From Halolamina pelagica (GTDB lineage: Archaea; Halobacteriota; Halobacteria; Halobacteriales; Haloferacaceae): DNA of 64,000 bases. Shown here piece after piece: positions 1-64,000 of this stretch. The position numbers were made by a program, and so were the translations under genes. Every line of letters begins with the position of its first letter. The first letter of the stretch is position 1. The notes beneath the pieces are model-generated. The model saw nothing but the letters and a program-made list of their open reading frames with translations. It searched no databases and was not told the DNA's origin. Location: positions 1,612,001 through 1,676,000 of the forward strand of contig NZ_LGUC01000001.1 of the NCBI RefSeq assembly GCF_001307315.1, read 5' to 3'.

Positions 1-176
1 GAGTAGTACACCGCCTCGTCGGCGCCCGCCAGCACGCCGACGAGCGTTCGGTTCCCAACGTCGGCGTCGTACAGCAGGTCGGCCGTTCGCTTGCGGACGC
101 TCACGTCGGGGGTTCGGGGGCGCAGCGCCCGGACGAGCGCGTCGAACGGCGTCGTGGTACGCGTTCGAGTAGCCAT
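1..176 (-). CDS. partial N-terminus of an unrecognised haloarchaeal protein
   Basis: An open frame on the minus strand starts at the ATG complementary to 174-176 and runs off the left edge, giving 58 residues. It begins MATRTRTTTPFDALVRALR and continues with a mixed acidic and basic region. No domain is recognisable in this fragment. The reading is uninterrupted and the composition is that of a real haloarchaeal gene. The next gene is divergent, starting at 304, so 177-303 is probably a shared promoter region. Function is unknown. Confidence 0.5.
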   Translation of the reverse strand, partial: MATRTRTTTPFDALVRALRPRTPDVSVRKRTADLLYDADVGNRTLVGVLAGADEAVYY

Positions 177-303
177 ACACCCCAGTCGGGAGCACAGCCT
201 AAAGGGAGTGAGCCATCCCCGGAGTGAAAGTGAAGGAAACGGCGAAAGTAAACGCGGTTGCCGGACGCACAACAGTGATGTAGCGCCCCGCCGACTACTC
301 GGT

Positions 304-648
304 ATGGAGTACGTAGCGTTCGACGACGCCGAAACGTACGAACCCGACGAAGGCTGGCAGCGACGCGCGCTTGCCGGTAGCGACCAGTTCACTTTCGAGT
401 GGTTCGAAAAGCCGCCGGGGCACTCCTCGCCGATGCACGACCACGAGAACGAGCAGGTCTGTGTCTGTCTCCAGGGCGAGCTCACCGTCCACACCGAGGA
501 CGAGTCGGTGACGCTCTCGGAGAACGACTCGGTCCACCTGGCGTCCTGGGAGTCCCACCGCGTCGAGAACGCGAGCGACGAGCGCGCCGTCGGGCTGGAC
601 GTGTTCGCACCCGGACGCGGCTTCGACTTCTGGACCGACCGCGAGTAA
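304..648 (+). CDS. small cupin-domain protein
   Basis: This 114-residue protein is a single cupin barrel. The first metal-binding cupin motif is visible as the stretch HSSPMHDHENEQVCVCLQGE, which holds the histidines and glutamate that usually bind a metal. It is followed by the G-rich turn and the second motif around SWESHRVENAS. The ATG at 304 is preferred because the longer in-frame extension back to 91 is basic and unlike the rest of the protein. Small cupins of this type are often sensors or isomerase-like enzymes; the substrate cannot be deduced. The HMA-domain gene follows on the same strand after 50 bases. Confidence 0.8.
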   Translation: MEYVAFDDAETYEPDEGWQRRALAGSDQFTFEWFEKPPGHSSPMHDHENEQVCVCLQGELTVHTEDESVTLSENDSVHLASWESHRVENASDERAVGLDVFAPGRGFDFWTDRE

Positions 649-698
649 CCACTGCGGCGACCGAAACGTTCTCCACCGGGCCGTTCCTCCGATCGCCT

Positions 699-896
699 AT
701 GGCTCAGACCACGCTCACCGTCGACGGAATGGCGTGTGGCAGTTGCGAAGAGACAGTCGAAGACGCAGTGGCGGCGCTCGACGGCGTCGACGCCGTGACC
801 GCGGACAACACGACCGATACGGTCGAAATCGAGGGCGACGTGGACGGCGACGCGGCCGCGGCCGCGATCGAGGACGCCGGCTACACCGTCGCCTGA
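699..896 (+). CDS. heavy-metal-associated (HMA) domain protein, copper chaperone-like
   Basis: This 65-residue protein is one HMA fold. The metal-binding loop GMACGSC places the two cysteines at residues 13 and 16. The rest follows the usual pattern, with a helix ending in VAALDGVDAV, a strand, and the closing DAGYTV. Family members carry Cu(I) or another soft metal to a P-type ATPase; no ATPase lies in this window. The ATG at 699 is chosen because the protein then starts directly with the first HMA strand. It converges with the CetZ-like gene, only 6 bases away. Confidence 0.85.
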   Translation: MAQTTLTVDGMACGSCEETVEDAVAALDGVDAVTADNTTDTVEIEGDVDGDAAAAAIEDAGYTVA

Positions 897-902
897 GCGC
901 CG

Positions 903-1982
903 TCAGTCGTTTTCTCCGGACGCCGCGCCAGCCTGTATCAGCGACGCGACACGCTCCGGCCGGTCCATCCCGGCACAGAGCGTCAGCATCGTCAAGTGGC
1001 GGCCGTCCTCGATCGGCGTGTCGCCCCCGCGGACCCCCCGCCCGCGATCGCCTCGTCGAGGCTGCGCCGCGCGTCGACGATGGCCTCGCGGTTGAGCCAC
1101 GCTGGCGGCCCCATCGTGACCAGCAACGCTCGCGTCGCCCGGGAGAGGTCGGCTTCCGCCGAGCGGTGGCGGAACAGCGAGCGCCGGACCGCGGTCTCGA
1201 TGGTGCTGTAGCTCTCGATCTCGTCGGGCGTCTCGGTGGCCGACAGCAGGCGGCCGAGCAGCGAGGGCGGCTCTCTGACCTGTTCGCGCCAGTGGCCGAT
1301 GGTGGCGTACCCGCCCTCCCCCACCGTGGCGATGATCTCACTGGCGTCGACGACGGTCTCGCCAACCGCCGCGGCGTCGGCGGCTTCCCCGCGCCGAACA
1401 GCGCGGCGGTCCAGTCGGCGATCGTCTCGTTCGTGGTTCCGTAGGCCTCGGCAGCCTCCGCGTCGGTGGGGCGTTCGGCGGGGGCATCCAGTTCAGCGTT
1501 ATCGAACAGGAGCTGTGCGTCGGCCGTGGCTTCGAGGCCGCGAAGCCCGGCCCGGGCGTTGGCGGCGACGCCCGTCTCCTCGGCACCCGGGAGCACAGTC
1601 AGCGCGTACACCGGGCGATCGACGGCGTCTCTGAGCGTGTCGATCAGTATCGGTGCGGCGCCGGCGCCGGTCGCCCCGGCGACGCCGACGGGGACGAGCA
1701 CCGCGTCGGCGGCCGCGGGGACGGCGTCGGTGGCTGCCCGGCTGAGCTCCCGGACGTTCGACTCCGCGGCCGTGCGGACGGCCGCAGCGTCGCCAGTCGA
1801 TCGGGACGTGGTGCCGAACGCGTGGCGATGCTCCCGGGGCACGTCGATCTCGTCGAGCGCTTCGGGGTCGGTGTCGAAGGCGGCGACGGCGGTCACGTAC
1901 GGGCGGTCCTCCGGGTCGGCGGCGGCGAGCGCTGCCGCCAGCCGCCCCCGGCACCGCCGACGCCGAGCACGGCGAGTTTCAC
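903..1982 (-). CDS. divergent CetZ-like tubulin/FtsZ superfamily GTPase (three frame breaks)
   Basis: Joining the frames gives a protein of about 360 residues starting at GTG 1982. Its beginning, VKLAVLGVGGAGGRLAAAL, is the Rossmann-like first loop of CetZ proteins. The GTP-binding T4 loop reads AGATGAGAAP in place of the usual GGGTGSG. Later CetZ landmarks are the segment LFDNAELDAP, a T7-like region ending DASEIIATVGEGG, and a C-terminal domain with GGDTPIEDGRHLTMLTL. Frame breaks lie near 1034-1039, 1387-1390 and 1943, all fixed by one added base, so they look like sequence errors. CetZ proteins act in haloarchaeal cell shape and motility. The altered T4 loop suggests a divergent paralogue, perhaps with weaker GTPase activity; that is inference. 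Confidence 0.72.
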
Positions 1983-2106
1983 GGTTCGGGGTTGCCCGCC
2001 GAGGGGATAGTTGCTTCGTCGCGGACCCTGGCGCCACGCCATCGACGGTGAATCGCCGCCGGGCCCCCGTGATAGCGGTCAAAACCACCGATTTATTCCG
2101 ATTACA

Positions 2107-2123
2107 TACTGAACGAATCAGTA
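2107..2123. promoter_or_regulatory. inverted repeat, candidate operator upstream of the DUF7344-DICT pair
   Basis: TACTGA and TCAGTA form a perfect 6-base inverted repeat with a 5-base spacer, 48 bases before the ATG at 2171. It sits in an AT-rich stretch, just downstream of a TATA-like GATTTATT near 2089-2096. A second, imperfect inverted repeat (GGAACA with TGTTTCC) lies at about 2144-2158. This fits a dimeric regulator site, but binding is not shown. Confidence 0.35.
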
Positions 2124-2170
2124 CAAAAATGCTATATCACTACGGAACAAATGTTTCCACAGTGAGAGAT

Positions 2171-2550
2171 ATGAAGGAGGACGGATCGCAGACGGACGAG
2201 ACACGGGAACACCCGTCTCGGCCGTTCGACCACCAGTTCTACCGGGCGATGGCTTCGCGAGATCGTCGCCGACTCCTCTACGTGCTGCTCGACGGTGAGG
2301 AGCGTGCCGTCGAGGAGGTCGCGACGGTCCTCGCCGGGTGGGACGCAACCGAGTCCGGCACCGTCGCGCATCCGGACGACCGGAACCTGGTGCTGCTCCG
2401 GCTGGTGCACATCCACCTCCCCTGCTCGATGACGCCGGCCTGGTCGCCTACGACGACGAGCGCGGGACAGTCCGACTGGCGTCGCTCGACGAGACCGCGC
2501 GTGAGTACATCGAAGGGGGCATCGACGCGAAGCCCGAATCGACGACGTAG
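2171..2550 (+). CDS. DUF7344-type winged-helix regulator (one frame break)
   Basis: The protein is about 126 residues and has the haloarchaeal winged-helix layout. A helix is followed by MASRDRRRLLYVLLDGEER, an acidic helix, and then VHIHLPLLDDAGLVAYDDER, the recognition helix and wing. The frame breaks at the C run 2419-2422; one extra C joins the two halves exactly at HLPLLDDAG. The family name follows haloarchaeal usage as I recall it. The stop at 2550 is 2 bases before the DICT-domain gene, so the two are probably co-transcribed. The likely role is a DNA-binding partner for that sensor. Confidence 0.72.
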
Positions 2551-2552
2551 CG

Positions 2553-3293
2553 ATGTTCGACTCGATGCTGGCGAGCGTCCAGCAGTCCACCCACCGGTTT
2601 ACCGTGTACACCGCGGACGACGCTCCGGGCGACGACGACTGGTTCACCAACCACAGCGTCGCGGTGGACCGACAGCCGCTGTTCCCAGGGGGGCCGGATC
2701 CGTTCGTCGCGATCGAGCGAAACGGCGAGTTCGCTGGGGTGCTCCCCGTCGCGGTGATCGAGCGACTGCTCGAACCGCCGGTCGTCAGGCCAGAGACCAC
2801 TGACGGGCTCTCCCCGGCGTACCGAGCGCTGTTCGAGGTGCTCGACGATACCGTCTACACGTCGTTGGCCAGAGGGGAGCTGCTCGCGGTCAGCCGCGAG
2901 ATCGAGGATCGCGCGGGCCGCCTCGGCACGGGGAGCCTCCACGTCAGCTTCCAGCGGTTGTCAGTGTTCCGGACCCAGCTACCGGCTTACAGTAAACTCG
3001 CAGAGACGGGTGTGACCATCCACGTCTACGGCGAGCACGACTGGACGCCGCCGGCGATCCCCGGCGTGATCTATCACCCCGAGTCGGCTGGATCGATGGG
3101 AGAGTACTGGGTGGTCGCGTTCGACGGGGGCGACAACCCGCCCGAGTCGTGTGCGCTCGTCGCGCGAGAAGAGGCCGACGGCTACCGTGGGTTCTGGACG
3201 AACGACGACGAGATGGTCGCCCGAATCAGGCGGCGATTGGAGACAGTCGACCCCGATCAGTCGCTCACTGAGGGCGACTCCACGCTCCGGTAG
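2553..3293 (+). CDS. DICT sensory domain protein
   Basis: This is a 246-residue soluble protein. Its second half matches the DICT (diguanylate cyclase/two-component-associated) sensory domain as seen in haloarchaea: the block SFQRLSVFRTQLPAYSKLAE, then VTIHVYGEHDW, then YWVVAFDGGDNPPESCALVA and YRGFWTNDDEMV. It has no membrane segment and no catalytic output domain. It follows the DUF7344 winged-helix gene directly, so it probably supplies a sensing function to that regulator; the signal is unknown. Its last 37 bases overlap the convergent HalOD1 gene. Confidence 0.75.
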   Translation: MFDSMLASVQQSTHRFTVYTADDAPGDDDWFTNHSVAVDRQPLFPGGPDPFVAIERNGEFAGVLPVAVIERLLEPPVVRPETTDGLSPAYRALFEVLDDTVYTSLARGELLAVSREIEDRAGRLGTGSLHVSFQRLSVFRTQLPAYSKLAETGVTIHVYGEHDWTPPAIPGVIYHPESAGSMGEYWVVAFDGGDNPPESCALVAREEADGYRGFWTNDDEMVARIRRRLETVDPDQSLTEGDSTLR

Positions 3294-3535
3294 CCGACGC
3301 CGTCGGGTTCGACCGTGACCAGTCCCTCGCCGGTCACGGAGACCATGCAGTCGGCGTACGTGAACACGATCTCTCCGCGACGCATCCCCTCGACGAGATC
3401 AGTCAGCGCGTCCGGATCGACCGCCTCGTACAGCGGCGGCAGCTCCACCGGATCCGTTTTCGTGGTGGTCGCGACCGCCTGAACGGTTCGGTCCGCGACC
3501 GAATCGGCGTGGTCCTCCATGTGAGTCATATACAC
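3257..3535 (-). CDS. HalOD1 output-domain protein
   Basis: The protein is 92 residues and consists of one HalOD1 domain, a haloarchaeal output module found alone or behind response-regulator receivers. The family signature is visible as TDPVELPPLYEAVDPDALT, followed by a strand pair around GEIVFTYADCMVSVTGEG. The first ATG is at 3535, with in-frame alternatives at 3526 and 3520. A TATA-like AATTTATG lies about 35 bases upstream, near 3566-3573. The 3' end overlaps the DICT gene by 37 bases on the opposite strand. Its role is probably regulatory. Confidence 0.75.
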   Translation of the reverse strand: MYMTHMEDHADSVADRTVQAVATTTKTDPVELPPLYEAVDPDALTDLVEGMRRGEIVFTYADCMVSVTGEGLVTVEPDGVGYRSVESPSVSD

Positions 3536-3725
3536 ACTATCTGTGAAAAATACTCGTCAGACACACATAAATTGCCGATCATTTACTGCTCGGGCTCGCC
3601 CACCAACCCAGGCATTCAGATCGAGCTACGTTTTGGCGTGCGATAACCGTTTCCAGTTACTCACCGTGCCGCCCTCAGTAGCGGAGTCCGAACGTTGATA
3701 CGGGTAGGGTCGATAGGGCGCGACA

Positions 3726-4811
3726 GTGGATACTGAAGCCCGACCGTTCCGAAGCTGGGAGCTCTCGTTCTCTCTCAACGAGCTGACTGGCGCGTTAGGG
3801 GATTCGGTTACTGTCCTCCCGATCGTCGTCGCCGTGGGAGCGCTCACGGAGCTGTCGCTGGCGCGGATGCTGCTCGGGTTCGGCGCGTTCCAGATCGTTT
3901 GGGGGCTCTGGTACGAGCTTCCGATATCCGTCGAGCCGATGAAGGCGCTGGCGGCGCTGGCGATCGGCGGCGTACTGGGCGTCGACGAACTCCTGGTCGC
4001 CGGGCTGCTCGCCGGCGTGGTGCTGCTCGGCGTGGGGACGACCGGCGCCTTGGGCCGGCTCGTCCGGTACGTCGGCGAGCCGGTCACGCGGGGCATCCAG
4101 CTGGCTGTCGCGCTGATCCTCTTGGAGACCGGCGTCGGACTCGGACTGGGTGCGCCGACGCTGGCGCTGGCCGGCGTCGCCACCGCGGGCGTCGTCGTCC
4201 TCGCGGGCTACCGGCGCGCGAGCGCGCTGGTCGTGCTCGCACTCGGGCTGGCGGTCGCGCTCGCGAGCACGGGCGCCCCGACGCCGTCGCTTCCGTCGCT
4301 GGGGCTCGCGCTCCCCGACCCGAGTGGGCTCACCCGGGGCGCTGCCGAAGCGACCGCCGCGCAGTTGGCGATGACGGTCGGCAACGCCGCGGTCGCGACC
4401 GCGCTCCTGCTCTCCGAGTACTTCGACGCCGACGTGACCCCGGACGAACTGGCGACGAGCATGGGCGCGATGAACCTCGCGGCGATCCCCTTCGGCGCGC
4501 TTCCGATGTGTCACGGCAGCGGCGGCGTCGCCGGCAAGTACGCCTTCGGCGCCCGGACCGCCGGCGCGAACGTGCTCCTCGGCGGCCTGTACGGCGTCGC
4601 CGCGCTCGGGACGGCCGTCGTGACGGCGTTCCCGATGGCCGTTCTGGGCGTCGTACTCGGCCTCGTCGCGCTCGAACTCGGGCGTTCCGCGTTCGAGAGC
4701 GGCCATCTGCCAACGACGCTCGCTGTCGGCGCGATCGGGCTCCTCACCAACGTCGGCCTCGCGTTCGTGCTCGGCGTCGCCTGGTGGGTCGCACGGGATC
4801 GCTTCCTGTAA
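3726..4811 (+). CDS. putative sulfate/molybdate transporter (MOT1-like)
   Basis: This 361-residue protein is almost entirely hydrophobic, with about 10 membrane segments. It carries the two half-motifs of the MOT1/SulP-like molybdate transporter family: LNELTGALGDSVTVLPIVVA near the N-terminus and LPISVEPMKALAALAIGG near residue 70. A repeat-related motif appears later as MGAMNLAAIPFGALPMCHGS. The start is GTG at 3726; no better in-frame start exists near the first motif. It stands alone upstream of the rhodanese and JAMM genes, which fits a sulfur or molybdenum-cofactor setting. Whether the substrate is sulfate or molybdate cannot be told from sequence. Confidence 0.78.
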   Translation: MDTEARPFRSWELSFSLNELTGALGDSVTVLPIVVAVGALTELSLARMLLGFGAFQIVWGLWYELPISVEPMKALAALAIGGVLGVDELLVAGLLAGVVLLGVGTTGALGRLVRYVGEPVTRGIQLAVALILLETGVGLGLGAPTLALAGVATAGVVVLAGYRRASALVVLALGLAVALASTGAPTPSLPSLGLALPDPSGLTRGAAEATAAQLAMTVGNAAVATALLLSEYFDADVTPDELATSMGAMNLAAIPFGALPMCHGSGGVAGKYAFGARTAGANVLLGGLYGVAALGTAVVTAFPMAVLGVVLGLVALELGRSAFESGHLPTTLAVGAIGLLTNVGLAFVLGVAWWVARDRFL

Positions 4812-4856
4812 CGGGTGCCGAAAGCCGGATGCGTCTCGATGGCGTAGCCACCGGTG

Positions 4857-5177
4857 ATGGCCGACGAACTCGCTCCCGAAGCGCTCCGGCGCAAGCTGGA
4901 CGACGGCGACGAGCCACAGCTGATCGACGTACGCGACCGGGAAGCGTTCGAGCAGGGGCATCTCCCCGGCGCCGAGAACGTCCCGATGACCGAGCTCCCG
5001 ACCCGGATCGACGAGATCGAGTTCGCCGACGAGGTCGTCGTCGCCTGCCAGATCGGGCAGGCGTCGCTACAGGCGGTCCGACTGATCGAGAGCTACGAAG
5101 GGGCGGCTGGATCGTCGGTCTGGAGCCTCCAGGGCGGAATGGAGCGCTGGAACGGCGAGACCGAGGCCGACGCCTGA
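4857..5177 (+). CDS. single-domain rhodanese (sulfurtransferase-like)
   Basis: This 106-residue protein is one rhodanese domain. The fold markers are PQLIDVRDREAFEQGHLPGA and the active-site loop VVACQIGQAS, with the catalytic cysteine at residue 64. The domain ends with WSLQGGMERW. The ATG at 4857 follows a GTG at 4854 that is also possible. The stop is 2 bases before the GTG start of the JAMM gene, so the two are very likely one operon. Rhodaneses carry sulfane sulfur on the cysteine; the partner is unknown. Confidence 0.85.
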   Translation: MADELAPEALRRKLDDGDEPQLIDVRDREAFEQGHLPGAENVPMTELPTRIDEIEFADEVVVACQIGQASLQAVRLIESYEGAAGSSVWSLQGGMERWNGETEADA

Positions 5178-5179
5178 GC

Positions 5180-5590
5180 GTGCTGTCGCTCTCCCGATCG
5201 GGCTACGACGAGATCCTCTCCCACGCCGACGCCGGCGGCGAGGAGGAAGTCTGTGGCGTGCTCGCCGGTGAGCGGTGTGAGGACGGAACCGCTCGCGTCG
5301 ACGCCGTTCACCGCGCCGAGAACGTCGCCGACCAGCCGCGAACTCGCTACCGGATCGATCCGGAGGCGCAACTGGCGATCATCGAGCGAATCGAGGCGGC
5401 CGGGCGATCGGTCGTCGGGTTCTACCACAGCCACCCGACGGGCCCGCCGGTCCCCAGCGAAACGGACGCCGAGCGCGCGGCCTGGCCGGGCTACTCGTAC
5501 GCGATCTGTCTGCCCGGTGACCGACCGTATCTGGGCTCCTGGCGCTGGACCGGCGAGCGGTTCGAGCGGGAAGCGGTGGCCCTGCGCTAG
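5180..5590 (+). CDS. JAMM/MPN+ metalloprotease, likely desampylase
   Basis: The protein is 136 residues and has the complete zinc-protease JAMM motif: an upstream glutamate in EEVCGVLAGE, then HSHPTGPPVPSETD, which is H-x-H-x7-S-x2-D. Stand-alone archaeal JAMM proteins of this size are desampylases that cut ubiquitin-like SAMP proteins from targets or process their precursors. The start is GTG at 5180, 2 bases after the rhodanese stop. SAMPs are activated and used like sulfur carriers, so pairing with a rhodanese makes functional sense. Its stop codon shares a CTAG tetranucleotide with the stop of the convergent YccF gene. Confidence 0.82.
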   Translation: MLSLSRSGYDEILSHADAGGEEEVCGVLAGERCEDGTARVDAVHRAENVADQPRTRYRIDPEAQLAIIERIEAAGRSVVGFYHSHPTGPPVPSETDAERAAWPGYSYAICLPGDRPYLGSWRWTGERFEREAVALR

Positions 5591-5985
5591 TACTCGTACA
5601 GCGACACCACGAACGGCAGTTTGTTGTACATCATCACTGCGATCGGGATGCCGACGATGCTGACGGTGAACACGTAGGCGACGGCGGTCCAGAGCCCGCT
5701 GGCCCACCAGCCGACGAGCAGGAACCACGCCCCACGGACGACCAGCCCGTAGCGCTGCTCGCCGGGCTGGCCCTCGCTGTCGACGAACTCCCGCTCCTTC
5801 AGCGAGAGCACCTTCGGGGTCGCGTTGATCATCTTGATCCCCAGCGGGAGCCCGATGATGGTGACGTTGAGGAACCACGCGATCCCCAGCCAGATGCCCG
5901 TGGCCCACCAGCCGATCAGGAGGAACCACGCCGCTCGAACCGGGAGGGAAGGAGCGCCGTCGCCGCTGTCGGTCGTCGAACTCAT
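5587..5985 (-). CDS. YccF-domain membrane protein
   Basis: This 132-residue protein has two copies of the YccF repeat. The first is around AAWFLLIGWWATGIWLGIAW followed by NVTIIGLPLGIKMIN. The second is around GAWFLLVGWWASGLWTAVAY followed by TVSIVGIPIAVMMYN. Each repeat holds one or two membrane segments. The ATG at 5985 is chosen over an in-frame ATG 14 codons upstream because the extension is basic and not membrane-like. YccF proteins are inner-membrane proteins of unknown function. The gene converges on the JAMM gene with a 4-base overlap at the stops. Confidence 0.82.
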   Translation of the reverse strand: MSSTTDSGDGAPSLPVRAAWFLLIGWWATGIWLGIAWFLNVTIIGLPLGIKMINATPKVLSLKEREFVDSEGQPGEQRYGLVVRGAWFLLVGWWASGLWTAVAYVFTVSIVGIPIAVMMYNKLPFVVSLYEY

Positions 5986-6030
5986 ACCGCAACCGAGGCG
6001 GCTCGCGGGGAAAGCCCTGACGGGCACCGG

Positions 6031-7664
6031 TTACTTTCCGGAGAGGTAGTCGCTGGCCTGCGGCTCAGCGGGGTCGGTCGGCACCTCGACCAGCCGGGGC
6101 TCGTCCGCCTCGACGGCGTCGGCGACGGCCTCGCGCACCTCCTCGGGCGTGGCCGCCCGGGTCGCGGCGACGCCCATCGACTCCGCGAGCGCGACGAAGT
6201 CGATGGGGGCGTCGCCCCACGCGTAGGAGCCCGGCGGGAGACCGTGGTCGCGCTCGGCGCCGTCGCTGATGATCGCGTAGTCCTCGTTCCGGAAGACGAC
6301 GGTCGTCACGGGGAGCGATTCGGCCGCGGCGGTGTGGAGTTCGTGGATCGCCATCATCAGCCCGCCGTCGCCGGCGAGCGCGACCACGTCGCTGTCGGGG
6401 TTGGCGGCCTGTGCTCCCAGCGCCGACGGGAGGCCGCTCCCCATCGTCGCCCACGAGCCGGGGTTGACGTAGGATCGCGGCCCATCGCGGGGAACGTCGC
6501 GAGCGCCCAGATCCGGAAGCCGCCGGCGTCGGCGGCGACGATCGCGTCGTCGGGGGTCGCCGCACGGACGGCCCGCAGGGCGCCGGGCGAGGAAAGCGGC
6601 AGATCGCCGTCGACGAGGTCGTCGACGCGCCGGGCCACCGACTCCCGGAGTCGGTCGGCGACCGCCGCCGCGTCGTGATCGGAGACCGGCAGCTTGCCGT
6701 TCAGCGCCGCGAGCGTTGGCTTGGCGTCGGCGACGATGCCGACGGCGGGGTCGTAGTTCGTCCCCAGATCGTCGGGCGAGAGCGTGACGTGGATCAGCTC
6801 CCCCGGGATCTCCAGGCTCCGCCCGCGGGTGACGAGCTCGTCGAAGTCCGTGCCGACGGCGAGCACCGCGTCCGCTTCTGCGACGTACTCGTGGATCTCC
6901 GGCGTGGTCGCGCCACAGAGCACGCCCGCCGAGAGCGGGTGGGTCTCCGGGAGCACCCCTTTCCCCTTGTACGTCGTCAGCACCGGGGCGTCGTAGCGCT
7001 CGGCGAACTCCCGGAGCTCCTCGCTCGCGTTCGCGCTCCGAACCCCGCCGCCGGCGACGATCGCGGGGGCGTCAGCATCGGCGAGGGTCTTGGCCGCGTC
7101 GGCGACGGTGTCGGCCGGCGGGCGGACTGGCTCGTCGGAGCCGGCGTCGCCGACGCCGCCGTTCGGCGTCGCCGCCGGGAGGTACGACTTCGGGATGCCG
7201 AGCCGGACCGGCCCCTTCGGCGCGGTCGTCGCCGTCTCCACGGCGCGTTCGACCGCCGCGAGGACGCCCTCGGGGTTCTTCACCACTCGGTTGGCTTTGG
7301 TGACGGTGTCGTACGTCTCCGGCGGCGTCTCGTGGATGCCGTCGCGGCCCCGAACCTCGGGGTCGGTCTCGACGGCGATGTGGACCAGCGGCGTGTTGTC
7401 GTTGTAGGCGTTCTTCAGCCCGTTCATCGCGTTCATGTCGCCCGGGCCCGGGACGACGACGGTCGCGGCGGGCCGCCCGGAGGTCTCGGCGTACCCCCAC
7501 GCCTGCTGGGAGACCGCGGTCTCGTGGCGGGCCATCACGAACCGTACGTCGTCGCGGCCGTCGATGGCCTCGTTCAGCGGCAGCGTCTGCTTGCCCGGAA
7601 TCCCGAACACGGTGTCGATCCCGTTGGCGACGAGTCGGTCGATAACGGACGCGGCGAGAGTCAT
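6031..7664 (-). CDS. thiamine-diphosphate-dependent enzyme, acetolactate synthase/decarboxylase family (one frame break)
   Basis: The joined protein is about 544 residues, the normal length for this family. The N-terminal pyrophosphate-binding domain starts VIDRLVANGIDTVFGIPG and holds the catalytic glutamate in MARHETAVSQQAWGYAE. The central domain follows at about residues 190-330. The C-terminal ThDP-binding motif begins ALAGDGGLMMAIHELHTAA and continues to the RNEDY segment. The frame breaks near 6472-6476, between MGRD and YVNPGSWATMG; one base restores it. The start at 7664 fits a protein beginning MTLAASVIDRLV. A true acetolactate synthase would usually have a small regulatory subunit next to it; none is here, so the substrate is open (acetolactate, benzoylformate or another 2-oxo acid). 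Confidence 0.8.
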
Positions 7665-7755
7665 GGTTGGTGTGGCACACGGCGGGGGAAAACTGTATCT
7701 CACTCCGTACGCTCGTCGGAACGGTCGACGAAATACGACAGCCGGGGGTCCGGCC

Positions 7756-8448
7756 TCAGTCGGTGATGGTCACGCCGCCGAAGGCCGCAAAGCCGCTGAC
7801 GACCAGGTCCACGTCCTCGTTCCGGTGTTCGGCGCGGGCGCGGTCGTCGGAGGCGCCGCCGAGGACGGGCAATACGTCCAGTCGGACGTTCCACTCGCGG
7901 GGGACCACCACATCGACGCCGCCGAACAGGGCGACGGCGTTGACCTGGGCGGGGCGGTCGGCGATCGCGGCGTCCCGTAGGTCGAGTTCCGTGCCGCCGA
8001 AGATCGCGGTCAGGTCGCCGCCGGTGAACTGGGTCGAGGTGTTGCGCTTCTCGACGCCGCCGAAGGCCACAAAGGAGTTCGTGTAGTCGTCGTTCGTCTC
8101 CCGCACCGCCGAGCGGTACTGGCCCAGCAGCACCGAGAGGCCGAAGACGATGACTAACACGGGCCAGAACGCGACGACGTCGTCGACGGTTGTGTAGTCG
8201 AGCACGACCAGTTGCCACGCCCCGGCGACGCCGATCAGCACGACGGGGCCGACGAGGTTCCGGAGCCGGCTCTGTAGCAGCGACCACACGCCGACGAGGA
8301 CGAACAACGACGGGACGTACAGCAGTGCGTCCCTGGTGGAGACAACGCCGGTCGTCTCGAGGAGGAGCAACACCCCCGTCAGGACGATGATACCGCCGAA
8401 GAGGAGCTGCCCGGTCGGGACGCGTCGTGAGCGATTCGAGGAGGCCAT
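7756..8448 (-). CDS. LiaF-like membrane protein
   Basis: The protein is 230 residues. The N-terminal half holds about four membrane segments, including GQLLFGGIIVLTGVLLLLE. The soluble C-terminal half has the repeated turns typical of LiaF/YvqF C-terminal domains: SFVAFGGVEKRN, LTAIFGGTELDLRDA, AVALFGGVDVVVP and GFAAFGGVTI. In Bacillus, LiaF dampens an envelope-stress response; no LiaRS pair is nearby, so the role here is unknown. The ATG at 8448 is chosen because it starts directly before the basic stretch NRSRRVPTG that leads the first membrane segment. Confidence 0.75.
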   Translation of the reverse strand: MASSNRSRRVPTGQLLFGGIIVLTGVLLLLETTGVVSTRDALLYVPSLFVLVGVWSLLQSRLRNLVGPVVLIGVAGAWQLVVLDYTTVDDVVAFWPVLVIVFGLSVLLGQYRSAVRETNDDYTNSFVAFGGVEKRNTSTQFTGGDLTAIFGGTELDLRDAAIADRPAQVNAVALFGGVDVVVPREWNVRLDVLPVLGGASDDRARAEHRNEDVDLVVSGFAAFGGVTITD

Positions 8449-8610
8449 ACGTGAGAGTACGGCAGGTGACACGATAAAGCAGTACGCTGTTCCCCGGCGG
8501 GCGGGACCGACGGGAAGCGAACGGCAGCGCGTTTTTCGCCCGCTCGATCGCTCACGACCCGGATAGTTCCGGGGACCACGACGGCCTGACGGATCAGGTG
8601 ACGAAGCCGA

Positions 8611-9456
8611 TTACTGGTTCCACGCGGCGCCGTCCGGGTCGATCAGGCGGCGCTCCTCGTCGATCCCGTCGATGGTGGCGACGTCTTCCTCGGTCAGGTC
8701 GAGTTCGGTGGCCTCCACGTTCGCCCGGATGTGCTCGGGATCGGTCGACTGCGGGATCGGCACCAGCGCCTCCTTCTCGACGGCCCACGCGATACAGACC
8801 GCGGCGGCCGTGGTGTCGTGGCGCTCGGCCACCTCCTGGATTTCGGGCGTGTCGAAGATCTCGCCCTGGCCGAGCGGGCAGTAGCCGACGACGGTGTGGC
8901 CGTGTTCGGCGGCGTACGCCCGGAGTTCGTCCTGCGGGAACAGGGGGTGACACTCCACCTGGTGGGCGGCGATGTCGGCGTCGAGGATCTCTCGGGCCTC
9001 GTCGAGCAGCTCCGGCGTGAAGTTCGACACCCCGACGTTGCGGGCGACACCCTCGTCGTGGAGCTCCTGCAGCGCGCGCAGGCTCTCCTCGGGGTCGTAG
9101 GCACCGGTCGGCCAGTGGACGTACAGCAGATCCACCGCGTCGACGCCGAGGCGGTCGAGGCTCTCGTAGCTGGTCCGCTTTGCGTCCTCGTAGCCGAGGT
9201 TGTCGGGGAGGATCTTGCTCGCCAGCACCACGTCCTCGCGGTCGCCGGACTGCGTCCGGCTGCCAGAGGGACTACGTCCCTCGCTGTCCACGTCCGAGAG
9301 GCGGAGTCCCGCGCCGACTGCGGGCTCGTTGTCGTACATCTGTGCGGTGTCGACGAACCGGTAGCCGGCGTCGAGGGCGGTCCGCGTCGCGTCGGCGCAG
9401 TCGTGGCCTTTCGCGCCGGACGTGCCGAACCCGATGTCGGGAAGGTCGAGACTCAT
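8611..9456 (-). CDS. aldo/keto reductase with an in-frame insert
   Basis: This 281-residue NADPH-dependent reductase has the family tetrad in order: aspartate and tyrosine in GYRFVDTAQMYDNEPAVG, lysine in VVLASKILPDN, and histidine in DLLYVHWPTG. The cofactor region includes NVGVSNFTPELL and the C-terminal VPIPQSTDPEHI. Between residues of about 70 and 85 it carries an extra 15-residue segment (EGRSPSGSRTQSGD) that the related gene at 26614 lacks. The segment is encoded by two back-to-back hairpins at 9244-9282. The ATG at 9456 starts the protein at the first strand. The substrate is unknown. Confidence 0.85.
   Translation of the reverse strand: MSLDLPDIGFGTSGAKGHDCADATRTALDAGYRFVDTAQMYDNEPAVGAGLRLSDVDSEGRSPSGSRTQSGDREDVVLASKILPDNLGYEDAKRTSYESLDRLGVDAVDLLYVHWPTGAYDPEESLRALQELHDEGVARNVGVSNFTPELLDEAREILDADIAAHQVECHPLFPQDELRAYAAEHGHTVVGYCPLGQGEIFDTPEIQEVAERHDTTAAAVCIAWAVEKEALVPIPQSTDPEHIRANVEATELDLTEEDVATIDGIDEERRLIDPDGAAWNQ
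9244..9282. repeat. two tandem perfect palindromes inside a coding sequence
   Basis: GCCGGAC and GTCCGGC (9244-9250 and 9254-9260) pair perfectly over 7 bases around a 3-base loop. After 5 bases, GAGGGAC and GTCCCTC (9266-9272 and 9276-9282) do the same, again with a 3-base loop. Together they encode the extra segment in the aldo/keto reductase. The insert keeps the reading frame. The form suggests a small palindromic repeat element that has entered a gene. Confidence 0.6.
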
Positions 9457-9592
9457 AGCTGTAGCAGGTGCGTCGTGTTCCCGGCGTAAAGAACTCCGCT
9501 TCCCGGCGGTTTTACTGGCGTCTCCCACCCTGTCCACCGAGCCGACACCCCCGGGCGTACTGCTAAGGGCGAAGCGGGCCAATGTGTTGGGT

Positions 9593-10206
9593 ATGGTCCC
9601 CGATCCCCGAACGACGAGCCGCATCCTCGCCGCACTCGCCGTGGCGGCTGCCGTCCTCGCTTCGGTCGTCCTGTTGACCCCCGGCCCCTCGCCGACGCGT
9701 TCTTCGCGGGGATCGTGCTCCTGAGCCCGCTGTTCGCCGCCGTCGGCGCCGTCGGCGCGTGGACGAACCGGTCGCCGGTGGTGTGGGTCGCCGCGCTGCT
9801 GTCAGCTGTGCTCTCGGTAGCGGGGATGCTGTCGATCGGCCTGTTTCTCGCCCCGGTAACGTTGTTGCTCCTCGGCGCCGCCGTCGCCGCACAGGTGGCT
9901 GCCCCAGGCGCTGGCGCCCGGGAGGCGATCCTCGCTGGGGCACCGAGTCGACCTGAGCGATTGCTGCGGGCCGCGGGCGGACTGGCGAGCGTCGCCGTCG
10001 GCGTCGCGCTCGTCGACGCCGGCGCGTTCGACCGTGAGCTGTTCGGCTCCTGTGCACAGGAGACGCTCGCCTGCGCGCTCGGAACGACGAACTGGCTCGC
10101 AGTCGGGCTGACGCTGCTCGGGTTCGGCGCCGTCGCCGCGGGCGCGTGGCTCGTCTGGAAACAGGTGTACGTCTCCCGAGTGCTCCGGACGACGCGAGCC
10201 GGCTAA
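9593..10206 (+). CDS. multi-pass membrane protein of unknown function (one frame break)
   Basis: The joined protein is about 204 residues with roughly five or six membrane segments, the first being ILAALAVAAAVLASVVLL. The frame breaks at the C run 9685-9688; one C restores a continuous membrane helix pair through LADAFFAGIVLLSPL. A cysteine pair (GSCAQETLACALG) sits in a loop near residue 155, possibly outside the membrane. No family is recognised. It converges with the cytidine deaminase gene, separated by 4 bases. Confidence 0.6.
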
Positions 10207-10210
10207 CGCC

Positions 10211-10699
10211 TCACCACGGCCGAATCGGGAGCAGCGCTTCGGCCCGAACCGTTCGGAGCGCGCCGTCGCCGTCACCAGCGTCGGACTGCTCGGTGGCAGT
10301 CGAGAGCTCGTGGCTCCCGTCGACGGGGACGACCACGCGCATCTCGGGGTTGTAGTCCGCGAGGAGTTCTCGACAGACGCCACAGGGCGGGATCGGGCGC
10401 GCATCGTCGGCGTCATGCTCCGGCATCGGGTACGCCACCGCGACGCAGGCCTCGATGTCGTCGTGGCTGTGACCGTCCGCGATCGCCGCGCTCACCGCGC
10501 CCGGTTCGGCACAGGTCGACGCTCGCCCGATGCTCGCCGGGAGGCTCACGCCGTCGTACACCGCGCCGTCGGCGGTACGGACGCTCGCGGCGACGATGTG
10601 GGCGCCGTCGAAGAACTCGGCGTCGAAGGTCTCGCGGTTCAGGTCGGTCGCGTGGTCGAGGAGGGCGTCGTCGGCGTCGGTAAGCGGAGACGTGTCCAT
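10211..10699 (-). CDS. cdd: cytidine deaminase
   Basis: This 162-residue protein has the zinc-binding deaminase signature. The first part is CAEPGAVSAA, giving the zinc ligand cysteine and the catalytic glutamate. The second is PPCGVCREL, giving the PCxxC pair of zinc ligands. It removes ammonia from cytidine or deoxycytidine in pyrimidine salvage. The ATG at 10699 is preferred to a GTG two codons earlier. An acidic linker near the C-terminus (SDAGDGDG) is typical of haloarchaeal versions. The gatA stop lies 36 bases upstream, on the same strand. Confidence 0.85.
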   Translation of the reverse strand: MDTSPLTDADDALLDHATDLNRETFDAEFFDGAHIVAASVRTADGAVYDGVSLPASIGRASTCAEPGAVSAAIADGHSHDDIEACVAVAYPMPEHDADDARPIPPCGVCRELLADYNPEMRVVVPVDGSHELSTATEQSDAGDGDGALRTVRAEALLPIRPW

Positions 10700-10735
10700 A
10701 CCCACCGGGCCGGGGCTGTCGGTAAGTGCTTTCCC

Positions 10736-12034
10736 CTACTCCAGTGCGCTCGCGGCGCGGACGATGGTCTCCTCGCCGTACTTCGGGCCGATGAACTGCA
10801 GCCCCACCGGCAGGCCGTCGGCCTCGCCGGCGGGCACCGAGATCGCGGGCAGGTCCGCGAGGTTCACGGGCACCGTGTTGGCGTCGGCGAGATACATCGT
10901 CCGCGGGTCCTCGAGCCCCTCGCCCAGTTCGAACGGCGGGACGGGCATCGTCGGCGACGCGAGCACGTCGGCCGCTTGCAGCGACTCGTCGAAGTCCTGC
11001 TTGATCCACGCTCGGGCGTCCTGGGCCTTCCCGTAGTAGCGATCGTGGTAGCCCGCCGAGAGCGCGAACGTGCCGAGCAGGATCCGACGTTTGACCTCGG
11101 GGCCGAACCCTTCCTCGCGGGCGGTCGCGAACGCCTCGTTCCAGTTGCCCGCCTCCGAGAGGTCGTCGTAGTCGCCGGCCTCGACGGCGTTGAGGCCGTA
11201 GCGCGTCCCGTCGAAGCGTGCGAGGTTCGAGGAGGCCTCCGACATCGCGATCACGTAGTACGCCGCGACCGCTTTCTCGACGGAGGGCATCGACACTTCG
11301 ACGTACTCGGCGCCCTGAGCCTCCAAGTCCTCGATGGCGTCCCAGAACGTCTCGACGACGCCCTCGTCGGCGCCGTCGAGCAGCTCCTCCGGGACTCCGA
11401 TCGTCATCCCCTCCACGTCGCCGTCCGCCGCGGCCGCGTAGTTCGAGTCGTCGCCCGCCTCGACCGTCGTCGCGTCGCGGGGGTCGGAGCCGGCGATCAC
11501 GTCGAGCAGGCCCGCCGCCTCCTCGACCGTCTGGGCGATCGGGCCGATCTGTTCCAGCGAGTTGGCGTAGGCGACGAGCCCGTAGCGGCTCACGAGCCCG
11601 TAGGTGGGCTTGATGCCGACGACGCCACAGAACGCGGCGGGTGCGCGGACCGAGCCGCCGGTGTCGCTCCCCAGCGCGAGGTCGGCCTCGCCGGCCGCGA
11701 CGGCTGCCGCGGAGCCCCCTGAGGAGCCGCCCGGGACGCGGTCGGTGTCGGCCGGGTTCAGGGTTGCACCGAAGTGGGAGGTCTCGGTCGTCGTCCCCAT
11801 CCCGAACTCGTCCATGTTCGCCTTCCCGTTGATCGTCGCGCCGGCCGCTTTGAGGCGCTCGACGACGGTCGCGTCGTACGGCGGGACGTACCCCTCGAGC
11901 ATCTTCGACCCGCAGGTGGTCTCGACGCCCTCGGTGGAGATGTTGTCCTTGACCGCGACGGTTTTGCCCGCGAGCGGGCCGTCGTCGGCGCCGTCGATAC
12001 GCGCTTTGGTGATGTAGGCGTTGAACTCGGCCAT
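10736..12034 (-). CDS. gatA: Asp/Glu-tRNA amidotransferase subunit A
   Basis: The protein is 432 residues and is an amidase-signature enzyme. The catalytic Lys-cisSer-Ser triad is visible: lysine in TVAVKDNIST, then PGGSSGGSAAAVAAG, then LGSDTGGSVRAPAAFCG. GatA frees ammonia from glutamine so that GatB can amidate misacylated Asp- or Glu-tRNA. Its start codon abuts the gatC stop with no spacer, so the two are translated together. gatB is not in the window. The frame is intact. Confidence 0.95.
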   Translation of the reverse strand: MAEFNAYITKARIDGADDGPLAGKTVAVKDNISTEGVETTCGSKMLEGYVPPYDATVVERLKAAGATINGKANMDEFGMGTTTETSHFGATLNPADTDRVPGGSSGGSAAAVAAGEADLALGSDTGGSVRAPAAFCGVVGIKPTYGLVSRYGLVAYANSLEQIGPIAQTVEEAAGLLDVIAGSDPRDATTVEAGDDSNYAAAADGDVEGMTIGVPEELLDGADEGVVETFWDAIEDLEAQGAEYVEVSMPSVEKAVAAYYVIAMSEASSNLARFDGTRYGLNAVEAGDYDDLSEAGNWNEAFATAREEGFGPEVKRRILLGTFALSAGYHDRYYGKAQDARAWIKQDFDESLQAADVLASPTMPVPPFELGEGLEDPRTMYLADANTVPVNLADLPAISVPAGEADGLPVGLQFIGPKYGEETIVRAASALE

Positions 12035-12322
12035 CTACGACACCCGGGGCCCTTTGAAGTAGCCGTCCTCGGTCTCGCTCGCGTTGCTGAGGGCTTCCTC
12101 CTGCGTGAGGCCCGCCTCGACCTCGTCGGCGCGCATCACGTTCACGAGATCGGGCTCGCTCTCGATCTCGGGCACCTCGTCGAGCGTCTCGAAGTCCGCG
12201 AGCACCGCCTCGAACTGCTCGGCGAACGTCTCGACCTCTTCGTCGTTCAGATCCACCCGCGCGAGGTCCGCGACGTTCCGGACCTCCTCGCCGGTGACCG
12301 CCGGCTCGTCTCCGTCGCTCAT
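12035..12322 (-). CDS. gatC: Asp/Glu-tRNA amidotransferase subunit C
   Basis: This 95-residue acidic protein shows the GatC pattern: an N-terminal helix VRNVADLARVDLNDEEVE, a second helix FAEQFEAVLADFETLDEV, and a C-terminal part with NVMRADEVEAGLTQEEAL. GatC clamps GatA and GatB together. It sits directly upstream of gatA with no intervening bases. The remaining 153 bases up to the acyl-CoA dehydrogenase gene (12323-12475) hold no gene. Confidence 0.92.
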   Translation of the reverse strand: MSDGDEPAVTGEEVRNVADLARVDLNDEEVETFAEQFEAVLADFETLDEVPEIESEPDLVNVMRADEVEAGLTQEEALSNASETEDGYFKGPRVS

Positions 12323-12475
12323 ACCTCACGGTCGCTCGGGACTGGGAGTAAGGGTTTCGGTGAGGCGCGAGCCGGCTGCGCGCCTGCGTTCGTCCGCCGC
12401 GGGCCGGGAGTCGACGCCGACGGCGGCGCCGTTTGTCGATCGCTGCGTCAGTGAGAGAAAAGCCGTCTCGACGCC

Positions 12476-13636
12476 TTAGAGGCCGATCTCGCGGCCGATC
12501 ACGAGGTGTTGGATCTCGCTCGTCCCCTCGCCGATCTCCATCAGCTTGGCGTCGCGGTAGAACCGCTGGGGGGCGAAGTCCTCGGTGTAGCCGTAGCCGC
12601 CGAGCGTCTGGACCGACTCCTCGGCGACCTCCCGGGCGGCCTCGCTGGCGTCGAGCTTCGCGAGCGCCGATTCCCGGCTCACTGACTCGCCCTGATCGTA
12701 CGCCCACGCCGCCTTGTGGGTGAGCAGGCGGGCGCGCTCGATCTTCCGGTGCATGTCCACGACCTTGTCCCGGACCGCGTCGAACTCCGAGATCGGCTGG
12801 CCGAACTGCTCGCGTTCGGTGGAGTAGTCACGCGCGGCCTCGTAGGCGCCCTGTGCGAGCCCCGTCGACAGTGCGGCGATGCTGATCCGCCCGCCGTCGA
12901 GCGTTTTCTTCGTCTGCTCCCAGCCTTCGCCCTCCTCGCCGAGGAGGCGGTCCGCCGGGATGCGCACGTCGTCCAACTGGATCTCACAGGTGGGCGAGCA
13001 GTTCAGCCCCATCTTCTCCCAGACCGTCGAGATCTCGAACCCGTCGTCGTTCTCGGGGTCGACGATGAACGTCGAGATGCCGTCGTAGCCGGCGTCGGGG
13101 TCGGTGACGGCCTTCACGAGCACGCTGTTGGCGACGTTGGCGTTGGTGATGAACTGCTTCGTGCCGTTGAGTACGTACTCGTCGCCGTCTTTCACGGCCA
13201 TCGTGTCCATGTCGGAAGCGTCGGAGCCGCTGCCGGGTTCGGTGAGCGCCCACGCGCCCATACCCTCGCCCGACGCGAGCGGCTCGAGCCACTCCTCTTT
13301 CTGTGCCTCGGTGCCGAACATCTCGATCGGCTTGGAGCCGAGCGAGACGTGCGCGGCGTAGGAGAGCCCGATCCCGCCGGAGACGCGGCCGAGCTCTTCG
13401 GTGACCAGCGCGTACATGAGCTGGTCGCCGCCGAGGCCCCCGTACTCCATCGAGACGGGGACGCCCATCATGTCCAGTTCACCCAACTGCTCGAAGATCT
13501 CCTCGGGGAACCGGTGTTCGTTCTCGACGTCCTGTGCGATGGGTTCGATCTCCGCTTCACAGAACTCCCGGACGGTGTTGCGGATCATCCGGTGTTCCTC
13601 GCTGTCGACGACGTCCAGCAGACCCTGCTCGCTCAT
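12476..13636 (-). CDS. acyl-CoA dehydrogenase
   Basis: The 386-residue protein has the full three-part fold of this flavoenzyme family. The N-terminal helical domain includes REFCEAEIEPIA. The middle domain holds the signature GAWALTEPGSGSDASDMDT. The C-terminal domain ends with the typical TLGGYGYTEDFAPQRFYRDA, followed by EIGEGTSEIQHLVIGREI. The catalytic base is expected at the glutamate of the GEGTSEIQ region, or in the preceding helix as in other family members. It oxidises acyl-CoA to enoyl-CoA using FAD. The ATG at 13636 is chosen because it gives MSEQGLLDVV directly before the first helix. The acyl chain specificity is not readable. Confidence 0.9.
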   Translation of the reverse strand: MSEQGLLDVVDSEEHRMIRNTVREFCEAEIEPIAQDVENEHRFPEEIFEQLGELDMMGVPVSMEYGGLGGDQLMYALVTEELGRVSGGIGLSYAAHVSLGSKPIEMFGTEAQKEEWLEPLASGEGMGAWALTEPGSGSDASDMDTMAVKDGDEYVLNGTKQFITNANVANSVLVKAVTDPDAGYDGISTFIVDPENDDGFEISTVWEKMGLNCSPTCEIQLDDVRIPADRLLGEEGEGWEQTKKTLDGGRISIAALSTGLAQGAYEAARDYSTEREQFGQPISEFDAVRDKVVDMHRKIERARLLTHKAAWAYDQGESVSRESALAKLDASEAAREVAEESVQTLGGYGYTEDFAPQRFYRDAKLMEIGEGTSEIQHLVIGREIGL

Positions 13637-13780
13637 GCACGGGCCTTTGGGCGAAGCAAGCAAAAACCCCGCCGGTCCATGGCCGCCGCCGGCCCCGGCG
13701 ACGAGCGACGCAGCCGCGGCTGGTGAGTGTCGAACGACCCGAAAAGCTGGATCAACGAGTGCGGTGTCTCCCCACCCGTC

Positions 13781-14764
13781 TCAGGGCATGTGGATGCTCT
13801 CCTCGGCCTCCAGCAGCTCGTGGTAGCGGTTGCGGATGGTGACTTCGCTGATGTTGGCGACTTCGCTGACCTCGGACTGGGTCACCTTCTCGTTGGTCAG
13901 CAGCGACGCGGCGTAGACGGCGGCGGCCGCGAGGCCGACCGGCGACTTCCCCGAGTGGACCTCCTGTTCCTTCGCGGTCTGGAGGAGCTGTCGCGCACGG
14001 CGCTCGGCCTCGTCTGAGAGCCCGAGGTCGCTGGCGAAGCGCGGGACGTACTGTTCGGGGTCGGCGGGCTGGATCTCGAGCTTGAGTTCGCGGACGACGT
14101 AGCGGTAGGTCCGGGCGATCTCGTCCTTCTCGACCCGGGAGACCGCGGAGATCTCGTCGAGGCTGCGCGGCGTGCCGGCCTTTCGGGCGGCGGCGTACAG
14201 ACTCGCCGTGGAGACGCCCTCGATGGAGCGTCCGGGGAGAAGATCCTCAGAGAGTGCGCGGCGGTAGATCACGGAGGCGGTCTCGCGGACGTTCTCCGGG
14301 AGGCCGAGCGCGGAGGCCATCCGGTCGATCTCGCCGAGTGCCTGCTTGAGGTTCCGTTCCTTCGAGTCACGGGTGCGGAACCGCTCGTTCCAGGTCCGCA
14401 GGCGCTGCATCTTCTGTCGCTGGCTGGCCGACAGCTGGTTGCCGTAGGCGTCCTTGTCCTGCCAGCCGATGTTCGTCGACAGCCCCTTGTCGTGCATCAT
14501 GTTCGTCGTCGGGGCGCCGACGCGGGACTTCTCGTCTTTCTCGCGGGAGTCGAACGCGCGCCACTCGGGACCGTGGTCGATGCTGTCCTCGTCGACCACG
14601 AGACCGCAGTCCTGACACACCGTCTCGCCGTGTTCGGTGTCAGTCGCGAGGCTGCCGCCACACTCCGGACACTGGAGCTCGTCGACGGACTCCTCCTCGG
14701 TCTCTTCCTCGCTCTGTGCGGCCTCGGCACGCTCACTGGTGTACGCTTGTACTTTGTCGCTCAT
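13781..14764 (-). CDS. tfb: transcription initiation factor TFB
   Basis: This 327-residue protein has an N-terminal zinc ribbon (cysteines at 32, 35, 50 and 53), a B-finger/linker region with GPEWRAFDSREKDEKSRVGA, and two cyclin-like repeats. The first repeat holds VYRRALSEDL-type helices around SVIYRRALSEDLLPGRSIEG. The second holds SPVGLAAAAVYAASLL and ends with NISEVTIRNRYHEL. It bridges TBP and RNA polymerase at the promoter. Haloarchaea usually have several TFBs; which paralogue this is cannot be told. A TATA-like GTTAAAACC on the minus strand near 14831-14838 lies about 70 bases upstream, leaving a short leader. Confidence 0.95.
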   Translation of the reverse strand: MSDKVQAYTSERAEAAQSEEETEEESVDELQCPECGGSLATDTEHGETVCQDCGLVVDEDSIDHGPEWRAFDSREKDEKSRVGAPTTNMMHDKGLSTNIGWQDKDAYGNQLSASQRQKMQRLRTWNERFRTRDSKERNLKQALGEIDRMASALGLPENVRETASVIYRRALSEDLLPGRSIEGVSTASLYAAARKAGTPRSLDEISAVSRVEKDEIARTYRYVVRELKLEIQPADPEQYVPRFASDLGLSDEAERRARQLLQTAKEQEVHSGKSPVGLAAAAVYAASLLTNEKVTQSEVSEVANISEVTIRNRYHELLEAEESIHMP

Positions 14765-15068
14765 TGGATGTGGGGGAGAGACAGATGCGTCTGGACTGCA
14801 GTCGTCTCACTTCCGGATAATGCGCCAAGGGTTTTAACTCTACTGGCTGATTTCCCGTAGCCAGTTCTGGAGAAGAAGCCGGTAGAACCGCTGAAACGAG
14901 CGAATCGGCCGAAACGTGGCGCCACCGGGTTTCACCGGATGCGGGTGCCGTCGGCTACTTGAGGGTTTCGCCCGGCTGAGCTCCGCCTTTATTGAGCGTT
15001 TCGCCCGCAGGAACCGGCGGCGACGCCGGTCACAAACCCGACTCCAGGGTCCCGTCACCGGGGGCCTG
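14765..15068. other. 304-base gap upstream of tfb with repeat and hairpin, no gene seen
   Basis: There is no convincing coding region here; the open frame 14840-15058 on the minus strand encodes a very basic peptide unlike its neighbours. Two near-identical blocks, GAGGGTTTCGCCCG at 14961-14974 and GAGCGTTTCGCCCG at 14994-15007, lie 33 bases apart. At 15013-15028 a perfect 6-base stem (CCGGCG/CGCCGG) closes a GCGA tetraloop. TTTATT at 14988-14993 lies between the repeats. A small structured RNA or a duplicated control site is possible. Confidence 0.35.
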
Positions 15069-15994
15069 TCAGTTGGCCGCCGGGGCGTAGAAACTGGCCC
15101 GGAAGAGGCTCCCGCCGTACCACACGATCCGGCCCGTCGCCGACTCGTCGGGGTCGAACCCCAGCCCCGCCAGCAGCGCTTCGAACGCCGAGGATAGTTC
15201 TCCTGTCTCGGTGTAGGCGCCGCGACTGATCGCCTCGTCCAGCAGATCGCGGGCGTCGGTCGAGAGGCTGACCGTGGCGAGGTCGGCGTCGACGACCGAC
15301 GCCAGCACCACGTCGCGGAACGCCTCGCGCGAGTCGGCGACTTCGACGGCCTGCACGGTGTGTTCGGTCAGGGTGAGTTGCTCGCGGCGAACCTCGACGC
15401 GCTGGGCGAACGCCCCGTCGTCGGTCATCGTCACCACCTCCCCGTCGAGTTCAGTCGCGAGACGGCTGTCGCGTTCAGCCGGCCGTGCCATCACGTAGGC
15501 GTCGCCGCGGAGCAAGTCTGACGCGGCGGAGTCGCCGCCGGTGATGGCGTGTGAGTGGAGGATCTTCAGCGGCCGGGCACTAGGCTGGTCGAGCGAGTCG
15601 ATCAGCACCGCGTCGTCGGGCACCGCCTCCCCGTCGACCTCACTCACCCGGACCACGGGTCGCGACAGTTCGGCCCGGCCGGTGACGAACGTCACGGTCC
15701 GGTAGTACCGACCGTCGTGTTCGACGTAGTTACCGTCCTGGAGTGCCTCGTAGCCGTGCGTGGTGTACTGTCCGTCCGGGAGGATCGCGTCGAGGGCGGC
15801 ACGGGCCGGCTCGCCGAACAGGTCACCGTTCGGCGGGTCGTACAGCGCGAACGCGACGGGGTCCTGTGTGATTCGGTCCACGTGGAGCTCGTGTTCGGGG
15901 ACGCCTCGGTACCCACGAGGCTGGACGAACAGCCGGCGAGGGCGGCCAGGACCGCGGTACCGGCGAACTGGAGGGACTGACGGCGAGAGACCAT
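15069..15994 (-). CDS. Tat-exported lipoprotein, unknown function (one frame break)
   Basis: The protein is about 308 residues. It opens with a twin-arginine signal, VSRRQSLQFAGTAVLAALAG, and a lipobox cysteine at about residue 22, so it should be a membrane-anchored extracellular protein. The frame breaks near 15912-15914, just after the lipobox; one base joins it to the rest, which begins YRGVPEHELHVDRI. The body is acidic with no cysteines and no domain I recognise. The ATG at 15994 puts the twin arginines at residues 4-5. It stands alone between tfb and a divergent aminotransferase gene. Confidence 0.68.
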
Positions 15995-16086
15995 AGCGGC
16001 CGTTCCGGGGACGACCACTTGGGCCTATCGGCGCTGTTTTGCCGCTCCCGTCGGGTTTGATAGGCCACCACCACCTACTACCACCA

Positions 16087-17429
16087 GTGACACCTGACCC
16101 CGACGCCACCAACGAAGCGTACTTGGACCGACAGGCTGCGCGGGAGTCGAGCGCGCGAACCTACCCCACTACCTCCCGATGGCGGCCGAGCGCGCCGAGG
16201 GCGTGGAGCTGATCGACGTCGAGGGCGAGCACTACATCGACTGCCTCGCCGGCGCCGGCTCCATCCCGCTGGGCCACAACCACCCCGCCATCGTCGACGC
16301 CATCGAGGGCGTGCTCGACGACGCGGCGCCGACGCACACCCTCGACATCACCACGCCCCAACGCGAGGCGTTCCTCGACTCGCTGCTGCCGACGCTCCCC
16401 GCCGAACTCCGGGAGCACGCCCGCGTCCAGTTCTGTAGTCCCGCCGGCACTGACGCCGTGGAGGCGTCGCTCAAACTGATGCAGAAAGCAACCGGCAACC
16501 GCGACGTGATCGCGTTCCGGGGCGCCTACCACGGCATGACCGCCGGATCGATGGCGCTGATGGGCGACACGGACCCCCGCGAGGGAGTCGCAGTGCCGGG
16601 AAACGTCCACCACGAACCGTTCCCCTACGACTACCGGCCGCCGCTGGGCATCGGCGGCGCAGCCGAGCACGAGGCGCTCGCGACGGAGTTCGAGACGCTG
16701 CTGACCGACCCCGAGTCCGGCGTCGGGGACCCCGCGGCGGTCATCGTCGAACCCATCCAGGGCGAAGGCGGCTCGCTCCCCGCCCCGGACGGCTGGCTGC
16801 GGGAGATCCGGCGCATCACCCGCGAGCAGGGCGTCCCGCTGATCCTCGACGAGATCCAGGCCGGCGTCGGCCGCACTGGGGAGATGTACGCCTTCGAGCA
16901 CGCCGACATCGTCCCCGACGCCGTGCTGCTCTCGAAAGCCGTGGGCGGCGGGGTGCCGCTGTCGGTGCTGGTGTACCGCGAGCGCTTCGACGAGTGGGAG
17001 TCGGGCGACCACGTCGGGACGTTCCGTGGCCACCAACTCGGGATGGCCGCCGGCCGTGCCGCGCTCGACTACGTCGTCGAGAACGATCTGCCCGGCCACG
17101 CCGCCGAGATGGGTGCGCGCCTCCTCGACCATCTCGACGCGACGGCGGCGGGTCGACCCGAACTCGCGGACGTTCGCGGCCGGGGGCTCCTGCTCGGCGT
17201 CGAGGTGGTCGACCCGACGGCGGCAGCGACGCCGACGGGTGCACAGCCGCCGGACGCGGAACTGGCCGAAGAGATCCAACGAGCCTGCTTCGACCGCGGG
17301 CTGGTGGTCGAACGCGGCGGCCGCGAGGGCGCGACGGTCAGGTTCCTGCCGCCGCTGGTGATTTCCGAAGCGGAGATCGACACGGTGGGTGAGCGCTTCG
17401 ACGCCGCGGTGTCGGCGGCGCTGGACTGA
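16087..17429 (+). CDS. class III PLP-dependent aminotransferase, diaminobutyrate-type (one frame break)
   Basis: The joined protein is about 447 residues from GTG 16087. The start region DATNEAYLDRQAARESSART joins to YPHYLPMAAERAEGVELIDV once one C is added to the run 16164-16167. Family landmarks follow: DCLAGAGSIPLGHNHPAIVD, the PLP aspartate in LILDEIQAGVGRTGEMYAFE, and the PLP lysine in LLSKAVGGGVPLSVLVY. The N-terminal segment resembles diaminobutyrate-2-oxoglutarate aminotransferases. No ectoine or siderophore genes are nearby, so the amino donor is uncertain. The stop abuts the stop of the convergent gene at 17430. Confidence 0.8.
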
Positions 17430-18338
17430 CTACGCCTGCGCAGTCAGCGCGGTGGTGAGCCGGTGTTCGACGGCGTCCATCCGCTCCAGCAGGCGCGTCC
17501 CGTCGGCGAGAACGGGGTAGGTGGCGTCGATGTCCTGATACAGGTAGCGGTACACCGACTCGCTGTCCCGTCGCTGCCAGCCGAACGCGACGCCCGCTTG
17601 GATCTGCTCCTGTCGGCGGTCGAGCGTCGCCGTCAGCGAGTCGCGAGCCGTTTCGAGTCGGGTGTAGCGCTGTTGCAGCTCCTCGAACGAGCGCCGGCGG
17701 AGTCGCTGGCCGTCGACGGCCTCACAGCGGGTGGCAGCGTCGTCGAGGGCGTTACCTGCTGCTTCGAGTCGGTCGCGCTCCCTGTCGAGCGTGTCGAGAT
17801 AGCGGTCCCGGCTGGTCACTCCCTCCTGTGCGCTCGCGATCACGGCGCGTTTGACCTGTGGCGAGAGCGCGTCGTTGGCCAGCACCGCGCCGCCCACGCC
17901 GTCGCCGAACTCGTTGACGATGTTGACAGGGAACGACTCGCCGTAGTCGCGCTCGTAGTGGGGCACGTCCATCACGGTCTCCCGGTAGGCAGTCCGCACC
18001 TCCCCCATCCCGCCGGCTTGGCCCGTCGTCGCGCCGACGACACCGACACCGCCCCCCTCGACCGTCGACTTGAGGCCGGACGGCGAGAGCTGTTCGACCC
18101 GGGAGACGAACGCTTTCAGGGCGTCCTGCTCGGCGGTGATCGCCTCGTACTCCACTCGGAGCGCCTCGAGCGCCGCCCGCACGTTCGTTCGCGGGGCGAA
18201 CAACAGCCCAGTCGCGAGCCCCGCCCACAGCACGAGCGCCACGATCGAGCCTACGAGTGCTTCCAGACAGCCAAGCGCGCCGCTACAGGCCGCCATCTCC
18301 CCTTCGATCCGCGGCGCGAGACTGTACGAAGCGGGCAT
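17430..18338 (-). CDS. membrane-anchored coiled-coil protein (DUF7260-like, haloarchaeal)
   Basis: The protein is 302 residues. It has one membrane segment near the N-terminus (ALVGSIVALVLWAGLATGLL), then a helix LEALRVEYEAITAEQDALKA and long charged helices in the C-terminal half. A central part (HYERDYGESFPVNIVNEFGD) recurs in a haloarchaeal family that I recall as DUF7260, with moderate certainty. The function is unknown. The ATG at 18338 is the first in frame, but one or two downstream starts are possible. It converges with the aminotransferase with no spacer. Confidence 0.6.
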   Translation of the reverse strand: MPASYSLAPRIEGEMAACSGALGCLEALVGSIVALVLWAGLATGLLFAPRTNVRAALEALRVEYEAITAEQDALKAFVSRVEQLSPSGLKSTVEGGGVGVVGATTGQAGGMGEVRTAYRETVMDVPHYERDYGESFPVNIVNEFGDGVGGAVLANDALSPQVKRAVIASAQEGVTSRDRYLDTLDRERDRLEAAGNALDDAATRCEAVDGQRLRRRSFEELQQRYTRLETARDSLTATLDRRQEQIQAGVAFGWQRRDSESVYRYLYQDIDATYPVLADGTRLLERMDAVEHRLTTALTAQA

Positions 18339-18451
18339 CTACTGTGTGAATAACTACCGTGGAGCTACTTGAAACAACCGCCTCCGGCGACGATCACCCG
18401 AAGCCGGGCGGATCGACAGAGCGAAGGTCCGCCCTTCCGACACCACTCGAC

Positions 18452-18772
18452 ATGGTCAAGATGGTCGTCCTGCTGGTCCGGAAGGAGTCACTCAGCTACG
18501 AGGAGTTCCTGACCTACTGGGAGGAGGAACACGTGCCGCTGGTCGAGGCGCTCCCGGGCGTCGAGCGCTACGTCACCTCCCACCCGACCGACCCCGCAAA
18601 GAGCGCCTACGACGGCGTCGCCGAGGTGTACTTCGAGGACATGGAGACGCTGGGCGCCGCCTTCGACTCGGAGGCCGGCGAGGCGCTGCTGGCCGACGCC
18701 GAGGCGTTCTCCGACCAGGAGGCCGGCGAAGTGCTGTACATGTCGGAGGAGACGCGCTTCACCGCGGAGTGA
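18452..18772 (+). CDS. EthD-domain protein
   Basis: This 106-residue protein is a small ferredoxin-like alpha+beta barrel of the EthD type. The family pattern shows in MVVLLVRKESLSYEEFLTYW followed by HVPLVEALPGVERYVTSHP and AEVYFEDMETLGAAFDSEAG. Members are often dimeric and tied to degradation pathways, but the reaction is not known. The ATG at 18452 starts at the first strand. The stop is 3 bases from the stop of the convergent DUF5305 gene. Confidence 0.78.
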   Translation: MVKMVVLLVRKESLSYEEFLTYWEEEHVPLVEALPGVERYVTSHPTDPAKSAYDGVAEVYFEDMETLGAAFDSEAGEALLADAEAFSDQEAGEVLYMSEETRFTAE

Positions 18773-18775
18773 GGC

Positions 18776-20075
18776 TCACCCCCTTGGACTGTCGGCCGAC
18801 GACTCGTCGGTGAGATCGGACTCCGTTGGCGCCCCGTCCCCCCGTCCTGGGCGCCGGTGTCGTCGGCGCGGCCGTCGTCGGTGCCGTCGATAGCCTCGTT
18901 CGCAGCCGACCCGCCGTTCGTCGACGGTCCGTTCTCGTCGGGGAGGGAGACGCCCGCCACGTCGGCCAACACGCCGCCGTCCCCGGACTCGTTCGCATCG
19001 TCGCCGATCGATTCGCGTGCGAGCCGCGGCGGCTCGTACACGAGCGCCACCTCTTCGCTGAGCGCGTAGAACCGACCCGAGCCCGGATCCTCGATGACGC
19101 CGGTTCCGGCGTCGATGGCGAAATCGACCACGTCCTCGAGCGACGCCGCCTCCGCGCGTGTCCGCCCGTCGAACGTCGGCGAGAGCCGGGCACGGACGAC
19201 CCACTCGTCGAACTCCGCGCGGTCGTCCTGAAACGCCAGCAGGTCGCGCTCCGCCTCGGAGAGGCTGAACGCCTCCCGCCGCCGACCGACAGCCAGCCCC
19301 GCGAGCCCCGCGGCGCCCACGAGGAACAGCAGCGGACCGCCGAGCGACCAGAACGGACCGTACTCCCGGGGAGTGCTAACGGTCGTGGTCGTCGTCATCG
19401 GTTGGCTCCCCGCCGTTTCCGGGCCGACAGTGTACGAACCGCCGCCGATGCTCACTGGGAGCCGATGCGTGAACGAGAGATCCGCCGACCCCCCGTCGAC
19501 GGCGCTCGCGACCGTCACGTCGACCGCCACGAACGTCGATATCTCGCCCTGGGTGTCCCCCAGCGCCGACTGGATCTCCGCCCGACGGTCGGCCACCTCG
19601 GTGGCGTTCAGCGTGAAGTCGACTGTCGCCGACTCGCCGGCCGCAAGCGAGTCTACCTGCGTCGAGTCGAGCGGCGTGCGATCGGTCCAGTAAACCCCCT
19701 CCTCCCCGCTCGACTGGACCACCAGCGACGCGTTCAGCCCCACCGTCGCCGATGCCGCGTCCCGACCCATGTACGTCAGCACGTACTCGCCGTCGAGCTC
19801 CGGCGACACGCCGGTGTAGTACGTCGACCGATTCGAGAGGGTCGACCCGACTGGGAAGATCGGGTTCTCGCGGGTCACGTCGGCAGTGTGGTAGAAGCTG
19901 CCGTCGGCCGTCCAGTGCGTCCGCTCGACCTGCTCGGTCGTTTCTCCCGGATCCACGTGGGCAGTGTAGGCAGCAGCACCCCCACGAGCACGAGGGCGAT
20001 CAGTACCGCTGCGAGCACAGCGAACCACGACCCCACGATCGCCCGCCCCCGAAGTTTGCTCCTCCCCTGAGTCAT
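18776..20075 (-). CDS. DUF5305-family membrane protein (two frame breaks)
   Basis: Joined, the protein is about 433 residues. It has an N-terminal membrane segment (GSWFAVLAAVLIALVLVGV) and an extracellular beta-rich region starting AAYTAHVDPGETTEQVERT. A second membrane segment, FWSLGGPLLFLVGAAGLAGL, is followed by a cytoplasmic domain with ERDLLAFQDDRAEFDEWVVR and an acidic tail. This is the layout of haloarchaeal DUF5305 proteins. Breaks at the runs 19979-19983 and 18838-18843 are each fixed by one base; the second restores a stop at 18776. It is the last gene of a minus-strand run with the signal peptidase, rhomboid and surface-protein genes, so a role in surface-protein export or assembly is inferred. 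Confidence 0.72.
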
Positions 20076-20130
20076 GGATTTGATTGTGGGATGACGTTAC
20101 ATAGGACTATTGGTCAGCCGACAAGACTGT

Positions 20131-21293
20131 TCACCGCGTGAGATAGCGAAGGAGTCGACGCCACGTCGATCGATTGTGGCGGGAGCTCCGGTTACGGACC
20201 CGCACGCGGCGGCCGCCGAGCAGGACGAGCCCCAGCAGCGCGACGCCGCCAGCCAGGCCGGCATCGATGGCCAAGATCGGGAGCCACGGGTGGACGTCGT
20301 ACAGCGTGTCGATCACCGGCATCGGGAGGAGCGCGAGATAGCGGTGTTCGGTCACGAACCGACGGTAGTAGCCGGTCTCCGGCGGCGCCGACAGCGTCAT
20401 CTCGACTGTGGCCTCGCTCCGGCCACCCACGCGGACGCGTTCCGGCTCGATCGCGACGCCGTCGCTCCCTGGCTCGACGTAGGCCACGACGGGCACCAAC
20501 CCCGCGTTTGGCACGGTGTAGGGGAGCGTCGTCGACTCCCCCTGCTGGATCACGGTCGGGTTCTCGGACGCGAACTCCGCGCTCACGACGCCGAACTGTT
20601 GGGTGCCGGCTGGCACCACCATCGCAGCCGTGGCCGCCGCGACGAGCATCCCGGCCAGGAGGAGAACCACGAGCGCGGGGGAGAGCCCCTGATCCCGGCT
20701 GCGATCACGGTCGCGATCCCGCTCTCGCCCATCGTTGGCGACGAGATCGTAGAGGTACAGCAGCGCCGAGAGCCCGAGCAGGAGGTACGCGAGCCCCTGT
20801 GTCCCCAGTAGCGCCCGGGAGCCCGTCAGCACGGCGAGCCGCTGTTGGACTGCCGAGAAGGCCCCTGGAGCCCAGTGACCAGCGTGCCGAGGTTGGGGAT
20901 CACCACGACGCTGCCGCCGATCTGGAGCGCCTCCGCGACGATCTGTCCCTCCTTCACCGGTGGCTCGTTGCCGTCCTGATCGGTGAAGGGGTTGGCGTCC
21001 CCTCGCGTGATGTACCCCCGTTCTGTTTCGCCGACGACACGGTGGGTCGTCAACCCTCCTCCCTGCAGCTCCTCCGCCCGGAAAACGATCACGTCGCCCT
21101 CTTCGACGTCGCCAGTGACGGCGGCGGGGACGGCGACGAAGCCGTCACCCGGTTCGAGCGTCGGCTCCATACTCCCCGTCTCAACGTAGCCGAGCAACAC
21201 GGGCGTGCCGAGCACCTGGCCGAGCAACAGCGACGCGACCACGAGCACGAGCGCCGCTTCGGCGCCGAGCGTCAGGAGTCGGCGGGGAGTCAT
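20131..21293 (-). CDS. signal peptidase I, archaeal Sec11/SipW type, with C-terminal membrane domain (one frame break)
   Basis: The joined protein is about 387 residues. The catalytic part shows the Ser-His-Asp arrangement of Sec11/SipW enzymes: serine 41 in VETGSMEPTLEPGD, histidine 84 in LTTHRVVGE, and aspartate 99 in ITRGDANPF. After one G is restored at 20862-20865, it continues through FSAVQQRLAVLTGSRALLGT into a second part with about four membrane segments and an extracellular stretch. Signal peptidases cut signal peptides on the outer face of the membrane. This one lies in a run with surface-protein genes and probably serves them. Confidence 0.82.
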
Positions 21294-21314
21294 TCAGTCA
21301 GTCGAAGGGTTGTG

Positions 21315-22155
21315 TCAGTCTGACAAAAACCCTCGGTCGGCGCCGTCGTCGACGACGCCCGCCACGACCGCGCTGTAGGGACGATGAACCCCAGACAGAA
21401 GCCGAGCAGGTGCACGTAGACGTTTACGACGCCGCCGTCTGCCGTCACCGTGCTGAAGCCGACGTACTGGTACCCCAGCAGCGCGACCGCACCGAGCACG
21501 CCGGCGTCGAGCCACCCGGCCTGCACGTTCACGGGGGGTTGCCCCGCGGCGATCGGTGGGCCGCGATCACGTAGAGCGCAGCTAACACGGCGCTCGCGAC
21601 GGCCACGCCGCGGGCCGCACCGTCGGGGAGCGCGACGAGCGATATCGTCACGATCACTGCGAAGAAGAGCGCCGGCGCGTCCCGGACGCGGATCCGGCCG
21701 TCGAGTCGGGCCCCGTAAGCCACGAGGACCAGCGCGAGGAGCCCCGAGAACGCCATATTCACCCCTGAAAGTCCGTACCCGACGGCGTCGCGGGGCACCG
21801 CGAGGTTCAGCACCGACAGCACGGGGGGAAACGCCACCAGGAACGTCGCGGCGGTGACCCCGAACAGCCGCCGATGCCCCGCGAGCCCGGCGAGCACGTA
21901 CGCGAACCCGGCCACGAGCACGTAGCCGAGCAGGTTCGCGGCGAGGTGGCTGGCCTCGAAGTGGACGACGTGTGCAGTGTAGGCAGTGAGTAGCGACGGG
22001 TCCCGGTAGACGAACGCTAGCGACTCCCGGCGCCCGATCGGGAGCGCGAACGTGGCAAGTGCCAGGGCGGGTACTACCGACAGCGCGAGACAGTCCCGGA
22101 GTCGGACGGCGTCCCGCAGCGCCGCCGTAAACGACCTATCGCCCGGCCGAACCAT
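21315..22155 (-). CDS. rhomboid-family intramembrane serine protease (two frame breaks)
   Basis: Joined, the protein is about 281 residues with six or more membrane segments. Rhomboid landmarks are VVHFEASHLAANLLGYVLVA, the catalytic serine motif GYGLSGVNMAFSG (serine at residue 130), and a histidine in a late helix (VYVHLLGFCLGF). Serine plus histidine form the rhomboid dyad, so the protein should be active. Breaks at 21533-21538 and 21378-21380 are each fixed by one base; the second gives the natural end DDGADRGFLSD. It lies 21 bases from the signal peptidase gene and 47 bases from the surface-protein gene, on the same strand. Confidence 0.72.
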
Positions 22156-22202
22156 GTGTACCCGAACGATCTAACCTGTCAAAAGCGTACCTGCTCGGCT
22201 GG

Positions 22203-23687
22203 TCACGGCCCCGGCGTGCGGCGGGCGAGTACCAGCACCATCGCGAGGATGGCCAGCAAGCCGACCAGCCCCAGCAGACTCTCCAGCCCGAAGCCACCTG
22301 GTTCCGCTACAGGGGTGTCAGTCGCCGAGGCCGTCGACGGTGGCGCAGTCGTTTCGGTCACCGTTGCTGTCTGTGGCGTGTCCTCGGCGACGACGGTGAA
22401 GCTGCCCGTCTCGACGCCGTCGACGCTGACGGTGTACTCCCCGGTCTCGTTCCGCACGACGGGGACGGTAACGGTCTCCGTCGCGCCGGGCGCCACCTCG
22501 ACTGTTCGGGTTGCGGCGATTTCGTCGTTCACTCGCACCGTGAGGGTGCGGTTCCCAGCGAGTGTGCCGTTGTTCGACACCGACGCCGTCACCGTGACGC
22601 GCTCGCCGGGTGCGACTGTCGTCGCGGAGAGATCGGCGTCGCTGAGGGCGAGCTGGGGATGCTTGACCGCAACGACGAACGTCGAGAACCCGGGTGTTTC
22701 GGCCTCGAACGTCAGCCGGTTGTCCCGCTCGCCGGTCGCCGTCGTGTCGAGTTCGGTGAGGGAGCCGTCTGCGTACCGATAGACGGCGAGGTTCGCCATC
22801 TCGACCTCCCGTTCCGCTACGAACGACTTCGCGGCGCTGAACTCCATCGTCGCACCCGAGATCGTGCCGCTGTCGACGGTCATCTGGACCGCGCCCAACG
22901 GCTCCGCGCCGGCGTCGACGACGACCGACTCGGCCGCACCGACGCCAGAGGTGTCCGCTGTCAGCGAGTAGGACCGGTTTTCGCTCGTCGTCGAGATCCG
23001 GTCTAGTGTGAGTGCCCCGGACGGGTCGAGCGCCAGCCGACTGGCGTTGAACTCGGTCGAGCCGGGGTCGCCGCTAAGCAGGACGAACCGCCGCGAGTGT
23101 TCGGTCGGTGCCGTGACCCGTTTCGCGAAGCCGTCGATCGACGGCGTTTCGCTCGTGTCGGCGGTGTCGGCGCCGCCAGTGTTGCCGCCGCCGGTGTCGG
23201 CGGCGACCGTCTCGGGCTCGGCCACCAAGGAGTGGATCGTGATGTCGTCGACGAACCCGTCGGCGCGGCCGGTCGTGTCGACCGTGAGCGAGACGGCGAC
23301 CGACTCGTTGGGCGCGAGGGTGACGTTGTTCGCCTCGGACTGGATCGGCTGGCCGTCGACGGCGAACGTCACGGCGTCGGAGCCGTGTGTCAGCCAGACG
23401 TGTGCGTACTGGGAGCCGTCGTACCGGATACGAAACACGTCCTGAATGGTCGTCCGTCCGTCGGCGTTGACGCCCTCGGCATCGAGATCGGGGTTGGTCG
23501 GCGAGAGGTCGACCACCAGTTCGTCGTCGGCATCGAGATACGCGTAGTCGCTGCTCGGTGCGAGCTCGATTTCGTCCCCGATCTGGTCCGTGGGTCCGGC
23601 GAACAGCGAGGCCGCTGTCGACGGGAACGCGAAGCTCCCCGCGACGACGAGCGTGAGGGCGAGCGCAATCGTTCGGCGGTTAGTCAC
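22203..23687 (-). CDS. large secreted surface protein with PGF-pre-PGF-like and CARDB-like domains
   Basis: The protein is 494 residues with an intact frame. A signal peptide (RTIALALTLVVAGSFAFPST) is followed by a beta-rich domain with DYAYLDADDELVVDLS, similar to haloarchaeal DUF1102 proteins. A PGF-pre-PGF-like part with NLAVYRYADGSLTELDTTAT and AETPGFSTFVVAV follows. Next comes a CARDB-like domain around ATTVAPGERVTVTASVSNNG, a Ser/Thr/Pro-rich stretch likely to be glycosylated, and a C-terminal PGGFG, membrane segment and RR. That end resembles archaeosortase (PGF-CTERM) sorting signals. It should sit on the cell surface. It leads the minus-strand run with rhomboid, signal peptidase and DUF5305. 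Confidence 0.75.
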   Translation of the reverse strand: MTNRRTIALALTLVVAGSFAFPSTAASLFAGPTDQIGDEIELAPSSDYAYLDADDELVVDLSPTNPDLDAEGVNADGRTTIQDVFRIRYDGSQYAHVWLTHGSDAVTFAVDGQPIQSEANNVTLAPNESVAVSLTVDTTGRADGFVDDITIHSLVAEPETVAADTGGGNTGGADTADTSETPSIDGFAKRVTAPTEHSRRFVLLSGDPGSTEFNASRLALDPSGALTLDRISTTSENRSYSLTADTSGVGAAESVVVDAGAEPLGAVQMTVDSGTISGATMEFSAAKSFVAEREVEMANLAVYRYADGSLTELDTTATGERDNRLTFEAETPGFSTFVVAVKHPQLALSDADLSATTVAPGERVTVTASVSNNGTLAGNRTLTVRVNDEIAATRTVEVAPGATETVTVPVVRNETGEYTVSVDGVETGSFTVVAEDTPQTATVTETTAPPSTASATDTPVAEPGGFGLESLLGLVGLLAILAMVLVLARRTPGP

Positions 23688-24125
23688 TTGGGGGTCACCT
23701 GTTTAGCGCCGTATCGCCTCCTCGGAGGGCGAACGTACTCCTCAATTACTAGGCATATACCGTAGTATTGGTACTGCTGAACTGGTTCAGGGAGTGCTTG
23801 TACCGGCGATCACCCGTATTTGGTGATGGTAGCAACGTCCATCCGCACGCTCGTCGACGCTGAAACAGTTCCCAGCGTCGACAGGTGACTGACGCACGTC
23901 TGACGTTGTATGTGTGTCCCAACGCCGAAAACAATCCCGGCCGAGTCTATGGGTTTTGCTCCCAAGGTGTATTAGTATCACATTACGATACAAGATACGA
24001 AAGTAGAAATATGCAGTTCAGGGGCTTCTTGATGCTATTTCACGTGATTTCGTTACTAATGAATACCCTACCTATCTTCTAAACTATACCTAGTGTTTAT
24101 GTGGCACTAAACTAACACTCTATAT
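23688..24125. other. 438-base divergent intergenic region with two hairpins and an AT-rich promoter side
   Basis: No convincing gene is seen; short open frames at 23749-23934 and 23787-23993 have no family features. At 23853-23862 and 23873-23882 a perfect 10-base inverted repeat, GTCGACGCTG/CAGCGTCGAC, encloses 10 bases. A second pair, ATCACC/GGTGAT, lies at 23809-23814 and 23822-23827. The right half (23940-24125) is strongly AT-rich. TTTAT at 24096-24100 is placed 26-30 bases before the GTG at 24126, as for a leaderless transcript. The hairpins could be an operator, a terminator, or the remains of a mobile element. Confidence 0.5.
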
Positions 24126-24743
24126 GTGTCATCCTCAACTCAGAGTCGGCAAAATGGGGAGGTTGCCGGCGAGGTGGGCTCGGGGCCGATCAACGGGGAG
24201 TCCCCGAACATCTCGGACGACGAGCTGTTCGAGGTGCTCTCGAACCGCCGTCGCCGGTACACTGTCCACGCCTTGGAGGAAACGAACGGCGCCGCAGAGA
24301 TCGGCGACGTCGCGGAGCAGGTCGCCGCCTGGGAGTACGACGTCGACGTAGAGGAGGTGTCCTACGAGGAGCGCAAGCGCGTGTACACGGCGCTCCAGCA
24401 GTCGCATCTCCCGATGATGGACGACGCGGGTATCGTGAAGTTCAACAAGGACCGAGGGTTGGTCGAGCCGACGGAGTCGCTGAACGACATCGAGGTGTAC
24501 ATGGAGGTCGTGCAGGGCAACGAGATCCCCTGGAGCGTCTACTACCTCGGGCTCTCAGGCGTCGCCGCCACGCTCACGGCGGCGGTCTGGCTCGACGCCT
24601 GGCCGTTCGCGATCTTCCCTGACGTTGCGTGGATGACGGCGCTCACCGCGATGTTCGCCGTCTCTGCAGTCGCGCACACGTACTACGCACGCGGCCAGCG
24701 TATCGGCGAGACGGACAAACCACCCGAACTCAGGCAAGAATGA
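24126..24743 (+). CDS. DUF7344-type winged-helix regulator with C-terminal membrane segments
   Basis: The protein is 205 residues. Residues of about 30-120 form a winged helix: DDELFEVLSNRRRRYTVHAL, then ALQQSHLPMMDDAGIVKFNK. Two membrane segments follow, around YYLGLSGVAATLTAAVWLDA and VAWMTALTAMFAVSAVAHTY. The start is GTG 24126; no ATG fits the N-terminus. Its stop overlaps the next start in an ATGA, so the regulator and the secreted protein are translated together. It likely controls this surface island from the membrane. It belongs to the same family as the frame-broken regulator at 2171. Confidence 0.78.
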   Translation: MSSSTQSRQNGEVAGEVGSGPINGESPNISDDELFEVLSNRRRRYTVHALEETNGAAEIGDVAEQVAAWEYDVDVEEVSYEERKRVYTALQQSHLPMMDDAGIVKFNKDRGLVEPTESLNDIEVYMEVVQGNEIPWSVYYLGLSGVAATLTAAVWLDAWPFAIFPDVAWMTALTAMFAVSAVAHTYYARGQRIGETDKPPELRQE

Positions 24744-25306
24744 ACTACCAGCGCGCGGTCAGTGTGCTGCTCGCGGTAACGGCAGCGTCGATGCTCGTCA
24801 CGGGGAGCTTCGGCTTCACCAGCGTCAGCGCCGACCGCGGCGTCTCGGTCGCCGTCGTCGACTCCGAGAACGCGTACGTTGGTGTCTCCGTCTGCGAGAA
24901 GGACAACGGTAACGAGAACGGCGCGAACCCGGTGAAGGTCACCGTCACCAACCAGTTCTCCGAACAGTTTACCGTCGACAGGATCAGTTGGAGCGACTCC
25001 GCCCATCCGAACAAGTCCGCGTTAAATCCCGAGGTAACGCTAGATTCGGGCGATTCACACACGTTCAACAACGCCTTCGGTGACCAGGTGGTAACTGTCG
25101 AGGTGTCCGACGGGCTGGAGGCGACCGTGAACGCGGAGGTTCAGGATCGCTCGACCTGCAAGACGAATGGAGTTGGTGGCGAGGCCCATGCGGACGGCGA
25201 TAAACAAGGTAAGGAAAAGACGGAGACGCCGGAACCTGACGAGGAAAAGACAGAGACGCCGGAACCTGACGAGGAAAAGACAGAGACGCCGGAACCTGAC
25301 GACTGA
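24740..25306 (+). CDS. secreted protein with TasA/SipW-type signal and acidic repeat tail
   Basis: This 188-residue protein begins with a signal peptide, SVLLAVTAASMLVTGSFGFT, and continues SVSADRGVSVAVVDSENAYV, the start pattern of haloarchaeal SipW-dependent secreted proteins. The middle is a beta sandwich with two cysteines (VCEKDN and STCKTN), which may form a disulfide. The tail has three copies of a 10-residue unit containing KTETPEPD. It is coupled to the winged-helix gene by a 4-base overlap. It may be a matrix or fibre subunit processed by the signal peptidase at 20131; that link is inference. Confidence 0.7.
   Translation: MNYQRAVSVLLAVTAASMLVTGSFGFTSVSADRGVSVAVVDSENAYVGVSVCEKDNGNENGANPVKVTVTNQFSEQFTVDRISWSDSAHPNKSALNPEVTLDSGDSHTFNNAFGDQVVTVEVSDGLEATVNAEVQDRSTCKTNGVGGEAHADGDKQGKEKTETPEPDEEKTETPEPDEEKTETPEPDD
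25211..25300 (+). repeat. three tandem 30-base units coding a Pro/Glu/Thr-rich tail
   Basis: Units at 25211-25240, 25241-25270 and 25271-25300 are nearly identical. They differ only at the first bases of unit 1 and one A/G position. Each codes ten residues containing ETPEPD. Such short in-frame repeats change copy number easily, so tail length may vary between strains. Confidence 0.85.
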
Positions 25307-25329
25307 ACACCGACCGGTGCCCCTCCCTT

Positions 25330-26535
25330 TCAGACCGCGCCCTCTTCCTGCAACCGTTCGATCTCCTCGTCGCTGTACCCCAGTTCCGCGAGCACCGTCT
25401 CTGTGTGCTCGCCAAGCAGCGGCGGGTGGCGGCGCGCGGCCGCGGTGTAGTCCTCGAACTGCATCGGCGACCCCGGCAGTTCGATCTCGCCGGCAGTCGG
25501 GTGGGAGACGCGCTGGCGCATCCCTCGCGCCTCGGCCTGGGGGTCGTCGAACGCCTCGAGCACGTCCCGGATGCGCCCGACCGGCACGTCGTTGGCCCGG
25601 AGCAGGTCGACGACTTCGTCGACCGTGTTCTCGGCGAACGCCTCGGTCAGGATCGACTCTAGTTCGTCTCGGTTGGCGACGCGCTTCTCGTTGGTCTCGA
25701 AGCGCGGATCGTCGACGAGCTCCGGGCGGTCGAGCGCCTGACAGAGTCGGTACCAGATAGCCTGGCTCGCGCAGGCGACGACTACGTAGCCGTCGGCGGT
25801 CTCGAACGCCTGGTACGGTGCGATGTTGGGGTGGCGAGAGCCCATCCGTTCGGGTGCCTCACCGGAGGCGAAGCCGTCGGTCGCCATGTAGCTGAGCCAG
25901 CCCAGTAGCGCGTCGAACAGCGCCACGTCGATGCGGTCCCCGCCCTCGTCTGCGAACTCCCGGCGGAACAGTGCTGCCAGGATCGACTGCGTTGCGTACA
26001 TCCCCGCCGCGAGGTCGGCGACGGCGACGCCGACGCGAACCGGCGGGCGGCCCTCCTCCCCGGTGATGCTCATCATCCCGCCCTCGGCCTGCATCATCAG
26101 GTCGTACGCCGGGCGCTCGGCTTTGGGGCCGTACTGGCCGTAGCCAGTGATGGAGCAGAACACCAGCCCCGGGTTCCGCTCGCTGAGCGTCTCGTAGTCG
26201 AGGTCCCACTCCGCGGCTTTCCCCACCCGAAAGTTCTCCAGCACCACGTCGGCCTCCGCGGCGAGGTCGCGGAACGTCTCGCGGCCCGCCTCGGTGGTGA
26301 GGTTGAGGGTGATCGAGCGCTTGTTCCGGTTGATGCTGGCGTAGTACGAAGCGACCTCGTCGCCGAACGCCGGCGGCGTCCAGTGTCGCGTCTGGTCGCC
26401 GCCGTCGGGGCGTTCGACCTTGATCACGTCGGCACCCAGGTCGCCGAGCTGCATCCCGCAGAACGGGCCGGCGAGCACGCGCGAGGCGTCGAGCACGGTG
26501 ACACCGTCGAGCGGGCCGGTCGGATCGTCGCTCAT
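25330..26535 (-). CDS. CaiB/BaiF family CoA-transferase (class III)
   Basis: The 401-residue protein has the class III CoA-transferase signatures: DGVTVLDASRVLAGPFCGMQ at the N-terminus, then LGADVIKVERPDGGDQTR, and NRNKRSITLNLTTEAGRE. The expected catalytic aspartate is in ERPAYDLMMQAEGG. These enzymes move CoA between carboxylic acids as an interlocked dimer. The acyl groups are unknown; relatives include formyl-, carnitinyl- and succinyl-CoA transferases. The ATG at 26535 follows a 78-base gap from the divergent aldo/keto reductase. The frame is intact. Confidence 0.9.
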   Translation of the reverse strand: MSDDPTGPLDGVTVLDASRVLAGPFCGMQLGDLGADVIKVERPDGGDQTRHWTPPAFGDEVASYYASINRNKRSITLNLTTEAGRETFRDLAAEADVVLENFRVGKAAEWDLDYETLSERNPGLVFCSITGYGQYGPKAERPAYDLMMQAEGGMMSITGEEGRPPVRVGVAVADLAAGMYATQSILAALFRREFADEGGDRIDVALFDALLGWLSYMATDGFASGEAPERMGSRHPNIAPYQAFETADGYVVVACASQAIWYRLCQALDRPELVDDPRFETNEKRVANRDELESILTEAFAENTVDEVVDLLRANDVPVGRIRDVLEAFDDPQAEARGMRQRVSHPTAGEIELPGSPMQFEDYTAAARRHPPLLGEHTETVLAELGYSDEEIERLQEEGAV

Positions 26536-26613
26536 GGCACGACCCGAGCGGGCCAGCGCCTTAGTGGCGCCGTTTTCCGGCACTGTTTTCTCGCTGTCAT
26601 CCACAGCGCCGAT

Positions 26614-27447
26614 ATGGAGTACGTCGACGCCGGCGGCGCACGCATCCCGAAGATCGGCCTCGGAACCTGGCAGAACGAGGGGCGGGCGTGCGTCGATGCC
26701 GTCCGGACCGCGCTCGATCTCGGCTACAGACACGTCGACACCGCACAGATGTACCAGAACGAGGCCGCCGTGGGACGGGCCATCGACGCCGCCGACGTTC
26801 CCCGGGAGGAGCTGTTCCTCACCACGAAAGTGTGGCGTACGAACCTCCGACACGACGACGTGATCGATTCCGTCGAGTCGAGCCTCGCGGATCTCGGCGT
26901 CGACTACCTGGACCTGCTCCTGATCCACTGGCCCCATCCCCGCATCCCGGTCGAGGAGACGCTGACCGCGATGACCGAACTCCGGGAGGCTGGCAAGGTC
27001 CGCCACCTCGGCGTCAGCAACTTCACGGCCTCGCAGCTCCGGGACGCGGTTCGGGTCGCCGACAGCCCGATCGTCGCCAACCAGGTCCTCTCCCACCCGT
27101 ACACCGATCAGTCTGAACTGCGCGCCGTCTGTCGGGAGCACGACGTGGCACTGACGGCGTACAGCCCGCTCGCGAGGGGTGCGGTGCTCGACGATGACGT
27201 CCTGGCCGAGATCGGCGGCCGATACGGGAAGTCGGCGGCGCAGGTCGCGCTCCGGTGGCTCGTCCAGCAGGACGGCGTCGTCGCCGTTCCGAAAGCGTCG
27301 AGCCGCAGTCATCTCGAAGCGAACCTGGCAGTGTTCGACTTCGAACTCTCGGCCGCGGAGGTCGAACGGATCGACGCGCTCACCCCCGGGCTCCGAACGC
27401 GGCTCTACAACCTCAGCCCCGCGATCATGCGCCGGAATCCCTTCTGA
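26614..27447 (+). CDS. aldo/keto reductase
   Basis: This 277-residue enzyme carries the complete tetrad: aspartate and tyrosine in GYRHVDTAQMYQNEAAVG, lysine in LFLTTKVWRTN, and histidine in DLLLIHWPHP. It also has the NADPH-site pattern HLGVSNFTASQL and VAVPKASSRSHL. The ATG at 26614 starts the protein at the first strand; the upstream open frame is antisense to the CoA-transferase gene. It is a paralogue of the gene at 8611 but lacks that gene's insert. The substrate is not readable. Confidence 0.9.
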   Translation: MEYVDAGGARIPKIGLGTWQNEGRACVDAVRTALDLGYRHVDTAQMYQNEAAVGRAIDAADVPREELFLTTKVWRTNLRHDDVIDSVESSLADLGVDYLDLLLIHWPHPRIPVEETLTAMTELREAGKVRHLGVSNFTASQLRDAVRVADSPIVANQVLSHPYTDQSELRAVCREHDVALTAYSPLARGAVLDDDVLAEIGGRYGKSAAQVALRWLVQQDGVVAVPKASSRSHLEANLAVFDFELSAAEVERIDALTPGLRTRLYNLSPAIMRRNPF

Positions 27448-27459
27448 GCGAGCCGATAG

Positions 27460-27927
27460 TCACGCGTGGTCGACCGAGGGGGCGTTCCGGACCTGCGCCG
27501 ACAGCGCACGTCCGGTGTTGAACGCCTCGAGCCACTCGAGCAGGTCGCGGACGGACTCTGTCCGCCACTGCCACATGTCGAGTTCGGCCAGCGCCGCCGC
27601 CGCGTCCGCAGAGGCTGTCGAGAGCGCGCTCCCGTCCCGGACGAACGCGTCCAGTACCGTCGCTGCGGCGGCGTCGACCTCGAACGCGACGGTCCGGACG
27701 CCGCATTCGGTCACCAGGGAGCGAATCAGCCGGTCCTTGTGCTCGAAACACTCCCGCGTGCCGTGGGTCGCTTCGCCGAGGCCGACGAGACTGGCGTCTG
27801 CAAGCGACCGTGCTAGCGCGGGCGGGGACGTCCTCGGGCCCTCCGGTGCTGTCCGGTCGCACAGCGGCGCCGAGTCGAGCGGGATAACGTGCTCCCGGAA
27901 CGCTCGGAGGCGAGCGGCGGGACCCAT
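27460..27927 (-). pseudogene. truncated erythromycin-esterase-like protein
   Basis: The frame gives 155 residues. They match only the N-terminal part of the erythromycin esterase family, including LVGLGEATHGTRECFEHKDR and TVAFEVDAAAATVLDAFVRD. Full-length members are around 400 residues or more. The downstream two-thirds are missing: the frame ends at 27460, 12 bases from the end of the convergent aldo/keto reductase gene, with no family-like sequence beyond. One missing base cannot explain this, so it looks like a deletion remnant or a short homologue. If expressed, it would lack much of the active site. Confidence 0.6.
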
Positions 27928-28025
27928 ACGGCCCCGATGTCGCCAACGACCCATGAACGGCAGGGGGGAACGTGATCGCATACCGCGACAACATTTACCA
28001 ATGTCGAGCCCCGTAGTCCGAGTCA

Positions 28026-28142
28026 ATGGTCGGCCCCCAGTTTGTCTGTGCGGAGTGTGCCCGGACGGTGAGTAACCGCTCCTACCGTGCGGTCTGCCCC
28101 GACTGCGGCGGGGAGCTCGACCGGCAGCGGCCGGAGGCGTGA
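28026..28142 (+). CDS. very small zinc-ribbon protein
   Basis: The ATG at 28026 opens a 38-residue protein with two CxxC pairs, CAECARTVSNRSYRAVCPDC, the usual four-cysteine zinc site of haloarchaeal rubrerythrin-like mini-proteins. It ends at TGA 28140-28142, which overlaps the next gene's GTG in GTGA. Its small size and position just ahead of a longer gene make it easy to miss. Functions of such proteins are mostly unknown; some affect stress or biofilm traits in haloarchaea. Confidence 0.7.
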   Translation: MVGPQFVCAECARTVSNRSYRAVCPDCGGELDRQRPEA

Positions 28143-28564
28143 GCGACGAGTCGGCCGACCCGCGGCGGATCCGCTCGCTGGCAGTCCACCGCGACGACGT
28201 GGTGACGGCGCTCGAAGCCCGCGAGCGGGGCCGCAAGCCAGCGGTTCTCCGCGTCGTGGCGCCGTTCTCCGGGCGGATGCGGGCCCGCCTCCACGTCGCC
28301 GACACGGCGCCCGGCCAGGGCGAGATCCACGTACAGCCGTCGACGTTCGTCGCCGATCCGCCCCCGTTTCCCCGCGTCGACGAGACGGCGGACCGGCTCC
28401 GGGAGCACGGCTCCTACGACGTTGAACGCCACCGTGAAGCCCACGGGCGGGCGGTCGCGCGGTGGCGGGAGACGATCTCGGAGCGCCTCCGTGACCGCAT
28501 CACGCTCCCGACCGGCGCGGGCGGCGACGACGGCCACGAGGTGACGGTCAGCTACTTGGGGTGA
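28139..28564 (+). CDS. conserved-looking haloarchaeal protein of unknown function
   Basis: The protein is 141 residues, soluble and rich in Arg, Glu and Asp. It starts at GTG 28139, which overlaps the zinc-ribbon stop by 4 bases, so the two are co-translated. The sequence has an N-terminal part with VVTALEARERGRKPAVLRVV, a beta segment ARLHVADTA, and a helical C-terminal half with RWRETISERLRDRITLP. I recognise no catalytic motif. The tight coupling suggests that it works with the zinc-ribbon protein. Confidence 0.65.
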   Translation: MSDESADPRRIRSLAVHRDDVVTALEARERGRKPAVLRVVAPFSGRMRARLHVADTAPGQGEIHVQPSTFVADPPPFPRVDETADRLREHGSYDVERHREAHGRAVARWRETISERLRDRITLPTGAGGDDGHEVTVSYLG

Positions 28565-28599
28565 GCTGGCGTCGAAAAGTGGAGTCGCTGCCGGCGCGA

Positions 28600-28794
28600 C
28601 TACAGCCGTGTGAGGTTCGTCGCGCGCGGTCCCTTGTCTGCCTGTTCGATGTCGAACTCCACCTCTTGGCCCTCCTCGAGGTCGGGGCCGCCGACGTCCT
28701 CCATGTGGAAGAACACGTCGTCGTCCGCGTCCTCGGTCTCGATGAAGCCGTACCCTCCGGTGTCGTTGAAGAACGCAACCTTGCCTGTCGCCAT
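28600..28794 (-). CDS. cspA: cold-shock domain protein
   Basis: This 64-residue protein is one cold-shock domain. RNP1 is visible as TGGYGFIETEDADDD and RNP2 as VFFHMEDVGG; both bind single-stranded RNA or DNA. It ends with DKGPRATNLTRL, as do many haloarchaeal Csp proteins. The ATG at 28794 begins the first strand, so the in-frame extension upstream is not used. It likely acts as an RNA chaperone in the cytoplasm. Confidence 0.92.
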   Translation of the reverse strand: MATGKVAFFNDTGGYGFIETEDADDDVFFHMEDVGGPDLEEGQEVEFDIEQADKGPRATNLTRL

Positions 28795-28827
28795 CGCTAT
28801 CTCCGGTTCCCTAATTCCGTGTGCTCG

Positions 28828-28837
28828 GATAAATATG
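28828..28837 (-). promoter_or_regulatory. TATA box for cspA
   Basis: On the minus strand ATATTTATCC lies 34-43 bases before the cspA ATG. It is a good match to the haloarchaeal TATA box in an otherwise GC-rich region. It predicts a short leader of roughly 10 bases. Confidence 0.5.
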
Positions 28838-28925
28838 TGTGGGTCAGTAGCACGGTCTCTCCTCACGCCACACTCCCACCGGCTGCCGGGCGGACCTTTT
28901 TGCTCACAGGAGCCGACCCACGCGT

Positions 28926-29857
28926 ATGGCCAGAGAGACCATTAGCGACGATACCCACGGCGTCGTCTACGAGTTCGCGCCCGAGATGGAGCCGGTCCGA
29001 ACGGTCGAGCCCAACACCAGCCTCACCTTCGAGACGCGGGACAGTTTGAACGGCGCGATCCAGACGGACGACGACCTGCTCGAGGAGATCCCCGAGGAGG
29101 TCAACGCCGCCACGGGCTCCGTCGCCGTCGAGGGCGCCGATCCCGGCGACGTACTCCGGGTCGAGATCGAGGACGTGCGGCTCGCGGAGGATCACGGTCG
29201 CGTCGTCACCACCCCTGGGTTCGGCCTCATGCAGGACGACGAAGACGTCGAGGCGCCGTTTACCCGGATCACGCCCGTCGAAGACGGGGAGAACTACGAC
29301 GACGGCCGCCCGCGGGTACGGTTCGGCGAGCGATCGATCCCGGCGGACCCCTGCATCGGCACGATCGGCGTCGCACCCGCCGAAGAGAGCTACACGACGC
29401 TCGTCCCGCACGATCACGGCGGCAACCTCGACACCAACGACGTGACCACTGGGTCGGTGCTCTACCTGCCGGTGTTCCAGTCGGGCGCGATGCTCGCCAT
29501 GGGCGACTCGAAGGCGGTGATGGCCGACGGCGAGATGTGCGGCACCGGCGCGGAGATCGCGACCGACGTGGACGTGACCCTCGACGTGATCTTCGACCCC
29601 GAGTTTGATCTCGAGCGACCGTTGATCGACACGGGTGACCACTGGAAAACGGTCGCCAGCGCGGAGACGATGGAGGCGGCGACCAAGCTGGCCCACAAGG
29701 ACGCGATGAAGCTGCTCTCGGAGGAACACGGCTACAGTCCGACCGAGGCCCACACGTTCGGCAGCCTCGTCGGGGGCTGGAGATCTCCCAGGTCGTCGAC
29801 CCGCTGGTGACGGTACGGAACGCGATCCCGAGCGAGCACGTGTCGTCGCCGTTCTGA
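28926..29857 (+). CDS. acetamidase/formamidase family protein (one frame break)
   Basis: The joined protein is about 310 residues. Family markers are SIPADPCIGTIGVAPAEE, VPHDHGGNLDTNDVTTGSV and LYLPVFQSGAMLAMGDSKAV, which hold metal-binding and substrate residues of FmdA-type amidases. The run 29772-29776 lacks one G; adding it restores the C-terminus LVGGLEISQVVDPLVTVRNA and the stop at 29855-29857. Members hydrolyse formamide or short amides. A creatininase-family amidohydrolase follows on the same strand after 113 bases. Confidence 0.85.
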
Positions 29858-29970
29858 GTTGCGGGCTCGTCCACTGGCGAGGGACAGTTCCGGATTCGGC
29901 GCCGGCAGAGCATGGACCGACGACGGACGCCCCACAACCTTTTCAAATCCGGCAGGTCAGTGGCAGACGC

Positions 29971-30728
29971 ATGTCTTCTCGCGGGTCACCACTCCTTGAG
30001 GAGATGGTATGGCCGGAAGTCGAATCGGCACTCGAAGCCGGCACGCGCACGGCGATCGTCGCCGTCGGCTCGATCGAACAGCACGGCCCACACCTGCCGC
30101 TGAATATGGACACGTTGGACGGGGACGAGCTCTCTCGACGCATCGCGTCGGCGTTGGGGGACGCGCTCGCTGCCCCGACGATCCGTCCCGGCTGTTCGGG
30201 ACACCACATGGAGTTCCCGGGGACGATCACCGTCCCCCCGAGACGCTGATGGACCTCGTCCGGTCGTACTGTCGCTCCCTCGACGATCACGGGTTCGAGT
30301 ATATCGTCCTCGCCCCGACTCACGGAGGGAACTTCGGCCCCGTAAAAACCGTCGCGCCCGAGATCGCCCGGGAGATCGAGGCTGCCGTGATCACCCTCGC
30401 CGACCTCGACGAACACATGGAGCTACTGAACGAGGGACTCACCGAGGCCGGTGTCGAGTACGAGCAAGACGTGATCCACGCCGGGGCGGCCGAGACGGCG
30501 ATGGTGATGGCCATCGACGAGGGGCTCGTCAGGGAGGATCAGTTCGAACCCGGCCCGGAGGGGGATTTCTCGCCCGCACGCCTCCTCAGCGAGGGGTTCC
30601 GGTCGATCACCGAAAACGGCGTGCTCGGGGACCCGACCGAAGCGACCGCCGAAGCCGGCGAAACGATCATCGAGCGGGTCGTCGAGGCGTACGTGGACCA
30701 CATCGAGGCCGAACGGCAGTCGATCTGA
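29971..30728 (+). CDS. creatininase family amidohydrolase (one frame break)
   Basis: The joined protein is about 252 residues. Metal-site motifs are in order: VGSIEQHGPHLPLNMDTLDG, then GCSGHHMEFPGTITV, then APTHGGNFGPV. They supply the histidines, aspartate and glutamates of a two-metal site. The C run at 30234-30239 is one short; an extra C joins TVPP to ETLMDLVRSYCRSLDD. Besides creatinine hydrolysis, this family includes enzymes for formamide intermediates in cofactor synthesis, so the substrate is uncertain. It may act together with the formamidase. Confidence 0.85.
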
Positions 30729-30823
30729 TCGACGGGGGGCTAATCGGTGCGGACGCTGGTTGATGCACACGACCGTGGAACAGTCCACCGTTCGTGGTTC
30801 AGACGGTCTGGTGGGGGCCCGTG

Positions 30824-31749
30824 CTACCGACGGCGGTCGAGCAGTTCCAGCAACAGCGCCTGCTGGGTCGGCATCCGGTTGCCAGCCTGCTGCCAGACGA
30901 CCGACTGCTCGCTCTCCAGCGCGCCGTCGGTCACCTCGCGGCCGCGCTCGGCGGGGAGGCAGTGCAGCAGTTTCGTGTCGCCGGCGAGCAGTTCCTCGCC
31001 GACCTGGAACCCCTCGAACGCCGGTAGCTTCTCCGCGCTCTCGCCCATGCTGACCCACACGTCAGTGTAGACGGCGTCCGCGCCGGCGACGGCGGCCTCG
31101 GGGAGTCGAACAGCGCGGGCTCGCCCCCGGCAGCACGGGCGGCGGCGATGGCCTCGTCGTCGACGCCGTACCCCGCGGGCGTCGCCACGCGCAGTTCCAC
31201 GCCTGCGAGGGCACAGCCGACCACGAGCGAGCGCGCGACGTTGTTGCCGTCGCCGACCCACGCGAGCGTTGTATCGTCGAGCTGCGCCCCCGATTCGGCC
31301 GCGATCTCACGGAGCGTCAACAGGTCCGCGAGCGTCTGACAGGGGTGGGCTTCGTCGGTCAGGGCGTTCACCACCGGCACGTCGGCGTAGGCGGCCAGTT
31401 CCGTGAGGTCGTCGTGGCTGTGCAGGCGCGCGACGATGGTGTCGACGTACTGCGAGAGCGCGCGGGCGGTGTCCTTGATCGGCTCGCCGTGGCCCAGATG
31501 GATGTCGTCCTGACCGAGGAACGTCGGGTGACCGCCCAACTGCGTCACGCCGGCCTCGAAGGAGGTTCTGGTGCGCGTCGAGGGGTTCTCGAACACCATC
31601 GCCACGGTCCGATCGGGCAGCCGCCCCGCCTCCTCGCCGGCCTTGATCGCGGCCGACCGGTTCAGGAGTCGCTGGAGCGCCGCGGGCGAGAGCTGGTCGA
31701 TCGTGAGGAGATCCGTCGGGAACGTGGGTTCGGTGTCGTTGTCGTACAT
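30824..31749 (-). CDS. argF: ornithine carbamoyltransferase (one frame break)
   Basis: Joined, the protein is about 309 residues. It has the carbamoyl-phosphate motif FENPSTRTRTSFEAG, the HPCQTLADL motif, and the ornithine-site motif LLHCLPAERG. It makes citrulline from ornithine. The run 31100-31103 lacks one base, fixed to read ALFDSPEAAVAGADAVYTDV. The ATG at 31749 lies 13 bases after the argE stop; an upstream ATG at 31782 would overlap argE. It is the last gene of the lysW-argXCBDEF operon. Confidence 0.92.
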
Positions 31750-31762
31750 CGGTTTCAGTCGG

Positions 31763-32867
31763 TCAGTCGGTGAGCTGTGCACAGGCGGTACCCAGCACGG
31801 TCACGGCACGGTCGAACGCGGCGAGCGGCAGGCGTTCATCCGGCGCGTGGTCGAGCGCGGCGTCGCCGGGGCCGTACGTGACCACCGGCACCCCCCACGC
31901 GTCGGCGTAGAGGTTCGCGTCGGCGGTGCCGGTCTTGTGGAGGTGAGTCGGCTCGCCGCCGGCGTCGCGGATCGCCCCCTGACCGCCGCCGGAAGCGTGC
32001 CGCGGGGCGAGGCAACGTGGGCCGGGATCGACTGGCCCCAGGAAACCGTGCCCGTGCGGCAGCAGTCGTCGACGAGCGAGCGAACCGAAATGGGGGTCTC
32101 GCTCGGCGGCACGCGGAACCGCACGGTCATCGAGGCGGTGACGGCTGCGCCGTCGGCGCTGAGCCCGCCCTCGATTGCCTCGGCGGTGGCGGTGACGGTG
32201 TCGAAGCCACCGGACTCTGCATCCGCGTTCGCGTCGTCGACAGCCCCGCGAACGCGCTCCCACCACGCGGTCGCCCGGTCGATCGCGTTCGCCTCCGGAC
32301 GTGCGCCGTGGCTCGCCGGCGTCGTCGCGGTGTACTCGCCGCCGACGATGCCCCGGTAGCCGAGCGTGACCGCGTCCCAGCCCGAGGGTTCGCCGTTGAT
32401 CACCGTCTCGGGGGCGTCGCGCTCCTCGACCAGGTACCGCGCGCCGCGGGAGTCGGTCTCCTCGCCGACGACGCCGACGAAGGAGGCGCCAGTTTCGACG
32501 GCCGCGACGACCATCGCCGCCAGCGCGCCGGTCGCGTCGACGCTCCCGCGGCCCCAGAGCACCGGGCCGGGGACGCCGAGGTCGGCATCCCCCGTCTCGA
32601 CGCGGACCGAGATCTCGCCAGGCACCGTGTCGATGTGTGAGGTCAGCAGGACCGAGTCGTCGCCGGGCGCACGAACGTTACCGACATCGTCGATCCACGC
32701 TTCGCGGTCGTGCTGTTCGAAGAACGCGAGGAGGTGGGCTGCGGCGGTGCCTTCCTCCCCGACGGCGAGGGGATGGCGACGAGTTCGGCGAGCAGTTCGC
32801 GTGCCGGCGTGTCGAGCGCGTCGGCGGCGCCGAGAATCTCGCCGGCTGCGTCGCGGTCGGTGCTCAC
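31763..32867 (-). CDS. argE: LysW-ornithine hydrolase, M20 family (two frame breaks)
   Basis: Joined, the protein is about 369 residues. The N-terminal part LLAELVAIPSPSGEEGTAAA is followed by the metal-binding LLTSHIDTVPGEI and VLWGRGSVDATGALAAMVVA, then VGVVGEETDSRGARYLVE. The C-terminus carries the ligand region THLHKTGTADANLYA. In the LysW route this enzyme frees ornithine from the carrier protein. Breaks at 32757-32760 and 31975-31979 are each cured by one base. The GTG start at 32867 overlaps the argD stop in GTGA. The assignment to ornithine, rather than lysine, rests on the operon. Confidence 0.88.
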
Positions 32868-34005
32868 GAGAGCACCTCCACGAGGCTCTCGACGACGCTG
32901 TCGGCGTGCTGTTCGTCGATGATCAGCGGGGGTAGCAGCCGCACGACCGAGCGCCCCGCGGGCAGCGCGAGCACGCCCTCCTCGATCGCCAAGTCGCGCA
33001 GCACACGCATCGAACCGCGCTTGACCTCGACGCCGATCATGAGCCCCTCGCCGCGCACCTCGCGCACGGGGAGGTCGTGGGCGTCGACGGCCGCGCCCAG
33101 TTCCGCGCGCAGGTACTCGCCCACGGCGGCCGCGTTCGCGGGCACGTCGCGGGACTGAATCCCGGCCAGGGTGGCGCCAGCCGCGGCGGCGACGATCGGG
33201 TTACCGGCGAACGTCGAGCCGTGGTTCCCGGCGCCCTCGGCGATCCAGTCCGCACAGAGCGTCACCCCAGCGGGAGGCCAGAGGCGACGCCCTTCGCGGC
33301 CGTGAGCACGTCCGGCACGACCCCCGCCGACTCGCACGCCCACATCGTCCCCGTGCGGCCGAGTCCGGTCTGGATCTCGTCGAGCACCAGCGCCGCGCCC
33401 GCGTCCTCGGTCACGTCGCGAGCAGTCTGGAGGTAGTCGACGCTCGCGGGGTGGACGCCGCCTTCGCCCTGAATCGGTTCGAGGAAGACGGCCGCCGTCT
33501 CGTCGTCGACGGCGGCGGCGAGCGCCGCCGCGTCGCCGTAGGGGACGAACTCCACGCCGCCAGGGAGCGGACCGAACGGGGCGCGGTACTTCTCCTTCCA
33601 GGTCAACGAGAGCGCGCCGAGCGTGCGGCCGTGGAAGGCGCGCTTGGTGGCGACGACGTTCTCGCGCCCCGTCGCGGAGCGGGCGAACTTCAGCGCTGCC
33701 TCGTTCGCCTCGGTGCCGGAGTTCGGGAGCCACACCTTCGAGAGGTCGCCGGGCGCGACCGCCGCCAACTCCGCCTCCAGCGCCGTGCGCGTCGCGACCG
33801 GGTAGGAGCCCTGCACGTAGAGTAGCTCCTCGGCCTGCTCGCTGATCGCGTCGACGACCGCCGGCGGCGAGTGTCCCAACGGCGTGCAGGCGTAGGAGGC
33901 GCCGAAGTCGAGATACTCGGTGCCGTCCGTAGCCGTGAGCGTGGCGCCCTCGCCGTGCTTGATCGTGATGGGCTTCTCCGAGAACACGAACCCCTCGCCG
34001 CTCAC
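32864..34005 (-). CDS. argD: LysW-linked ornithine/lysine aminotransferase (one frame break)
   Basis: The joined protein is about 380 residues of the class III aminotransferase type. Landmarks are YLDFGASYACTPLGHSPPAV, KRAFHGRTLGALSLTWKEKY, the PLP aspartate in ALVLDEIQTGLGRTGTMWAC, and the PLP lysine in LTAAKGVASGLPLGV. It transaminates LysW-bound glutamate semialdehyde to LysW-ornithine. The run 33265-33268 is one base short; correction joins GLPLG to VTLCADWIAEGAGNHGSTF. The GTG start at 34005 overlaps the argB stop in GTGA. Confidence 0.9.
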
Positions 34006-34895
34006 GCCGACTCACCCCCAGTTCCGTCGCCGGCGGAGTCGACGACGGCCGCCGGGTCGATCCACGTCCCGTGCCCGTCGAGCGCGCCGAGCAGCGGCTT
34101 GCGGAGCCCGGCGTCGGAGACGACGACGCCCGTGGCGCCGCCGGCGAGGGCCTCCTCGGCGGCGTGAACTTTGCGGCTCATGAACCCCGTCGCGGCCGCT
34201 TCGACGGTGTCGAACTCGGCCGGCGTCGACGCCTCGTCGATGAGCGTCTCGGGATCGTCCGGATCCCCGTAGACGCCGTCAACGTCGGTCAGCAGCACCA
34301 ACTCCGCCCCGATCGCCGCGGCAAGCAGCGCAGCCACCCGGTCGGCGTCGGCGTTGACGGCGGTGTCGTCGTCGGCCAGCATCGGCGGCGAGACGGTCGG
34401 CACGTAGCCGTCGGCGAGCAGACTGGACAGGAGATCGCCGTTGACCGACTCTGGTTTGCCCGCGTGGTCGCCACGGCGGATCTTCCGCTTGCCGTCCTCG
34501 ACGATGCGGACCGCCGACTTGCGCGGGCCCGTGAGGAGGCCGCCGTCGACGCCCGAGAGCCCGACGGCGTTGACCCCCGCCGCGCGGAGGTCGGTCACCA
34601 GCTCGGTGTTGAGCTTCCCGGGGAGCACCATCGAGAACACGTCCATCGTCTCGGCGTCGGTGAAGCGCCCCGAGACGCCCGCGGGCGTCTCGACGTACTC
34701 CGGCTCCGTCCCCATCGCTTCGAGCGTGTCGTCGACGGCCGTCGAGCCGCCGTGGACGACGACGACCTCGCGGCCGGCGGCGACGATGTGGGCCACGTCC
34801 TCGATCACGCCAGCCGGATCGACCGCACGCGCGCCGCCGATCTTGACCACCAACGGCGGCTGTCCCGGGTCGACCGCGGCGTTGGACTCGCTCAT
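34002..34895 (-). CDS. argB: LysW-glutamate kinase
   Basis: The protein is 297 residues, intact, of the amino-acid kinase family. It has the phosphate-binding VVKIGGARAVD at the start, VVVVHGGSTAVDDTLEAMG, and the nucleotide-binding LVLLTDVDGVYGDPDDPETL. The C-terminal VHAAEEALAGGATGVVVSDA is also typical. It phosphorylates the glutamate carried by LysW. The ATG at 34895 overlaps the argC stop by 4 bases. In this operon it is an ArgB/LysZ-type enzyme and not an N-acetylglutamate kinase; that rests on the lysW and argX neighbours. Confidence 0.92.
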   Translation of the reverse strand: MSESNAAVDPGQPPLVVKIGGARAVDPAGVIEDVAHIVAAGREVVVVHGGSTAVDDTLEAMGTEPEYVETPAGVSGRFTDAETMDVFSMVLPGKLNTELVTDLRAAGVNAVGLSGVDGGLLTGPRKSAVRIVEDGKRKIRRGDHAGKPESVNGDLLSSLLADGYVPTVSPPMLADDDTAVNADADRVAALLAAAIGAELVLLTDVDGVYGDPDDPETLIDEASTPAEFDTVEAAATGFMSRKVHAAEEALAGGATGVVVSDAGLRKPLLGALDGHGTWIDPAAVVDSAGDGTGGESA

Positions 34896-35941
34896 GGCGA
34901 TCCCACCGGGTGCAGTCCCGTCTGCGTCAGCCCCGCTGTCTCCTCGAGGCCGAACGCCAGGTTCGCGGCGTGGACGGCCTGCCCGGCCGACCCCTTCATC
35001 ACGTTGTCGATGGCCGCGAAGGCGACGACCCGCTCGCCGTCGGCCGCGAAGCCCACCTCCGCGAGGTTGGTGCCGGCGACCGCTTTCGGCTCGGGGTAGC
35101 GGTAGACGCCGCCGCCGCCAGCGACCAGACGGACGAACGGCTCCGCCTCGTACGCGTCGCGGTAAGCGCTCCAGAGTTCGGGCGTCTCGATGCCGCCGTC
35201 GGCCGCGGTGCCGCCCGTCGGGAACGTGTGGCAGGTCGCCGCCGCGCCGCGGACCATCTCCACCGCGTGGACCGTAAAGGAAAGCGAGAGCCCGAGTTGC
35301 TCCTCGATCTCCGCCTCGTGGCGGTGACCCGTGGGCGCGTACGGGCGGACGACGCCCGAGCGTTCGGGGTGTGACGACGCCGCGCCGCCACCGGCGCCGC
35401 CCTCCGAGGAGCCCACCTTGAGGTCGGCGACGACCTGGTCCGACGGACGGAGCAGGCCGGCGTCGAGAAGCGGTTTCAACGCGAGCATCGTCGCTGTCGC
35501 GTTGCAGCCGCCGGCGGCGACGATGTCGGCGTCGGCGAGCCCGTCACGGCTCAACTCGGGCAGCGCGTAGGTCGCCGCGTCGAGATACGCCGGCGCCGTG
35601 TGCCCGTCGTACCACTCGTCGTACGCCGCCTCGCTGCCGAGGCGGAAGTCCGCCGAGAGGTCGATCAAGGTGTCGGCGGCAGCGAGATACTGCTCGACGT
35701 TCCCCATCGAGACGCCGTGGGGCGTCGCCGCGAACAGCGCGTCGACGGACTCGAGGTCGGCCGGATCCGAAAAACGGAGGTCGAGTTCGCGGAGGTTCGG
35801 GTGGACGTACCCCACCGTGCGGTTCTCGTACTCACGGGAGGTCGCTTGGCGAAGCTCGAACTCGGGGTGGCCCGAGAGCAGACGGAGCAGTTCCCCGCCC
35901 GCGAAGCCGGAGGCGCCGACGACGCTCGCGGTGAGCGTCAC
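34892..35941 (-). CDS. argC: LysW-glutamyl-phosphate reductase
   Basis: The 349-residue protein is intact. The NADP-binding start is SVVGASGFAGGELLRLLSGH. The catalytic cysteine is in VAAGGCNATATMLALKPLL, and the substrate loop is VGSSEGGAGGG. It reduces LysW-glutamyl phosphate to the semialdehyde. The start is GTG at 35941, which overlaps the argX stop in GTGA. The histidine of HRHEAEIEEQL, needed for catalysis in this family, is present. Confidence 0.92.
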   Translation of the reverse strand: MTLTASVVGASGFAGGELLRLLSGHPEFELRQATSREYENRTVGYVHPNLRELDLRFSDPADLESVDALFAATPHGVSMGNVEQYLAAADTLIDLSADFRLGSEAAYDEWYDGHTAPAYLDAATYALPELSRDGLADADIVAAGGCNATATMLALKPLLDAGLLRPSDQVVADLKVGSSEGGAGGGAASSHPERSGVVRPYAPTGHRHEAEIEEQLGLSLSFTVHAVEMVRGAAATCHTFPTGGTAADGGIETPELWSAYRDAYEAEPFVRLVAGGGGVYRYPEPKAVAGTNLAEVGFAADGERVVAFAAIDNVMKGSAGQAVHAANLAFGLEETAGLTQTGLHPVGSP

Positions 35942-36843
35942 GGCCCCACCTCCGCCGGCGTGGCATCGCTCGCGGCGTCCGAACCCGCGACCGTCGCTTC
36001 GAGCCAGTCGACGACCGCCGCCGCCACGTCCACGTCGACCGCGGCGTTGAGCGCCTTGAACTCGACGGTGTGGTTGACCTCGTGGACGGTGTAGCCGGCA
36101 TCGGCGCCCTCGCCACCCAGCTCCATCAGGTCGACGCCCAACAGGCCGCCGCCGACGGCCTGGCTGGCCTCGTGGGCCAGTTGCTCCGCCTCGGGGTCGA
36201 GATCGAACGCGCTCGTCTCCGCGCCCGCGGCGGCGTTGGTGAGCCAGTGGTCCGAACTGCGGCTCATCGCCGCCACCGGCTCGCCGTCGAGCGTCAGCAT
36301 GCGCAGGTCACGCCCCGGCTTCTCGACGAACTGCTGGACGTAGAACACGCTGTGCTCGTAGTGGCCAAGCGTCGCCTTGTGTTCGAGCACGGCTTCGGCG
36401 GCCGAGCGGGAGTCGAGTTTGGCCATCAGTCTGCCCCACGACCCGACGACAGGCTTCAGCACGCAGGGGTAGCCGAACGCCTCGATCGCGTCGAGCGCTG
36501 CCTCGGTCGTGAACGCGACGGTGGTCTCGGGCGTCGGGATCCCGGCCGCCGAGAGCGCGAGGGAGGTTTCGACCTTGTCCGAGCACAGCGTCGCCGTCTC
36601 GGGGCTGTTGACCACGGGCAGGTCGTAGTGGTCGACGAACCGGCTCGCGTAGCGCGAGCGCGAAGTCGCCAGACAGCGGTCGAGGACGACGTCACAGTCG
36701 CCCAGCGGCTCCGGCGGTGCGTCGAGGCCGAACGTCACCTCGCGCACGTCGACCTTGTGGACCTCGTGCCCCCGCTCGCGAAGCGCCGTCAGCAGGAGCT
36801 TCTCGTCCGGGCGAATGCGGGAGTAGAGCAGACCGACCTCCAT
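35938..36843 (-). CDS. argX: LysW-glutamate ligase (ATP-grasp)
   Basis: This 301-residue RimK-like ATP-grasp enzyme is intact. It begins MEVGLLYSRIRPDEKLLLTA. The ATP-grasp part includes GYPCVLKPVVGSWGRLMAKL and ends with the metal-binding VHEVNHTVEFKALN. It attaches glutamate to the C-terminal glutamate of LysW and so starts carrier-bound ornithine synthesis. The substrate motif in the VEFKALN region is of the type seen in ArgX/LysX proteins of this branch. The ATG overlaps the corrected lysW stop by one base in TGATG. Confidence 0.92.
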   Translation of the reverse strand: MEVGLLYSRIRPDEKLLLTALRERGHEVHKVDVREVTFGLDAPPEPLGDCDVVLDRCLATSRSRYASRFVDHYDLPVVNSPETATLCSDKVETSLALSAAGIPTPETTVAFTTEAALDAIEAFGYPCVLKPVVGSWGRLMAKLDSRSAAEAVLEHKATLGHYEHSVFYVQQFVEKPGRDLRMLTLDGEPVAAMSRSSDHWLTNAAAGAETSAFDLDPEAEQLAHEASQAVGGGLLGVDLMELGGEGADAGYTVHEVNHTVEFKALNAAVDVDVAAAVVDWLEATVAGSDAASDATPAEVGP

Positions 36844-37012
36844 CACTCCCCCAGTCTTCTGCGAGCTCGGGCGCCTTCGCCAGTTCGGCGGGATCGACGC
36901 CCACGACTTCGAGTTCGGTGCCACAGCTCCCGCAGTCGACGATCTCGCCGATCTCCACGTCGTCGGGCAGTGCAACGCTGTCGCCGCAGGTTACGCAGTC
37001 TGCTTCTGGCAT
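36843..37012 (-). CDS. lysW: amino-group carrier protein LysW (one frame break at its essential tail)
   Basis: The protein is 56 residues after correction. It has two CxxC knuckles, ADCVTCGDSVALPDD and VDCGSCGTELEVV, and an acidic surface. The family always ends EDWGE, where the last glutamate carries the substrate. The raw sequence reads EDWGSDGG and runs on, because the run 36848-36852 has five C where six are expected. With one more base the end is EDWGE followed by a TGA overlapping argX. So the lost tail is almost certainly a sequence error. Confidence 0.9.
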
Positions 37013-37040
37013 CGTACCCCGAGAGAGGCGAGGGGTGTAC

Positions 37041-37069
37041 TTTAATCCATCTACTCTAGTTTTGCAAAA
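37041..37069 (-). promoter_or_regulatory. lysW-arg operon promoter with upstream palindrome
   Basis: On the minus strand ATTAAA (37041-37046) lies 29-34 bases before the lysW ATG, the place of a TATA box for a leaderless transcript. TTTTGCAAAA at 37060-37069 is a perfect 10-base palindrome just upstream of it, in an AT-rich patch within GC-rich DNA. It may be a regulator site for arginine control. The rest of the argH-lysW gap (to 37242) is GC-rich with no gene. Confidence 0.5.
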
Positions 37070-37242
37070 TAAATGTATAGGGCACTCTAGTCGGCGGTTT
37101 CGGACGAATCGGTGCCGCGCGGCAAACCGGCCGCGACGGCGCGAAGTGAGTCATGGCCCGGGTGGGCCGCGGCCGCCGACCCCGCCGCCGGAGCCGGGGC
37201 TGCGGGCGCGGGAGTGGCGTCGGCGAGACCGTGCAGGCCCCC

Positions 37243-38723
37243 TCAGGCATACTCGCGCACCTCCGCAGCGAGGCGATCCTCGGCGGCTGCGAGCGACTCG
37301 CGGTGGGCGTCGACGGCCGACGAGTGTTCGTCGTGGGCGTCGCGCAGGCGGGTCAGCGACTCGGTGAGCGCCGACGCCGCGGGGCCGCCACGGGAGTCAC
37401 GCGCGGCGACGCTGCCAGCGGGCGAGAGCAGGGCCGCGAGCGTCTCGCGATCGACGTACGCCGAGAGCGACTCGTCGAGTCGGTCGGTGGCCGCGGCGTC
37501 GACCGCGTCGACCTGCTCGTCGACGGTCGCGCTGTCGTCGATCTCGCCGGCGGCCGCCGCGACCAGTTCGTGGGCGGTACGGAACGGGAGTCCGCCGGCT
37601 GCGAGCGCGTCCGCGACGCCCGTGGCGGTCGAGAAGCCCGCACCGGCGTCGGCCGCGCAGGCCTCGGCGTCCCACTCGGCGGTGGCGACCGCACCCGCGG
37701 TGACTTCGGTCGCCTCCGTGGTGATGTCGACGGCGTCCCACGCGTGCGGCGTGGCGCGCTGGAGGTCGCGGTTGTACGCGCGGGGCAGCCCCTTCAGCGT
37801 CGTGAGCAGCCCCGTCAGGTCGCCGCCGGCGTCGCCGGCGACGGCGCGGACCAGCTCCAGCGAGTCGGGATTCTTCTTCTGGGGCATGATCGAGGAGGTG
37901 GAGGCGTACGCGTCGTCGAGATCGACGTGGCCGTCCTTCGCGCCCTCGATCAGGTCGGTCGCCAGCCCCGAGAGCGTCGCCGAGAGCGCGGCGAACGCAC
38001 CACAGCCCTCGATGAGGAAGTCCCGTGCGGTCACCGCGTCGGCCGCGTTCTCGATCACGTCGTGAAAGCCGAGCAGGCCCGCGGTGCGCTCGCGATCCAC
38101 GTCGAACGTGGTGCCGGCGAACGCGGCGCTCCCGAGCGGTGAGCGGTTTGTGCGCTCGAAGGCGGCGAGCAGGCGCTCGGTGTCGCGGGCCACGGCGCCC
38201 GCGTAGGAGGCGAGCAGGTGACCGACGGTGGTCGGCTGTGCGTGCTGGCGGTGGGTGAACCCCGGGACGACGGTCTCCGCTTCCTCGGCGGCCGCGTCGA
38301 GCAGCGCCGCGCGGAGGTCGAGGCTGGCTTCGGCGGTGTCGAGCAGGTCCTCGCGGAAGCGGTAGCGGATGCAGGTCGCGACCTCGTCGTTGCGCGAGCG
38401 CGCCGTGTGCATCTTCCCCCGACTGGACCGACCGCGTCGACGACGGCTGACTCGATCGCCTCGTGGACGTCCTCACCGTCGGGGAGCGCGTCGTGGCCCG
38501 CGTCGGCTACCGCATCGAGCGCGTCCAGGATGGCCGCGGCCTCGTCGGCGCCGACGATCCCCCGCTCGGCCAGCATCACCGTGTGGGCGCGGTCGACCGC
38601 GAGGTCCGCCGCGAAGATGCGGGCGTCGGCGTCGAGGCTCGACATGAACGAGCGCGCGGGGCCGCCGGCGAAGCGCTCGCGGCGGATCACGGTCTCCGCG
38701 GCCCCGCTGGACTCCTCCGACAT
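37243..38723 (-). CDS. argH: argininosuccinate lyase (one frame break)
   Basis: Joined, the protein is about 494 residues. The N-terminal part includes RRERFAGGPARSFMSSLDAD and GEDVHEAIESAVVDAVGPVG. It joins to GKMHTARSRNDEVATCIRYR when one base is added at the run 38416-38420. The superfamily signature is present as ASTSSIMPQKKNPDSLELVR, and the catalytic histidine is in GFTHRQHAQPTTVGH. It splits argininosuccinate to arginine and fumarate. Its ATG abuts the argG stop with no spacer. Confidence 0.92.
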
Positions 38724-39955
38724 CTACGCCCCGCCGTCGGTGGAGAGCGTCGCTTTCTCCTGGTCGGCCTCGGTTACCGCCTTCTCGGCCACATCGTTGG
38801 CCAAGCGCTCCTGGAAGCCGTGGTACTTCGCGACGCCAGTGGCGTCGGCCTGTTCGATGCCGTCGACGGTCTCGGTGTTGAACGAGGCGGCGTTCTCGGA
38901 GTAGACGCCGTACTCGGACTCGCGGGCGACAGGGCGGACGTGTCCGCCCTGCAGCTTCACCGTCACCGTCCCGGTGACTTTCTCCTGGGAGGCGTCGAGG
39001 TAGCCGTTCAGGCTCTCCGTCAGCGGGGAGAACACCAGCCCGCGGTAGGCCTGTTCGGCCCACTGCTGGTCGATCTGGGGCTTGAAGTCGCGCTCGGGCT
39101 TCGTGAACACCAGCTGTTCGAGCGCCTCGTGGGCGGTCAGGAGGACAGTCGCCGCCGGGTGTTCGTAGTTCTCGCGGACTTTCAGGCCGAGCATGCGGTC
39201 CTCCAGCATGTCGGTGCGGCCGACGCCGTGGGCGCCCGCCAGTTCGTTGAGCTCCTCGATCAGGTCGACGGGGTCGAGCTCGTCACCGTCCAGCGTGACG
39301 GGGTACCCCTCGTCGAACTCGACCTCGACGAGCGCCTCGCCGCCGCTTGGGGTATCGGTCCACTCGTAGATCTCCTCGCTGGGGACGTGGCTCGGGTCTT
39401 CGAGGTCGCCGCCCTCGACGGAACGGGACCAGAGGTTGGTGTCGATGCTCCAGGTTCCCTCGTTGCCGGCTTCGACCGGGAGGTCGCGCTCGGCGGCGTA
39501 CTCGACCTCCCACTCGCGGGTGAGCCCGAGTTCGCGGACGGGGGCGATCACTTCCAGGTCGGAGCCGCGCCAGACGGTCTCGAAGCGGAGTTGGTCGTTC
39601 CCTTCCCCGTACAGCCGTGGGCGATCGCGTCGCAGTTCTCGGCCTCGGCGACCTCCAGGATGGCTTCGGCGATCACTGGGCGGGCCAGCGCGGTCCCGAG
39701 CGGGTAGCCCTGGTAGGTGGCGTTCGCGCGCACCGAGTCGAAACAGAGCGACGCGAACGCTTCGGTGGCGTCGACGACGTGGATATCCAGCCCCAGGGCG
39801 TCGGCGGTCTCGCGGGCCTCCGCGAACTCTGCTTCGGGCTGGCCCACGTCGACGGTGACTGCCAGCACCTCGTCGTGGCCGTACTCCTCTTTCAGTAGCG
39901 GGACACAGACGGTGGTGTCCAGTCCACCGCTGAACGCGAGCGCGACTTTCGTCAT
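38724..39955 (-). CDS. argG: argininosuccinate synthase (one frame break)
   Basis: The joined protein is about 411 residues. It opens with the PP-loop VALAFSGGLDTTVCVPLLKE and has the citrulline and aspartate-binding segment ATYQGYPLGTALARPVIAEA and DAIAHGCTGKGNDQLRFE. The C-terminal part has GVGRTDMLEDRMLGLKVREN. It condenses citrulline with aspartate using ATP. One base is missing near 39600-39608. The gene begins its own transcription unit argG-argH, with a clear TATA box upstream. Confidence 0.93.
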
Positions 39956-39980
39956 ACACCACTCTGACGGCCGCTACCAG

Positions 39981-39987
39981 ATAAATA
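39981..39987 (-). promoter_or_regulatory. TATA box for argG-argH
   Basis: TATTTAT on the minus strand lies 26-32 bases before the argG ATG, fitting a leaderless transcript. The rest of the gap up to 40235 holds no firm gene. A 33-codon minus-strand frame from GTG 40192 to 40091 is open but has no recognisable features. Confidence 0.5.
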
Positions 39988-40235
39988 CAGCGTTCTCAAG
40001 TTTGTAAGAAATTGTGCTACGACACGCTACCCGGACGAAGCAGTGGTAAACAACGGCGAAACGGTACTGGGGGATGAGGTGGAGTTGGGCCTAAGCGGCC
40101 CGCGGCCGGAACGCGACCCGTCGCTGTCGGACGGCACCGACAGCGGTGTCGACGGCGGACGTGCCGTCGACGGCGGTGGTCGCGTGAATCACGAGTGATG
40201 CTGTGAACCGCGAGGACATAGATGTTTCGTCGACG

Positions 40236-41459
40236 CTAATCGAGATACCGCTCGGTCGCGCGCGCAAGCGCCGCGATCCCCTCGTCCAGTTCCGCGGGCG
40301 AACAGTGGCTGAACGAGAGGCGCGCCGAGCGCGTTCCGCGCCCGGAATCGTCGACGAAGAACCGCTCGCCGGGGAGGTACGTCACGCCCTCCTCGGCAGC
40401 CAGCGGGAGCATCTCCTCGGCGTCGACGCCCTCGGGGAGCGTGACCCACAGGAAGAACCCGCCTTCGGGTTCGGTCCACGACGAGCCCGCCGGCAGGTGG
40501 CGCTCCAGCGCGTCGAGCATCGCGTCGCGTCGCTTCTCGTAGCCATCGAGCAGGCGCTCGAGCGTCGGCCCGTAGTGGCCGGCGTCGATGTAGCGCCCGA
40601 GCACGCTCTGGGTGAACGTGTTCGTGCCGCCGGCGACCATGGTGCCGATCTGCTCGGCCAGCGGCTCGGCGGCGACGATCCAGCCCGTTCGCACGCCGGG
40701 GGCGATCGTCTTCGACACCGTCCCGACTCGGATTACCCGGCCCGAGTCGTCCATCGCCGCGAGCGGCGGCGGCGACTCGCCCGCAAAGCGGAGCTCCCCG
40801 TAGGCGTCGTCGGCGACGATCAGGAAGTCGTACTCCGCGGCGAGTTCGAGTACGCGCTCGCGGCGCTCGCGGGTGAGCGTCGCCCCGGTTGGGTTCTGGA
40901 ACTCCGGGATCGTGTACAGCAGCTTCGGCGTCGGCTCGCCCGCGGCCTCGCGGGCTTCGAGGGTCGCTTCCAGCGCGTCGGGATCGAGCCCGTTGTCGTC
41001 GAGCGCGACGCCCGTGAGTTCGGCGCCGCGGTTGTCCAGCACCGAGAGACTCCAGACGAACGTCGGCGACTCGACCAGCACCTCGTCGCCGGGGTCGACG
41101 AACGTGGACGCGATGGCGTCCAGTGCGTAGGTGGCTCCGTTCGTGACGATCAGCTCCTCCCGCGAGGCGTCGATGCCGCGGTCGTGTTCCCGGGCCAACA
41201 GCCCGTCGTGGAGGCGTTCGGCGTACTCGCCGCCACCGTACTGCAGCACGTCGGCCGCCTCCTCTTCGAGAACGGTCTCGGTCGCCGCGACGAGTTCGGC
41301 CGTCGGGAACGATTCGGGGTAGGGGAAGCCGTACGTCAGCGGGACCGCGTCCTCGGCCGCCGGCGAGGCACTGCCGCCGTACCGCCCGCCGTCGAGACGA
41401 TCGCGCACCGTCGACGCGAACAGGTGGTCGAACCGCTCGTCGCGCGCTTGCTCGGCCAT
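40236..41459 (-). CDS. PLP-dependent aminotransferase, 2-aminoadipate/MocR-like fold type I
   Basis: The 407-residue protein is intact. Fold type I markers are VLQYGGGEYAERLHDGLLAR, LLYTIPEFQNPTGATLTRER, ADDAYGELRFAGESPP with the PLP aspartate, and VGTVSKTIAPGVRTGWIVAA with the PLP lysine. This set is typical of LysN/2-aminoadipate-type aminotransferases and of aromatic or branched-chain aminotransferases of the same subgroup. There is no DNA-binding domain. The ATG at 41459 begins an acidic N-terminus. The substrate is not fixed by sequence; a role with the nearby 2-hydroxyglutarate oxidase in 2-oxo-acid metabolism is possible. Confidence 0.85.
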   Translation of the reverse strand: MAEQARDERFDHLFASTVRDRLDGGRYGGSASPAAEDAVPLTYGFPYPESFPTAELVAATETVLEEEAADVLQYGGGEYAERLHDGLLAREHDRGIDASREELIVTNGATYALDAIASTFVDPGDEVLVESPTFVWSLSVLDNRGAELTGVALDDNGLDPDALEATLEAREAAGEPTPKLLYTIPEFQNPTGATLTRERRERVLELAAEYDFLIVADDAYGELRFAGESPPPLAAMDDSGRVIRVGTVSKTIAPGVRTGWIVAAEPLAEQIGTMVAGGTNTFTQSVLGRYIDAGHYGPTLERLLDGYEKRRDAMLDALERHLPAGSSWTEPEGGFFLWVTLPEGVDAEEMLPLAAEEGVTYLPGERFFVDDSGRGTRSARLSFSHCSPAELDEGIAALARATERYLD

Positions 41460-41562
41460 GGAGGCAGTCGTCGGCGCCGCGGGATAAAGCCACCCGTGGC
41501 GGAAAGCGGTGACTGGGTGGGTGAGCAGCAACTATATGCGCACCCTGTCGCTAGCCACGGCC

Positions 41563-42771
41563 ATGATGCGCCACGACGTCGCCATCGTCGGCGGTGGCTG
41601 CGTCGGGCTCTCGGTCGCGAAACATCTCGCGGCGGCGACCGACCTCGACGTGGCCGTCCTCGAGAAGGAACACCACCTGGCGAGCCACCAGAGCGGCCGC
41701 AACTCCGGCGTCCTCCACCCGGGGTTCAACTACCCGCCGGGGTCGAAGAAAGCCCGCTTCGCCACCGAGGGCACGGCCCGAATGAAGGAGTACTGCGACG
41801 CCCACGACATCCCCTGTGAGGAGTGGGGCGTGCTCGTCGTCGCCAAGAACGACGACGAGGCGCGCCGACTCGACGAGCTGGCCGACCAGGCCGACGCAAA
41901 CGGCGTCGCCTACGAACGCCTCGACTCCCAGGCGGCGATCCGGGAGCACGAACCGTACGCCGAGGGGCAGGCGGCGCTGTACGCGCCCGAAGCGGCCTCC
42001 GTCGACGCGGAACAGTACGTCTACGCGCTCGCCAAGGAGGTCCGGGAGTTGGGCGTGACACTGTACACCGGCTACGAGGTCCAACAGCTCACACGGACAC
42101 CTGCCGGCTACCGCCTCGAGACCAGCAACGGCCAGTTCGACGTGTCGATGCTCGTCAACGCCGCCGGGCTCCACGCGGACACGCTGGCCCACCAGGTCGG
42201 CGTCGGCGAGGAGTACCAGGTCGTCCCGTTCCGCGGCGAGTACTACGAAGTCCGGCCCGAACGCGCCGAGCTCTGTGAGACGATGATCTACCCGACGCCC
42301 GACCCGGAACTCCCGTTCCTCGGCGTTCACTACACTCGACGCGCCGACGGGAAGGTGATCGTCGGGCCCAACGCCGTGCTCGCGTTCGGGCGCGAGGCGT
42401 ACGAGAACACCGACCTGAACCCCGCCGAACTGTTCGAGACGCTCACCTACGAGGGGTTCCGGAAGCTACTCACTTCGAGGAAGATGCTCGGCGTCGCGTG
42501 GGACGAACTCAACAAGTCCTACCGGAAGTCGAAGTTCGTCGAGGCCTCCCAGCGGCTGGTGCCCGACGTGCGCGGCGAGGACCTCAACAAGAGCTACGCC
42601 GGCATCCGCGCCCAACTGGTGAGCGACGACGGCGAGCTCGTGAAGGACCCGCTGTTCGTCGAGCGCGACGACGCCGTCCACGTTCTCAACGCCGTCTCGC
42701 CGGGGATGACCTCCTCGCTGCCGTTCGGTGAACACATCGCGGAGACCATCGCCGACAAACACGATGCCTGA
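41563..42771 (+). CDS. lhgO: L-2-hydroxyglutarate oxidase
   Basis: The protein is 402 residues, intact, an FAD-dependent oxidoreductase of the DAO family. The dinucleotide site is DVAIVGGGCVGLSVAKHLAA. The family-specific part is HQSGRNSGVLHPGFNYPPGS, followed by ARFATEGTARMKEYC. It ends with the second FAD-contact region LNAVSPGMTSSLPFGEHIAE. It oxidises L-2-hydroxyglutarate to 2-oxoglutarate, a metabolite repair step. Two ATGs are adjacent (41563 and 41566). It is divergent from the aminotransferase across 103 bases. Confidence 0.87.
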   Translation: MMRHDVAIVGGGCVGLSVAKHLAAATDLDVAVLEKEHHLASHQSGRNSGVLHPGFNYPPGSKKARFATEGTARMKEYCDAHDIPCEEWGVLVVAKNDDEARRLDELADQADANGVAYERLDSQAAIREHEPYAEGQAALYAPEAASVDAEQYVYALAKEVRELGVTLYTGYEVQQLTRTPAGYRLETSNGQFDVSMLVNAAGLHADTLAHQVGVGEEYQVVPFRGEYYEVRPERAELCETMIYPTPDPELPFLGVHYTRRADGKVIVGPNAVLAFGREAYENTDLNPAELFETLTYEGFRKLLTSRKMLGVAWDELNKSYRKSKFVEASQRLVPDVRGEDLNKSYAGIRAQLVSDDGELVKDPLFVERDDAVHVLNAVSPGMTSSLPFGEHIAETIADKHDA

Positions 42772-42863
42772 AGGGCCCGAATCACCCGTCGAGGACCGGT
42801 TAGGCGGCGACCTGCCGCTGGTCGACACCGAGGCCGCCACCTCGGCCGATACCGGGTCTTCGG

Positions 42864-43130
42864 TCAGGCCTCGGCCCAGTCCCGGAGCGCGTTCCGGACG
42901 GCCGCGAGGTCGTCGGTGTCGCCGGCGACGCGGTCCTCGACGAGCACCCACCCCTCGTCGTCGCGATAGCCGATACCGTAGAGGCGGTCGTTGGCCTGCA
43001 GAGCGAGGTGCCGGATACCGTCCTCCGCCTGAGCGAGCGCGGCGGCCTCGACGAGGGCGTCGCTGTCCCGCAGCGCGCGCAGTTCCGTCTCGGTCAGCGG
43101 GCGGGCAGGCAGCGAATCGAGTTCGAACAT
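42864..43130 (-). CDS. small acidic protein of unknown function
   Basis: This 88-residue protein begins MFELDSLPARPLTETELRAL. A helical part follows, then a small beta region with DRLYGIGYRDDEGWVLVEDR. Composition and codon use match its neighbours. I recall similar short haloarchaeal proteins of unknown function. No catalytic motif is seen. It lies convergent to the 2-hydroxyglutarate oxidase gene, about 90 bases away. Confidence 0.65.
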   Translation of the reverse strand: MFELDSLPARPLTETELRALRDSDALVEAAALAQAEDGIRHLALQANDRLYGIGYRDDEGWVLVEDRVAGDTDDLAAVRNALRDWAEA

Positions 43131-43309
43131 GCCATCCGATAGCGGCGATTGCGTAAAACGGGTTCCGAATCTGACTGCGGTCAGAACTGTCCACGTCCCA
43201 ACTCAGTATCCTCCACTAGACCCTGAAACGGGTGTTTCGGCCGAATCGGCAGTCAGGCTGACAACGAAACGGCAACAACGGTTTTCCCTCGGCAGGCGGA
43301 ACAGGCGCC

Positions 43310-44212
43310 ATGGTCTCCCTCACGAGACGGACCGCTCTCCGAACCGGTGCTGTCGCCGCCCTGGCTGGGCTGGCAGGCTGTTCGGGCGGGATCGGTGGAC
43401 GCGCGAGTACGACTGTCTACGGCGAGTGGACCCCCGAGCGCGAGGGAACTGGCGCCGAATCTGGCGGGGAATCGATGTGGGCGATGGAGCCCGCCGACTT
43501 GGCGGAGGCCCGCTACGCGCTCGGCGACCGCTACGACCTGATGGCCGCCTTCCTCGAGCCGCCGGTGCCGACGATGGAGTTCGGCGAACTCGACAGTGTG
43601 TACTACACGGGCGGCTGGACCACTTCGCTGTACGGCGTCGAAGCCGACTTCGACCAGTCGTCGATGGTCACGGCCTACCAGGAGGAGCTGGGCGCCGAAA
43701 CCGTCAACAGCACCTACAACGACTACGAACTCTACCGGGTCGACGCCACGCTGCACTCCTACCTCGTCGGCGTCGGCGAGGGGCGGATCGCCATCGCCGC
43801 CAACGGCGACCGCGACCGCGCGGCGCTGGAGGAACTGATCGACGCCCGCGAGGACGGCGAGCGGCGAGTCGAGAACGACGGCCCGCTGGCGTCGATCCAG
43901 TCGGCGGTCGGCCAGGAGTCGTACACCCAGATCTCGATCGGCGACGAAGTGGGGGTGCAGGTCGGCGAGACGACCCCGACCGCCGTCGCGACGGGGTTCA
44001 CTGTGTCGGACACCGAGGAGGAACTGGTCGACATCACCACCGGGTTCGTGCTCCCGGAGACAGTCACCGACCCCGAAGCCGCCGTGGAAGCCCGGGTCAA
44101 CGGCGACGCGTCCGTGGGCGTGCTGAGCTTCGGGGACGCCGAGATCAGCACCGAAGCCGGCGTCGTGATCGCGAGCGAAAAGCGCCCGATCGCCGACGCG
44201 ATCTCGCTCTAG
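43310..44212 (+). CDS. Tat-exported lipoprotein, unknown function
   Basis: The 300-residue protein starts with a twin-arginine signal (VSLTRRTALRTGAVAALAGL) and a lipobox AGCSGG with the cysteine near residue 24. The mature part is acidic and beta-rich with no cysteines. One segment, YTGGWTTSLYGVEADFDQSS, and another, GVGEGRIAIAANGDRDRAAL, are characteristic, but I know no family for them. It should be anchored on the outer face of the membrane. Its TAG stop shares CTAG with the stop of the convergent peptidase gene. Confidence 0.72.
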   Translation: MVSLTRRTALRTGAVAALAGLAGCSGGIGGRASTTVYGEWTPEREGTGAESGGESMWAMEPADLAEARYALGDRYDLMAAFLEPPVPTMEFGELDSVYYTGGWTTSLYGVEADFDQSSMVTAYQEELGAETVNSTYNDYELYRVDATLHSYLVGVGEGRIAIAANGDRDRAALEELIDAREDGERRVENDGPLASIQSAVGQESYTQISIGDEVGVQVGETTPTAVATGFTVSDTEEELVDITTGFVLPETVTDPEAAVEARVNGDASVGVLSFGDAEISTEAGVVIASEKRPIADAISL

Positions 44213-45588
44213 GCGCGGCCGAACAGTTCGACGCTGGTCAGCACGCCGCTCCGGAAGCAGTCGAGCGCGAGGTTCTCGTCGGGCGAGTGGTTGTTCTCGT
44301 CCTCGTTCGCGTAGGGCACTGTCACGCAGGGGAGTTCCAACTCACGCTCGAACACCGCCGTGGGAAGCGAGCCGCCGAGGGTCGGCTTCAGGATCGGCTC
44401 CGTCGGCCACGCGGCGCCGACGGCGTCCATCACGGGCTCACGAACCGGGTGATCCAGCGGCGTTCGCTGGGGGTACATCTGCCCCATCTTCGTCACTTCC
44501 ACGTCGCAGACGCCGGTAGCGTGCTCGTGGACGTGGGCCTCGAACGCCTCGTAGATCGCCTCGGGGTCCTGATCGGCGACGAGGCGCATGTCCATCTTCA
44601 GGGTCGCCGTCGACGGCAGGACGGTCTTGCTCCCCTCGCCGCCGTAGCCCGAGGTGAACCCGCAGATGTTGCAGGTCGGGTAGTACAGCAGCTTCTCCAG
44701 GTAGCTCTCGCCCGGCCCCTCGGCGAACGCCGGGATGTCGAGATCCGCCTTGATCGCCTCGGCGTCGAACGGCATCGCCGCCAGCGCCTCGCGGTCGCGC
44801 GCCTCGATCGGCCGCACGTCGTCGTAGAACCCGTCGATGGCGACGCGGCCGGTCTCGTCCTTCAGCGAGGCGACGATCCGGACCAGTTCCCACGCGGGGT
44901 TCGGGACCGGGCCGCCGTAGTTGCCCGAGTGGAGGTCGCGGTTCGGCCCGGTCACGTCGACCTGGACGTACTGCATCCCTCGGGCGCCCATCAGCACGTG
45001 TGAGCGGCCCGACTCGTCGATGGGCCCGTCGGCGACGTACGCCAGGTCGGCGTCGCCCAACACGTCGGCGTACTCCCGGACGACGCTGTCGAGGTTGGGA
45101 CTGCCGCTCTCCTCCTCCCCTTCGAGGAGGAGCGTCACGTTGGTCGGCAGGCCAGTCGTCTCCCGCAGCGCGCGGACCGCACAGAGGTGGGCGAACCACT
45201 GGCCCTTGTTGTCGCCGGCGCCGCGGGCGTAGATCCGCTCCCGGCCGTCGGGCCCCTCGCGGATCGTCGGGTCGAACGGCGGCGTCGTCCACTCGTCGGG
45301 GTCGGCCGGCTGCACGTCGTAGTGGCCGTAGACGAACGTCGTCGGCGCCTCGCCGTCGACCGCGGTCCGATCGGCTTCGGCGCGTGCGATTACTGCCGGC
45401 TGCCCGGGCGTCTCGACGCGCACCACGTCGTCGAAGCCGTACTCGAGACAGCGCTCGTGGACCAGGTCGACGCAGTCGGCGACCCCCTCGCCGGTCGCGC
45501 TGATCGACGGCTGGGCGAGGAGTTCGAAGAGGTCGTCCAACTGCTCGGCCTCGTGGTCGTCGACGAACTCCCTCGCGGCCGCACTCAT
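44209..45588 (-). CDS. M20 family dipeptidase/metallopeptidase
   Basis: The protein is 459 residues and intact. It has the M20 metal ligands: histidine in TFVYGHYDVQPADPDEWTT, aspartate in YARGAGDNKGQWFAHLCAVR, and glutamates in LLLEGEEESGSPNLDSVV. The dimerisation domain begins around VQVDVTGPNRDLHSGNYGGP. A late HSPDENLALDCF supplies the last ligand. This layout is that of carnosinase-like or Dug1-like dipeptidases and not of ArgE. The ATG at 45588 is followed by MSAAAREFVDDH. The frame is intact. Confidence 0.88.
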   Translation of the reverse strand: MSAAAREFVDDHEAEQLDDLFELLAQPSISATGEGVADCVDLVHERCLEYGFDDVVRVETPGQPAVIARAEADRTAVDGEAPTTFVYGHYDVQPADPDEWTTPPFDPTIREGPDGRERIYARGAGDNKGQWFAHLCAVRALRETTGLPTNVTLLLEGEEESGSPNLDSVVREYADVLGDADLAYVADGPIDESGRSHVLMGARGMQYVQVDVTGPNRDLHSGNYGGPVPNPAWELVRIVASLKDETGRVAIDGFYDDVRPIEARDREALAAMPFDAEAIKADLDIPAFAEGPGESYLEKLLYYPTCNICGFTSGYGGEGSKTVLPSTATLKMDMRLVADQDPEAIYEAFEAHVHEHATGVCDVEVTKMGQMYPQRTPLDHPVREPVMDAVGAAWPTEPILKPTLGGSLPTAVFERELELPCVTVPYANEDENNHSPDENLALDCFRSGVLTSVELFGRA

Positions 45589-45742
45589 CGGCGCTCACCT
45601 TCGGTCGTGTGCATGGGTACGCGTCACAGGGGGCGGGGTAAATCCCCATCGAACCCGGCGATCCCCCGGCCACTGGACGAACGCGGATCGATGAGGCGAC
45701 ACGGCAGGGGAGTGACGGGTCCCCGCTATGGAATGCAACAAC

Positions 45743-45786
45743 CTTTTTTATCGGATTCGGAGAGTTTCCCACAGTCGTATGTGGGA
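45743..45786 (+). promoter_or_regulatory. promoter of the histidine kinase gene with inverted repeat near the start site
   Basis: CTTTTTTATC at 45743-45752 is a TATA-like box. A perfect 7-base inverted repeat, TCCCACA/TGTGGGA (45767-45773 and 45780-45786, 6-base spacer), sits where transcription should begin. The gene then has a leader of about 45 bases with a good ribosome-binding GGAGG at 45817-45822, 7 bases before ATG 45829. The repeat could be an operator or a leader hairpin. The remaining bases from 45589 hold nothing else recognisable. Confidence 0.45.
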
Positions 45787-45828
45787 GCCGCCGGAAGGGG
45801 GTAGACGAATGCCACCGGAGGACTGGTG

Positions 45829-47486
45829 ATGCAGTACACGCTGGGCGTCGGTCTCGCTACAGCGACGGCGATCATCACGACGCTCACGGCGGCCTTCTTG
45901 TTGAACCGGAGCCGGTCGGCGGAAACGGTCTCGTTGGTTGGTTTCAACGTCGCAGTCGCGGTGTGGACTGGCGGCAACGCGTTGCAGGTCGCGTCGACGA
46001 CGCTTACCGGGAAGCTGTTCTGGGTGAACGTCCAGTACGTCGGGATCGCGCTGCTGCCGGTCTCGATTTTCGCCTTCGCCGTCTACCTCTCCGGCGCGGA
46101 CGATCGGGTCACCCGAACCCACTTGGGGCTGCTCGCGGTGCCGATGGCCGCTCTGGCGCTGCTGTCGTGGACCAACGGCGTCCACGGGCTCGTCCGAACG
46201 AGCGTCGGGCTCGCCGTCGTCGACGGCGTCGTCGTTCTGGAGCGAACGTTCGGCCCCGCGTTCTGGCTGGGGTGGGTGTACAGTAACCTCCTGAACCTCA
46301 CAGCGACCGTTCTCGTCCTTCGATCGGTGGTGTACGCCGACCGAATCATCGAACGCCGGGTGCTGGCGCTCCTGATCGGACCGCTCGTGCCGTGGGTGGC
46401 ACAGTTCCTCTACCTGACCGGCGCCCACTCGATCGAGCCCGAGACGTTCTTCGCGTTCACCGCCGTCGCGTTCGCCTACGCGGAGTACTCCTGGGACTCG
46501 ATCGAGTCGGCACAGAGCCGCGACGCCGTGCTCGAACTGCTGGAGGAGGGTGTCCTCGTCGTCGCGAGCGACGGCCGGGTCGTCGACCTCAACAGCGCCA
46601 CCCGTGAGCTGCTCGCGCTCGGTGACGCCGTCGCGGTGGGTGAGCCGATCGACGACGTGCTCGACGACTATCCGACACTCCTCGAGGCGTATCGCGAGGG
46701 CGAAGCGACGACGGATCTGACTATCGACGCCGGCCAGACACGGCGGCACGTTGACGTCCAGTTCTCGTCGTTCGCCGGCAACGTCGGGAACCCGGACAAG
46801 GTGGTGGTGCTCACGGACGTGACGGCGATACGGGAGCAGGAGCGTGCGCTGGAGCGCCAGAACGAGCGGCTGGAGTCGTTCGCCAGTATGGTGAGCCACG
46901 ACCTCCGCAACCCGTTGAACGTCGCCCAGGGACGCGTCGAGTTGGCGGAAGCAGAGTGTGACAGCGAGCACCTGCAGATCGCTCAGCGCGCCCACAACCG
47001 CATGGCCGGGTTGATCGACGACATCCTCACGCTCGCCCGTCAGGGACAGTCCGTCGAGTCGGTCGAACCGGTCGATCTGGGTTCGCTGGCCCGTGCCACG
47101 TGGGAGATGGTCGAGACGCCCGAAGCGAGCCTCGAGGTCGAGACCGACCTCGTGATCCGGGCCGACAGAAGCAGGCTGCAACAGCTGTTGGAGAACCTCT
47201 TCCGAAACGCCGTCGAGCACAACGACCCGGGCGTCACCGTCACGCTCGGGCGGTCACCCGACGGCTTCTACGTCGCCGACGACGGGACGGGAATTCCCCC
47301 GGACGAGCGCGACGACGTTTTCGAGGCAGGGTACTCCACTCGCGACCGGGGACCGGACTGGGCCTCAACATCGTGAGAGAGATCGCCGAAACACACGGCT
47401 GGACGGTGGGCGTGCAGGAATCCGCCGAGGGTGGCGCCCGGTTCGACATCGCGGGTGTCGACGCCGCGGCCGACACCGACGACTGA
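45829..47486 (+). CDS. membrane histidine kinase with 7TM-type sensor and PAS domain (one frame break)
   Basis: The joined protein is about 552 residues. Residues 1-220 have about seven membrane segments, as in the 7TM histidine kinase N-terminal domain. A PAS-like domain follows (DAVLELLEEGVLVVASDGRV). The HisKA phospho-site is FASMVSHDLRNPLNVAQGRV. The ATPase part has LLENLFRNAVEHNDPGVTV and DDGTGIPPDERDDVFEAGYS. One G is missing at the run 47348-47351; adding it gives GTGLGLNIVREIAETHGWTV, the G2 box. No response regulator is adjacent. Confidence 0.87.
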
Positions 47487-47490
47487 CGCC

Positions 47491-49068
47491 TCAGCCCGAG
47501 AGTTCCAGCTCCCGCACCTCGATGATCCGGTCGTCGCCCATCAGCTCCGACAGCGCCGACTCCGGCACGTCGTCGTCGAGACTGTACACCGTCAGCGCCT
47601 CGCCGCCGATGGTCTCCCGGGCGTTGTACATCCCCGCGATGTTGACGTCGTGGTCGCCGAGGACGGTGCCGATGTGGCCGATGACGCCGGGCGCGTCCTC
47701 GTTGCGCGCGACGAGCATGTTGCCGTGGGGAGCGCGTCCACGCGGTAGCCGTCGATCGAGACCAGCCGCGGCTCCGCCCCGTGAACAGCGTCCCCGACAC
47801 CGCGAGCTCGTCGGTTCCGTCGCCGACGGTGACGGTCAGCAGGCTCCGGAAGTCCTCGGAGCTCCGGGTTTTGGTCTCGGTCACGTCGACGCCGCGCTCC
47901 TCGGCGACGCGGGGGGCGTTGACGGCATTGACCTGCCACTCGAGCGGTTCGAAGGCGCCCTGGAGGGCGCTGGCGGTGATCAGTTCGACGTCCTCCTCGG
48001 CGATCTCGCCAGCGTAGGCCACCTCGATCTCCTCGACCCGGCCGTCGAACAGGCCGGCGGCGACCTGTCCGGCGGTCGCCGCGAGCCCGATGTACGGCTC
48101 GATCCGCGGAAAGGCGCTCTCGTCGACCGACGGCGCGTTGAGCGCGTTCATCACCGGCTCGCCCGCGAACGCCGCGAGCACCTGCTCCGCGGTGGCGACG
48201 GCGACGTGCTCCTGAGCCTCCGCGGTGGACGCACCGAGGTGGGGAGTGAGAACGATGTCCTCGACCTCGCGCAGTCGGGACCCCTCGGGCAGTGGCTCGT
48301 CGGCGAACACGTCGAGCGCCGCCCCGGCGACGACGCCGTCCTCGACAGCCTCGGCCAGCGCCGGCTCGTCGACGACGCCGCCGCGGGCCACGTTGATCAC
48401 GTAGCCGCCTTCCATCCGTGCCAACTCCGCCTCGCCGATCAGTCCCTCGGTCTCGTCGGTCAGCGGGACGTGGACGGTGAGGAAGTCGGCGCGGTCGATA
48501 CACGCGTCCAACTCGACCAGTTCGGCGCCGATCTGATCGGCGCGCTCCTCGCTGATGTAGGGGTCGTACGCGACCAGCTCCATCCCCAGCGATCCCAGCC
48601 GCTTTGCGGCCTCCTGGCCGACGCGGCCGAGCCCGACGATGCCCAGCGTCTTCCCGTTCAGTTCGGTGCCGAGGAACTCCCCCTTTGCCCACGCGCCGTC
48701 GACCATGCGCCCGTGGGCCTGCGGGATCGAGCGCGCGGTCGCGAACGTCATTCCAACGGTGTGTTCGGCAGCTGCGCGGACGTTCCCTCCGGGGCGTTGG
48801 CGACGATGACGCCGTGGTCGGTTGCGGCGTCGATGTCGATGTTGTCGACGCCGATGCCCGCACGGCCGACGATCTGGAGATCCGGCGCGGCCGCGAACAG
48901 TTCCTCGGTCACGTCGGTGCCGGAGCGAACGATCAGCCCGTCGGCGTCGGCGACGGCGTCCAACAGTGCCGTTCCGGCGGCGTCGTACGCCGTGACTACC
49001 TCGTGGCCAGCCGCCCGAAGTCGCTCGATCCCGGCGTCGGCGATCGGATCCGTAACGAGTACTCGCAC
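47491..49068 (-). CDS. serA: D-3-phosphoglycerate dehydrogenase (three frame breaks)
   Basis: The joined protein is about 526 residues, the usual long form. The N-terminal part is VRVLVTDPIADAGIERLRAA with VGRAGIGVDNIDIDAATDHG. The NAD site is LGIVGLGRVGQEAAKRLGSL, and the catalytic histidine is in IVLTPHLGASTAEAQEHV. Next come the intervening domain and a C-terminal ACT domain (RNEDAPGVIGHIGTVLGDHD), which usually senses serine. Breaks near 48785-48787, 47777-47780 and 47727-47730 are each fixed by one base. The start is GTG 49068. It is divergent from serB. Confidence 0.9.
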
Positions 49069-49232
49069 GAGCGGAGTGAATCCCCGGCCATGGTTAACGC
49101 TTTCTCCGCCATGCCACGAATTGGCACGGGAAATTGGACACATTCGTGCTTGTTTCTTGTTTGAGAAAACTTCGACTATCCAGACCCATGTACTTTCACA
49201 ACAGGAATAACCCCCGCGCCCAGAGAAGGGGT

Positions 49233-49870
49233 ATGAGTCTCGTTGCCTTCGACTTCGACGGCACGCTCTCGGACTCGGAGATGCTGATCGCGCTGGGTAA
49301 GCGCCACGGCGTCGCCGACCGGATCGGGGAGATCACCGCCCGAGCGATGCGAGGGGAGATCTCCTACGCCGAGAGCCTCCGCGAACGCGCCACGATGGTC
49401 GGGGGCTGCCCGAACACGAGGCCGCCGCGGCCTACGAGGAGACGACGCTCCGGCCGGGCGCCGCGACCGTGATCGACCGCCTCAACGACGCCGGCCACAC
49501 GACGGCCATCTTGACCGGCGGGTTCACGCCGGGGGTCGAGGCCGCGCTGACGCGTGACGGCGCGAGCGTCGACCGCATCGTCGCGAACGCACTCCCGGTC
49601 GCCGACGGCGAGCTCACCGGCGAGGTCGAGGGGCCGTTGATCGAGGGGACCAAAGACGACGCGCTGCGGGATCTCTGTGAGACGTACGGCGTCGACGTGG
49701 CGAACACCGTCGCGGTCGGCGACGGCGCGAACGATCTGCCGATGCTCCAGGCGGCGGGCCACGCCGTCGGGTTCGAACCGAAAGACGCCGTCGAACCGCA
49801 CTGCGACGACGTGGTGACGACGATGGACGCGCTGGAGGAACTGTTCGAGCGTACCGGCCTCCTCGACTGA
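49233..49870 (+). CDS. serB: phosphoserine phosphatase (one frame break)
   Basis: The joined protein is about 212 residues of the HAD superfamily. The nucleophile motif is LVAFDFDGTLSDSEMLIALG, motif II is HTTAILTGGFTPGVEAAL, and the final motif is AVGDGANDLPMLQAAGHAV. It removes phosphate from phosphoserine in the last step of serine synthesis. The run 49401-49405 lacks one G; adding it reads VGGLPEHEAAAAYEETTLRP. The ATG at 49233 is directly before the first strand. The spacing to divergent serA is about 164 bases. Confidence 0.88.
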
Positions 49871-50026
49871 GTGCCGCCCTGGGGCCCTGCCGAAGCTGAA
49901 CGCTGTTCACCAGCAGTCCCCTCGGAACTGTGTTGGGCCGTTATCGCCGATGTCGCCGACCGATGCCTCGGCGTGTTTCGGAGGTATTTGTCCGTACTTT
50001 GGCTGAAACTGGCCCTTGCCAACAAA

Positions 50027-50032
50027 TTTATA
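50027..50032 (+). promoter_or_regulatory. TATA box for the rhodanese-MBL gene
   Basis: TTTATA lies 29-34 bases before the ATG at 50061, inside an AT-rich stretch. This is the position expected for a leaderless transcript. The preceding gap from 49871 shows no gene. Confidence 0.5.
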
Positions 50033-50060
50033 CCGACGGAAATTCGTAATATTGGACGTA

Positions 50061-51179
50061 ATGAGCAAGACCGAAATCGACGCTGCGACGGTCGCCCGTC
50101 GCATCGCAGAAGACGACGAGCTGTTCGTGCTGGACGTACGGAACGAACCTGACTACGAGGAGTGGCAGATCCCGGGGAGCACCAACATCCCGGTGTACGA
50201 CGAACTGCGCTCTCACAACTTCTCCGGGCTGGAGGCCCACCTCGACGAACTCCCCGACGACGCCGAGATCGCCGTCGCGTGTGCCGCGGGTGTCACCTCG
50301 GCGCGGGCGGCCGAGTTCCTCCGTGGCCGGGGGTACGACGCCAAATCCATCCGGGACGGGATGAACGCCTGGGGCCGGGTCCACCGCGAGTACGAGGTCG
50401 AGGACGCAGACGGCGTCGTCCAGATCGTCCGCCCCGGCACCGGCTGTATCTCCTACATCGTCCACGACGATGGCGAGGCCGTCGTCGTGGACCCGACGCA
50501 GTATGTCGATCGGTACCTGCACGCGGCCGAGGAACGCGGCCTCGACATCGTCGGCGTCGCCGACACGCATGCCCACGCCGACCACGTCTCCGGCGCGCGG
50601 CAACTGGCCGGCGACTTCGACGTCCCCTACTACCTCCACGGCGCGGACGCCGGCGAACTCGACGGCGTCACCGAGATCGAAGACGGCGACAGCATCGCAG
50701 TCGGCGACCGATCGCTCGACGTGCAGTTCACCCCCGGCCACACGCCCGGCAGCGTCTCCTTCCTGTTCGGCGACGCGCTCCTCTCGGGTGACACGCTGTT
50801 CCTCCGGAGCGTCGGTCGCCCCGATCTGGAAGACAGCGACGAGGACGCAGTTCGCGAGGCGGCGAGCCAGCTGTTCGACAGCCTCGAGGGGCTGACCGAA
50901 CTCGACGACGACACCGTCGTGCTTCCGGGCCACTTCAGCGACGAGGAGATCCGCCCGCTCGCGACGAAGCTCGGCGAGCTCCGGGTCGAGACGACGAACG
51001 AACTCCTGAGCTACGTCGCCGACGGCGACGAGACGGCGTTCGTCGAAACCATCGTCGAGAGCCTCTCCGACGAGCCGGCGAACTACAACCGGATCAAGCA
51101 GATCAACTGGGGGAAAGAGCAGCCACGCGGGGACGTGGAGTCGCTCGAACTCGGCCCGAACAACTGCGCGGCCAACTGA
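50061..51179 (+). CDS. rhodanese-metallo-beta-lactamase fusion, persulfide dioxygenase-like
   Basis: The 372-residue protein is intact. Residues 1-115 are a rhodanese domain (LFVLDVRNEPDYEEWQIPGS) with its cysteine at residue 74 in AVACAAGVTSARAAEFLRGR. The rest is a metallo-beta-lactamase fold with VADTHAHADHVSGARQLAGD, FTPGHTPGSVSFLFG, ALLSGDTLFLRSVGRPDLED and VVLPGHFSDEEI. That pattern matches ETHE1/BLH-type enzymes acting on glutathione-like persulfides. Here the rhodanese is at the N-terminus. It probably handles reactive sulfur, with the thiol partner unknown. Confidence 0.87.
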   Translation: MSKTEIDAATVARRIAEDDELFVLDVRNEPDYEEWQIPGSTNIPVYDELRSHNFSGLEAHLDELPDDAEIAVACAAGVTSARAAEFLRGRGYDAKSIRDGMNAWGRVHREYEVEDADGVVQIVRPGTGCISYIVHDDGEAVVVDPTQYVDRYLHAAEERGLDIVGVADTHAHADHVSGARQLAGDFDVPYYLHGADAGELDGVTEIEDGDSIAVGDRSLDVQFTPGHTPGSVSFLFGDALLSGDTLFLRSVGRPDLEDSDEDAVREAASQLFDSLEGLTELDDDTVVLPGHFSDEEIRPLATKLGELRVETTNELLSYVADGDETAFVETIVESLSDEPANYNRIKQINWGKEQPRGDVESLELGPNNCAAN

Positions 51180-51235
51180 TCGGGCCGATCAACGGCGGGA
51201 AGAAACGGACTGCACCGGTGAACAGTTCGACTCGC

Positions 51236-51454
51236 CTACCGGCCCGAGAACGTATCGAACCCGAACACGCGGTGGATCAGACACCGCTGTGTGAGCCCGG
51301 TTCCAGTGAGCACGGCCCCGACGACGAGCAGGACGGCGCCGACGGCCATCCCGCCGGGAATCGTGTCGAGCAGCGCTGCGACACCCACCAGCGCCAGCAG
51401 CGGTCCGGCGACGAGACGCGCGGTACGGTCGAACCCGCCGACGTTTTTGTCCAT
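51236..51454 (-). CDS. DUF2892 membrane protein (YgaP-like)
   Basis: This 72-residue protein begins MDKNVGGFDRTARLVAGPLL, the standard DUF2892 opening, and has two membrane helices. It ends LTQRCLIHRVFGFDT, with a cysteine near the membrane surface typical of the family. In other organisms this domain is fused to rhodaneses (YgaP) or lies beside them. Here it is next to the rhodanese-MBL gene, facing it. The ATG at 51454 is chosen because the longer upstream frame is unlike the family. Confidence 0.85.
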   Translation of the reverse strand: MDKNVGGFDRTARLVAGPLLALVGVAALLDTIPGGMAVGAVLLVVGAVLTGTGLTQRCLIHRVFGFDTFSGR

Positions 51455-51696
51455 ACCCGAACGTTCGTCCGCGAGAGCATAAATGTTGGCTGTGTTGTGA
51501 GGTACGATCAACACTCCCGCCGAACGAGGCGCCGGGGGACGACGTGTCGCGAACGACATCGCTGCCGATAGCTGTGATATCTTCCGCTATCTCGGACAAT
51601 AACGGGTTGGCCGTTCATCGAGACCTAACGCCGCGACAGACAGTATTGCCCGGTGAGTCCAAATCTATAAACGCCTGGGCGGCGAACTCGGAGTCG

Positions 51697-52053
51697 ATGG
51701 CAACCGAACCTTCGGACGGACACGCCGCAGCGACTGGGGAACCGATCTACGTCGACGGTGAGGAGGCGCTGGACCAGATCGTCGCCGAGAACGACGTGGT
51801 GCTGGCAGACTTCTATGCGGACTGGTGTGGCCCGTGTCAGATGCTCGAACCGATCGTCGAGACGCTGGCAGAGGAGACCGAGGCGGCAGTGGCGAAAGTC
51901 GACGTGGACGCGAACCAGATGCTGGCCAGCTCCTACGGCGTTCGCGGCGTCCCCACGCTCGTCCTGTTCGCCGACGGTGAGCAGGTCGAGGAGATCGTCG
52001 GCGTCCAGGGCGAGGACCGCCTTCGCTCGCTGATCGAGAGCTACACGAACTGA
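51697..52053 (+). CDS. trxA: thioredoxin
   Basis: The protein is 118 residues. The active site WCGPC is at residues 43-47, in VLADFYADWCGPCQMLEPIV. The cis-proline lies in YGVRGVPTLVLFADGE. An acidic 30-residue extension precedes the thioredoxin fold. It reduces disulfides and may reduce persulfides. A TATA-like CTATAAA is at about 51665-51671, about 27-33 bases before the ATG. The in-frame sequence upstream of 51697 is not used. Confidence 0.92.
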   Translation: MATEPSDGHAAATGEPIYVDGEEALDQIVAENDVVLADFYADWCGPCQMLEPIVETLAEETEAAVAKVDVDANQMLASSYGVRGVPTLVLFADGEQVEEIVGVQGEDRLRSLIESYTN

Positions 52054-52118
52054 TCGCTCGCTACTGATCCGGACGTAGTCACCCGGACACTCGATATCTG
52101 GTGCGGCGGCCGGGTCGA

Positions 52119-53294
52119 CTACCGGTCGAGCGCTTCTCTCGCAGTCTCGACGGCGTCGGGTACCGCTACGTCGACGCCGACGGCGTCGAACGCCTCGCCG
52201 ATCGTCCTGATCCCGCGAAGCAGCTGCTCGTCGGTGATGTTCCCCATGTTGCTCACTCGGAAGATCTCGCCGCCGAGGTGGGCCTGGCCGCCCGAGATCG
52301 ACACCCCTCGGTCGGCGACCGCGTCGAAGAACGCCTCGCTGTCGTCGTCGCGGGCGCCCTCGGGGAGTTCGATCGCGGTGAGCGTGTTCGAGTACGCTGT
52401 CGCGTCGTTCAGCTCCGGGAACGACTCGAGCCCCATCGCCCACATCGCCTCGCGGAACGCCGTCGACTGCCGGCGGTGTCTGGCGATCCGGTCGGGCATC
52501 CCCTCGGCCTCGATCTCCTCGACGGCGACGGCGAGCCCGCGGAACAGCGGGACCGCGCTGGTGAAGGGCGTCTGGTGCTGGCTCGCCTTCCGGCTGTGCC
52601 AGTCCAGATCCTCGTAGAACGGGGCCGCCTCGCCGTCCACGTGGGCGTCGACGCCGTCGGCGACGTACAGCGCGGCGACGCCCGGCGGCGCCGCGAGCGC
52701 TTTCTGGCCGTCGGTGATCGCGATGTCGACCTCCCAGTCGTCGATCCGGAACGCGTCGCCGCCGATGGAGGTGACACCGTCAACGACGAACCGGGCGTCG
52801 TGGTCGGCCGCGATCTCCCCGATCTCCGCCACGGGGTTCAGCAGCCCCGTACTGGTCTCGTTGTGGACGACAGTGACCACGGCCGTCTCGTCGTCCACCG
52901 CGTCGGCGACGGCGTCCACGTCGATCGGCGCTCCCCACTCGAACTCCACGGCAGTGACCGTACAGTGGCGCTCGGCGATGCGCTTGAACCGTCGGCCGAA
53001 CTTCCCGTTCACGACGGCGACGAGTTCGTCGTCGGCGTCGACGAGGTTGGCTACCGCGGCCTCCATGCCCATCGTAGCGGTCCCGTTGAGGATCAGCGCC
53101 TCCCCGCCGCTTGCGGTCCGCTCGCCGTCGAGGCTGGACTGTTCGAACACGTACTCGAGGCCGTCCTGTGCGCGCTCGTACACGGCTTCGAACGCCGCCG
53201 AGCGGTGGGAAACCATCGGTTCGCTCATCGCCTCGCGAGCGTCGGGACTCATCGGTACCGGGCCGGGGTTGAGCAACAGGAACTCGTCGTCCAT
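52119..53294 (-). CDS. class V aminotransferase (alanine/serine-glyoxylate type)
   Basis: The 391-residue protein is intact. It begins EFLLLNPGPVPMSPDAREAM, the class V signature start, followed by HRSAAFEAVYERAQDGLEYV. The PLP aspartate is in DARFVVDGVTSIGGDAFRID, and the PLP lysine is in DIAITDGQKALAAPPGVAAL. Class V members of this type accept several 2-oxo acids, and some archaeal ones act as phosphoserine aminotransferase. It lies about 3 kb from serA and serB, which lack a clear serC partner, so that role is proposed. The ATG at 53294 is four codons inside the frame. Confidence 0.87.
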   Translation of the reverse strand: MDDEFLLLNPGPVPMSPDAREAMSEPMVSHRSAAFEAVYERAQDGLEYVFEQSSLDGERTASGGEALILNGTATMGMEAAVANLVDADDELVAVVNGKFGRRFKRIAERHCTVTAVEFEWGAPIDVDAVADAVDDETAVVTVVHNETSTGLLNPVAEIGEIAADHDARFVVDGVTSIGGDAFRIDDWEVDIAITDGQKALAAPPGVAALYVADGVDAHVDGEAAPFYEDLDWHSRKASQHQTPFTSAVPLFRGLAVAVEEIEAEGMPDRIARHRRQSTAFREAMWAMGLESFPELNDATAYSNTLTAIELPEGARDDDSEAFFDAVADRGVSISGGQAHLGGEIFRVSNMGNITDEQLLRGIRTIGEAFDAVGVDVAVPDAVETAREALDR

Positions 53295-53381
53295 GTGTGT
53301 GGGCAATTCTCTGGGGGCGTGTTAAGCCCGCCGCCCGAGATAGGTATGTTACCACAACCCACTCCCGGCGGTTGGGGCGGC

Positions 53382-54370
53382 CTACGGTCGGACGCGCCGC
53401 CCGAGGGCGATCTCACCGACGCTCTCGGCGTGTCGAACGGTCCGGCGGACGCCGTCGAGTACCCGGGTGAGGAGCACAGCGTCCGGCGGGTCCGCCGTAG
53501 CTACGGTCTCCTGGAGCGTCCGTGTCGACTCGGCAGTTGCGTCGGCGCCGTCCAGCACATCCTGCACCGTCGTGGTCGAACCGCCGTCGGTGACTGCGTC
53601 CGTCGCCGCCTCCACGGCCTCGCGCGCGTCGGCACCGACACCGCGGATCTCCTCGACGAGGTCTGTCGACGCGGCCGGCCCCAGTCGGTCCACGGCCTGC
53701 GCGATCTCGGCAGCCTCGCGAGCGACGCAGTCGAGCTCGTACGCGGTCCGGTACCCTGCGAACAGCCGCGGACGGGTCGCATCGAGCCGGTCGAGTTCGT
53801 CGAACAGCACCATCGCCCGGGTGTACAGCCGCTCGATCAGCCGGCGGATGCGGTCCGTCTCCTCGATCCGGTCGGTGATGTACTCCGCCTCGGCAGTCGC
53901 GCCGGCGACCGACGCCATCGCCGCCTCGTGCATCGACGCGGCGACGAACCGGAGTTGGCGGACCGACTGGTGGATCGAGAGTTCGCCGGCGTCGAGCAGC
54001 CACCGAACCGTCACGTGGCCCTCCGCCTCCTCGGCCACGTCGACGCCGATCAGCGTCCGCGCGCGGTCGGCGATCGACTCCCGCTGTGCCTCGGCGGCGG
54101 TGTGCAGCGTGATCCGGTCGAAGCCGGCGCCGTAGGCGGCGTCCAGCGTCCGCGCGGCGGCGTCGGCGCTCTCCGCGCCCAGCTCGATATCGATCGCGCC
54201 GAGCGCGCGCTCCTCACGATCACCCCAGCGGACGACCAGCGAGCCGTCCCGGTGGGTGTAGAGGTAGGCGGTCTCGCCGGCCTCGATATCGTGCTCCTCG
54301 GCCCACGAGATGGGGATCGAGACGGTGTAGGTCCCCCGCCAACCTGCTGGACTTTCCTGGTCTCCATCAT
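53382..54370 (-). CDS. phoU: PhoU-type phosphate regulator with AbrB-like N-terminal domain (one frame break)
   Basis: Joined, the protein is about 329 residues. Residues 1-60 form an AbrB/SpoVT-like domain: [20 protein letters not shown] with [20 protein letters not shown]. The rest has helical PhoU-type repeats, such as [20 protein letters not shown]. The run 54333-54337 lacks one base. The start ATG overlaps the pstB stop, so it is the last gene of the pst operon. It probably controls Pst activity and perhaps its own transcription, since the N-terminal fold can bind DNA. Confidence 0.82.
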
Positions 54371-55272
54371 CCGAACTTGCCGGTGATGTAGTCCTCGACG
54401 CGCTGACTCCGGGGGTGCTCGAAGATCTGGTCGGTCTCGCCGTACTCGACGAGTTCGCCGCCCGTCAGGAACACCGCGGTCTGGTCGCTGATGCGGGCGG
54501 CCTGCTGCATGTTGTGGGTGACGACGACGACCGCATACTCCTCTGCCAGCTCCTCGATCAGGTCCTCGATCTTTGCGGTCGCGATGGGGTCGAGCGCGGA
54601 GGCTGGCTCGTCCATCAGGATCACGTCGGGGTCGACCGCCAGACAGCGGGCGATGCAGAGGCGCTGCTGCTGGCCGCCGGAGAGGCCGAGTGCGTTGTCG
54701 TCCAGGCGGTCGTTCACCTCCTCCCAGAGCGCGGCCCGGCGCAGCGCGCGCTCGACGAGTTCGTGCTCCTCGTCAGTATCGTCGCGGCCGAGCAGGCGGG
54801 CCAGCAGGCCCGTATCGAGGTCGCCGTGCTTGCGCGGGCCGTAGGAGATGTTGTCCTTGATCGACTTGGGGAAGGGGTTCGGCTCCTGGAACACCATCCC
54901 GACGCGCTTGCGGAGCTCCACGAGGTTCACGCCGTCGCTGTAGATCTCCTCGCCGTCGAGCGTGACCGACCCGTCGACGCTCGCGCTCTTGATCCGGTCG
55001 TTCATGCGGTTGAGACACCGCAGGAACGTCGACTTCCCGCAGCCGGAGGGGCCGATGAGCGCGGTCACCGACTCGTCGGGCACGTCGAGAGAGACGCTCT
55101 GGAGCGCCTTCTCCTCGCCGTAGTACACGTCGAGGTCCTCGGCGGCGATCTTGGCGTCGCCGGCGAACTCGTAGTCGGTCCACTCCTCGCGGACCTCCTC
55201 GCTGCTCTCGCCGGTGGTCGTCACTCGCTGCTCGGGCTGGGCCGTGCTGTTTCTGGATTCCGTCTCACTCAT
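54367..55272 (-). CDS. pstB: phosphate ABC transporter ATP-binding protein
   Basis: The 301-residue protein is intact. It has Walker A ([20 protein letters not shown]), the signature [20 protein letters not shown], Walker [17 protein letters not shown] and the switch [18 protein letters not shown]. The family motif [20 protein letters not shown] is clear. It has an acidic N-terminal extension of about 40 residues. It overlaps pstA by 8 bases and phoU at the other end. Confidence 0.95.
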
Positions 55273-56871
55273 GGTGTAGTTTCCGTCGGAAGTAGAGTCG
55301 GCTGCCGACGCCGATGGCGTAGAGGCCGACGACGACCAGCAGCAGGACGAGCGCGGTCCCCCACCCGAACTCGGTGTTGGTGAAGATCTCCTTGGGGAAC
55401 ACGCCCGCCGTGATCGTCGAGTACAGTTGGTAAGGCAGTGCGCTCGCGGGCGACAGCAGCGCCTCGTTCGTGACGAACGGGGGCTGGGCGGTGAGTGTGA
55501 AGCTGGTCAGGACGTTCGGCGTGTTGCTCGGATACGGCGACCCACCGAACACCAGCAGGAGGGGAGCGGTCTCGCCGGCGATGCGGCCGACGCCGAGGAT
55601 GACGCCGGTGATCGTGCCCGGCATCGCCGCCGGGAGCACGACGCTCCGGATCGTCTGCCACTTCGTCACGCCGAGGGCCGCGCTCGCGTCGCGGTGGGCG
55701 TCGGGGACGGCGAGGATCGCCTCCCGGCTGGTGATGAGCACCAGCGGCAGCAGCATGAAGCCGAGCACCAGTTGGCCCACGACGATGGAGTTCCCGCCGC
55801 TGATCCGCGGGACGAGAAACGCCAGCCCGAACAGGCCGAAGACGATGCTCGGCGTGCTCCAGAGCCCGTTGGTGGCGATCTCGACGACCTGCGTGAACCG
55901 GCCGCGCTCGGCGTACTCAGTCAGGAACACTGCGGCCCCGATGCCCAGCGGCACCGTGAAGCTGACCGCGCCGAACACCAGCCACAGCGTGCCGATCACT
56001 GCGGGTAGGACCCCCGGGATCTCGACGTACAGCCCGCCGGTCTGGTTCATCAGGAACGGGAACTCCGGCCACGGGAGGCCGACGCCGACGAACGGAACGG
56101 TGAACTGCCCGCCGAAGAGGCTCGTCCCCGTGAGCATCGTCTGGAGGCCGTTGGTGACGATGAACGCGATCAGCAGCGCGAGCACGGCCAGCATCGCGAA
56201 CACGACCGAGCCGATGAGGTAGTACGCGCCCGCCTGGCGCCCTTCGGCGCCGAAGCCCTCCTTGGCCTTGCCGGCGCTCCACGCACCGAGGAGGGTGCCG
56301 AACACGACCAGGATCGGGACGAGTTCGCTGCCGGGGAACTCCGCGGAGGACCACGCTGGCGACCACGTCCAGCCGGCGCCGATCCCGCCGGTGACGATGA
56401 ACCCGCCGAGCAGCAGCAGAATCGCCGCCACGGGGATCGTCGACCCCACGTCCTCGCGGGGAGCACCGCGCCGAGGAAGCCGCCGATGCCGAAGACGGCG
56501 GCGACAGGCAGCCAGAGTACGGTTGCGTCACCGAGCGCGAGCGTTCCGACGAGTCCGCCGAGAATCGCCCACAGCAGGCCGAACACTGCGCCGACGACGA
56601 CGCCCGCGGTCGACGACGGCGCCGTGTCGACGTAGTCGAGTCGCGATCCCACACCGACGAACGCGAGGCCGCCGCCGATGACGACGAGGCCGACGCCGAG
56701 CAGGTTCAGGACGGGCAGCCCAGCGACCGTCGCCGCCTCGTCGACCCACTGCAGGAGCAGCAGCCACGAACCGACGAACGTGAGCACGGCGGCGCCGAGC
56801 ACGCCCAGCGACAGGAGGTCGCCGGTCGTGGAGTCCGCAGCCGCCAGCTCGGTCCGGTTGACGTTGCTCAT
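55265..56871 (-). CDS. pstA: phosphate ABC transporter permease PstA (one frame break)
   Basis: The joined protein is about 536 residues, long for PstA because of an N-terminal membrane extension with about five extra segments. The permease core includes [40 protein letters not shown] and the cytoplasmic loop [20 protein letters not shown]. One base is missing at 56458-56461; correction gives [20 protein letters not shown]. The start overlaps the pstC stop in ATGA. PstA and PstC form the membrane channel. Confidence 0.88.
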
Positions 56872-58024
56872 TGGTCACCGCCGAGCTTCTGGTACATGCG
56901 CCACTCGACGTACTGGGAGCCGATACTCAGGATCATCACCATCACGAACAGGACGACGCCCGCGGCGAACAGCGCGCTCATGTGGATGCCGCTGGCGTTA
57001 CCGCCCTCGAAGGCGATGACGGTGGTCAACGTCTCGCCGTAGTTCGAGAAGGCGTCGAACACCGGCGAGGGGAACCCTTTCGTGTGGGTCAGCATCACCG
57101 TCGCCGCCATCGTCTCGCCCATCGCCCGGCCGATGCCGAGCAGGACGCCCGCGGAGACGCCGGAGAGCCCGGCCGGGATGGTGACGCTCTTGGTGGTCTG
57201 CCACTCGGTCGAGCCCATCGCGAGCGCGCCGCTTTTGATCGGCTCCGGAACGGCGTTGAGCGCGTCCTCGGCGACGGTGACGACCGTCGGCAGCGCCATG
57301 ATGCCGATCATCAGGCCGGCCGCGAAGTACGTCCCGATCGTCGGGGTACCGAACTCGATGTAGAAGTACTGGTTCACGATCGTGAGGCCGATGAACCCGT
57401 ACGTGATCGAGGGATGCCGGCCATCAGCTCGATCCCGGGTTTGACCACCTCGCGAACGCGCCGCGGGGCGATCTCGCTCACGAACACGGCGCCGGCGATC
57501 CCGATCGGCGCCGCGATCAGCGTCGCGATGACGGTCGTGATCGCGGTGCCGAGCATCATCGGCGTCAGCGACCAGACGCCGTTTCGGCCCCACAGATCTT
57601 TGCCGAGCGCCGGGTTCTCCATTGCGGGGTTGCGAACCTGCGTGAACAGGTCGATCCCCATCGCCCTGACCGCGGGGACGGACTCGAGCAACAGGAACGC
57701 GACGATCAGCGTCAGAATCGACACCGTGGCGACGGTCGTAAGGAACGTCAGTGCTTTCGCGGCCTCGGCTTGGTAGCGGTACCAGCCGACACCCATGGTC
57801 GCGAGGAACGCCAGGACGGGGACGACGGTCCACTGGGAGCCGGCGAGGAACAGCAGGAACGTCGTCAGTACCGACCCGAACACGAGGCCGTGCATCGCGA
57901 TGGCGCCGTCCTCGGTCCGTGAGCGGTAGTCGCGTGCCCACTGTTTCGTCGCTTCGGCGCGCCGGGTGGCGGCCGTTCGCAGTTCGGTCGGGAGGTGTCC
58001 GACCGACGGGAGTGATTGGGTCAT
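56868..58024 (-). CDS. pstC: phosphate ABC transporter permease PstC (one frame break)
   Basis: The joined protein is about 386 residues. The N-terminal part contains EDGAIAMHGLVFGSVLTTF and GIDLFTQVRNPAMENPALGK. It continues with APIGIAGAVFVSEIAPRRVR and, after one base is restored at 57411-57413, ELMAGIPSITYGFIGLTIV. The cytoplasmic loop is AMGSTEWQTTKSVTIPAGLS and the end is RAMGETMAATVMLTHTKGF. It lies between pstS and pstA. Confidence 0.9.
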
Positions 58025-58081
58025 GAATGTATACGTGCGTTAATAAATCCGCGATGGGGGCCAACAGCGGGAGCCGGCGGT

Positions 58082-59215
58082 CTACTCGTACTTCGAGGCT
58101 GCGACCTTCTCGCGCTGGGCCTCCAGCCGGTCGCTGGGAAGCTTGAAGTAGTTGTTCCCGGCGACGAACACCTCCTGACCGAAGTCGCTCAGACAGAAGT
58201 TGATGAAGGCCGCCTCCTTCCGGGAGGTGTCCTCGTACGTGTAGGCGTGCAGGTCACGCGAGAGCGGGTAGTCCTGGGCGCCGAGGTTCTTGCCGTACTC
58301 GTACAGGGTGCCGTCGATCTCGAGCCCGATCGGCGGCGTCCCGCCGTCTTCCTCGACGAACGCCAGCGCGATGTAGGCGATGGCGTTGTTGGCCTGCCCG
58401 ACTGCCTGCTGGAGCTGCTGGTTCTGGCCGAAGCGCTGGTCGGGGCTGATGGGCTCTTCGGGGTCGCCGTAGACGTTGTTCCGGAACGCGGTGTCGGTCC
58501 CCGAACCCTCGGCGCGACCCAGCGCGAGGATCTCGCGGTCGGGGCCGCCGACCTCGTTCCAGTTGGTGATCTCGCCCTTGTAGATACCGCGCAGTTCGTC
58601 GATGGTGATCGACTCGAGCCCCGCATCAGCGATCTCTGGGCTGACGACGATCGGCTGGCCGTCGACGCCGACGACGTGGTCGACGAAGTCGTCGAGACCC
58701 TCGGCGTCCTCACCGAGTTCCGACGCCGCCGAGGAGCTCGCGTCGCCGATGTCGACGCGACCCTCCATGACGCCCTCGATACCCGTGCCAGAGTGGCTCA
58801 GCGCGATACTCACGCGGAACGGCGGCACGGAGCGGTCGCCGGTCTCCTCGTAGCCGTAGTCCTGCGCGAAGAAGTCGGCGAGCCGCATGTCGGTGCCGTA
58901 CTCGTCGGCCCACTCCTGGGGCCAGTAGTCCTCGTCGCCGGCCTCGGGGTTGGAGTTCCAGTAGCTCGAGGCGGTGTTCGTGATCGGAAACACCGTCGAG
59001 GAGCCGTCGCCAGTGAGAACCGAGGTGTCCAGTCCGCCAGAGCCGCTGTCGGTGCTCTGACTCCCGGAGTCGTCGGAATCGTCCGAGTCGTCGTCGGCCG
59101 GCGTGTCGGTGCCGCTGCCGCCGGAACAGCCCGCGACCGCCGCCGCGCCAGCGGCGCCGGTGGTAGCGATGAACTTGCGTCGCGACAGTCGCCCTGCCTC
59201 TGGGTCGGGTGCCAT
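58082..59215 (-). CDS. pstS: phosphate-binding lipoprotein PstS
   Basis: The 377-residue protein is intact. A Tat signal (LSRRKFIATTGAAGAAAVAG) is followed by a lipobox cysteine and a Ser/Asp/Thr-rich linker of about 35 residues. The mature domain has the phosphate-site segments LTGDGSSTVFPITNTASSYW and SIALSHSGTGIEGVMEGRVD, with GRAEGSGTDTAFRNNVYGD later. It captures phosphate outside the cell and hands it to PstC and PstA. The Tat route is common for haloarchaeal binding proteins. Its gene heads the operon, with a 57-base gap to pstC. Confidence 0.93.
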   Translation of the reverse strand: MAPDPEAGRLSRRKFIATTGAAGAAAVAGCSGGSGTDTPADDDSDDSDDSGSQSTDSGSGGLDTSVLTGDGSSTVFPITNTASSYWNSNPEAGDEDYWPQEWADEYGTDMRLADFFAQDYGYEETGDRSVPPFRVSIALSHSGTGIEGVMEGRVDIGDASSSAASELGEDAEGLDDFVDHVVGVDGQPIVVSPEIADAGLESITIDELRGIYKGEITNWNEVGGPDREILALGRAEGSGTDTAFRNNVYGDPEEPISPDQRFGQNQQLQQAVGQANNAIAYIALAFVEEDGGTPPIGLEIDGTLYEYGKNLGAQDYPLSRDLHAYTYEDTSRKEAAFINFCLSDFGQEVFVAGNNYFKLPSDRLEAQREKVAASKYE

Positions 59216-59248
59216 CACCTGAATCGGGGCAGTGTACAAGTAAAGCGG

Positions 59249-59256
59249 TTTATAAT
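59249..59256 (-). promoter_or_regulatory. TATA box for the pst operon
   Basis: On the minus strand ATTATAAA lies 34-41 bases before the pstS ATG. The surrounding 59220-59340 region is AT-rich for this genome. A phosphate-control element may lie here, but I do not see a clear palindrome. Confidence 0.5.
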
Positions 59257-59455
59257 AGGGGTACTGACCGCTACAATAACTCCACAGCACTCCACCGTCC
59301 GGGGACGAGTACACGTGACACATGTATCGCTATATACCTCTCCCGATCGCTCAGAAACCGAGCAGTTCGCCCGCTCACCCCCGCCGGTCGAGGTCGGTGG
59401 CCGCAGCGTCGTGGTCGCCGGTAGAGCGAAGGGCGGCCATCCCCAACACGCGGCT

Positions 59456-59767
59456 ATGACTGTAGTCGCGTTCCTCTCCGTGGCACCGGCGACCGACGAA
59501 TCGATGGGCTCCGAAGTCGCGAAAGCGGTGGCGGCGCTGGAGGAGTTCGACGTGAGCTACGAGACCACCCCGATGGGGACGACCATCGAGGCCGACGAGA
59601 TCGGCGAGATCTTCGCCGCGGCGCAGGCCGCCCACGAGGCCGTCGACGGCGACCGGGTGGGGACGTTCCTGAAGATCGACGACAAACGTACCAGCGACGC
59701 CGACGCCGCAGCGAAAGTCGAGGCGGTGGAAGCAGCGCTGGGTCGGGAGGCCAAGCGGGAGCGCTGA
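59456..59767 (+). CDS. thiamine-binding MTH1187/YkoF-like protein
   Basis: This 103-residue protein is a small ferredoxin-like fold of the MTH1187 (DUF77) family. It begins TVVAFLSVAPATDESMGSEV and contains FDVSYETTPMGTTIEADEIG and VGTFLKIDDKRTSDADAAAK. Family members bind thiamine or related compounds. The ATG at 59456 starts at the first strand; the upstream extension in frame is not like the family. It is divergent from pstS. Confidence 0.85.
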   Translation: MTVVAFLSVAPATDESMGSEVAKAVAALEEFDVSYETTPMGTTIEADEIGEIFAAAQAAHEAVDGDRVGTFLKIDDKRTSDADAAAKVEAVEAALGREAKRER

Positions 59768-59903
59768 GCCCGCGCAGCATAAGCGGATGGATGCGGTATA
59801 TAGCCGTACGGGGTGTTCATAGCAACGACTTACCCCGCGGCAAGCTGCTCTTACTCAGCGCCCGAGCCGCGTCGACCGCGGGAGAGCCGCCCCTCAGACC
59901 ACA

Positions 59904-60610
59904 ATGACCACGCCACCGCAGTTCAACGACGACGTCGAGCCCCACCACCGCCGACTGGCCGCCGATGAGTACGACGAACTGTACGTCGTCGGCGACGTTC
60001 ACGGGAGCTTCGCCGAACTCGAAACGCTGCTTGAGGAGCTGTCACTCGGCCCGAACGATATGGTCGTCTTCGTCGGCGACCTCATCAGGAAGGGGCCCCA
60101 CAGCCCCGAGGTGATCGACCTCGTCCGCGAGCGTGACGACCTCATCAGCGTGCGCGGCAACAACGAACAGAAGCTGCTCCGTGGCGAGAAAGACCCCGAC
60201 TGGCTCCGCGAGGGCGACCGCCCGTTCTTCGAGTCGCTCCCGGTCGCGATCTCCTTCGAGGACGCGCTCGTCGTCCACGGCGGCGTCGACCCGTCGCGGC
60301 CACTCGCCGAGCACTCCATCGAGGACCTACTCACCATGCGGGCGCCGGCCGGCGACGGCTACGACGGCCCGTTCTGGTACGAGGCGTACGACGGCCCACA
60401 CCGCGTGTTCTTCGGCCACACGGTCCACGAGCGGCCGGTCGTCCGCGAGCACGCGGTCGCGCTCGACACCGGCTGCGTCTACGGGGGACGCTCACCGCGT
60501 ACGACTACCGGTGCGACTCGGTGGTCACCGTCGACCCATCGGTGACACACGAGGGCCGGTGCGACTCGAAGTTCGTCGAGCCGGCCGGGCAGTCCGTCAC
60601 CCCGACCTGA
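59904..60610 (+). CDS. calcineurin-like metallophosphatase (one frame break)
   Basis: The joined protein is about 235 residues. The metal-site motifs are in order: YVVGDVHGSFAELETLLEEL, VVFVGDLIRKGPHSPEV, SVRGNNEQKLL, DALVVHGGVDPSRP and FFGHTVHERPVVREHAVALD. This set matches PP2A-like or PrpE/ApaH-type phosphatases. The run 60483-60487 is one base short; correction gives GGTLTAYDYRCDSVVTVDPS and a stop at 60608. The substrate could be a phosphoprotein or a dinucleotide polyphosphate. Confidence 0.83.
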
Positions 60611-60755
60611 GACGCTCCCGTTGTCGACGACCGGTCGACCGCATTCCCACGATGACACACGATACCCACTGGCCCGAGAGCCACGCCGACGCAGCGCAGC
60701 CGTTCCGAAACCAACAGTTATCACGCACCGCACCGTCCGTTCACGGAGTTGTCAC

Positions 60756-63104
60756 ATGACCGAGCCGGCGTTGACTGACCCCGAGTACTACCTCAACCGG
60801 GAGCTGTCCGAACTCGCGTTCCAGGAGCGGGTGCTCGCGGAGGGGACCGACGAGCGAAACCCGCCGCTTGAGCGACTCCGCTTTCTCGCGTACTTCACGA
60901 AGAACACGGACGAGTTCTTCATGAAGCGCGTCGGCGGCCTCAAACAGCAGATCGACGCCGGCGTGACCGAAACGACCCCCGACGGCCGAACCCCCGAGGA
61001 GCAGTGGACGGAAGTGCTCGAGCGGGCCCGCCCGCTGTTCCGCCGCCAGACGGAGTACTGGCAGTCGACGCTCCAGCCCGAGTTGGCCGACGCCGGGGTC
61101 GAGGTGCTCGACTACGGGGACCTGACCGACGACGAGAGCGCGGCGCTGCGGCGCTACTTCGAGGAGACGGTGCTCCCGACGCTGACGCCGCTGTCGTTCG
61201 ATCCGGCCCACCCGTTCCCGTTCATCTCGAACCGATCGCTCTCGCTGGCGGTGCTGTCGCGTGGCGTCGACGGCGACCTGACGTTCACCCGGATCAAGAT
61301 CCCGAAAAACCAGTCCCGACTCGTCGAGGTGCCCGACGACGGCGGGCGGTACGTTCTACTCGAGGACCTGATCGAGGCGAACCTCGACCTCCTGTTGCCC
61401 AACCTCGAGATCGTCGACGTCTCGACGTTCAAGGTCACGCGCAACGCCGAGGTGCGCCGCAACGAGGAGGTCGCCGAGGACCTCATCGACATGATCGAGG
61501 AGGTGATCGAGCAGCGCCGGTTTGCGACCGCGGTCCGCCTCGAGATCGAGCCCGGGATGGCCGAGCGCTCCCGATCGATCCTGAAGGAGAACCTCGACGT
61601 GACCGAGCAGGAGGTGTTCGAGCGCGAGGGCCCGATCGACTTCGAGGACTTCTTCGAGTTGGTCGACCTCCCCCGGCCGGAGCTCAAACTGCCGGCGTGG
61701 TCGCCGAAACCCCACCCGCGGCTTCGCGCGGTCGACGACGCCGCCGACGGCGAGGGCGGCATCTTCGCGGAGATCCGTCAGGGGGACATCCTGGCCCACC
61801 ACCCGTACCACTCCTTCGAAGGGACGGTCCAGGATTTCCTCGACGCGGCCGCGAACGACCCGAACGTGCTGGCGGTGAAAGCCGCCATCTACCGCACGGC
61901 GAGCGACTCGAAGGTGATCCAGAGCCTCATCGACGCCGCCGACAACGGCAAGCAGGTCGCGGTGATGGTCGAACTCAAAGCGCGCTTCGACGAGAAGAAC
62001 AACCTCGAGTGGGTCCGCCGGCTGGAAGAGGAGGGGATCCATGTCGCCTACGGCACCGTCGGGCTGAAGACCCACACCAAGACCGCGCTCGTGGTCCGCC
62101 GGGAGGACGACGGCGTCAAGCTCTACTCCCACGTCGGAACGGGGAACTACCACTCCGGTACTGCACAGGGGTACAGCGACCTGGGGCTGCTGACCGCCGA
62201 CCGAGACATCGGCCAGGACCTCACCCGGCTGTTCAACTTCTTCACGGGGCCGTCACTCGACGAACAGTTCCGCAAGCTGCTGATCGCGCCGGTGACGATG
62301 CGGGACCGCTTCGTCGACCTCGTGCGCCGCGAGGCCGACCACGCTCGCGAGGGCCGGCGCGCCCGGATCGTCGTGAAGGTGAACGGGCTGGAGGACCCCC
62401 AGATGGTCGAGGAGCTGTACCGGGCGTCGATGGCCGGCGTGGAGATCGACCTGATCGTGCGGGACATCTGCCGGCTCCGGCCGGGGCTGGAAGGGATCAG
62501 CGAGACCGTCACGGTTCACTCCGTCGTCGGCCGGTTTCTCGAACACGCCCGGATCTTCTACTTCGAGAACGCCGCCGATCCGGAGTGGTACATCGGCTCG
62601 GCCGACTGGATGACGCGGAACCTCGACTATCGTGTGGAGGCCGTGACTCCCGTCGACGACCCGACGCTGCGCGAACAGCTCCGGTTCGTGCTCGAGGCAA
62701 CGTTCCACGACAACCGTCGCCGCTGGCTGATGCAGCCCGACGGGAGCTACGAACGGGTCGAACCGGCGCCCGACGAGCCGGTCCGTGACGTTCAACAGTT
62801 GCTCATGGACGCGACGACGGCGGCCGTCAAGGACGGGTACGGCCCGGGGATGCGCGTCGACGACACGGTCGTCGATGGGGAGCTGTTGATCGAACCGACC
62901 GAGACGGCGACGGAAGAGCCCAGGAGCGAGAACGAACACGAGACGACCGACGACCGAACGCTGTTCGACACCCACCCAGATCAGTGGTACCGCCCGGACA
63001 GCGACGAACACGACTGGGCGGTCCGGACCGCCGACGGTGGCCGTCGTTACTTCAAGACCCGCGAGGGCGCGCTCGACTGCCTGCGCCGGGAGCACGGCGA
63101 CTGA
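60756..63104 (+). CDS. ppk1: polyphosphate kinase
   Basis: The 782-residue protein is intact. The N-terminal domain starts EYYLNRELSELAFQERVLAE and includes YFTKNTDEFFMKRVGGLKQQ. The phosphorylated histidine is in LYSHVGTGNYHSGTAQGYSD at about residue 458, and the second catalytic histidine is in EHARIFYFENAADPEWYIGS at about residue 595. The acidic tail of about 80 residues is extra, ending TREGALDCLRREHGD. It builds polyphosphate from ATP. It lies with the pst operon and a phosphatase, which fits storage of imported phosphate. Confidence 0.95.
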   Translation: MTEPALTDPEYYLNRELSELAFQERVLAEGTDERNPPLERLRFLAYFTKNTDEFFMKRVGGLKQQIDAGVTETTPDGRTPEEQWTEVLERARPLFRRQTEYWQSTLQPELADAGVEVLDYGDLTDDESAALRRYFEETVLPTLTPLSFDPAHPFPFISNRSLSLAVLSRGVDGDLTFTRIKIPKNQSRLVEVPDDGGRYVLLEDLIEANLDLLLPNLEIVDVSTFKVTRNAEVRRNEEVAEDLIDMIEEVIEQRRFATAVRLEIEPGMAERSRSILKENLDVTEQEVFEREGPIDFEDFFELVDLPRPELKLPAWSPKPHPRLRAVDDAADGEGGIFAEIRQGDILAHHPYHSFEGTVQDFLDAAANDPNVLAVKAAIYRTASDSKVIQSLIDAADNGKQVAVMVELKARFDEKNNLEWVRRLEEEGIHVAYGTVGLKTHTKTALVVRREDDGVKLYSHVGTGNYHSGTAQGYSDLGLLTADRDIGQDLTRLFNFFTGPSLDEQFRKLLIAPVTMRDRFVDLVRREADHAREGRRARIVVKVNGLEDPQMVEELYRASMAGVEIDLIVRDICRLRPGLEGISETVTVHSVVGRFLEHARIFYFENAADPEWYIGSADWMTRNLDYRVEAVTPVDDPTLREQLRFVLEATFHDNRRRWLMQPDGSYERVEPAPDEPVRDVQQLLMDATTAAVKDGYGPGMRVDDTVVDGELLIEPTETATEEPRSENEHETTDDRTLFDTHPDQWYRPDSDEHDWAVRTADGGRRYFKTREGALDCLRREHGD

Positions 63105-63162
63105 TCGGGCCGGGTCGGTACGGGACTGAAAACCCTTTACGCGGTGACGCGGGAGTACGCGT

Positions 63163-64000
63163 ATGGAGAGCATCAACCGGATGGCGGTCGAGCTCGTCGA
63201 CGAGGCGCTCGACTTCGCCGACGAGCTCAACGTCACGCCCTACGAACTCGACTCGGGCGCGACCGTGCTCGACTTCGGCGTCGAAGTCGACGGCGGCGTC
63301 GAGGCGGGCGTGCTACTGGCAGAGATTCAGACGGCGGGGCTGGCGACGATCACGACCCGGACGGGCCGCGTCGACGGCGCGCCGGTCCCCCACGTCGAAC
63401 TGTCGACGGACCACCCCGGCGTGGCGCTGCTCTGTTCGCAGAAGGCTGGCTGGGAGCTGGACTTCGACGTGTACGACGGGCTCGGCTCCGGGCCGGCCCG
63501 TGCGCTGGTCGGCCAGGAGACCGAGTTCGAAGCGGTCGGCTACTACGACGAGTTCGACCTGACCGTCCTGGCGGTCGAGAGCATCGATCTCCCCGACGAG
63601 CGGGTCGCGAGCCACGTCGCCGACCTCGCGGGCGTCGAGGAGAGCGGCGTGTTCCTGCCGACGTTCGCCCTCGGGTCGATCTCGGGCAGCGTCGCCGCGG
63701 GCGCTCGCGCCCCGGAGTCGGCGGTCTGGCAGCTGTTCGAGGCCGGCTACGACCCCGACGACGTGCTCTCGGTCTCCGGGAGCGCGCCCGTCGCGCCGGT
63801 CGGCTACGACGAGAGCGAGGCGATGGCCCGTACCAACGACGCGCTGGCCTACGGCGGCGAGGTCCACCTCACGGTCGCCCGCGACGACGCCGACGCGTTC
63901 GAGGCCATCACCTCGGCGGCCGGCGCGGAGTTCGGGGCGCCGTTCGCCGACATCTTCGCGGCCCACGACTGGGACTTCGAGGCGCTGCCGGAGTCGGTGT
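63163..64000 (+). CDS. mch: methenyltetrahydromethanopterin cyclohydrolase, partial
   Basis: The frame is open from ATG 63163 to the right edge, giving 279 residues; the family is around 310-320. It begins ESINRMAVELVDEALDFADE, with LATITTRTGRVDGAPVPHVE and LSVSGSAPVAPVGYDESEAM later, which fits Mch. In haloarchaea the enzyme works in C1 transfer, probably on tetrahydrofolate-type carriers, since these organisms are not methanogens. A TATA-like stretch AAAACCCTTTA at about 63129-63139 lies about 24-34 bases before the ATG. Confidence 0.88.
   Translation, partial: MESINRMAVELVDEALDFADELNVTPYELDSGATVLDFGVEVDGGVEAGVLLAEIQTAGLATITTRTGRVDGAPVPHVELSTDHPGVALLCSQKAGWELDFDVYDGLGSGPARALVGQETEFEAVGYYDEFDLTVLAVESIDLPDERVASHVADLAGVEESGVFLPTFALGSISGSVAAGARAPESAVWQLFEAGYDPDDVLSVSGSAPVAPVGYDESEAMARTNDALAYGGEVHLTVARDDADAFEAITSAAGAEFGAPFADIFAAHDWDFEALPESV

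Follow-up and report, generated by a model that had tools for sequence, protein, structure and literature searches.

Among described systems, the tapA-sipW-tasA locus of Bacillus subtilis resembles the island considered here in that, as described in PMC9674648 and PMC10269814, a dedicated ER-type signal peptidase gene adjoins the gene of a secreted fibre subunit. These papers put a Phe directly behind the cleavage site of B. subtilis TasA, and the former cites the archaeal bundling pili (AbpA) of Pyrobaculum calidifontis as a TasA-related archaeal fibre. The island differs from the Bacillus locus in that its subunits have no TasA-family sequence match among the matches listed, its peptidase has an extra membrane/beta half, and DUF5305, DUF7344 and rhomboid genes are added. 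It differs from AbpA pili in that no island protein has a sequence or fold match to AbpA among the matches listed.

Two sorting systems are comparable with its anchoring end. In the GlyGly-CTERM/rhombosortase system of Proteobacteria, as described in PMC3237569, a protein ending in a motif, a membrane helix and a basic end is encoded beside a rhomboid, and the island appears to share this layout. However, its host is an archaeon, its tail is unmatched by the GlyGly-CTERM model, and its rhomboid lies under the rhombosortase cut-off, with other haloarchaeal rhomboids also matching faintly. PGF-CTERM/ArtA likewise relies on a similarly arranged sorting tail at the C-terminus of haloarchaeal proteins, and the island protein has a PGF-pre-PGF domain, but here the adjoining enzyme gene is a rhomboid and the tail is unmatched by PGF-CTERM.

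A conserved divergent gene cluster

The island lies in the window, by which we mean the whole 64,000-nucleotide stretch of Halolamina pelagica DNA that was analysed, and has the following features.

18776..20075, minus strand: DUF5305 membrane protein; begins in another frame, near 20075, with a break near 19978-19984
20131..21293, minus strand: S26 (Sec11/SipW-like) signal peptidase; 387 aa as one protein in Halolamina rubra
21290..22155, minus strand: rhomboid protease; frame broken near 21533 and again near 21380
22203..23687, minus strand: anchored surface protein; signal peptide, pilin-like domain, PGF-pre-PGF, CARDB, linker, C-terminal membrane helix
22206..22304, minus strand: C-terminal tail of the anchored protein, 33 residues; E-P-G-G-F-G, hydrophobic helix, basic end
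23688..24125, no strand: divergent intergenic region, 438 bases
24126..24743, plus strand: DUF7344 regulator, putatively winged-helix with two membrane helices; PF24035 match
24740..25306, plus strand: TasL, small secreted protein; TasA-like secretion end, Ig-like sandwich, acidic repeat tail
25212..25302, plus strand: 30-base repeat in three copies, coding the TasL acidic tail

The six families, their strands and the divergent gap had all been named in a sequence-only reading and were borne out, although its gene models were incomplete, with the peptidase, rhomboid and DUF5305 genes broken by frame breaks. What it took for the whole peptidase (20826-21293) is the N-terminal, catalytic half; the C-terminal membrane/beta half (20131-20832), across a break near 20863, had been missed. 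Its assignment as Sec11/SipW-like holds: the protein passes the sigpep_I_arch model TIGR02228 (61.7 bits, cut-off 51.85), and S41, H84, D99 and D105 are the same in all 17 relatives compared. The SipW model matches at 1.9e-8, yet with 34.1 of 190 bits. DUF5305 (PF17231) scores 165.6 bits against a gathering cut-off of 29, its C-terminal end being uncertain, as the open frame continues to 18607. DUF7344 (PF24035) scores 104.2 bits against 27.8; its winged-helix fold and two membrane helices are putative, assigned by eye or from background on such proteins.

A check of co-occurrence found the cluster to be conserved across haloarchaea, so the refuting condition that the sequence-only reading named first, a lack of conservation, fails. 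In 55 of the 67 named loci that had been selected by, and centred on, the signal peptidase, the core order is preserved: the peptidase, DUF5305 and one or more TasA-like genes share a strand, opposite to that of TasL and the DUF7344 regulator. These come from 80 named loci, 12 of which had less than 4 kb upstream and were left out (also from the tail and tree counts below), as was one more. Among 60 family loci, single-sequence searches detected DUF5305 in 55, DUF7344 in 48, the anchored protein in 34, TasL in 32 and the rhomboid in 28. The rhomboid, described earlier as an addition to a SipW/TasA-type set, accompanies the core order in 32 of the 67 named loci and is the most informative part of the island.

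Judging by its gene content, the island is probably a haloarchaeal TasA/Taf-type fimbria locus in which a rhomboid processes the anchor, a reading built on the homologies, the gene order, the conserved catalytic residues and the co-occurrence of rhomboid and tail. This reading would bring DUF5305, DUF7344 and DUF1102, mostly labelled as of unknown function, together in one testable fimbria locus of many haloarchaea.

The rhomboid and the tail of the anchored protein

The rhomboid frame 21529-22155 is without its catalytic-His end, and the His lies out of frame at about 21290-21532. This window fragment scores 16.2 bits, below the cut-off of 22.6; S147 (the GxSG Ser) and H266 (the TM6 His) are invariant in 17 relatives.

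What is new here is that the presence of the rhomboid tracks a tail-anchored protein. Under the final tail definition, which requires a basic end, broadens the motif and was set after the first counts, such a protein is present in 37 of 38 loci with the rhomboid versus 5 of 30 without it. Motif-bearing tails (broadened motif plus basic end) give 37/38 versus 1/30, the first tail pattern 31/38 versus 1/30, and membrane tails of any kind 37/38 versus 7/30. A Fisher test on genus states yields 1.5e-5, a value that overstates the association because the peptidase tree holds only five supported independent pairs that differ in the rhomboid; of these, 2.9 go the same way, 2.1 show no difference and 0 go the opposite way (p 0.25). 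From these co-occurrences, the rhomboid seems to be matched to the tail of a possible anchor protein.

Elsewhere, the same rhomboid subfamily adjoins further large surface proteins whose tails read E-[PQ]-x-G-F, and a motif-tailed surface protein occurs in 6 of the 12 subfamily loci that were examined alongside controls. Seven distant control rhomboid loci (L226-L232) contained no acidic motif-tailed frame, and the eighth (L225) has PGF-type tails. A tail pattern that had been settled, after inspection of tails, ahead of the second sample was found near 9 of 33 rhomboids. Forty-four rhomboid-centred loci overlap the first sample (18 of 32 checked also hold the peptidase, and some genomes recur, the contigs of L272 and L129 being equal in length); 28 have a DUF1102-profile neighbour within 600 bases and 16 have none. 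There are counterexamples: the rhomboid also stands beside DUF1102 proteins without a membrane tail (at least three of the 28, L264-L266) and beside tails without the motif (L276 and L278). The H. pelagica genome showed no second copy of the anchored protein's tail when searched with that protein's last 45 residues.

All 17 rhomboid relatives match rhombosortase (TIGR03902) at E up to 0.1 (best 1.4e-6), and three of them also match GlpG; the H. rubra protein scores 22.6 bits, far under the 84-bit cut-off. Three subfamily rhomboids beside giant proteins match at 9.1e-6, 0.012 and 0.016. Because three of seven distant control rhomboids match as well (0.003-0.019), this resemblance is a weak argument. 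On the tail side, GlyGly-CTERM (TIGR03501) is absent among the matches listed for 10 tails at E up to 10, and a single one of the 24 anchored proteins hit the GlyGly-CTERM protease model (TIGR03867), at 0.79.

We tentatively propose that a rhombosortase-like rhomboid sorts E-P-x-G-F tails, apart from archaeosortase, and is dedicated to a pilin-domain anchor in the fimbria locus and to giant adhesin-like proteins elsewhere; we hold this to be a serious possibility, though short of an even one. Few substrates of archaeal rhomboids appear to be known, and the proposal supplies a candidate for a haloarchaeal rhomboid. If it is true, haloarchaeal surface-protein anchoring would use two unrelated enzymes with similar-looking tails.

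Alternatively, the tail might be a PGF-CTERM variant processed by the archaeosortase ArtA, the rhomboid having another substrate. ArtA is present in the genome, away from the island, and the larger piece of its broken gene scores above cut-off; a PGF-pre-PGF domain is found in 19 of 24 anchored proteins (E up to 1), and the rhomboid neighbour at L284 has a plain PGF tail. The earlier description of a PGF-type surface protein is upheld for that domain (45.1 bits, cut-off 28) but not for the tail, since PGF-CTERM (TIGR04126) is absent among the matches listed for the window tail, as it is among those listed for the 24 anchored proteins at E up to 1. Of nine rhomboid-linked tails, PGF-CTERM matched one, at E 1.4, compared with 1.9e-4 for a PGF tail from L225, in searches that filter out the majority of weak hits. 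Rhomboid and tailed protein also occur together at L213 and L214, where no peptidase was found beside them. We consider processing by ArtA a real possibility, though less likely than not.

Candidate fibre subunits

One to four TasA-like genes, not counting the anchored one, lie in the peptidase operon in 47 of the 67 loci. A profile of 18 such operon-type subunits matches the 'Pilin' of PDB 9p0a at 3.7e-28, placing them in the same family, and also picks up the two window proteins, at 7.7e-11 and 4.4e-8. Profile comparisons relate it to the first 160 residues of the anchored protein (99.5%, 2.7e-22) and to TasL (99.4%, 3e-21). A TasL profile reaches the 9p0a chain at 7.6e-10, at the secretion end only; neither the window sequences by themselves nor a profile of the anchored protein matched 9p0a. 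The 22203-23687 protein, earlier put forward for comparison with TasA, carries a domain (about residues 1-160) related to a solved archaeal pilin. Its other matches are CARDB (27.8 bits, cut-off 22.7) and, marginally, DUF1102 (PF06510; 22.6 bits, cut-off 22.2).

Pfam TasA/camelysin is not among the matches listed for either window protein at E up to 1, or for the 18 operon-type subunits at E up to 0.01. NCBIfam Taf fimbrial models (TafA, TafC, TafE and TafF) are among the comparable families, and matches to window TasL and its relatives all stay below cut-off, including TafC for TasL (34 of 410 bits) and TafE, whose top score among seven scanned relatives was 73.1 of 155 bits. TafF hit nine of the 24 anchored proteins (3.2e-16 at best), the window's not among them, and gave no match in the H. 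pelagica genome or the controls, which does not establish absence there. Papers naming Taf proteins of this kind were absent among the literature matches listed.

Some observations would fit a locus that exports non-fibre surface proteins, its peptidase being a second general signal peptidase and its anchored protein an ordinary cell-surface protein. Structure predictions, proposed earlier for comparison with TasA and AbpA, returned neither fold among the matches listed for models of both proteins. TasL is predicted to be a generic Ig-like sandwich whose best fold matches are unrelated proteins, a TasA fold being unproven, and CARDB fills the list for the whole anchored protein as its clear fold match. 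The Taf cut-offs are not reached, and in 20 of the 67 loci the peptidase operon lacks any additional TasA-like gene. Yet the pilin match of the operon-type subunits, their presence in most loci and the conserved core order all argue against this alternative, which we judge unlikely.

The earlier proposal of a self-contained fibre export and assembly system survives in part. The conserved cluster, the Sec11/SipW-like peptidase and the pilin-related domain support it; the absence of TasA and AbpA from the matches listed does not, and self-containment is doubtful in H. pelagica because it has five TasA-like genes about 1 Mb from the island, with no such peptidase adjoining, and because of the 20 relatives mentioned above.

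Proposed working of the locus

If the island is a fimbria locus, the DUF7344 protein may control the divergent promoters. Going by its family, the Sec11/SipW-like peptidase would remove the signal peptides of TasA-like subunits, with its C-terminal membrane/beta module and DUF5305 perhaps acting as a membrane platform. Many of these subunits have a G-[AGS]-F segment where the signal ends, a feature resembling the P2' Phe of Bacillus TasA; the secretion-end Phe is present in 162 of 184 regex matches (among 399 hits, 215 of which lack a pattern match), under a pattern picked after inspection of the sequences. The subunits, most of whose genes in this species lie at other sites of the genome, five of them about 1 Mb away, would polymerise, probably via donor-strand exchange. 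The 22203-23687 protein could be a membrane-held base or cap, with its pilin-like domain on a long stalk, and the adjoining rhomboid might cut the E-P-G-G-F tail, so that the fibre is released or passed to another anchor; the latter would parallel bacterial rhombosortase. If so, the rhomboid would couple fibre assembly to controlled anchoring or release.

Frame breaks and assembly

Set against each of four sister-genus loci, the window lacks a single base at three places, near 19978-19984, 20863-20865 and 21378-21381; a fourth such deletion, near 21533-21536, is seen against two of the four and is blurred in the other two. These deletions in the peptidase, rhomboid and DUF5305 genes are most likely sequencing errors. 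If real, they would leave three genes dead in this strain, but a decaying island of pseudogenes is very improbable: although four deletions fall within about 1.6 kb where the sister species have intact genes, all four sites are runs of three to six equal bases, the same kind of break hits genes outside the island, and the assembly, in 3 contigs, is rated only 79.9% complete. The breaks elsewhere affect artA and one of the distant subunit genes, and a single insertion at 12035, not in a run, affects a gene that looks like gatA.

Conservation and gene layout of the island

The island at 18776..25306 is a conserved haloarchaeal fimbria-type locus of a kind already known, and we infer its mechanism from gene families and gene order. 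The pairing of its rhomboid with a tailed protein is new here, and we have seen no earlier description of it. On the minus strand, in order of transcription, an anchored DUF1102/PGF-pre-PGF/CARDB protein is followed by a rhomboid, a signal peptidase and a DUF5305 protein. Across 438 bases, the plus strand carries a gene for a DUF7344 protein and then one for TasL, a small secreted protein.

22203-23687, minus strand: anchored protein
20826-21293 and 20131-20832, minus strand: two overlapping frames of the peptidase
24740-25306, plus strand: TasL

The C-terminal half of the peptidase is found in 86/119 genomes of the family. Single-sequence searches of 60 peptidase-centred loci (59 genomes) gave these counts: DUF5305 55, DUF7344 48, anchored protein 34, TasL 32, rhomboid 28. 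Profile searches were applied to the best 80 of 160 loci from a genome scan ("named loci"), 67 of which have enough flanking sequence. The sequence-only reading proposed a check for conserved co-occurrence of the six families in other haloarchaea, and conservation was found. In 55/67 named loci, which were picked by presence of the peptidase, the TasL and DUF7344 genes point away from those for a TasA-like protein, the signal peptidase and DUF5305. The rhomboid is present as well in 32 of these 55, and lies upstream of the peptidase on the same strand in 37/67. L089 and L092 come from two genomes of the same genus, and the rest of the island was not detected around their peptidase genes; these genomes carry the rhomboid, anchored protein, TasL, DUF7344 regulators and DUF5305 together, away from the peptidase (L213, L214). 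Beyond the window's order (f16 and f36 genomes), the C-terminal half is matched weakly in one small-genome family (1.2e-9 to 2.0e-15) and in one further genome (2.0e-20).

Broken reading frames

The genome assembly (2.97 Mb, 3 contigs, 79.9% complete; the window is 1,612,001-1,676,000 of contig 1) breaks the frames of three minus-strand genes. The peptidase, split in the window, is a single 387-amino-acid protein in Halolamina rubra. DNA alignment places single-base deletions near 19978-19984, 20863-20865 and 21378-21381 relative to 4/4 sister-genus loci, and near 21533-21536 relative to 2/4, the other two being blurred by larger gaps. All four deletions sit at homopolymer stretches of 3-6 bases. 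Frames are also split in the gene for ArtA, the archaeosortase for PGF-CTERM (two adjacent frames, own genome C1:1371888-1372705), and in one distant TasA-like subunit gene. Sequencing error is judged a more likely cause of these breaks than gene decay. A single-base insertion relative to 4/4 sister-genus loci, at 12035 in what we take to be gatA (glutamyl-tRNA amidotransferase subunit A), lies at no such stretch and is likely another assembly error.

The rhomboid and its tailed partner

Of the named loci, 68 have 4 kb or more of upstream sequence; the rhomboid is present in 38 of them and missing from 30. A protein of the DUF1102 family, with a membrane helix and basic residues at its C-terminal end, occurs in 37/38 rhomboid loci, the exception (L159) having unread letters in the frame, and in 5/30 rhomboid-free loci, where one of the five has the E-[PQ]-x-G-F-type motif. 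Collapsed to genus states, these counts become 13/1 versus 4/18 (Fisher 1.5e-5), and the peptidase tree offers only 5 supported independent pairs, of which 2.9 go the same way, 2.1 show no difference and 0 go the opposite way (p 0.25).

The two genes also stay together in other settings. In Salinibaculum sp. KK48 (L189) they lie side by side on the opposite strand, and at L213 and L214 the rhomboid remains with the anchored protein despite a peptidase encoded elsewhere. Other rhomboids of the subfamily adjoin large proteins of differing make-up, and the three given below each have an E-[PQ]-x-G-F tail.

Large proteins encoded beside subfamily rhomboids
L216: VWD and trypsin-like
L218: Ig-like repeats
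L222: CARDB, PKD and beta helix

In 44 rhomboid-centred loci, which partly overlap the first, peptidase-picked sample, a DUF1102-profile neighbour lies at most 600 bases away in 28 and none was found within that distance in 16; L264-L266 have no membrane tail, and L276 and L278 lack the motif. A tail pattern set in advance was found for 9/33 rhomboids. The 1.48 Mb of the 80 named loci contain 39 motif-tailed frames, most of them seemingly anchored proteins when compared by eye.

This arrangement fits the GlyGly-CTERM/rhombosortase layout as set out in a 2011 paper: a motif, helix and basic end, with the enzyme gene beside a single target gene (PMC3237569). All 17 aligned rhomboids show a weak match to the rhombosortase model, whose cut-off is 84 bits; the best value is 1.4e-6. 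GlpG is also matched by 3/17. The rhombosortase match says little, because 3/7 distant control rhomboids give it faintly too. The window's tail matches neither GlyGly-CTERM nor PGF-CTERM, and ArtA is encoded elsewhere in the genome. The island rhomboid may therefore work like a rhombosortase, but it is not filed as one. Among the papers listed by one literature search on rhombosortase and archaea, no title or abstract opening describes an archaeal rhombosortase.

Peptidase and secretion end

Residues S41, H84, D99 and D105 of the peptidase are invariant across 17 relatives, a set that fits an ER-type Ser-His peptidase. Excerpts of PMC10269814 describe SipW as such an enzyme and give Phe as P2' of TasA; excerpts of PMC9674648 describe the donor strand of TasA fibres as the N-terminal strand, F29 included. 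A secretion-end pattern fits 184/399 TasA-like matches, with Phe at the corresponding place in 162/184. Cleavage at the later V-x-A-like site would be equally possible.

TasA-like subunits and their relation to pilins

Besides the anchored protein, one to four TasA-like genes occur in the operon in 47/67 named loci, and none was found in 20/67, both Halolamina included. The H. pelagica genome has two TasA-like genes in the window, two more at C1:289421-290614, and five on one strand at 638.6-643.8 kb (L205, 632000-650000, array at 5989-11852). One gene of this array encodes an 825-amino-acid fusion whose C-terminal part appears beta-helix-like by eye, and another has a split frame. No peptidase of the island type was found in the 18 kb that make up L205, and only one peptidase in the genome bears such a C-terminal half.

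A profile of 18 operon-type subunits, the TasA-like operon genes other than the anchored protein, matches PDB 9p0a ("Pilin") along its length (3.7e-28). Profile comparison links this profile to residues 1-160 of the anchored protein (99.5%) and to TasL (99.4%). Against 9p0a, the match of the TasL profile is confined to the secretion end (7.6e-10), and neither window sequence used singly matches this structure. Members of island loci match the NCBIfam fimbrial models TafA, TafC, TafE and TafF, all under cut-off; TafF matches 9/24 anchored proteins (best 3.2e-16), the window's own not among them.

AlphaFold models have mean pLDDT 71.6 for TasL (sandwich 47-133; 30-40 of low confidence) and 82.6 for the anchored protein, which is modelled with beta domains and ends in a helix (468-490). 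Neither TasA nor AbpA came up in fold searches with the two models. The TasL gene ends in three 30-base repeats (25212-25302) that encode an acidic repeat tail, and sister species have different tails.
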